NCBI GenBank assembly: GCA_016936175.1
Contig: JAFGPN010000010.1
Span: 1-33,600, forward strand
DNA from: Patescibacteria group bacterium
Lineage (GTDB): Bacteria; Patescibacteriota; Kazan-3B-28; UBA10110
DNA: 33,600 bases
Direction of reading: 5' to 3'
The position numbers and the translations under genes are program-made. This document shows, one piece after another, positions 1 to 33,600 of this stretch. The notes beneath the pieces were generated by a model. It saw only the letters and a list, made by a program, of their open reading frames with translations. It had not been told where the DNA came from and made no database searches. How positions within the stretch are numbered: position 1 is the stretch's first letter; every line of letters starts with the position of its first letter.

Positions 1-639
1 GTCGGCACTGCTGCCACCCAGCCACCACTTGTCACTGCCAAACGGCTCTAGCGCCAACTCTACGGGCAGTATCTGGCCAGAAGGATAGTTAATCTCCGGG
101 ATAGCACCCAACCATGGCACTGGGCAGGTGTTGTCTGCGGGCGTTTCAAAGTTAAGCAAAGAGTCAATCTTAAATGGCTCGCTAACGCCAAGGTCGATGG
201 ACTCGTTGCCCGACCTGGCATTCAGCCACACTTCGCTAAGCGCACCGAACTCGCAGTACCCATCGTCATGAATAGGCTCCCAGGCCAGGGAGACACCACC
301 GAACCCGATAAGGATATCGTCGTAAATGTGATACTCGATCGGATCACCAACAGGAGGCTCGCCAACCAACACGATGTCGAAGTAGCCGCTTAGCCCGGCG
401 AGGTCCACATTCATGGCATAGCCGTTGCCCCAATAAACAGTGGATCCACTGTGAGGTGACACTATCTCAATTGTGACATTAGCGGCTTGAGCTAGCTGAA
501 TAGTGGTGGCGTTATAGACCATCGCTCCCGTGGCGATAACCGCAAAACTTAGGGCAATTGCTAAATGCACCGACCACCCACCGCGCTGTGGGCGGGGCTC
601 TCGAACGGCCTGACTAATTTGAGTGATTAGGTTTTTCAT
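1..639 (-). CDS. Hypothetical membrane-anchored/secreted protein, truncated by the window start (C-terminus missing)
   Basis: Minus-strand ORF open from ATG at 639 to position 1, absent from the ORF track because it has no stop in the window. Starts MKNLITQISQAVREPRPQRGGWSVHLAIALSFAVIATGAMVYNATTIQLAQAANVTIEIVSPHSGSTVYWGNGYAMNVDLAGLSGYFDIVLVGEPP..., with one N-terminal TM/signal segment. Confidence 0.8.
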   Translation of the reverse strand, partial: MKNLITQISQAVREPRPQRGGWSVHLAIALSFAVIATGAMVYNATTIQLAQAANVTIEIVSPHSGSTVYWGNGYAMNVDLAGLSGYFDIVLVGEPPVGDPIEYHIYDDILIGFGGVSLAWEPIHDDGYCEFGALSEVWLNARSGNESIDLGVSEPFKIDSLLNFETPADNTCPVPWLGAIPEINYPSGQILPVELALEPFGSDKWWLGGSSAD

Positions 640-645
640 TTTGTT

Positions 646-951
646 TTATAAAACCGGGGGTTGTAAAGTCAGCCGACCTTGACTGTCGACATAGATCGAG
701 CCAGTTGGTGTAGCATAAGCATCTCCGTAAAAGAAGTGAGTGGGATCATTATTCCCCCCACTCCCGTTGAGGATGATTTGGCGTTCGTTAGCTTTGGTGC
801 CAAATGAGCGCAGTAGATTACCAATCTGTTGGTTAAACAGCACGACTGCAATTACGGCCAAGCCCACAAAAATAGCCAGACCTATACGGAAAGCCCGGCT
901 TCTCCACCAGTACACCTTGGAAACGGTTGGGTTGTACAACTCCTCCAGCAT
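646..951 (-). CDS. Hypothetical single-TM small protein
   Basis: 101 aa ORF with TM segment AFRIGLAIFVGLAVIAVVLF, adjacent and co-oriented with the 1..639 CDS. Confidence 0.6.
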   Translation of the reverse strand: MLEELYNPTVSKVYWWRSRAFRIGLAIFVGLAVIAVVLFNQQIGNLLRSFGTKANERQIILNGSGGNNDPTHFFYGDAYATPTGSIYVDSQGRLTLQPPVL

Positions 952-1038
952 GATTTTGGTTTTTATTTTGGATTTAACCCTTTATTTTGGGGTTTCGACT
1001 CGTTTTCTTATTATACTACAAATTTTCCCCTATGTCAA

Positions 1039-1115
1039 CCCCGCACTTAACCCGGTTCTAGGTTATTGCTACGGGGTATGACTAGGCGTCATTCAGATAA
1101 AGGTTAAGTGCGGGG
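1039..1115 (+). promoter_or_regulatory. Perfect 14-bp inverted repeat (possible leader stem) upstream of rpmE
   Basis: CCCCGCACTTAACC (1039-1052) is the exact reverse complement of GGTTAAGTGCGGGG (1102-1115); the loop is 49 nt and the right arm ends 50 nt before the rpmE ATG. Confidence 0.5.
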
Positions 1116-1165
1116 CTTGCGTACTAATAATAAAGGTGGTAGTTTATCAGGGTATAACTCTATAT

Positions 1166-1408
1166 ATGAAGAAGGATATCCACCCAACTTATTACCCCAA
1201 GACAAAGATCCAGTGCGCCTGTGGCAATGTGCTGGAGGTCGGTTCAGCGGTAGAAAACCTAAAGATTGAGGTCTGCTCGGCCTGTCATCCTTTATATACC
1301 GGTAAGCAGAAATTGTTGGATAAAGCTGGTCGGGTGGAGAAATTTAAGGCCAGAATGGCAAAAACTACGGCCAAACAGACAGCCAAAAAGGCCAAGCCAG
1401 CTAAGTAA
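1166..1408 (+). CDS. rpmE: 50S ribosomal protein L31, zinc-ribbon (C+) type
   Basis: MKKDIHPTYYPKTKIQCACGNVLEVGS...EVCSACHPLYTGKQKLLDKAGRVEKFKARM is the L31 signature with CxC...CxxC; the internal ATG at 1166 is preferred over the track start at 1136. The C-terminus is K/A-rich. Confidence 0.95.
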   Translation: MKKDIHPTYYPKTKIQCACGNVLEVGSAVENLKIEVCSACHPLYTGKQKLLDKAGRVEKFKARMAKTTAKQTAKKAKPAK

Positions 1409-1412
1409 TCAA

Positions 1413-1526
1413 CCCCGTTAGAAGTCGCTGATGAGATCTGCCACCCTAATCGACAGCCAGCGGAGCGACGGTTGGCTATGTGTGGTCAAAGATTATTCCC
1501 CAGGCTACTCCGAACTTCTAATGGGG
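1413..1526 (+). ncRNA. Candidate structured RNA / cis-regulatory leader between rpmE and prfA
   Basis: 13-bp closing helix CCCCGTTAGAAGT (1413-1425)/ACTTCTAATGGGG (1514-1526) with one G-U. Internal hairpin AGCCAG (1455-1460)/TTGGCT (1472-1477). Its loop AGCGAC (1464-1469) can pair with GTCGCT (1424-1429), a possible pseudoknot. CCAC/GTGG (1441-1444/1482-1485) can enclose the hairpin. A T-rich tract follows. Confidence 0.45.
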
Positions 1527-1575
1527 CAAGTTTTCTTTATAATAGGTACAGGATAAGTATGCCTGTGTTATAAAT

Positions 1576-2625
1576 ATGGATAACCGCATCAGCGCCATTA
1601 AGGAAGAACTGGCTGGAATCGAAGAGAAACTCTCTGCGATTCAATCCTTAATGCCCGACGAAATCAAGACCCTGTCCCGTCGCCAATCACAGATAAATAA
1701 GGTGCTGGCGATAGCAGACAGGTTGGCTATCACTCAAAAGAGTATCTCCGACAACCGCGAGATAGCAGCCAATGAAACCGGCGAGTTGGCCGAACTAGCG
1801 AGCCAAGAACTTAAAACATTAGAGCTGGATCAGACCAAGTACGAACAGGAGCTCAACTATCTACTTAATCCGGACAGCGCTGACTTTGCAAAAGACGTTA
1901 TCTTGGAGATTCGGGCTGGCACTGGTGGGGATGAGGCGGCCATCTTCGCCGGAGATTTGGCGCGGATGTACACTCGGTTTGCCACCGAACGGGGCTGGAA
2001 GGTTACTCCCCTGTCATTAAGCCCAACTGAAGGTGGCGACGGATATAAAGAAGCGCTAATTCAGATAGAGGGCGAGGGCGCCTTCGCTAAGTTTAGGTTT
2101 GAAAGTGGCGTGCATCGGGTTCAGCGTGTGCCAGAGACCGAGGCCAAGGGTCGTATTCATACCTCGACGGCTACGGTTGCCGTGATGCCGATAGCCGAAC
2201 AAGTGGATATCGAGCTCAAGCCAGAGGATTTAAGAATCGACGTGTTTCACTCTTCCGGCAAAGGTGGACAATCGGTTAACACTACCGACTCGGCCGTGCG
2301 GATTACTCACCTCCCTACCGGCACGGTGGCCACCTGTCAGACAGAGCGCTCACAAACTCAGAACAAAGAAAAAGCTATGGCGGTTTTAAGGACTCGCATC
2401 TTAGATGCCCAGCACGAGAAACAGGACAAGGAGCGAACAGAAAATCGGCGCGCCCAGATCGGCACCGGCAAACGTAGCGAAAAGATTCGCACCTACAACT
2501 TCCCCCAAGATCGGATAACCGACCACCGAATTAACGAGAACTGGCATAACATTCAAAAGATTCTCGAAGGTGAGTTAGGGCCAATCATCTTAGCCTTAGA
2601 GACAGCCGAATCTGCCCTAAATTAA
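1576..2625 (+). CDS. prfA: Peptide chain release factor 1
   Basis: [46 protein letters not shown] and [24 protein letters not shown] (GGQ), the RF1 rather than RF2 pattern. Confidence 0.97.
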
Positions 2626-2631
2626 AAAATC

Positions 2632-2991
2632 GTTGTCATTGCGAGCATTAGCGAAGCAATCTCGCCGCTATGGCTTACTATATATACATCGCCACCAATA
2701 TCCACAACACCGTTCTATACACAGGAGTGACAAACGATCTAATTCGTAGAGTTTTTGAGCACAAACAACAAACACCCAGAGCTTTCACAACAAAATATCG
2801 TGTGACCAAATTGGTTTATTACGAGGAATGCGACAATCCAGAATCGGCAATTTCTCGCGAAAAACAGATAAAAGCTGGGTCAAGATATAAAAAATTATCC
2901 CTGATTCGATTAAAAAATCCCAATCTCCGAGATTTATACAAAGAGATTATCGGATAAAAGATTGCCGCGCTTCGCTCGCAATGACAATAAC
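2632..2991. mobile_element. Putative GIY-YIG-containing palindromic-repeat element
   Basis: Left end GTTGTCATTGCGAGCATTAGCGAAGCAATC (2632-2661); right end GATTGCCGCGCTTCGCTCGCAATGACAATAAC (2960-2991), whose reverse complement is ATTGTCATTGCGAGCGAAGCGCGGCAATC. The ends are imperfect terminal inverted repeats hugging the 2670-2957 ORF. Confidence 0.6.
2670..2957 (+). CDS. GIY-YIG nuclease family protein
   Basis: YYIYIATNIHNTVLYTGVTNDLIRRVFEHKQ...FTTKYRVTKLVYYEECDNPESAISREKQIKAGSRYKK is a classic short GIY-YIG (UPF0213/YhbQ-like) domain. Confidence 0.93.
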   Translation: MAYYIYIATNIHNTVLYTGVTNDLIRRVFEHKQQTPRAFTTKYRVTKLVYYEECDNPESAISREKQIKAGSRYKKLSLIRLKNPNLRDLYKEIIG

Positions 2992-2994
2992 GGG

Positions 2995-3576
2995 TTAAAG
3001 GCCGAGATAGTTTTTGACGATTCGCTTAACCGCCCTGACGGTTTCTTCTAAGTGACCGTCACGGTTCACCACACTATAGGCAAATATATTTTCTTTAGTC
3101 ATTGCCTCTTTGGCCAAGCGCAATCGCTTATCGATATCTTCCACGCTGGTTCCCCGCTCCATCAGCCGTTTTTTTATTATTTGGATTGATTCTGGTCTAA
3201 TAAATATCACTAATGCGTCTGGGTTGTGTCGTTGAATTCTTAGAGCTTCGATTGGATCAACCCTAAGCAGTGGGACCAAGCCTTCCATCGTCGGCCGGCG
3301 CAGATCTTGCCGTCGCGTTCCGTAGTAGTTGTTATCGAAATCGACATATTCTAAGAGCAGGTCTTGTTTGATCATCTCCTTAAATCGCTCGCGGCTAACA
3401 AAATGATGGGCCACTCCTCGTTTTTCTCCCGGGCGAGGTGCGCGAGTGGTAGTAGTTACCACTTTTTTAAGCGGTAGCCATTTTGATATTTCGTTAGCTA
3501 CCACGTCCTTACCAGCCGCCGATGGTCCGGTAATGACAACTAATTTGTTAGTTAGCTTACTTTTGGCGTAGTTCAT
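2995..3576 (-). CDS. gmk: Guanylate kinase
   Basis: VVITGPSAAGKDVVANEIS (P-loop), TTTRAPRPGEKRGVAHHFVSRERFKEMI, YYGTRR. Confidence 0.88.
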   Translation of the reverse strand: MNYAKSKLTNKLVVITGPSAAGKDVVANEISKWLPLKKVVTTTTRAPRPGEKRGVAHHFVSRERFKEMIKQDLLLEYVDFDNNYYGTRRQDLRRPTMEGLVPLLRVDPIEALRIQRHNPDALVIFIRPESIQIIKKRLMERGTSVEDIDKRLRLAKEAMTKENIFAYSVVNRDGHLEETVRAVKRIVKNYLGL

Positions 3577-3654
3577 CCCGTTAAAAATCTACTTAGCGTA
3601 TTAGAACTAACTATCTCAAGTAATTGGTTGTCCCGATAAGTGATTTCTAACGGG
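3577..3654 (-). promoter_or_regulatory. Long stem-loop abutting the gmk start codon
   Basis: On the minus strand CCCGTTAGAAATC...GATTTTTAACGGG form a 13-bp helix (one G-U), extended by ACTTATCG/CGCTAAGT with one mismatch and a bulged base; the 3' arm ends directly before the gmk ATG (3574-3576). Confidence 0.5.
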
Positions 3655-4510
3655 ACGAGTTCAAAAAATTAGTTAGGTCGGCCGGCAGAGGGGCGGTAAA
3701 GCTTTTCGGTTTACCGTTTTTATCCACGAATTCTATTTTAGCTGCGTGAAGAAATTGGCGCGATAGTCCGGCTGTCTTTTGGCCGTACATCTCATCGCCC
3801 GCCACCGGATAACCCAAAGCTTTTAGGTGAACTCGAATTTGGTGAGTTCTGCCGCTTTCCGGGCACACCTCCACCAAGCTGAATCCCGACAGATATTCTA
3901 TCGCTTGGTAAAAGCTTTTGGCAGTTCGCCCTTTGGCACCTACCTCGAATTTTCCGTTCCGACCGCGCTTAATCGGTAAATCTAAATAAGCTCTAACTGG
4001 AGTGATTTTTCCGACCAATAATGCTAAATAAGTTTTTTTTACCAAATGTTTAGCGAATAGTTGTGAGAGAAACTCTTTGGTTTTGAGATTGCGTGCCACT
4101 AATACTACCCCGGAGGTGTCTTTATCTAATCGGTGGATTAGGTACGCCTCGGAAAAAGTAGCTTCTAAGATATCTAACAGCGTGCCGCTGTGGTGGCGAC
4201 CCGCCGGATGCATAACTAATCCGGCTGGTTTATTTAACACTATTAAGTTTTTATCTTGGTGAATAATCGAAAGTTTGAGTTTAGGTTTAGCGGTGGCTGT
4301 TTTAGCCACAATAGTAACACCGACTCTCTGCCCTCGTTTGAGCAGAAGCTTGGCCTTGGCTATCTTGCCATCTACCAGTACTTGCTTTGCCTTAATGGCA
4401 ACTGACCACTGATTACGCGAACGAGCCGGCTGACGCTTAACTAAAAAAGCGTCCAGGCGCATGCCAGCCTGGTTTGGTAACACTTTAAAACTTAGTTTAT
4501 GGTTGACCAT
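3647..4510 (-). CDS. RluA/RluD-family pseudouridine synthase with N-terminal S4 domain
   Basis: Motif HRLDKDTSGVVLVARN (catalytic Asp), NLIVLNKPAGLVMHPAGRH, GRTHQIRVHLKALGYPVAGDEMYG. Confidence 0.93.
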   Translation of the reverse strand: MVNHKLSFKVLPNQAGMRLDAFLVKRQPARSRNQWSVAIKAKQVLVDGKIAKAKLLLKRGQRVGVTIVAKTATAKPKLKLSIIHQDKNLIVLNKPAGLVMHPAGRHHSGTLLDILEATFSEAYLIHRLDKDTSGVVLVARNLKTKEFLSQLFAKHLVKKTYLALLVGKITPVRAYLDLPIKRGRNGKFEVGAKGRTAKSFYQAIEYLSGFSLVEVCPESGRTHQIRVHLKALGYPVAGDEMYGQKTAGLSRQFLHAAKIEFVDKNGKPKSFTAPLPADLTNFLNSSR

Positions 4511-4964
4511 ATCGATATGTTATCAGTAGCATCAAGATTACGCCGCTAACCACCAGCACATCTGCCACATTAAAAACCGGCAACCAGGGAGATAAAGCGA
4601 CAAAATCGCGGACAAAACCCAGACTAATCCGATCGATTAGATTGCTTAGCCCGCCGGCGATGCTTAATACCAATCCCAACACCATTACCGAATGGCGGGT
4701 GTGGCGTTGAAAAAATATCCACAGCAAAAATAGCAGAAAGACTACCATTAGCCCTACGGATAAATAGTAGGGCAGTTCAATGCCAAACGATATGCCGTGG
4801 TTCTGATGCCAAGTAAGCCACCAATAGCGGCCCTGATCCGGGGAGAGTTCGAGCGGCCCTTGGGCCATCCAAACTACCGATTTAATTAGTTGATCTAGGG
4901 CCACTAAAACACCGCCGCCCAAGGCAAGCCAGAGCAATTTGTACACAATTTTTAACATTACCAA
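4497..4964 (-). CDS. lspA: Lipoprotein signal peptidase (signal peptidase II)
   Basis: DQLIKSVV, NHGISFG, GGLSNLIDRISLGFVRDFV, FNVADV (catalytic Asp pair), four TM segments. Confidence 0.93.
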   Translation of the reverse strand: MVMLKIVYKLLWLALGGGVLVALDQLIKSVVWMAQGPLELSPDQGRYWWLTWHQNHGISFGIELPYYLSVGLMVVFLLFLLWIFFQRHTRHSVMVLGLVLSIAGGLSNLIDRISLGFVRDFVALSPWLPVFNVADVLVVSGVILMLLITYRYGQP

Positions 4965-4966
4965 GT

Positions 4967-5344
4967 CTAAGCCTCGTGCTCGATACAGGTAGCAGCGGCT
5001 GGATAGGCCTTAAGCCGATCTTCCGGAATAAGCTCACCACCCCCAGCGCAAACACCGTAACTGCCGGTCGCCATATTGGCCAAAGCAGTATTAACCTCGT
5101 TAAGTGATTTAACTGCATCAGCAACTAAAGCCGAGGTTTCGTCAAAGTTGACCACCTCGTCGACTGCTTCGTCATCATCCTCCGAAGCGTCTGGATTAAA
5201 TTCCTGAAATTTTGGAATGTACCGATCGGCTTCGGCATCGTAGGTGGCCAGATCGGTGAGTATCTTCTCTAAGCGAGCTTTTTCTTGAATTAACGCCTGT
5301 TTTTGGGCGTCTAAGAAATCCTGACTATAGGGCAACTGGTTCAT
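4967..5344 (-). CDS. DksA/TraR-like C4 zinc-finger family protein with a degenerate finger
   Basis: GSYGVCAGGGELIPEDRLKAYPAAATCIEHEA matches the DksA/TraR C-terminal pattern; coiled-coil-like N-terminus; immediately upstream of lspA. Confidence 0.8.
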   Translation of the reverse strand: MNQLPYSQDFLDAQKQALIQEKARLEKILTDLATYDAEADRYIPKFQEFNPDASEDDDEAVDEVVNFDETSALVADAVKSLNEVNTALANMATGSYGVCAGGGELIPEDRLKAYPAAATCIEHEA

Positions 5345-5348
5345 AACC

Positions 5349-6365
5349 TTAATGATTAATTAATTTTTCGATATTGCTAAGATTTGGTCTGGTCCCCATC
5401 AGAATTAGACGATCCCCCTCCTGGATCTCGGTATCACCCAGTGGATTGATAATAGCATTTCCATCACTTCTGTGAATTACCAACACGGTTACCCCAGATT
5501 TACGATTGGCGAGATACTTCTCTACAGAACTACCCACCAGCGACGAATTGGAACCAACTGTAGCATCCGATATCTGCACTTCACTACTGGATGGATCTAA
5601 TACGCTGTCCACAAAATCCGCTACACCTGAACGAAGGGCAAAGGTGGCCATCCGAAAAGCGCTAATCTGATATGGCGAAACTGCCCGATTGGCCCCTACT
5701 CGAATTAATTTGGCTACTGCGGTATCGGTATTAGCCCGAGCCACAATAAACAAGTCGCTATTTATCGTTCGAGCCGTGATAACCGTAAGCACGTTATCGC
5801 TATCCCTCCCCAAGGTTGAGATTAGACCTTTGGCTGACATAATACCGGCCTCCAGCATTACGTCCTCATTGGTGGCATCGCCTACTACACATAGATAACC
5901 CTTTAATCGACAGACCTCTATTACCTCGGGGTCGATCTCTATCACCACAAACGGAACGTTCTCTTTGGTCAGCTCTTCGACCACTTTTTCTCCCACGCGA
6001 CCAAAGCCGCAGACCAAGTAGTGATCTCTCAGATTTTGAATCTTGCCTTGCATTTGACGATTACGATAATCCGGATCTAACCGGGAAGCTAAAATATACT
6101 CTCCAAATACTCTGATTACATAGTATAAGGTAACTATTCCAAAGACAATCAGCAGGATGGTAAATACTGTACCGGCCGGACTTAGCGGATTTACCTCTTT
6201 GTACCCCACCGTTGCCAGGGTAATGACTACCATATATATGGCGTCTAAAAATGCCCACCCCTCGATTACCATATAGCCGACGGTGCCGACCGCAATCAAA
6301 CCGATTACCACTGCAAACAGGGCAATAAAACTGGTTTTACTAATTACCTGATCGTTTTTATTCAC
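5349..6365 (-). CDS. Two-TM potassium-channel-like protein with TrkA-N (RCK) and TrkA-C domains
   Basis: Pore region MVVITLATVGYKEVNPLSPAG, NAD-binding HYLVCGFGRVGEKVVEEL, C-terminal RCK-C ...GDTEIQEGDRLILMGTRPNLSNIEKL. Confidence 0.92.
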   Translation of the reverse strand: MNKNDQVISKTSFIALFAVVIGLIAVGTVGYMVIEGWAFLDAIYMVVITLATVGYKEVNPLSPAGTVFTILLIVFGIVTLYYVIRVFGEYILASRLDPDYRNRQMQGKIQNLRDHYLVCGFGRVGEKVVEELTKENVPFVVIEIDPEVIEVCRLKGYLCVVGDATNEDVMLEAGIMSAKGLISTLGRDSDNVLTVITARTINSDLFIVARANTDTAVAKLIRVGANRAVSPYQISAFRMATFALRSGVADFVDSVLDPSSSEVQISDATVGSNSSLVGSSVEKYLANRKSGVTVLVIHRSDGNAIINPLGDTEIQEGDRLILMGTRPNLSNIEKLINH

Positions 6366-7359
6366 CCCGTTTCTCCCCGGTCAATTGTGGTTGTTTGTCG
6401 GTTTCGGCCAAGTAGGTCATCCGACCCCTAACCTTGCCAATCAATTTTTTATATTCGCTATAAGCATTGGTAATCATAGTGCTACCCCGCGACACTTGGT
6501 TTTCTAACACCGTCTCCATCTCGTTTAAAATTCTGTCTAGGTCTTCTAAAAAACCAGTGACCTGTTGTTCGTCGTAGTTGGCTAACGTTCGGCTGTGAAG
6601 ATTACGAAAAGCCAAGATGTAGGGCAACGCCATACTATAAGGCAATAGAATAACCGCCCGGCTATAGGCATACTGATGCGCGTCAATTAAGACCGAATAA
6701 AGCGCATCGGGGATAAGCATCATCGCCTGGTCATAAGTAACTGGCGGATGGATATAGCTAGCCACTTCTTTAACTTTTTTGGTTACCTCAAGCTCGGCTT
6801 TTTTAATCAACCTTTGGCGCACGGTCTCGTCTGTCTCGGTTTCTAATCGAGCCAGCTCATCCAGCGCTACTATCTTAGAATCCATCGGCATAATGCGACC
6901 ATCGGCTAATTTTAATCCAAATTCTACCGGCTTGCCCTCGATTCGATAGTCAAACACTATCCATTCGGGCGGAAAGTTTTTAAATATCTCCCTCAGCAGG
7001 TTCTCGCCAGCAATGCCCTTGGATTTAGAACCCCTAAACAGGCTCTCGATATTTTTTATTGAACCCTGAACCGCAGCATTGTATTCGTTTTCGGATCGTT
7101 GACGCTCTTCTTGGCGAGTTTTTAGCTGAGCGATAGTATCGCTAAGCGATCTGAGCTCGGAGCGAAGAGTCTGGTCTACCTCTTTAGCTATCTTCTGATC
7201 GACCTGCACGCTCTGAGTGTTCTTCATTAACAGATCAAGAGTCTTGCTGATTACCGATAGATCGGAGTTAACGGGCGCAGAAGGGCGAGATAACAACCAC
7301 ACCACCATACTAATGGCGGCCAGAGCAATCAATCCGATAACTATGAGGGCAGTTGTCAT
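6358..7359 (-). CDS. rmuC: RmuC family DNA recombination protein
   Basis: N-terminal TM, coiled coil, SKGIAGENLLREIFKNFPPEWI...VEFGLKLADGRIMPMDSKIVALDELARL, IPDALYSVLIDAHQYAYSRAVILLPYSMALPYI. Confidence 0.87.
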   Translation of the reverse strand: MTTALIVIGLIALAAISMVVWLLSRPSAPVNSDLSVISKTLDLLMKNTQSVQVDQKIAKEVDQTLRSELRSLSDTIAQLKTRQEERQRSENEYNAAVQGSIKNIESLFRGSKSKGIAGENLLREIFKNFPPEWIVFDYRIEGKPVEFGLKLADGRIMPMDSKIVALDELARLETETDETVRQRLIKKAELEVTKKVKEVASYIHPPVTYDQAMMLIPDALYSVLIDAHQYAYSRAVILLPYSMALPYILAFRNLHSRTLANYDEQQVTGFLEDLDRILNEMETVLENQVSRGSTMITNAYSEYKKLIGKVRGRMTYLAETDKQPQLTGEKRGE

Positions 7360-8273
7360 ATCTTAGTTCTACCTCTCCATATTAGACTAATTGCCAGAGC
7401 AATCATAATTACTACGATGCTCGCCCACTGGGCCAGGGAGAGGACGCTTAAATGATCGCTATCTGCTCGAAAGAACTCGATTATAAATCGCTCTACGCTA
7501 TAGACGATTAGGTAGGTTAGCAGTACCACCCCCGGCGCGGCTGACCTACGTTCAACCAATAATACAATTATCAGTACGCCGGCTAAACCAATCATCGAGT
7601 AAAGAAAGGTGGGATGAAAAAAAGATTGGTCTGCAAATTGGGTCAGTCTAAACTCCGGGGCCACCCACATCTTCCAGGGCAGGTTAGTCGGCCCCCCGAA
7701 AGCTTCTTGGTTAAAGAAATTGCCCAAGCGACCGATTATCTGACCAAGTAAAACCGGCGGCACCAGCAAATCAAACAAACCAAGCAGCGGTAGATGGTAA
7801 CGACGAGCATAAATAATAGTAGCCATCGCCCCTCCCAATAGTGCGCCATGGATGCTGAGGCCCCCACCGTGCAGATCTAATGCCGACCACCACGGTAAGG
7901 GAGCAAATTCCGTCCACTTTAGGGCTACGAATACCAGACGGGCACCAATCAGCCCAAACAAAATCAGCCAGGTTGCTAAATTAATCGGATGAATCTCCCC
8001 CAATTTAGGGGTCGCTCGCCTCTGCCACCAGATAAAGGCCCCCAGGGTGGCCAGGGTCATAATCAGCCCGTACCAATAGACAGGAAAGACCCCAAAATTG
8101 ACCAGGACTGGATTAACTGTCGCGTTTCCCTTAAAATACGGTGTCAGGGCAAAACCCCCGAGCAGCACCAAAACTACCCCGAGCGCCACCCAACTAAGAT
8201 ATCGTGCCCTTCTTCCACCCATACACTTAAGATATATCAGCCAACTGATTAGCGGAAGATTGCTCAACGACAA
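7356..8273 (-). CDS. lgt: Prolipoprotein diacylglyceryl transferase (true start may be the ATG at 8222)
   Basis: GLIGARLVFVALK, HGGGLSIHGALLGG, QIIGRLGNFFNQEAFGGPTNLPWKMWV, FHPTFLYSMIG. Confidence 0.94.
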   Translation of the reverse strand: MSLSNLPLISWLIYLKCMGGRRARYLSWVALGVVLVLLGGFALTPYFKGNATVNPVLVNFGVFPVYWYGLIMTLATLGAFIWWQRRATPKLGEIHPINLATWLILFGLIGARLVFVALKWTEFAPLPWWSALDLHGGGLSIHGALLGGAMATIIYARRYHLPLLGLFDLLVPPVLLGQIIGRLGNFFNQEAFGGPTNLPWKMWVAPEFRLTQFADQSFFHPTFLYSMIGLAGVLIIVLLVERRSAAPGVVLLTYLIVYSVERFIIEFFRADSDHLSVLSLAQWASIVVIMIALAISLIWRGRTKI

Positions 8274-8275
8274 AT

Positions 8276-8305
8276 TTGTTGGATTAAACAGTTGTAGTCT
8301 ATAAT
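8276..8305 (+). promoter_or_regulatory. Putative sigma70-type promoter for the 8327 gene
   Basis: TTGTTG (8276-8281), 18 nt, TATAAT (8300-8305), in the divergent intergenic region with lgt. Confidence 0.45.
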
Positions 8306-8326
8306 AACCTTGTTAATCAATCCGTT

Positions 8327-10672
8327 ATGACAGAGACAAGTTCGGCTAATTCTACCGTTATAAAATCTAAATTTGCCACCCGCATCGGTAAGGTGCTCTC
8401 TAAAAGTACGGGGGCAACCGGTTTTTCGACTGCGTTGATGTACAAACCAGACGTTCCGGAAGAACAGAAACACGGCAGTCTATATTTTGTAATCGATATT
8501 AATAGTGATTCACCTCTCACGGCCGACATCGCCTACAACTTGATCGACATTGTTAAAGAAGAATACTATCGTGATCTCTTGCGGGATCCGGCGCAGAGCT
8601 TTGAAGCGGCGTTAAAAAGCGCAAACGAGGAGTTTGCCGCCATCGCCAAAGAGGGCGAAAAGAGCTGGATTGGAAAAGCTAACATTACGATTGCGGCGAT
8701 TAGTGGCAACCAGTTACTAGCAGTCCATCGCGGAACTGGCGAAACTCATCTCTGGCGAAACGGTAAGATGATGAATCTATCTGAGGGGATGTACACCCCC
8801 GGTGAGACCCCTCGTCCAGAAGAGACCTTAACCAATATCATCGAAGGCGAACTGACTGTCGGTGACAAGCTGATAATTAGCACGGCCGAGCTGTTCTACT
8901 ATCTTTCGGTAGAGAAACTCAGGCGAATCATCGAAAGCCATTCCCCCGCCAGTGGCGCCCAGAAGATTGCTAATCAGTTGGGCCAAGAAGACGATGTTCA
9001 CAAAACTAATTTAATCATCGCCGAATTTTCGCTACCCGAACTAATCGACGCCGAGGCCGAAACCGCCCCGGAAGATAACTGGGTTGGGGTCGGTCGCGAA
9101 GTAACTCCTTCGCGCGAAAGCCGCTCAACCCTTGGCAGCATAATTGGAAAGGCAGCTGCGCCCAAATCGATCATTGCCAGTCCAGAGACTGAGGTCCACG
9201 AATACCAGCCTAAGGCAACCAAGGATACCGGCGAGATGGCCCAAGAGTTAGATATAACCGAAGAGCTGGACGAGCAAAAAGAGGAGGCTACTGCCGAACC
9301 TTCGCCTAAATCCGGAATTAAGCTGTCGATGCCTAAGATTAACTATGGTGAGGGGCTAAAAACGGCCGGCGGAGCTTTTGCATCCCTCTCATCAATTGCC
9401 AAAAACCCCGGTCTTAAAAAAACTGGCAATGTAGTTTGGCGTTACATCAAATACGCCGGTTTGGTCGGCTTAGCCATAATCGATCTGGTGTTCAATTTTG
9501 TCAGCGATTGGGTTGATAACATCCGTAAGCGTCCAAATGGAGATCGGATGTTGATGATTACCGTGGGCGTATTAGTGGTGATTGTGGTCGGCTCCACTTT
9601 AACCTTGGCGCGCAACAACTCAGTTCGGGTCAGTAAAAAAGTAGCGGTCGAATCGCTCGACTCCGCCATTCAAAAACGAGACGCCGCTCGAGCAGCAATT
9701 ATTTATCAAGACAACAACAAGGCCAGCACCCTATTATACGAAGCCTATCAATTAGCCGAGACCGCGAGCAAGCACGATTCGACTAAAGCTCAGGCTCTGC
9801 CGGTGTTAGCCGAGATTAAAGGCCAGCTTGATGAGGTAGGTCGGGTTAAACGAATTGAGAATCCTAAGTTAGCCGCCGACTTTGCTTCGTTGGCTTCCCA
9901 GATTGATACCACCGGCAAAACAGCCAAGGTTAGTATCAACGCTCTTCTGGGTATCGGCAACGATGTTTATACTTACGATACCGAATACAATAAAATCTAT
10001 AAGTATAATGGTAGCCGCAGTGAGGTCGGTATCGTAAACTCTCTGGTCAGTAACGAAAAAAAGCTCACGCTCGGTACGGTCCAAGATAATAATTTAATTT
10101 TTTACGCTAACCCAGCGAGTGTCTATGCCTTAGATCTAGCCGACAACTCGATGAAGGGCGTGGGGTTAGACTCCGGCAACTGGAATAACGCGGCCGACAT
10201 CATATCCTATACCGATAAACTCTACCTCCTGGATCCGGATAACAACAACATCTGGAAATACAAGCGACTGACCGATGGCTATACCCGAATCGCCCCTTAC
10301 TTCGAAGACAACTCTGGCATCGACCTTAAGGGGGTAACCGATTTCGAGATTGATGGCGACGTGTACACCCTGGGCAACGGCATGGTTACCAAGTACACCT
10401 CTGGTCAAAAGATAGACTTTAACTTACGCGATGTACCAGGTTACACCGGAGATTTAAACGCCATCACCGATATCTTCGCTAGCGTCGGTACTTCGGGTCT
10501 GTACGTGTTAGACCCGGCTAATAGCCGAGTGCTAGTGTTTGATAAGGAAGGGGCGTATCAACGGCAGTATATCTTCTCTGGGATAGATAACCCCACCAAC
10601 ATCTACGCCGACGAGGCGGCTAAGAATCTTTGGATTCTCACCGGCACCCAAGTCTATCGCTTGGATTTATAG
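8327..10672 (+). CDS. PP2C-like (probably catalytically inactive) domain + TM + extracytoplasmic beta-propeller-like domain
   Basis: The N-terminus follows the PP2C layout (SFEAALKSANEEFAAIA...ANITIAAISGNQLLAVHRGTGETHLWRNGKMMNLSEG...LTVGDKLIISTAELFYYLSVEKL) but lacks the acidic metal ligands. TM near RMLMITVGVLVVIVVGSTLTLA, then repeated YLLDPDNNNIWKY/YVLDPANSRVLVFDKEG-type blades. Confidence 0.75.
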   Translation: MTETSSANSTVIKSKFATRIGKVLSKSTGATGFSTALMYKPDVPEEQKHGSLYFVIDINSDSPLTADIAYNLIDIVKEEYYRDLLRDPAQSFEAALKSANEEFAAIAKEGEKSWIGKANITIAAISGNQLLAVHRGTGETHLWRNGKMMNLSEGMYTPGETPRPEETLTNIIEGELTVGDKLIISTAELFYYLSVEKLRRIIESHSPASGAQKIANQLGQEDDVHKTNLIIAEFSLPELIDAEAETAPEDNWVGVGREVTPSRESRSTLGSIIGKAAAPKSIIASPETEVHEYQPKATKDTGEMAQELDITEELDEQKEEATAEPSPKSGIKLSMPKINYGEGLKTAGGAFASLSSIAKNPGLKKTGNVVWRYIKYAGLVGLAIIDLVFNFVSDWVDNIRKRPNGDRMLMITVGVLVVIVVGSTLTLARNNSVRVSKKVAVESLDSAIQKRDAARAAIIYQDNNKASTLLYEAYQLAETASKHDSTKAQALPVLAEIKGQLDEVGRVKRIENPKLAADFASLASQIDTTGKTAKVSINALLGIGNDVYTYDTEYNKIYKYNGSRSEVGIVNSLVSNEKKLTLGTVQDNNLIFYANPASVYALDLADNSMKGVGLDSGNWNNAADIISYTDKLYLLDPDNNNIWKYKRLTDGYTRIAPYFEDNSGIDLKGVTDFEIDGDVYTLGNGMVTKYTSGQKIDFNLRDVPGYTGDLNAITDIFASVGTSGLYVLDPANSRVLVFDKEGAYQRQYIFSGIDNPTNIYADEAAKNLWILTGTQVYRLDL

Positions 10673-10697
10673 CCTACGGCTGAGACCATCCGCACGT

Positions 10698-10769
10698 TTG
10701 TCATTCCTGCGCAGGCAGGAATCTTTAGCTCATCCTCGGACTTGATCCGGGGATCCAGAAAGAAACATA
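10698..10769. repeat. Palindromic intergenic repeat, TGTCATTCCTGCGCAGGCAGGAATC...TCATCCTCGGACTTGATCCGGGGATCCAG type
   Basis: ATTCCTGC-GCAG-GCAGGAAT is a perfect hairpin (10703-10722), followed by a second imperfect hairpin (TCCTCGGACTTGATCCGGGGA). Confidence 0.7.
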
Positions 10770-10822
10770 AATCCTTTCTTTGAATCTTTTGCCACCCATT
10801 TGTCTTGGGCTGTCGGGTGGCG

Positions 10823-10854
10823 CCCCTGGCCGCGTCCCGCGTCCGCGGGCAGGC
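10823..10854. repeat. GC-rich dispersed repeat, copy 1
   Basis: CCCCTGGCCGCGTCCCGCGTCCGCGGGCAGGCA; near-identical inverted copy at 32751-32785. Confidence 0.55.
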
Positions 10855-10935
10855 AAACCGGCCGCTCGACTTTGGAGGGCGGGAAGGAGCCGGCTCCGAT
10901 GGCGAGGAGGACAACAAATCGTATATAGTAAAGCT

Positions 10936-11379
10936 ATGACGGTATTAGCTACTAATATAAACGCTCGCAACTACCAGATCACCGATCGGTTCGAGGCCGG
11001 CGTTGCCCTATTGGGTTGCGAAGTAAAATCGACCCGGAGTGGCCAGATTAGTTTAAAAGAGAGTTTTGCCAAAATTAGAAACGGCGAGGCATGGTTGATG
11101 AACGCCCACGTCGCTCCGTATCCTTTTGGCACACCAGCCGGTTATGAGCCTACCCGCACACGTAAGCTTTTACTTAAAAAATCGGAGCTTAAATCTTTAA
11201 TCGGTAAACTCCAGGAGCAAGGTCTAAGCCTAATCCCAGTTAATGCCCACCTCAAACACAATCGCATCAAGATAGAGCTGGGATTGGGTAAAGGTTTAAA
11301 GAAATACGATAAACGGGCCGCCATTAAACAAAAAGAGTTTAAGCGCCTCCAGCAACGAGTCAAACACAGCCGTGGCTAA
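10936..11379 (+). CDS. smpB: SsrA-binding protein SmpB
   Basis: NARNYQITDRFEAGVALLGCEVKSTRSGQISLKESFAKIRNGEAWLMNAHVAPY...RTRKLLLKKSEL...GLGKGLKKYDKRAAIKQKE. The ATG at 10936 fits the family N-terminus; the longer track start runs through a repeat. Confidence 0.96.
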   Translation: MTVLATNINARNYQITDRFEAGVALLGCEVKSTRSGQISLKESFAKIRNGEAWLMNAHVAPYPFGTPAGYEPTRTRKLLLKKSELKSLIGKLQEQGLSLIPVNAHLKHNRIKIELGLGKGLKKYDKRAAIKQKEFKRLQQRVKHSRG

Positions 11380-11390
11380 TCACACCCACT

Positions 11391-11501
11391 CGTCATTCTG
11401 GTAAGTCCAGTAAGACGCATCCAGAATCGTAAGAATATTTATACGATCCTGGGCACCACGCCCGAATATACCATTCGGTACAGGCGGGAGCTAGGGTGAC
11501 G
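11391..11501. repeat. Multi-hairpin palindromic intergenic repeat
   Basis: CGTCATTCTGG...CTAGGGTGACG outer arms (imperfect); CCAGAATCGTA/TACGATCCTGG hairpin; CCGAAT-ATACC-ATTCGG hairpin. Confidence 0.55.
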
Positions 11502-11522
11502 AAAAGGGTAATGACAAAAAAT

Positions 11523-12905
11523 CTATTCTCTGGGGACCGCCACAATTAAGCTTTCGACGTGGGGGGTTTGAGGATAGAAATCAAACAGCTCCCAATGGGT
11601 GGCTTGATACTTTTCGGATAACAATTTCCAATCCCGCGCTTGGGTAGCAGGATTACAAGAAAGATAGATTAGCTGTTTGGGTTTAGCCTCAATGATCTTT
11701 TCGACAACTTTTTGATGTAAGCCTTCGCGCGGCGGATCAACCACCACAGTATCGGCACCGGACAAAATGGATGGCAAGCCCTCTTTTTCTGCTCGACCAC
11801 CAACCAGCTCAACATTTTTAAGCTGGTTTAATTTTATATTTGCCTTGGCCGCCAAGGTCCCGGCCGGGTCAAACTCCACACTAACAACCTGTTTATACTT
11901 ATCAGCCAACAACATGCCAATTATGCCAGCGCCGGCGTAAAGATCGACTAACACCCCATCACCACTTGTCATTGCGAGGTCGCCGCAGGCGGCCGCGGCA
12001 ATCTCTCCCCCACCAGATTGCAACGCTCGCAATGACTGAGGGTGGGGCTGAGCCAGCTCCAACATCCTACTCGCTGCCAACATAAACGAGGGGGGATTAA
12101 TTTGGAAAAAACTTTCGTAACCGTATTGAAATAATTTATCGCCAACCTTTTCTACTAAAACAGCGCTCCCGGTTTGATGTAAAATCTCCGTGGTTTTGGC
12201 GATGGGGCTTTTGGGGTCCGAATAGACTACCAGCCAGCCGGACAGCTCTGGCAAATTGATATTAAATGGAGTAAATTTTTCGTCGGTCACATACAAAGCG
12301 GCTAAGCATTTGTTTTGATAGTAGCTATAGCGCACAAGTAAATTTTTTAGCTTTGAGAGTGGGATATCCCGCCCCTTAAGCTCCGCTATTATTTTGTTAG
12401 CCACTTCGTTGATCAACGGATGTGCAATGCTTACTTTATTAGCGATGACAAATATTTTCCATGAATAACGCTGATGAAAAGCCAATGCCAACTGATTTTT
12501 TTCATCAACAGCAAAACTAAACTCCATCTTGTTGCGATATCCCCACTCTGTTGTACTGGGCGTTAGTTCGACATCGGGTACCGGCAACGACGCAAATTTA
12601 GAAAACACTTCTTTGACTAAATCAATCTTAAACTGCTGTTGGTTAGTCACCGGCATAATCTGCCACGGGCTAGTGGAAAGATATTGTGATTCTTGTGGCT
12701 CAATTCGAATCGGCGATGGTTCAACTACTTTTAACAATCGGGCTTTAGCAAACTTGCTGCTAACTCGGGCGGGCACTACTAACACTCTCTCGCCCGGTAA
12801 TACGCCCACCACAAATATCGGCCTACCTTCAAAATAGCCGAGACCCTCTCCGCCAAATACTAATTTATCGACTACAAACTCGAACTCAGCCGGCAATCTT
12901 GCCAT
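11523..12905 (-). CDS. TrmA/RumA/RlmD-type tRNA/rRNA (uracil-5-)-methyltransferase with TRAM domain and an in-frame repeat-derived insertion
   Basis: TRAM-like N-terminus; FFQINPPS; VLVDLYAGAGIIGMLLADKYKQVVSVEFD; ADTVVVDPPREGLHQKVVEKI; YLSCNPATQARD (catalytic Cys). Confidence 0.92.
   Translation of the reverse strand: MARLPAEFEFVVDKLVFGGEGLGYFEGRPIFVVGVLPGERVLVVPARVSSKFAKARLLKVVEPSPIRIEPQESQYLSTSPWQIMPVTNQQQFKIDLVKEVFSKFASLPVPDVELTPSTTEWGYRNKMEFSFAVDEKNQLALAFHQRYSWKIFVIANKVSIAHPLINEVANKIIAELKGRDIPLSKLKNLLVRYSYYQNKCLAALYVTDEKFTPFNINLPELSGWLVVYSDPKSPIAKTTEILHQTGSAVLVEKVGDKLFQYGYESFFQINPPSFMLAASRMLELAQPHPQSLRALQSGGGEIAAAACGDLAMTSGDGVLVDLYAGAGIIGMLLADKYKQVVSVEFDPAGTLAAKANIKLNQLKNVELVGGRAEKEGLPSILSGADTVVVDPPREGLHQKVVEKIIEAKPKQLIYLSCNPATQARDWKLLSEKYQATHWELFDFYPQTPHVESLIVAVPRE
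11966..12037. repeat. Palindromic repeat copy inserted in frame in the methyltransferase gene
   Basis: GTCATTGCGAG (11968-11978) and CTCGCAATGAC (12026-12036) are perfect terminal inverted repeats. Internal GCGGCAATCTC...GATTGC matches the architecture of the GIY-YIG element ends at 2632 and 2991. Confidence 0.75.
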
Positions 12906-12914
12906 GGCTGATAC

Positions 12915-13406
12915 TTAGAGTTTCAACTTTTGGGCGATCTTGCCAATAATCGGCATCACCCAGTGTTTCCCCTGAAACACGTAGTAGATGCCCATTAAGC
13001 TAAAGATTAACGGGATTAACCAAAAGATGCCGGCGATACCGTAAAAGATGGTTGTGCCAAGCCCGCTAAACCGACCGATCAGTAACATCTCTAGCACAAA
13101 TAGCACAAACCAAACTATTACTTCGGCCACAAATAGCACCATCCCCTGCTTGGCGTTAAACATCACCTCTGATTCTTTGCGACGACCAATTAACGGAACG
13201 ATAAATAGAAACGATACATAGCTAAGCGCCGCAAACACTTTGTCGCGATGGTCTAAAGAGCCGCCGGTAGTACCGGTTGGGATTGAGGGGGTTGAGGTAG
13301 TAGTGATCGGGGGAGGAACAGGAGTAGGAGACGTGGGAGGCTGCCAGCCCGGAGTAGCTTCTGGCCCGGAGGGGACGGGGGTAGGGGTAAGGTTTTCATT
13401 ATCCAT
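12915..13406 (-). CDS. DUF4870/Tic20-like small membrane protein with Pro/Thr-rich N-terminus
   Basis: LDHRDKVFAALSYVSFLFIVPLIGRRKESEVMFNAKQGMVLFVAEVIVWFVLF...IFWLIPLIFSLMGIYYVFQGKHWVMPIIGKIA. Confidence 0.7.
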   Translation of the reverse strand: MDNENLTPTPVPSGPEATPGWQPPTSPTPVPPPITTTSTPSIPTGTTGGSLDHRDKVFAALSYVSFLFIVPLIGRRKESEVMFNAKQGMVLFVAEVIVWFVLFVLEMLLIGRFSGLGTTIFYGIAGIFWLIPLIFSLMGIYYVFQGKHWVMPIIGKIAQKLKL

Positions 13407-13472
13407 AACTAACTAACGATAAGAACTATAACCTTACTTATCATACAACATAATAGAGTAGCTGAGTTATGG

Positions 13473-13497
13473 CCATAGGAGATATCGACACCTATGG
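13473..13497 (+). promoter_or_regulatory. Dyad-symmetric putative operator upstream of the surface-protein array promoter
   Basis: CCATAGG (13473-13479) - 11 nt - CCTATGG (13491-13497), perfect 7-bp inverted repeat 8 nt upstream of the -35 box. Confidence 0.5.
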
Positions 13498-13505
13498 GAT
13501 ATATC

Positions 13506-13534
13506 TTGACATTTTAGGCAAAAAGTAGTATAAT
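13506..13534 (+). promoter_or_regulatory. Perfect consensus sigma70-type promoter
   Basis: TTGACA (13506-13511), 17-nt spacer, TATAAT (13529-13534); ATG of the first array gene at 13551. Confidence 0.85.
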
Positions 13535-13550
13535 ATAAAAACGTCAAAAA

Positions 13551-15296
13551 ATGTCAAATAAAAAGCAAAAACTTTTGGCTTATGGGGTGTTGGTTGGAGC
13601 GCTGGCGGGAGCGGTGCTTTTTGGCTGGTTAACTCTGCCGATTGCTCGAGGGATAAACGGCATACCCAAACAGATCAGGTATCAACCACCGACAGGAGAG
13701 CAGTTGATCACCACCAGTCAGGACGCCACGATAAAAAATGATACCGAGTTCGAATATCAAGGTCATCGATATCGATTAGACATTCAGATCGATCAGCCCA
13801 ATATCAGCCCCCTAGCCGGCTCGTTTATTACCGGTACAATTCAACTATTAAAAGATGGCTCCCGAACCTCCGAGGTGCCGGATTTCATGATCAACTCACG
13901 AGCAGGAATCAGTTCTGGCACCCCGCGCGATATCCCAACCGTACTGGTCAACCTCAATGCTCTTAACCAACAGATGCAGTTTGGCTCGCTACCTAACTCT
14001 TCCCGGCTAAAGATCGACGACCAAACTTACTGGTTGGGGAGTGATAGTATGTTCAGTTGGGGCCGAATTATTGGGATAGGCTTTACTCGAGACGGCAAAC
14101 CCAGCCGTAGCGGCCCATATCTATATACCGCGTGGGATAAAGTATTTATCTCACCCCAAGCGCTTGATACGGCTGGGGTATTAGATCTTTCCAGTGGTCA
14201 GGCAAAATTTAAGTACCAGACTAACGGTACTCGGGTGGCTTCGTACCTGGAGTTGGCGGTTAGCTCTTATGATAACAAGATGCAGTCCAGTCGGCGGGTG
14301 AATTTTCAGGATGCCCGTAAGGTAACCGTCCCTCAGCCCAGCAGTAACTCCGGGACATCTGATGTCTATTACGAAGTGGTTACCTCTGAACCTAAGCTGA
14401 CAGCCAACCAAACCCAGCGTTTTTCCATTGGTGTGGTTGCTCGCAAAGCTAACGGTAGTATTAACGAAGACCCCACTCAGCGAGTTCGGTTAATGGTGAT
14501 GCCTTCTTCGACCGTATTTTTGCCTGCCGCTACCCAGGCCAATTGGAGTCCCAGCGCAGATTCAAACCTAAATATCACCGGTACCATCCAAATCAGTACC
14601 GCTGGAAAGTTTATCGAGACCGATGAGACAAAATACAAATACGGGTCTAATCTGGATCACAGCGGCGAGATAAGAACCCCCACCGACAAAGACCCAACTG
14701 CGATCTATTTGGACCTAATAGATGGCAAGGCTACCGCAGATTTTGAATACAACGGCCGACCTGGCCCCCTGCCCTATTTAGCCATCACCGCTCAGCCGGC
14801 TGATTTCTTTGTCCCCTACAAAGATTGGAACACCAGTCCTTCCGCTCTGCCAGACTTTAAAAACCATATGTGGGACGACCTGATCAAGCGATGCGAAGAG
14901 AACAACACCTGTCCGACCTGGTATGCAGATGAACGAGCTTATGTTAACTCGCCTGATTATCATCGCGAAGCGGCTGGGATTACTTATCCTCCATTGCCTG
15001 GGCATACTGACGAACCTAATCCTCGGATTCAAAGTAATTTTAGTGTCTATCCCTACTCTGCGTCTAATTCAGAAGCTGAATATTTTTTGTATCAAAACAA
15101 ATGGCACACTCGAGCCGAATTTACCGATCTGGTTATCGGGGCTACCTCCATTAAACTACTGTCTATCAGCTCAGGCGCTGGTTCTTCGATACAATGGGCT
15201 TGGTGGTGGTTTATGTCTTTACAGATAGTTCAGCTACTAATTTGGTTAATCAGAGTGATTATCGAAAAACGTAAACAAAACCATGGAAACGCCTAA
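13551..15296 (+). CDS. Tandem surface-protein family, member 1 (N- and C-terminal TM)
   Basis: Shared motifs GHRYRLDIQIDQPNISPLAGSFITGTIQLLKDG, ISPQALDTAG, YYEVVTSEPKLTANQ...DPTQRVRLMVMP, IYLDLIDGKATADFEYNGRPGPLPYLAITAQPADF; C-terminal TM plus basic tail IEKRKQNHG. Confidence 0.85.
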   Translation: MSNKKQKLLAYGVLVGALAGAVLFGWLTLPIARGINGIPKQIRYQPPTGEQLITTSQDATIKNDTEFEYQGHRYRLDIQIDQPNISPLAGSFITGTIQLLKDGSRTSEVPDFMINSRAGISSGTPRDIPTVLVNLNALNQQMQFGSLPNSSRLKIDDQTYWLGSDSMFSWGRIIGIGFTRDGKPSRSGPYLYTAWDKVFISPQALDTAGVLDLSSGQAKFKYQTNGTRVASYLELAVSSYDNKMQSSRRVNFQDARKVTVPQPSSNSGTSDVYYEVVTSEPKLTANQTQRFSIGVVARKANGSINEDPTQRVRLMVMPSSTVFLPAATQANWSPSADSNLNITGTIQISTAGKFIETDETKYKYGSNLDHSGEIRTPTDKDPTAIYLDLIDGKATADFEYNGRPGPLPYLAITAQPADFFVPYKDWNTSPSALPDFKNHMWDDLIKRCEENNTCPTWYADERAYVNSPDYHREAAGITYPPLPGHTDEPNPRIQSNFSVYPYSASNSEAEYFLYQNKWHTRAEFTDLVIGATSIKLLSISSGAGSSIQWAWWWFMSLQIVQLLIWLIRVIIEKRKQNHGNA

Positions 15297-17010
15297 CCCA
15301 AATATGCCTATTAAGCCGGCGAAGCGAAGTAAGTTGCCTCGCAAGTTTTGGCTGATTGCTACCCCAGTAGTATTAGTTTTGGTCATCGGCAGTGGATGGC
15401 TGATTAAATCACAACAAACTCAATCGGCCTGCGTCGTTGGTCAGCCCGGTAAGGTCTACGGCCAACCACCGGTGGTAAAACATCAGTATGCCGAAGAAAC
15501 TTTAGAATACCGCCTACGTTCTAATGGCCAGTTTGTACCGATCGACGAAACTCTGGTGGCCAAAACCGCCTCGCACGAATACAGCCTAAAAGTTAGCTTT
15601 GATCAGCCATATGTTAATCCCCGGTTTGGCTCTAAAACTACAGGCAAACTTGAACTACTGGAAGACGGACAGCCAGTCACCGAACCGCCCAAAGATGAGC
15701 AGGGTAAACTGGTCTTCCAGAATCTGTCGGTGCCGGTTAGTCTGTATGGAGCCTTGATCAAAGCGCCCCCAGAATTAGATCCCACCAAATACAAATTTAA
15801 CTGGTGGCCGTCACAGTTGGCTGGCAGTGGTGATTTTAGCGTAATCCCGGTATTGGATCACCAAATTCCGTATCCGGTAACTAACATCTATGCACCGGGC
15901 GGAGTAGGTAAAGCGTACTCCCAATACCAAGGTTGGTCTATCGATCTATCTAAAGGTTGGGCAGAGTTTGAGTTCAATTATTTTGGCTTGCGCTATTCGC
16001 CCTACTTACAATTGGTGTTTGGCACACCTTATTTTTACCAAACCGAAGGGGTTAGTCGCGTGGCAGGAAAAACCGATATGAACGTGGGTAAAACACTGTG
16101 TTTTGCGGATCAGGTTAGCTCCAATATTCCCAAGGTTATCGATAATCTATCCCAGCAGACTAGAACCGATTTCTATTACGATGTTAAAACCACACCGGTT
16201 CAGTTGGCCAATAGCAAAACTACCCGGATAAAGATAGAAATAACAACCCGGGATGCTAAAACTAACAGGGTCGATACTAATCCGTTCCAAAGGGTAGAGA
16301 TAAACGCTGTTTCGTTAGGGCAAGCTAAGATCGAGCCCGTTATGGTTGGTGGTGCTACCACTTCTAAATTAACCCGACCTCAAGTTGTTTATCAACCCAG
16401 AGGGAAATTTGTGTTAACCGATCCGGCCGTGCCAGAGATCGAACAGTTAATGTTGTTACAAACGGCCAGCAACAAAGACGACTACACTTATTACGGTGCC
16501 GGCCCCGAGGGGACCATATTCACAGACCTAGTCAACGGTAAAGCCACTGTTTACTATGATTTTACCGGTACTGATGATGCGCTAAATACACCCCTAACCT
16601 TTGTGGTGCAACCAACTAATTTCGAGTTAAAAACCTCTACTTATGGCGCCAACCAAGGTAACCAGATCAGTGCCACTTCTAACCGAAGTAAACAGAATCT
16701 GCAACTTCCAGACAAACCAGCTCCGTTTATCGGCGAATCCGCTAACCCTCGGCTCAACACACCCGATCTGCCCACAAGCCCGAAACCAGATTTTCTTTAC
16801 CGGACTTGGCAGACCGATGAGATTAGAGAGCTAACCTACGCCGTTTATCCGATACCGGTTGGGGAGGCCTCGGGCAGTTGGTGGAGCAGAGCGATTGCAC
16901 AACTGGCGATCTGGCAGATTTTGATAATTCTATTCGGAGGTCTGACGCTCGCCTGGCAATTACGCAAACAAAAAAACAAAAACAAAATTGAAGATGCTCA
17001 AACCAAATAA
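15283..17010 (+). CDS. Tandem surface-protein family, member 2
   Basis: SHEYSLKVSFDQPYVNPRFGSKTTGKLELLEDG, FYYDVKTTPVQLANSKTTRIKI...TNRVDTNPFQRVEI, FTDLVNGKATVYYDFTG...LTFVVQPTNF, DFLYRTWQTDEIRELTYAVYPIPV, C-terminal TM. Confidence 0.85.
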   Translation: METPNPNMPIKPAKRSKLPRKFWLIATPVVLVLVIGSGWLIKSQQTQSACVVGQPGKVYGQPPVVKHQYAEETLEYRLRSNGQFVPIDETLVAKTASHEYSLKVSFDQPYVNPRFGSKTTGKLELLEDGQPVTEPPKDEQGKLVFQNLSVPVSLYGALIKAPPELDPTKYKFNWWPSQLAGSGDFSVIPVLDHQIPYPVTNIYAPGGVGKAYSQYQGWSIDLSKGWAEFEFNYFGLRYSPYLQLVFGTPYFYQTEGVSRVAGKTDMNVGKTLCFADQVSSNIPKVIDNLSQQTRTDFYYDVKTTPVQLANSKTTRIKIEITTRDAKTNRVDTNPFQRVEINAVSLGQAKIEPVMVGGATTSKLTRPQVVYQPRGKFVLTDPAVPEIEQLMLLQTASNKDDYTYYGAGPEGTIFTDLVNGKATVYYDFTGTDDALNTPLTFVVQPTNFELKTSTYGANQGNQISATSNRSKQNLQLPDKPAPFIGESANPRLNTPDLPTSPKPDFLYRTWQTDEIRELTYAVYPIPVGEASGSWWSRAIAQLAIWQILIILFGGLTLAWQLRKQKNKNKIEDAQTK

Positions 17011-20000
17011 CAAATTACGCAATCTCCTGATCATAATCGGACTAGTAGCGGCTAGCGCTGGTTTGGCGTGGTGGTATTTGGCTAAGCCCGCTATTAGCGG
17101 GATCACCCCTCCCCCACCAGTTCATGCTTATGATGGCGAGAACAATCTTAAATACGCCCTACGACGCGGCAGTTACGTTCAGCAAGATGAAACTCGTTCA
17201 TTTATCGTAAACGGCAACACCATAGAACTGCAGTTAACCTTCGACCAAAACTATATCAGCCCAGCCATCGGGAGTTCGGTCAAGGGAACAATACGCCTAC
17301 TAGTTAATGGGAAGGTGTCAGATGTATGGCCTGCTGGATTTAACCCTAACGAATGGGCGACGGATGGTAAAAATCCGCGAGTATATCTAACCACCTACGG
17401 TACTTATAGCTGGGCCTGCCCCACTTCACAGCTTTTATATGCTCAGGCAAACACAAATAGCTCTAATCCAGTTAACTACGTTGAGTACTGCTATCCTGGC
17501 TTGGACTACACCGCCGTTACCAACTACGATCGGCCGTATGTTTCTTCGGCGATCTATTCACCCCAAGCCTCCAGTGTATTGGACAGGTTTGGTAACACCA
17601 TCACCACCCAGTTGGAGTTGATAGATGGCAAAGCTGAGTTCGAGTTTATCTATCGCAGTGGACGATATGCGCCTTATGTGGAGTTCGAAACATTTGCATC
17701 ATTGGATCAAAAAGTCTATTCCAGAAAGATTCTGAAGTTCCAGGACCAGATATCGCCGAATATTGATACACCCCAAGTATCAGCCAGTGCTGGCCCATTA
17801 AAGTACGACCTGCAGTTTTCGACCACTCAAGTTGAACCAGAACAGCCTCAGATAATTCAGGTTAAGGTAACCTCCGTTGACGTCACCACACAAACCATTA
17901 AAACAGACCCCTATCAACGAGTAAGGTTATGGACGTATCCCTTGGCTTACTACGCTCAATACGCCCAAATTAACCGGGTACTGTTTGAATGGCCGTGGTT
18001 AACTGGCGGGCTATTAGAAAAAGCCGGTGATTGGCTGGGCTATTCCGGACAAGTCGCCAACATCTCCACCACACCAGAGATTATCACCAGCAATCAGATA
18101 CACAAGGCTTTGATCTATCCCGGTAATCAATATATCGAGTTGGACCTTATTAACGGTGAGGCAACGGGTTACTTTGCCTATAACGGTAAGTACCGCTCGG
18201 TATCGCCCCAGCTTATCTTTGTGGCTCAGCCGGTCAGCTTTGATTTTGAGCCGATAGTTAACCCCGACCTCAACACTAACCCCGGCGCTGGAGGTCGCGG
18301 TGGCGGCGCCGGTGCCGAAAGTGTTCGCTATGCCGAAGAGTTGCCGGCGCGACCGGATGACGAGTTAAACGCCGACGGGGTTCAAATCTTTTCGCGCACC
18401 AAACAATCGGACTATAATTTTTTGTATATTACTTGGTTTAAATCCGATCTGTTAGCTCAGACGGTTTATAGTGTCCATTCTCTCCCGATTGCTCACGGCG
18501 CTTCAGTTGCCCTGCCCATTGCAATCACCGCCAGAATGTTGTGGCTATTGATCGCCTTTATTCTGTTGCAGGTCACCCAGATCCTGATCGGCGGATTTAT
18601 GATATTTTTCAAATCACGCCGCAAACAAAAAATAGCTACGCCAACCACTATTAAAAAGAGCTGGCTTAAGCGACTAAGCGGATGGCTATTGATTAGCGCC
18701 ATGGCCAGCCTGTTAATTTATAGCGCTTTTAATTTTCCCGGATACGATCTGCTACAAACTCCATCGGAGCCGGTAATTCAAACCTTGCCTACTCCGACAG
18801 AAAAGGCGACCACTAAATCCGGACATTCGTTTGTAATCGAATTTGATACTGACAAGTTAAACCCTTATCCGGGCGGTGTATCACATGGCCGAATTAGGGT
18901 GGTGGATAATAATAATCAGACCGTACCGGTTCAGGGAGTTGCTCAACTTACTTCAGGTTTTGCTACCACTAATGCGATTGACGAGGACTCTAGATATCTT
19001 CCAGATTATTTTGGCGAACTAACCGGTCGCGAGATGGTAACCAAGGACGTGATCGAACAAGGTATCTGGGAGCTCCGCACCGAGAAGGATTACACCGAGG
19101 TAGATAAACTCAAAGAAGAGCTTAAGCACGACGCCAATGCTATCGGTGAGATGGCTAAAGATGCCGGAGTCGGCGGTGGCGGGGAAGCTCTCTATGCCGC
19201 CTTAGGAAAGGTGTTGGAAGATTGGGCAGATGATGTAGTAGTTCCGGTTGAGATCAAGCCCGCCAGTTATGCAATTAAGCCTGGTTGTAGTGTTATCCCG
19301 GGGGGCAGTCGAATAGCTACCCCGTTTAGTGAAATAGGCACCTGTGGTTTAGCCTTAACCCTGCGTAACGGAGAAGCTGAGTTTACTTATATCAACCATG
19401 CTCAACAGTACGGCTACGTTACCTTCCGGGTTACCGCCGTTGAGAATTCAGTTGAACAGTTGGCGATGTACGACCCGGCTAACTATCAAACTAAGCCCGG
19501 CGATGTTGCTCCGGAACTTATTCTTAGCACACCGTGGTTGTTAGATGAGCGAACTGCGGCTTCAGCATTTGCCTCATTACCTTATACCGATCAGGCTACT
19601 ACACTAACTACCCGTCAATCGTGGGCATTTGGTGATTATCGTGATTTCTCGCCGTCAGCCGAACTGGTCAGCACTCAAACTAAATTGGACTATTACTACC
19701 AAATAAAGACCAGTCCTTCTCGCCAAGGCCAAATTATCATAACTATTACGCCCAAAGCCTTACCCAACCGAGTCGTCCCCTATAACGCGACTAATCGGGC
19801 TCGCTTAAGTGTGGCGGCCGGATTCGATCCAACCGAGGTGTCTAAACTAAAAAATCAGTGGTCAAACAGTAATGCAGACAACGAATACGTTGACCCGCCA
19901 GAGAACTTGGGTCAGACCTATCCGGTGAGGTTACTTACGCCCGGTAATAACACACCGGTTACAGAGCTAACCTTTGATATCGGCAACCAACCAATCAAGA

Positions 20001-20386
20001 TTCAGGCCGAGTTAACCTCTCAGGCCAACTTACTGCCCTACATCGGATTAAATATGGAGGTATGGAGTGCCAAAGGGGTACCAGCCGAACTGAAATTCGA
20101 AGACATCCAACGCAAGTCATTAGGCGCTCGCTCTGTTCCAACCCAGGGCGGATACACGCTAAAGCCAGTGGATCCGAGTATCTACCGCACAGAGACTCCC
20201 AGAACAATGGTAATAAAAACTAACCTGTCCTTAGATGTCAGTAAAAGTGAGTGGCTGCCGTCACCCTCTCGTGTTGGTCAGTTGTTTGTTGCTCAGCAGA
20301 TTGCTGGTCTAATTTTAATCCTGATAATATTAATTTGGAGACGGGTGAAAATAAAAAGAAATGCTAAACAAAAAACTACGGCGTAA
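16994..20386 (+). CDS. Tandem surface-protein family, member 3 (double-length: two paralogous units fused through an internal TM-loop-TM)
   Basis: First unit NTIELQLTFDQNYISPAIGSSVKGTIRLLVNG...TIKTDPYQRVRLWTYP...IELDLINGEATGYFAYNGKYRSVSPQLIFVAQPVSF...DYNFLYITWFKS. Then TM, basic loop SRRKQKIATPTTIKKSWLKRL, TM. Second unit HSFVIEFDTDKLNPYPGGVSHGRIRVV...YYYQIKTSPSRQGQIIITI. The ATG at 16994 is preferred over the TTG at 16988. Confidence 0.85.
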   Translation: MLKPNNKLRNLLIIIGLVAASAGLAWWYLAKPAISGITPPPPVHAYDGENNLKYALRRGSYVQQDETRSFIVNGNTIELQLTFDQNYISPAIGSSVKGTIRLLVNGKVSDVWPAGFNPNEWATDGKNPRVYLTTYGTYSWACPTSQLLYAQANTNSSNPVNYVEYCYPGLDYTAVTNYDRPYVSSAIYSPQASSVLDRFGNTITTQLELIDGKAEFEFIYRSGRYAPYVEFETFASLDQKVYSRKILKFQDQISPNIDTPQVSASAGPLKYDLQFSTTQVEPEQPQIIQVKVTSVDVTTQTIKTDPYQRVRLWTYPLAYYAQYAQINRVLFEWPWLTGGLLEKAGDWLGYSGQVANISTTPEIITSNQIHKALIYPGNQYIELDLINGEATGYFAYNGKYRSVSPQLIFVAQPVSFDFEPIVNPDLNTNPGAGGRGGGAGAESVRYAEELPARPDDELNADGVQIFSRTKQSDYNFLYITWFKSDLLAQTVYSVHSLPIAHGASVALPIAITARMLWLLIAFILLQVTQILIGGFMIFFKSRRKQKIATPTTIKKSWLKRLSGWLLISAMASLLIYSAFNFPGYDLLQTPSEPVIQTLPTPTEKATTKSGHSFVIEFDTDKLNPYPGGVSHGRIRVVDNNNQTVPVQGVAQLTSGFATTNAIDEDSRYLPDYFGELTGREMVTKDVIEQGIWELRTEKDYTEVDKLKEELKHDANAIGEMAKDAGVGGGGEALYAALGKVLEDWADDVVVPVEIKPASYAIKPGCSVIPGGSRIATPFSEIGTCGLALTLRNGEAEFTYINHAQQYGYVTFRVTAVENSVEQLAMYDPANYQTKPGDVAPELILSTPWLLDERTAASAFASLPYTDQATTLTTRQSWAFGDYRDFSPSAELVSTQTKLDYYYQIKTSPSRQGQIIITITPKALPNRVVPYNATNRARLSVAAGFDPTEVSKLKNQWSNSNADNEYVDPPENLGQTYPVRLLTPGNNTPVTELTFDIGNQPIKIQAELTSQANLLPYIGLNMEVWSAKGVPAELKFEDIQRKSLGARSVPTQGGYTLKPVDPSIYRTETPRTMVIKTNLSLDVSKSEWLPSPSRVGQLFVAQQIAGLILILIILIWRRVKIKRNAKQKTTA

Positions 20387-22190
20387 AAAAATTATTATTG
20401 GGATATTTATCTTACTGGCTATCGCCGGCGCGATGTTAGCATGGCGTTATTTAATGCCGAGTAACGGTGCCTGGGAGAAGACCTTCCCCTTAGCCCAAAC
20501 TACCGAGCATAGCTATTCCCTGAGGGTAAAGTTAGAGAGACCACTTTATTACGTCGCAGTACCAGCGGCGGTTCAGGGCACGATTGAAGTGCTGCGAGAC
20601 GGGGTCTCATTGGCCGATCTAACGGCCGACCCAGATGGAAGAACCGGGGTTAACTTTGTAGCCATTAGCTATATTGATGGCTACATGCGTCCAACGGCCC
20701 TTTACGAGGCGGCGGGCATAGATAAATATAATTCGCGAGATTTTGACCCCACAATCAAACTATCGATCACCCCCCACCAGGCGCCCACCAAGGCCAAAGC
20801 CGGCAACTACCGCCTAATGAGTTACGCCTACTCTGCCCAGGCCTTAAAAGAGTGGCAGTACGATTACAAAAACCAAACCGATAAAATAACCGGCAACCTA
20901 ACCTTTGACCGCGGCTTTGCCCAATTTGGTTATCTTTATGGCGATGCGGCTCCCGGCTCGGTGGTGGATTTTCACATCGAGGTATTGCTTAGTGGCAAAC
21001 CAATTGTGATAGACCACCCAATTGAATTTACTCAACGACCTAATTGGAACACTCGGGTTTATCGCCAATCAACCGAAGGAATCTATTATGATGTTACGCT
21101 AACACCGTTCTTGCGCAAAGTCCGTTACTTGCCCACCGAAGATGGCATGGCGATAGATGCCGATGCTGGCGTAAGAACTCGGATAGAAAAAGCAGTTAGG
21201 GTTAAAGTTATCGCGCGCAATTCTGTAACCGGCAAGATTGAAACCAATCCATTCCAACGAGTAAAACTGAGTGTATTGCCACTGTTCTTGGTTAGCGACA
21301 GCGCCACTCCCACACCAATCGAATATCCAGGCCAGCTGACTTATCAGGGAGTCTCGCGCTCAGAGCAGTTGCCAGAATACTGGAAGCAGATCTTGAGCGA
21401 CCCTTATGGCGAGGGCATAACAGATCCCGACGAAATGGCGTACTGGGACAACACCAGTATGGTCAGAGAAGATGATGTCTACCTATCCCGACTACTGTCC
21501 GCCAACGGCCTGGTAGAGGGGTTGAGCCTGTTCAATTTTGGCTTTGATCCGACCTTCTGGTTCTCTTATCGCAATATCCCAGCCGAATATCTAAATGCCC
21601 AACCTCGAGTGCAGATCGATCTTGATCTGATCAACGGCCAAGGCGAGGCGCTGTTCTTGCCTAACAGTAAATACGGCGATAAAGATGTTTTAAGAGAATA
21701 CATGGTCCAAAAAGGATTAGATGATAAAACTGTGGAACAGGAGCTAACCAAAGCAGAGATCAACGATCAACTTAAGAACTTTGTTTGGCCGAAGGTAGTG
21801 ATGACAGTTCAGCCTACCGACTATCACCTGGTAGGCTACCAGTCCTGCGGTAGTGATAGTGGGGTAGATCAATACAGCGATCGAGCACTGCCCGATATGA
21901 GCTTCCGCGAACAGGCCGATATCCAATGCCCCGCTCTGCCCAGTAGCGACTATCATTTCTTAAACCGAACCTGGCACAAAGACAGTAGCTTGGTCAGTCA
22001 GCGATACACCGTAGTTCCACTAACCCCGGATATGCTATCTAGGGCAGAGCGCTCTTTGCCAGCACCAAACCGGCTTTGGTCAATTATTTGGTTAGCGATT
22101 ACCTCGCAGTTAGCGCAACTGATTTTAGGAATCACCCTGATTATAGTAATTAGCAGGCGTCAACGTGGAAGAAAATCGCTTAAAGCATAA
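20361..22190 (+). CDS. Tandem surface-protein family, member 4
   Basis: EHSYSLRVKLERPLYYVAVPAAVQGTIEVLRDG, IYYDVTLTPF...VTGKIETNPFQRVKLSVLP, QIDLDLINGQGEALFLPNSKYGD...VVMTVQPTDY, DYHFLNRTWHKDSSLVSQRYTVVPLT, C-terminal TM. Confidence 0.85.
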   Translation: MLNKKLRRKKIIIGIFILLAIAGAMLAWRYLMPSNGAWEKTFPLAQTTEHSYSLRVKLERPLYYVAVPAAVQGTIEVLRDGVSLADLTADPDGRTGVNFVAISYIDGYMRPTALYEAAGIDKYNSRDFDPTIKLSITPHQAPTKAKAGNYRLMSYAYSAQALKEWQYDYKNQTDKITGNLTFDRGFAQFGYLYGDAAPGSVVDFHIEVLLSGKPIVIDHPIEFTQRPNWNTRVYRQSTEGIYYDVTLTPFLRKVRYLPTEDGMAIDADAGVRTRIEKAVRVKVIARNSVTGKIETNPFQRVKLSVLPLFLVSDSATPTPIEYPGQLTYQGVSRSEQLPEYWKQILSDPYGEGITDPDEMAYWDNTSMVREDDVYLSRLLSANGLVEGLSLFNFGFDPTFWFSYRNIPAEYLNAQPRVQIDLDLINGQGEALFLPNSKYGDKDVLREYMVQKGLDDKTVEQELTKAEINDQLKNFVWPKVVMTVQPTDYHLVGYQSCGSDSGVDQYSDRALPDMSFREQADIQCPALPSSDYHFLNRTWHKDSSLVSQRYTVVPLTPDMLSRAERSLPAPNRLWSIIWLAITSQLAQLILGITLIIVISRRQRGRKSLKA

Positions 22191-23766
22191 AAAATATCTG
22201 TTAGCTCTTGGATTGATCGCCTTGTTAGTGGTGGTAAGTTTAGGCGTCGCTTTAAACCCAGGCGGTCGGGCCTGGCTGGTGCGGACCTGGCAATCCATCG
22301 TAGGTAATCGACAGAAAGCCGGTAGTTTTAGTGAGCTGTTTCCACCCGAAGGTCAGCTAACAACCCAGGCATTAACCGTGGATGGCCACGTTTATCGGTT
22401 AAAGATCAGCGCCGACAAAAAACAACTGGTTCCCCTGCCGGGCGAAAGCGCTAACTTCGATATCCAATTGATGGAAGGTGGCCGAACGCTAAGCTCCCTG
22501 CCGTCACCGCTGGCCAAAAATGCTAAGGCCCAATCGCCCACTCTGCAGGTCAAAATAACAGGCGTGGCCAACATCTACGAGAACGATGCCGACCATCCAC
22601 CAGTCAGCACTACTCGTTTGCCGGGTGCAGGCGCCTATATATATTCACCGCAGGCAACGGACAGGTTTAGTTATCCATATAAAAAAGATACCTTAGAAGC
22701 CACCTTAGATTTTGGCTCTGGCAGTGCACAGATTAATTATTTGTATGGCGGTGGCAAGATTAAAGATCGGATCACCCTTCAGGCTACTGCCATATTTTAC
22801 GATGGGCAGATAAAACAAGGCGCAGAGCTACCCTTTGCCGACGAAAAGATCATCGCCACATCCAAAAAAATTCCCCCTCCCCAGTATCTTAAGAAAGACG
22901 TGTGCTATCAAGTCGCCTTCGCGCCAGCTCGGGTAGATACCGAGAAAGAAGTAAACGTAAAACTGACTGTTAAGTCAATCGATTCTAAGACTGGTCGAGT
23001 CGATACCAATCCCTACCAGCGAGTTCGGATAGAGCTTTGGCCGATGCGCGCATTTTATGCTTTTTCTGAGGCTCGATTCGAAGAGGCCGGCAAATTTTTA
23101 ACAGCCTCTCGTTTGGCCATACCGGCATCGTTGGGCGGCACTACGCTGGGCGGGTATTCTTATGATCCAGAAACCGGCGAAAGAATTTCACCAGCATTAG
23201 GACACCCTAATACGGATAATCCTGGAATTCTTAGTAGTATTTATTGGTATTTGGTTGAGGGGGCTAATAGCTTTACTGCCAAAACTTCGACAGAGGCCGA
23301 TAAAAAAACCCTAACCTGGTTAGACCAACAGATCATTAATTACCAAGAAGATTATCTGTCTAATGTTTACACCGAAAAGCAGATGGCCGATTACTTGGCA
23401 TCAATGGAGCTACTGCCCACCCACATCAACTACGCCGAGTTGGACTTAGTAGACGGTATTGGTGAGGTTTATTTCCGCTACTCTGGTAATGTTGGAGCCG
23501 TACCTTACGTAACCTTTGTTATCAGTCCGGTTGATTTTATGTCTCTCAACGCAGGGAAATTCCCCTACTGCGATAGTGATGACGAATATTGGAGTGGTTA
23601 TTATCTGCCAGCTAATAATCATCGCAACGATTCAAATTTTTGTATGGTTCGTCGAATGAAGACCAGCCAACCGCAGGCTTTGTATAAATCCTGGATGCTG
23701 GAAGATGATTTTAAAAAACTTCAACGGCAGATCCAAACCGTTACCTATTTACCTGTTGATCGATGA
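22165..23766 (+). CDS. Tandem surface-protein family, member 5 (GTG start; no C-terminal TM)
   Basis: DGHVYRLKISADKKQLVPLPGESANFDIQLMEGG, AYIYSPQATDRFSYPYKK, CYQVAFAPARVDTEKEVNVKL...TGRVDTNPYQRVRIELWP, AELDLVDGIGEVYFRYSGNVGAVPYVTFVISPVDF, ends TVTYLPVDR*. Confidence 0.83.
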   Translation: MEENRLKHKKYLLALGLIALLVVVSLGVALNPGGRAWLVRTWQSIVGNRQKAGSFSELFPPEGQLTTQALTVDGHVYRLKISADKKQLVPLPGESANFDIQLMEGGRTLSSLPSPLAKNAKAQSPTLQVKITGVANIYENDADHPPVSTTRLPGAGAYIYSPQATDRFSYPYKKDTLEATLDFGSGSAQINYLYGGGKIKDRITLQATAIFYDGQIKQGAELPFADEKIIATSKKIPPPQYLKKDVCYQVAFAPARVDTEKEVNVKLTVKSIDSKTGRVDTNPYQRVRIELWPMRAFYAFSEARFEEAGKFLTASRLAIPASLGGTTLGGYSYDPETGERISPALGHPNTDNPGILSSIYWYLVEGANSFTAKTSTEADKKTLTWLDQQIINYQEDYLSNVYTEKQMADYLASMELLPTHINYAELDLVDGIGEVYFRYSGNVGAVPYVTFVISPVDFMSLNAGKFPYCDSDDEYWSGYYLPANNHRNDSNFCMVRRMKTSQPQALYKSWMLEDDFKKLQRQIQTVTYLPVDR

Positions 23767-24761
23767 GGAAAAAATATATAAACAGATCATTAATTGTTAG
23801 CTTGGTCGCGATTGGCGCTACCATTATTTTGTTAGCAACCATCCGGTCGATCTATTCTGGTGTGGCCGGCGCACAGACCCCAACCGCTACAGAGGCGGCT
23901 AAAAATTCTCAGCTGGCCCGCCGGGTAAAAGGCGAAGTATACTACGATGTTAGTTTCTCTACCGGGCAGGTTAGCCGAGGCAAAGAAAAAAGATTTAATA
24001 TTACTGTAACGGCCATTAACAGCCAAACCGGTAAGGTAGACAAAAATCCCTTCCAGCGCGTACAAATAATCGCTCTGCCAGTCGAAGTGTCGAAAACCGA
24101 ATCGGGCAACGATTTGTGGACACCACCGGGCACCTTTACCCCTAACATAGTTAGTGGTAAACCCTCAGTCTATGCCGAACACTCTGGGGGATATTCCGAA
24201 GCGATGCCTCCGGGGGAGCTGTGGCCGGTCAGCAATTTTGATCTGATTGATGGAACGGCTACGGTCAGCTTTTCAGCAACTAATACCCCTAAAACCGATG
24301 CCTATATGGGATTTATGGTTACCCCAGCCAGTTGGGCTTTTTCCTTTCAACCGTACAGCAATACCCGTATCTCTGAGGCTTATCGATTTACCCTAAAGGG
24401 TCCTCGTCAACCAAGCGGCTATAAATTTTTATACAAAGAGTGGCAGGTGGATAACACAATGGCTGAGCATATCTTTACTATCGCCACCCTGCCGGTCGAT
24501 AACGCCCCACACCAATCGATAATGGAATTGGGCAGTTGGCAACCCGAAACTAAACTGCCAGACTACCAGCCGCAAAACGATGTGGCTCAAAATATAGTGG
24601 TGCCGCCTGCCGCCAACCTTACCCCACCAATTTATGACAACCCCACCATAGCTCGCTCCCGGCTATCCTTTTGGCTGTGGCTAATTGGTTCCTTAATCGT
24701 TTTAGTTGCCGGCGGGTTGTGGTGGCTGACCAGAAAAAATAGCTCTCACAAAGCTAAATAA
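23763..24761 (+). CDS. Tandem surface-protein family, member 6 (C-terminal half-unit only, with N- and C-terminal TM)
   Basis: VYYDVSFSTGQVSRGKEKRFNITV...TGKVDKNPFQRVQIIALP, FDLIDGTATVSFSATN...YMGFMVTPASWAF, GYKFLYKEWQVDNTMAEHIFTIATLPV, C-terminal TM. Confidence 0.83.
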   Translation: MRKKYINRSLIVSLVAIGATIILLATIRSIYSGVAGAQTPTATEAAKNSQLARRVKGEVYYDVSFSTGQVSRGKEKRFNITVTAINSQTGKVDKNPFQRVQIIALPVEVSKTESGNDLWTPPGTFTPNIVSGKPSVYAEHSGGYSEAMPPGELWPVSNFDLIDGTATVSFSATNTPKTDAYMGFMVTPASWAFSFQPYSNTRISEAYRFTLKGPRQPSGYKFLYKEWQVDNTMAEHIFTIATLPVDNAPHQSIMELGSWQPETKLPDYQPQNDVAQNIVVPPAANLTPPIYDNPTIARSRLSFWLWLIGSLIVLVAGGLWWLTRKNSSHKAK

Positions 24762-24786
24762 TTCGCCCGGCCGTAAAAGTTAATGC

Positions 24787-24815
24787 TTGACCCACCACTG
24801 ATTGAGTGGTAGGTT
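24787..24815 (+). promoter_or_regulatory. Putative promoter with dyad spacer, lipoprotein cassette 1
   Basis: TTGACC (24787-24792) - N17 - TAGGTT (24810-24815); spacer contains ACCACT...AGTGGT. Same arrangement at 25583-25611. Confidence 0.4.
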
Positions 24816-24852
24816 GCAGGTGTTTCCACAATCCTTCTGGAGGTGATATGAA

Positions 24853-25533
24853 GTGGCGTTATTTAACAAGTTACTGCTCCCCAGAGCAGTATTCAGCGTG
24901 GTCATTCTGCTGATACTCTTCACCGGCTGTGGCCAGAAGAAGCCCGGCATCTACATCAACAACCGGAAGGTTCCGATGACAGATGTGCATTTCAGCCCGG
25001 ATGGGACCTTTCGTATTCCCCGAAGATACCCTGTGGTTGCCGAAGGAGATAAAGTCATCATTACCACGGTTGAAGAGCGGCTTGTGAACAAGCAACTCTA
25101 TCAGCATTTTGGGTGGACGGTCACTCTGAAGGAGAACGGCACAGAAACTATCATTGTTGGGCCAAACAAGCCCAATGATCCACGCTTTCTGGATGAGGAG
25201 GGTTTTATCTATAACCTACACGGGCCGGACGACCCCAATAACCGACGTTTCCTAGACATCGCATGGTCGTCTCCAGTTGGGTATACCGGCAATTCAATCA
25301 GCGGACTGTTTACTGCAACACCACTAGGGGATGGAAGGTACAGGATAGACACATCCACCTACGAACCATATAAATATCTCGGGGATGCCTATAGGATAAC
25401 CACCCCGCGTCAATCAGGTGATCCAAGATCTGACTATGGTCAAGTTGCTGAGTATCACCATCTCCGCAAAGGGGTATACATCATACCAGAAATCGGGGCA
25501 ATTGACTGGGGAGTAATCATCGTGGTTAAGTAA
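24853..25533 (+). CDS. Putative lipoprotein, paralogue 1 (GTG start)
   Basis: SD GGAGGTGAT; VVILLILFTGCGQKKPGIYINNRKVP gives lipobox LFTGC; shared motif FRIPRRYPVV. Confidence 0.8.
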   Translation: MALFNKLLLPRAVFSVVILLILFTGCGQKKPGIYINNRKVPMTDVHFSPDGTFRIPRRYPVVAEGDKVIITTVEERLVNKQLYQHFGWTVTLKENGTETIIVGPNKPNDPRFLDEEGFIYNLHGPDDPNNRRFLDIAWSSPVGYTGNSISGLFTATPLGDGRYRIDTSTYEPYKYLGDAYRITTPRQSGDPRSDYGQVAEYHHLRKGVYIIPEIGAIDWGVIIVVK

Positions 25534-25548
25534 ACACTGCAAAAAGCG

Positions 25549-25582
25549 AAACCACTCGCCTGGCGACCGAGTGGTTTTTTTA
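25549..25582 (+). terminator. Rho-independent terminator
   Basis: AACCACTCG (25549-25557) / CGAGTGGTT (25568-25576) perfect 9-bp stem followed by a T-run. Confidence 0.88.
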
Positions 25583-25611
25583 TTGACCTACCGCTAAATG
25601 AATGGTAGGTT
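25583..25611 (+). promoter_or_regulatory. Putative promoter with dyad spacer, lipoprotein cassette 2
   Basis: TTGACC (25583-25588) - N17 - TAGGTT (25606-25611); CCTACC (25587-25592)/GGTAGG (25604-25609) inverted repeat. Confidence 0.4.
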
Positions 25612-25647
25612 GCAGGTGTTTCCACGACTTTTCTGGAGGTGATTAAC

Positions 25648-26256
25648 GTGGCGACCTTTTACAACTTACTGCTCAGAGGAGTGGTATTCATCGTGGCCGT
25701 TCTGCTGGTGCTCTTTACCGGCTGTGGTCAGAAGAAGCCCGGCATCTACATCAATGGCCAGCGCATCCCACTGGAGAAGATTAGCTACGATGCGAGTAAC
25801 CTTACGATGACTATTCCAACTGGTTACCCCAGCGTTAAGTCTAGAGAACTAATCGAGGTAGCAGTGGTGAAAGGCGAGATGCTCCGAGAAGAGTTGCTAC
25901 AACTCTCAGGATCAGTACCAGATCCGGCAGTGGCCGATTCCTGGGTACATCCTGTTGACACACCCTTCTCCTTTTACGGAGATGAGGCGGCTGATCAGAT
26001 GGAGTTTGAGATAGTAAAGACACTATCTCAGCAGAAAATCCGTTGGGAGGGGCCTATAACTATGACTGCCCTATCCAGCGTCCAATATCAGGTAAAGTTC
26101 GACCTATACGACTCGAAGCAATACCTGTGGGATTTTTCAAAATCGAGCCCCAAGGGAGACGGATACGATTTCACCTACGTGTTTCCTGAGGGGCTACCTG
26201 CTGGCGCCTATGCTTTTCGCGCCTCGTATTTTCTCCCCCTTATCATTGTGAGGTGA
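25648..26256 (+). CDS. Putative lipoprotein, paralogue 2 (GTG start, track start 25639 is upstream)
   Basis: SD GGAGGTGAT before GTG 25648; VAVLLVLFTGCGQKKPGIYINGQRIP gives lipobox LFTGC; shared motif MTIPTGYPSV. Confidence 0.78.
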   Translation: MATFYNLLLRGVVFIVAVLLVLFTGCGQKKPGIYINGQRIPLEKISYDASNLTMTIPTGYPSVKSRELIEVAVVKGEMLREELLQLSGSVPDPAVADSWVHPVDTPFSFYGDEAADQMEFEIVKTLSQQKIRWEGPITMTALSSVQYQVKFDLYDSKQYLWDFSKSSPKGDGYDFTYVFPEGLPAGAYAFRASYFLPLIIVR

Positions 26257-26261
26257 ACAAG

Positions 26262-26870
26262 ATGAAACTTCTGAGCATCCTGATGTCGTTGATTATTTTG
26301 GTTGCTTGTTCTAAGGAGCCCCCGGCACCTGCTCAGCTCCCAGGCGACCTCTACTGTGGCAGCAAGTTATCCGCCTTGCTACAGGTGAAGTTTGAGCAGG
26401 ATCTGACCTTCAGCATACCCGAGAATTATCCCACAGTCCGATCCAATGAGTACTGCAGTATAGCGGTTGACGAGGTGAAGGCGGTCAATCAAAAGATCTT
26501 TACCCATTTCGGTTTCAAGCAGACACCGGGCTGGCGAGAGATCAAACAACGTCGCATCCCTTGCTACGCCCAGGATCTGGTTGAAGAAGCCATCATGACA
26601 GCCAACCCCGAGATTAACACAATCACAATACCGATTGAGGCGGTACTGCCCACCAAACAGCTACCAGATGGCCGTTACCAGATTGATGTCAGCAACTACG
26701 ATCCGGGGCGCTATTATCCAGATGTTATGGGAACCAAGTCTGAGGGTAGCTCCAACGTTGACATAATCCTCACGTGGAAGGAGGGACTACCACCCGGAGT
26801 CTATGTCGTCACTTCCTCTTTGTTGGCGATCTGGGCAACTGTCCCCATCGTGGTGGAGGAATCTCCGTAA
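26262..26870 (+). CDS. Putative lipoprotein, paralogue 3
   Basis: SD GAGGTGA before ATG 26262; MKLLSILMSLIILVACSKEP lipobox LVAC; shared motif FSIPENYPTV. Confidence 0.75.
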   Translation: MKLLSILMSLIILVACSKEPPAPAQLPGDLYCGSKLSALLQVKFEQDLTFSIPENYPTVRSNEYCSIAVDEVKAVNQKIFTHFGFKQTPGWREIKQRRIPCYAQDLVEEAIMTANPEINTITIPIEAVLPTKQLPDGRYQIDVSNYDPGRYYPDVMGTKSEGSSNVDIILTWKEGLPPGVYVVTSSLLAIWATVPIVVEESP

Positions 26871-26892
26871 TGCTCCCCTCTACCTATCAACC

Positions 26893-26926
26893 AACCACTC
26901 GCTTGGGGGGCGAGTGGTTTTTTTTA
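26893..26926 (+). terminator. Rho-independent terminator with the same stem as 25549-25582
   Basis: AACCACTCG (26893-26901) / CGAGTGGTT (26911-26919) followed by a T-run. Confidence 0.88.
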
Positions 26927-26941
26927 TTTGGAGATAAATTT

Positions 26942-27994
26942 TTACTGAATAGTTAGCTCGGCCGAGAACGGCAACAACCGCACCAAGCTACCGCCAGAAC
27001 TGCCATCCGGCACTAAACTAACAACTAACTTGTTGTATCCGGAGAGGTCGCGCTTAGTAGTAAAGTTGCTCCGCGCTCCACCGCCAACTGCATTAAACAC
27101 TCCTAAGGGTGTCGTGGCATCGACCAATGGCCCGTTCATCTTGGCTAACCAACCCTCAAACTTCCAGCCATAGGCCGATAGTTCTGCGTCATCAAGATTA
27201 TTAAGACTAATCCCGACACTTATCGTGTCTTTATCATCCCCTTGGCTAAACGAAGCCTGGCCAGTAGCGGAGCTCAAATCTAATGGGAATTTTAGCACTG
27301 CCACCCCGGAACCCAAATTGCCATCTAGTACTACCCCGCTCATGCCACCCCCAGTGCTTTCAACCGACTGCAATACTATCCTTAGTCGGTTATAGCCAGT
27401 GGTATCACCAATATCAAAATTGGCGATTGGCATGCCATCATCACTGCTGGCAGGATATCCATCAGCATCCATGTAGAACCGATAAAGATCAATTGCCTCT
27501 TCTAGTTCGGTTCCATTCAATTTAGCTAATTGAATGCTGTAGGCGTAATAATCTGGATCAACGATCGGTAGGTTAACATCTTCGAAGGTTAATGTGCTCC
27601 CGCTGATTCTAACCACCCCGCTCGGAATGGTTGATGCCCGGTAAACGATACTAACGGCAGAGGTTCTAATATTCTTCCCGGAGAGAAGTGTGGTAGTTAT
27701 ATTGCGATGTGTAAACCAATAGTAACCTCCCGCGACCAAGGCTAAGATTATTATTAGTATTAACCAGCCCACCCACTTTCTGTTCCGTTTCTTGCCCCCC
27801 TTACCAGTTGATGGGGTTATCCCTAAGCTTGTTTTGGTAGTGTTCATCGAATTAGATAGAGCCGTTGTTAAATTTTTGACTGTAGTGGTAGTAGCCCGAC
27901 TAAGCTGACTCGCCACCGGCAACATTTTATTACTACCCGTAGATGTGGCAGGAGACTTAATTTGGCCACTAGTTTTTTTGATAGGCTCGACCAT
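26942..27994 (-). CDS. Single-TM protein with two RskA-C-like (anti-sigma-K C-terminal type) extracytoplasmic modules
   Basis: TM WVGWLILIIILALVAGGYYWF. Repeated modules IQLAKLNGTELEEAIDLYRF...YNRLRIVLQSVES...VLDG and FEGWLAKMNGPLVDATTPLGVFN...DLSGYNKLVVSLVPD. Family assignment is by pattern only. Confidence 0.55.
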   Translation of the reverse strand: MVEPIKKTSGQIKSPATSTGSNKMLPVASQLSRATTTTVKNLTTALSNSMNTTKTSLGITPSTGKGGKKRNRKWVGWLILIIILALVAGGYYWFTHRNITTTLLSGKNIRTSAVSIVYRASTIPSGVVRISGSTLTFEDVNLPIVDPDYYAYSIQLAKLNGTELEEAIDLYRFYMDADGYPASSDDGMPIANFDIGDTTGYNRLRIVLQSVESTGGGMSGVVLDGNLGSGVAVLKFPLDLSSATGQASFSQGDDKDTISVGISLNNLDDAELSAYGWKFEGWLAKMNGPLVDATTPLGVFNAVGGGARSNFTTKRDLSGYNKLVVSLVPDGSSGGSLVRLLPFSAELTIQ

Positions 27995-27999
27995 AATTT

Positions 28000-30900
28000 T
28001 TAATTGAAGATATTTCTAATCCCGTTGATTAAAATAGTAACGATATTAACCGCGGCGCCGGCAACCGCTTGTCCGGTATCGGCCATTGCACCGCTAATAT
28101 TAAACAGCGAACTTATCGAATTAAGCTGAGTGGTTGGTCCCAACAAGTTACTGCCAGAACCGCTACTGCTACTACCGGATGAACTACTACCCGAACCACT
28201 AGAGCCACTGTTGGTGATGGGTTTGCCAGAAGCATCTCGTTGTTGGCGAGTTCCGTCGGCATAAAAACTGGTCTGTTCGTAGTCGCCAGCCTGACGGTAG
28301 TTACTAATTGAGGAATCTGGCCGATTCCAGCTACCTGCCTCATCAATCAACCAGTCTAAAGCGCTCCAGTTGCCCTGCTTGGCCGCTTCGCCAGCTTGCT
28401 TGGCAGCTTTTTTAAACCGCTCGCTTTTATTATCATCACGATAAATCCTATCCATATATATATCCATACCCAAATCTCCCAGTGCGTCATAAGCTTCTTG
28501 ATACTCTGGATCGGTTTGAGGGACAGGGTGGGTACCAGAACCCGCTAAACCATTACGGATGATCTGCCGCACGTTCCCCAGACCATATTTGTCTCCATAA
28601 CCAGTTTGAGTGGCGATCTTATCTAATTCAGCCTTTATTTTGTCCTTATTTGTCTTACTAAGAAACGAAAAATCTTTGACTCGATTCCAAATATCGTTAG
28701 CTGACGATTGCATATTGGTGCCTTGCAGAGGGGCATTGGGATCAAACTCAAACTCCTGGGTGTTAGTGTTGTTATCATTATCAGAGCTGGTTCCCTCTGG
28801 CAAAACCTTGCCGTTGTAAGGTACAGGATTTTTTTTATTGGTAGCAGAACCAGCGGTGTAGCGGATCTCCACTACCTTCAACCAGACAAACGATCCTTCG
28901 GGTACTCCCGTAGCACTAGACACCGTAATTTTTGCATCTTCTCCCTTAATAGATAGTTCCGGGAGTTTCAGTACTGGCTTTGTACTATTCCCAATATAGT
29001 AGCGTATATTTGAATCGCTCGTGTCGCCTATAACGTACACTTTAAGATACATATCACTTAATCGACTTTCGGCTTCGATCACTTTATTGCGATCGATCGA
29101 AACCGTGAAACGATTGTCTGATTTGCCACCCGCAATATCAGGATCCGCCACATCCCGTTTGATTTCAATTTTGTTCGCTAAATCAAGGATCTCGGCTTCA
29201 ATTTGGTTCAAATCCTTCCCCTCATTGAGATCGGTTGCCTTTTTGATGGTGACATCCACATATCGCCACTGCTCAATATCGACCTGGTTAACATTTTTCC
29301 CCTCTATGTGAATATTTATCCGAGCACTTCTAGAGCTAGTGGCTGTAACCGGATAAACCGATACAGGCAAACTCTCGCGTGACTTACCAATTGTATATTT
29401 GAGGTTATTCCCGGCATTATTACGATTACCTTTATCTACATTTACCCCCGAATCCATTGGCGCATGAACGATTAGTGTAGCGGACCCCGAAACCTTGTCC
29501 GGATTTTTCAGCGAAGCGGTGATGGTAATTTTCTGAGCAGCCGGAGCCGTTCCATCCGGGTTTAAAGTAAAACTAAGTGATCCTGGCGACACTTCTAACT
29601 CAAGCAGATCATCCGGATCGTGTATGTAATCCTCATCTCCCCCTCTTCCAGCTGAACCATCGCCAGAATCAGAACCGTCAGAACCACTGCCCGGCGAACC
29701 ATCACCAGAGCTCAGGCCACCAGTTACGCTACTTCTGCCCCCCTTAACCGTAAACGTAACCTCCGTGGGATCGGTTTCAGCATAAGTCCAGCCGTCGACA
29801 TCACTATAAAAACGATGGCGGAAACTGACGGTCGCTGACCGGCTAGATATGCCCGCAAAGAAATAGACCGTTAGCGTGCCCTTGTCATTAGTGTTGGCGG
29901 TAATCGTTTTATAAACATCCCCGCCGGTCGGGCAGTAGCTGGTTGTGCTGGTATCACATGCTACCGAGCCGCTTTTAGCGATGGTGCCGGGGGTGGTTAC
30001 CCGGGCCTCCACTGCTGCGTTCGGCACCGGTGTGCCATCGCCTCCAGTTATCGATACATCAATAGAAGCATAGCCGTTACCCTCACCACCCAGCTTATCA
30101 ATAATAGAAAAGTGATCGCGACCAGCGCTTTTGCCTCCACGCAGGTCGCTAGCATATCCGAAATAAGTGTGTTCCCCCACATTACGGGTGGGTGGGTTAA
30201 GTTCGGTGGCTCCAGCGTTAACTGCTATCTTTCGAACTCGATCGCTGGCTAAGGGATTGTTATAAGCAGTGTTAAGAGAATAGTCGGCTTCGCCTGATAA
30301 CGACTTGCCGTTGAGCGTAGCCGTGGCATCAAATTTAAGTGGGACTATACCCCCCTTGGTATTTGGTTGAAACGTGGTGGCATAATCACCATCGGCTCCA
30401 CCAATTGATTTAACAGTAGTGAACTGGCCATCCCCAAAAGTTTTGATCTTAACTGCAATCGGATTGCCGTTATAGCGTGCCGATATCTTAAGTGGGAACA
30501 TCGAGGTTTCCAGACTGGCGCTACTTTCGGAGCGGTTAACAGTTAGATCAATTGAGCCGGTCTGAGTTTGTGAGTCCCCAGAGGTATCGTTAGTGTCGCC
30601 CGGGCCTCCTTGATTGTCCTGATCCTCGCTACCAGATATCGCCTCCTCGGACGATGGCATCCCTTGGTCGAAGCGAATAGTAGTTGTTTCGCTAGTATTG
30701 TTTCGAGAGCGACCGCCACTATCGTTTGATAAATCAACGTAGCCTACGGCAGTAACGGTAATCTCTCTGTCACCCCTCGGCACCATAAACTGAGCCGAGA
30801 GAAAACTACTATTTCCCGCATTTCCAGCGGTTCGGGTGGTTTTAGCTGGAGATATTTCTGCCCCGTCGCTTGTCGTTACCGATATCTCTACTGTTCCTAA

Positions 30901-31671
30901 TTGCCGATTGCCGTTATATGTCAGCGAACCACCAACACTAAACGATGTGTCATTGGCACCAATGTATTCCGGTACATTTAAAGTAACAACTACTGGATAG
31001 CTCGATTCGCTTTGGCCACCAGTTGAAGAGCCATCACCTTCACTGGCAGGCTGTTCCACAGTGTCCATTATATTCGGTTGGGCCGCCTCTTGATTATAAT
31101 CAGGGGTAGCCTCGGTATTGCGGACAATGGTGACATTGGGCGATGCCGTGGTTTCCTCCGCTTTCCATTCGGTATCTTCCGATTCGCTCTGGCCGTACGC
31201 TATTCCAACCAAGCCCCGGGCAATCGGCTGTTCAGCAGATAGCGCTAAATTTGCTACAGCGCTTATATCGACAATATCCTCAACCCGGTTGCCGGCCACA
31301 TAGGTAAACTCCGCCTTCCCGCTGGCGTCAGTTCTTAGGCCTGTTTCTCCAATCTTACCGTTCTTGTCAGGGAATAGTTCGCTACCGTTAATCCCCCTGA
31401 TCGGATAATTAGATAGAGGCTGACCGTTCCTGGTCAGTGTAGCGGTAAAAGTTATCTTATCATCGCTCTTAGCAACATCGACTACCCGCTTATCAGCCGA
31501 CAGGGTAAGACTAACCCCTTCAGTGAGCGAGTTAGTATTGGTTTGAGCCTCAGAGTCGCGATCAAAACTGGGTAGAACCAGCAAAAATAGCCCGATCAAA
31601 CAGACCAGCACCCAAACTAGTGGCGATAGGGAAAATGCCGGTTTCTTTTTTCGAGAACGAGTCTTCCCCAA
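28000..31671 (-). CDS. Large surface protein with Ig-like/Big-type domains and Ser/Gly-rich C-terminal linker (TTG start)
   Basis: N-terminal basic + TM (MGKTRSRKKKPAFSLSPLVWVLVCLIGLFLLVLP). Ig-like segments, e.g. VSLTLSADKRVVDVAKSDDKITFTATLTRNGQPLSNYPIRG and DVSITGGDGTPVPNAAVEARVTTPG...NDKGTLTVYFFAG. Linker GSSGSGSSSSGSSSSGSGS. Confidence 0.8.
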   Translation of the reverse strand: MGKTRSRKKKPAFSLSPLVWVLVCLIGLFLLVLPSFDRDSEAQTNTNSLTEGVSLTLSADKRVVDVAKSDDKITFTATLTRNGQPLSNYPIRGINGSELFPDKNGKIGETGLRTDASGKAEFTYVAGNRVEDIVDISAVANLALSAEQPIARGLVGIAYGQSESEDTEWKAEETTASPNVTIVRNTEATPDYNQEAAQPNIMDTVEQPASEGDGSSTGGQSESSYPVVVTLNVPEYIGANDTSFSVGGSLTYNGNRQLGTVEISVTTSDGAEISPAKTTRTAGNAGNSSFLSAQFMVPRGDREITVTAVGYVDLSNDSGGRSRNNTSETTTIRFDQGMPSSEEAISGSEDQDNQGGPGDTNDTSGDSQTQTGSIDLTVNRSESSASLETSMFPLKISARYNGNPIAVKIKTFGDGQFTTVKSIGGADGDYATTFQPNTKGGIVPLKFDATATLNGKSLSGEADYSLNTAYNNPLASDRVRKIAVNAGATELNPPTRNVGEHTYFGYASDLRGGKSAGRDHFSIIDKLGGEGNGYASIDVSITGGDGTPVPNAAVEARVTTPGTIAKSGSVACDTSTTSYCPTGGDVYKTITANTNDKGTLTVYFFAGISSRSATVSFRHRFYSDVDGWTYAETDPTEVTFTVKGGRSSVTGGLSSGDGSPGSGSDGSDSGDGSAGRGGDEDYIHDPDDLLELEVSPGSLSFTLNPDGTAPAAQKITITASLKNPDKVSGSATLIVHAPMDSGVNVDKGNRNNAGNNLKYTIGKSRESLPVSVYPVTATSSRSARINIHIEGKNVNQVDIEQWRYVDVTIKKATDLNEGKDLNQIEAEILDLANKIEIKRDVADPDIAGGKSDNRFTVSIDRNKVIEAESRLSDMYLKVYVIGDTSDSNIRYYIGNSTKPVLKLPELSIKGEDAKITVSSATGVPEGSFVWLKVVEIRYTAGSATNKKNPVPYNGKVLPEGTSSDNDNNTNTQEFEFDPNAPLQGTNMQSSANDIWNRVKDFSFLSKTNKDKIKAELDKIATQTGYGDKYGLGNVRQIIRNGLAGSGTHPVPQTDPEYQEAYDALGDLGMDIYMDRIYRDDNKSERFKKAAKQAGEAAKQGNWSALDWLIDEAGSWNRPDSSISNYRQAGDYEQTSFYADGTRQQRDASGKPITNSGSSGSGSSSSGSSSSGSGSNLLGPTTQLNSISSLFNISGAMADTGQAVAGAAVNIVTILINGIRNIFN

Positions 31672-31780
31672 AACGGTAGAGATAAATGATAACTACTATA
31701 TAGTATATCAAACAACCCAAGTCGGGTCTTTTTTGTAAAAAAGACGGTAGCTGTATGGCTGGGAAATCCCAACCAAGTTG

Positions 31781-32605
31781 CTACCGCCATTGCGTTAGTC
31801 GGAAGATGATGGTCTCCAACCAACGCTTCCAGGTGATGTAGGCCGCGTCGCGGCCCAACGGTTTTACTAACACCGACCTCACTCCTACTCGCCGAGCCAA
31901 TCGGATATCAGTGAACAGCTGATCCCCCACCATGATAGTGTTACGTGGGAGTGCTCCCGGCAACTTATCCATAGCAGTCAAGAGAGCCTTCGGGTGTGGT
32001 TTATGATGCGGTCGTATCGCGCATACATGTTCCGCCCCCAGTAACCGAGCAACCCTCGCCACTCTCGCTTCCCGTTTTTTGCTGGGGAAGATTGTGTTGG
32101 AGAGAATCACCACTCCCGCCACCATATCGCGGTTCATCGCCGTCATAATCATTTCGACCACTCGTGGGTCGACCTCTTCTGAACCGGGAAGGCATATGGT
32201 GTTATCCAAATCCAGAACAAGATAGACACGACCGCTATAGCGGAACAGTGTTGAGATGTCCAGCTGTAGCAAACTACCGAGGATATAGTCCGGCTTTAAC
32301 CAAGCAAACTGCTTCTGCCAGAACTCTGCTCGCTTCTGCCTATCGCCGTAGTGATACAGTTGATAGACCAAGATCGCCGAGAGAATAGCCCCGGGTATGT
32401 CGGCAACAAAGATAAACCAGTCTGGTTTTGCCCAACCGTATATCCCCCAGAATAGGTAGATAACGAACGCCGAGTAGACCAAGTCTGGTGCGAGACCTTC
32501 ACAGCTTTTCCGCTTATAGTTCAAGTAGATTTGCTTCGGAAGACCCCAGACGATAATTGTTAGCGACGCGATAGCCGCCAAGGTTCCCAAAACGGACACC
32601 AGCAT
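31781..32605 (-). CDS. SemiSWEET/PQ-loop domain fused to HAD-superfamily (YqeG-like) phosphatase
   Basis: SD GGAGG before ATG. N-terminus LGTLAAIASLTIIVWGLPKQIYLNYKRKSCEGLAPDLVYSAFVIYLFWGIYGWAKPDWFIFVADIPGAILSAILVYQLYHY, three TM with PQ-loop. HAD motifs DLDNTICLPG, VVILSN, HKPHPKALL, IMVGDQLFTDIRLARRVGVRSVLVKPLG. Confidence 0.85.
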   Translation of the reverse strand: MLVSVLGTLAAIASLTIIVWGLPKQIYLNYKRKSCEGLAPDLVYSAFVIYLFWGIYGWAKPDWFIFVADIPGAILSAILVYQLYHYGDRQKRAEFWQKQFAWLKPDYILGSLLQLDISTLFRYSGRVYLVLDLDNTICLPGSEEVDPRVVEMIMTAMNRDMVAGVVILSNTIFPSKKREARVARVARLLGAEHVCAIRPHHKPHPKALLTAMDKLPGALPRNTIMVGDQLFTDIRLARRVGVRSVLVKPLGRDAAYITWKRWLETIIFRLTQWR

Positions 32606-32750
32606 TGGAGCCCTCCTTTATTGAATTGTCAGGGTCCGCCCCCAACAAACCATCCTACTCTAAATCCGAGAATCTACAAGACCGTAGCCTACGATCAATC
32701 GCGGTGGAGCACTTGCCCGATACAAAGCGTTGCTTTGGGCGGGTTCTGGA

Positions 32751-32785
32751 TGCCTGCCCGCGTGTCGCGCGGGGCGCGGCCAGGG
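32751..32785. repeat. GC-rich dispersed repeat, copy 2 (inverted relative to 10823-10854)
   Basis: TGCCTGCCCGCGTGTCGCGCGGGGCGCGGCCAGGG; reverse complement closely matches 10823-10854. Confidence 0.55.
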
Positions 32786-32887
32786 AAGTTGAAACTTATA
32801 TCAGAAGGAGTGGGTTAGATTTGGGTAAAAAAAGAGCCCCAGAGCTTAGCTTCGGGTGAAGCAAGGATAGGGCGGGGCAGAGACGGG

Positions 32888-33340
32888 TTAGAGATACAGG
32901 CAGTAGAGATTGGTCTCCGAGTTGCGAAGCACATAGCCCAATTTAATATACAGGTGGTTAGCGGCTTCGCGTTGGGGTTTACTGGTGAGTTCAATGCGAG
33001 AATACCCCGCCCCTATTGCATGGGTATGAACCACCCGCATCATCTCTTCCGCCAAACCATGACCGCGATGGTGACCGGCTACAATGACGTCATGGATAAA
33101 TAGTCTTTTGCCGGTGAGAGTGGAACAATCCACAACAGTAGTCATCCCAATCAACGCCCCCTCAAATCTAACTGTGACTAAGCCACAATTGTTAAGGGAT
33201 CGTTGGGCAGATGATATGTTGTCGCATTGGGGAGAGGCGGCTGAGAGTTGACTAAGGAGGTCATTGAGATTTACAAGATCTCCGTCATTCAGCAGGTCTC
33301 CACCCGAAATCGAACGAAAAGTGGTTTGATACAACTCCAT
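32888..33340 (-). CDS. GNAT family N-acetyltransferase
   Basis: LFIHDVIVAGHHRGHGLAEEMMRVVHTHAIGAGYSRIELTSKPQREAANHLYIKLGYVLR (acetyl-CoA binding and GNAT C-terminal pattern). Confidence 0.9.
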   Translation of the reverse strand: MELYQTTFRSISGGDLLNDGDLVNLNDLLSQLSAASPQCDNISSAQRSLNNCGLVTVRFEGALIGMTTVVDCSTLTGKRLFIHDVIVAGHHRGHGLAEEMMRVVHTHAIGAGYSRIELTSKPQREAANHLYIKLGYVLRNSETNLYCLYL

Positions 33341-33513
33341 TCTCTACTCCAAAAATCAAGGTGGGGAAACATTTGAATTATATTCTGGAGCTTAACCGGT
33401 GTCAAATAAAAAAGCAGTCCCACAAAGGAGATTTAGATTAGCCCGTGCTTCGTCCGTGCGTCGCTCTAGGAGCTATGCAGGACTACGCAGGGCAGTCTTC
33501 GCTTTTCTCTATT

Positions 33514-33600
33514 TGGCGAAGCCAGGCGTAGCTGTGGATATCGAAGAGTGGCGAAGCCAGGCGTAGCTGTGGATATCGAAGAGTGGCGAAGCCAGGCGTA
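33514..33600. repeat. 35-bp direct tandem repeat, about 2.5 copies, running off the window
   Basis: Unit TGGCGAAGCCAGGCGTAGCTGTGGATATCGAAGAG at 33514, 33549 and 33584 (partial), identical copies. Confidence 0.95.

Follow-up and report, generated by a model that had tools for sequence, protein, structure and literature searches.

The array, its promoter, and neighboring genes

The window analyzed here is a complete contig of 33.6 kb from a genome totaling 670 kb (G000). The organism belongs to the patescibacterial order holding candidate division Kazan and is a tiny, probably host-dependent bacterium. Six plus-strand ORFs (p1-p6), successively overlapping by 14, 23, 26, 26, and 4 nt, occupy positions 13551-24761; they encode six units designated type I and one more distant unit, type II, which is fused to p3. 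The features are as follows (TM, transmembrane helix):

13506..13534, plus strand: sigma-70 promoter TTGACA-N17-TATAAT, matching the consensus at 12 of 12 bases
13551..15296, plus strand: p1, type I, 581 aa; N-terminal TM, two domains, C-terminal TM, and basic tail; orthologue of p1′ in genome G007
15283..17010, plus strand: p2, type I, 575 aa; orthologue of G007 p2′ (37% identity)
16988-20386, plus strand: p3, whole gene, type I half followed by type II half
16988..18712, plus strand: N-terminal half of p3, type I unit
18713..20386, plus strand: C-terminal half of p3, type II unit with its own TM and a C-terminal TM; profile homology to type I
20361..22190, plus strand: p4, type I, 609 aa; domain 2 with a long insertion
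22165..23766, plus strand: p5, type I, 533 aa; both domains, without a C-terminal TM
23763..24761, plus strand: p6, 332 aa; domain 2 alone, flanked by N- and C-terminal TMs

The preliminary description had recognized a tandem array of six genes and seven paralogous, membrane-anchored units, and this holds: the ORFs are present in this interval and the homology is far above chance.

The −10 element of the promoter ends 16 nt upstream of the p1 ATG. Perfect TTGACA-N17-TATAAT sites number 12 in the 670 kb genome, versus none for the reversed control pattern; they precede a giant surface protein (see below), the array, several other exported proteins, and some cytoplasmic ones. As the set includes cytoplasmic proteins, the promoter suggests high expression rather than a surface-specific regulon.

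Another perfect promoter of this type is located at 1038-1010 (minus strand) before a small TM protein (646-951, minus strand) and a large surface protein (1-639, minus strand) that is truncated by the contig end; the G001 counterpart of the latter has 1351 aa. Directly downstream of the array (24853-26870, plus strand) are three paralogous genes in tandem (226, 205, and 205 aa), each with a lipobox-like start; they match each other with E values of 1e-8 to 1e-20 and have no Pfam match. On the minus strand, 26942-31671 encodes two proteins without Pfam domains, one of 350 aa with a single TM and a secreted one of 1223 aa; distant counterparts of both exist in G001 in the same order.

Sequence relationships, membrane topology, and fold

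The type I units of the window share 22-28% pairwise identity (23-28% when aligned to p1), with phmmer E values of 4e-7 to 4e-24 within the set; Smith-Waterman comparison of their ectodomains against shuffled sequences gave Z = 4.8-47. Invariant in all six are QRV (motif C), DL..G and P (motif D), and L..W (motif E). The five motifs (A-E) originally proposed as shared are real, but they are not universal: p6 lacks A and B, and motif B is variable (FISPQA in p1, IYAPGG in p2, and AYSAQA in p4). The p5 sequence ends directly after motif E. Compared pairwise, the type II half of p3 does not clearly resemble type I (Z 0.1-5.1), and its homology, as claimed for the seventh unit, is detectable at the profile level only (hhalign probability 98.2%, E 4e-14). 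Reversed and unrelated profiles used as controls reached at most 2.1%, the exception being the C-terminal anchor of kelch proteins, for which the probability was 14.9% against type II and 83.7% against type I. A recent origin of domains 1 and 2 by duplication of one another is unsupported (hhalign 46% over 33 columns).

Hydropathy analysis places a helix at the N-terminus of each of the six proteins and, p5 excepted, another at the C-terminus, with basic residues flanking the helices on their inner sides; p3 has four membrane helices. The predicted membrane anchoring is well supported, and the initial picture of an N-terminal TM, a polar ectodomain, and usually a C-terminal TM with a basic tail is borne out, p5 being the exception. 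In p2, domain 1 spans approximately residues 98-277 and domain 2 residues 297-524, followed by the C-terminal TM at 536-560.

AlphaFold2 modeling, based upon an 11-sequence alignment, gave two β-sandwich domains for p2 (pLDDT 55.7, pTM 0.57) and one for the p6 domain modeled by itself (23910-24518; pLDDT 63.0, pTM 0.67), in both cases at low to moderate confidence. Foldseek related the two models to Ig-like or adhesin-like sandwiches (integrin alpha chains, reeler, CLIPPER, GspB, and PrgB) with TM-scores below 0.5. For domain 2 alone, the PDB matches were integrin-alpha Ig-like, reeler, and adhesin domains, at a probability of 0.99-1.00 (E 4e-5 to 2e-3). The units are likely to possess an Ig-like fold, with no specific relative implied; the assignment is uncertain because of the low model confidence and the TM-scores.

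The array proteins yielded sub-threshold noise only in Pfam, NCBIfam, and PHROGs, and sequence searches of the PDB gave no acceptable match for the units, so that the family is, as first suspected, unrecorded in these curated libraries. Antibody light chains in the PDB matched type II weakly (E 0.0025), which is regarded as chance. The Big_1 and Invasin_D3 profiles matched none of 13 family members at E values up to 5. NCBIfam models of the GlyGly-CTERM and PGF-CTERM sorting signals gave no match at E up to 1; among the 13 members, PGF-CTERM was hit by one, at E 0.2. Phage or mobile-element proteins were also rejected as relatives: p2 found no match among phage records and p3 none among viral contigs, and the GC content of the array equals that of the remaining window.

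Distribution, orthology, and two surface loci

Searched with a type I profile, four of the order's nine genomes contain the family, and 371 genomes from elsewhere in the phylum gave no hit; these counts describe the sampled genomes at the sensitivity of the search and do not by themselves prove restriction to the order. Type II likewise occurs in four of the nine; G001 (477 aa) and G003 (609 aa) encode it as a stand-alone protein. Two further genomes of the order have a match to the C-terminal anchor only. No array units were detected in G002, G006, or G008. A few G001 and G003 proteins contain short masked (N) stretches, which were left unaltered.

G007, a member of a different family of the order, carries five type I genes consecutively. 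In a maximum-likelihood tree p1-p5 each pair with their positional counterpart in G007 (UFBoot 99, 100, 96, 100, and 88), and the alignment of p3 with p3′ spans 1114 residues (E 4e-173); the nearest relative of p6 by BLAST is p5′. Gene order is conserved between these two genomes. This one-to-one, same-order orthology indicates that the duplications predate the family split and that positions have kept their identity. That the array copies are old and position-fixed is well supported, and it speaks against the "diversifying duplication" originally envisaged, at least of the antigenic-variation type, and favors an assembly whose positions are fixed. Interchangeable or recombining copies, the trait of antigenic variation, were not found across the two families, each species being represented by one genome. 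Recent transfer between G000 and G007 is unlikely, because the array identities (~28-37%) are lower than those of neighboring genes (for instance, ~47% for u781). The set is readily lost: G001, from the same genus as the window, is down to a single diverged type I gene and a single type II gene, which, together with the genomes possessing none, indicates that the proposed complex is dispensable.

Across the order one locus (A) reads subtilase, uppP, ruvB, a MshEN protein, a giant protein bearing Invasin_D3 and Big_1 domains, a slot, a small TM protein, and tsaE/tsaB, where the names uppP, ruvB, and tsa are the author's reading of the sequences. The giant is present throughout the order, close to a subtilase gene, and a subtilase is encoded in every genome of the order. 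In G007 the slot, flanked by the giant and a TM protein of 106 aa, is occupied by the five-gene array; in G003 it holds a type II protein and a fusion of subtilase, kelch propeller, and type I unit; in G004 and G005, kelch proteins; and in G000 and G001, an I9/subtilase-like protein. The G003 type II protein has a weak I9 match (20.0 versus the Pfam cut-off of 21.2 bits). In G000 the array (contig C7) is not beside the giant (contig C5). The features with coordinates are:

L016:5684-12343, minus strand: subtilase, kelch propeller, and type I fusion, 2220 aa, G003
L052:6341-7732, minus strand: I9/subtilase-like protein, 464 aa, G000 contig C5; not recognized as a subtilase by Pfam
L052:7772-13915, minus strand: giant protein, 2048 aa, Invasin_D3 and Big_1 domains, G000 contig C5

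In G000 the array lies at a second locus (B; lgt, u781, smpB, and beyond); G001 has its reduced set there, and G004 and G005 have kelch proteins with N- and C-terminal TMs. The two G001 genes adjoin two further membrane-anchored proteins, which appear β-propeller-like by eye only and have no significant Pfam match. Perfect promoters precede the giants, at locus A in five genomes and at locus B in six.

An HMM built from the type I and type II C-terminal anchors only, searched against 287 ORFs, found two kelch proteins (E ~1e-11) and nothing else outside the family. The G004 and G005 matches are accordingly not extra family members; they represent the C-terminal anchor of kelch proteins. Nor are the units akin to the Big domains of the giants, since hhalign to the giant's profile gave at most 0.6%. 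By adjacency, one fusion, and a common C-terminal anchor, the family is tied to the invasin-like giant, subtilase, and kelch propellers. It is conceivable, if rather doubtful, that the two conserved chromosomal surface loci of the Kazan order are sockets for alternative extracellular heads, with paired-Ig units and kelch propellers sharing an anchor and heads being swapped between sockets and lineages. If so, each lineage would receive its own attachment apparatus beside the invasin-like giants.

A candidate cell-surface complex

We regard as evenly balanced between right and wrong the proposal that the operon specifies a heteromeric Ig-like complex at the cell surface, acting with the giant and the kelch/subtilase proteins in contact and attachment. 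That the array products assemble into one complex is, taken separately, somewhat probable; a role in attachment is plausible, at a little below an even chance. Gene order, domain fusion, the common membrane anchor, and the common promoter type strengthen both. In the proposed arrangement the operon would encode the subunits of a single complex, and a single membrane would hold both ends of each type I subunit, the short basic N-terminal tail and the basic C-terminal tail lying inside and the ectodomain, with two Ig-like β-sandwich domains, outside. p3 would contribute the fused type II subunit, p5 would have lost its second anchor, and p6 would have retained domain 2 only. Overlapping frames and the single perfect sigma-70 promoter might ensure coupled, abundant expression, and the separate identities and order of the subunits, older than the split of the Kazan-order families, may reflect fixed positions in the assembly. 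The complex would then work with the invasin-like giant and kelch/subtilase surface proteins in contacting and attaching to other cells.

Double anchoring, fixed subunit order, a strong promoter, Ig-like domains lacking a recognizable binding module, and the adjacency of array and giant in G007 are all consistent with a structural envelope scaffold, in which the units coat or stiffen the cell and anchor the giant without binding other cells. This is a tentative alternative of lower probability, as several members of the order lack the units, unlike a basic coat, and the fusion and the shared slot link them to kelch and subtilase proteins that resemble interaction modules. Less probable again, and rather unlikely, is a protease-linked surface module whose units hold, mature, or are the substrate of the giant-associated subtilases. 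It is suggested by the type I-subtilase fusion and the possible I9 inhibitor domain on the type II protein of G003, by the I9/subtilase-like protein that adjoins the giant in G000 and G001, and by the subtilase in every genome of the order; however, the fusion is confined to a single genome, the I9 match falls under the Pfam cut-off, and the window has no protease near the array.

Least probable, and improbable on its own terms, is an antigenically variable array in which fast-evolving or recombining duplicates vary the surface. The paralogues are indeed only 22-28% identical, and unit number varies strongly within one genus (six genes in G000 versus two in G001), but copies that pair one-to-one and in unchanged order between families speak against shuffling or gene conversion among them, and one promoter with overlapping frames favors joint rather than alternative expression.

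Apart from type IV pili, host recognition in Patescibacteria is mostly unexplained, and the array operon offers a concrete candidate for contact machinery, supplying defined proteins for expression and testing. The papers searched on patescibacterial attachment stress type IV pili and exported proteins with Ig-like or peptidoglycan-binding domains (PMC12206443, PMC10936435, PMC13293708), and no description of this family or of a Kazan-order surface protein system was found in the text consulted. The type IV pili of Saccharibacteria (PMC12206443; review PMC13293708) are comparable as a host-attachment surface apparatus in the same phylum, whereas the array proteins have large, double-anchored ectodomains and no Pfam or NCBIfam similarity to pilins. 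The Ig-like domains of invasin and intimin (PF02369 Big_1, PF09134 Invasin_D3), both carried by the partner giant, are tandem extracellular β-sandwiches, as is predicted for the units, but the units have no sequence match to them and possess membrane helices at both ends in place of an outer-membrane barrel. The integrin alpha Ig-like, reeler, and fibrillar-adhesin CLIPPER domains are the best PDB matches by predicted fold; with TM-scores below 0.5 and 8-14% identity, the likely resemblance is one of general fold rather than of kinship. By comparison, the kelch-propeller membrane proteins of the same order (787 aa in G004, 772 aa in G005) have a β-propeller ectodomain where two Ig-like domains are predicted for the array units, yet they share the N-terminal TM, the C-terminal TM, and a homologous C-terminal anchor, and their genes lie beyond smpB, near the position of the array in the genus of the window.
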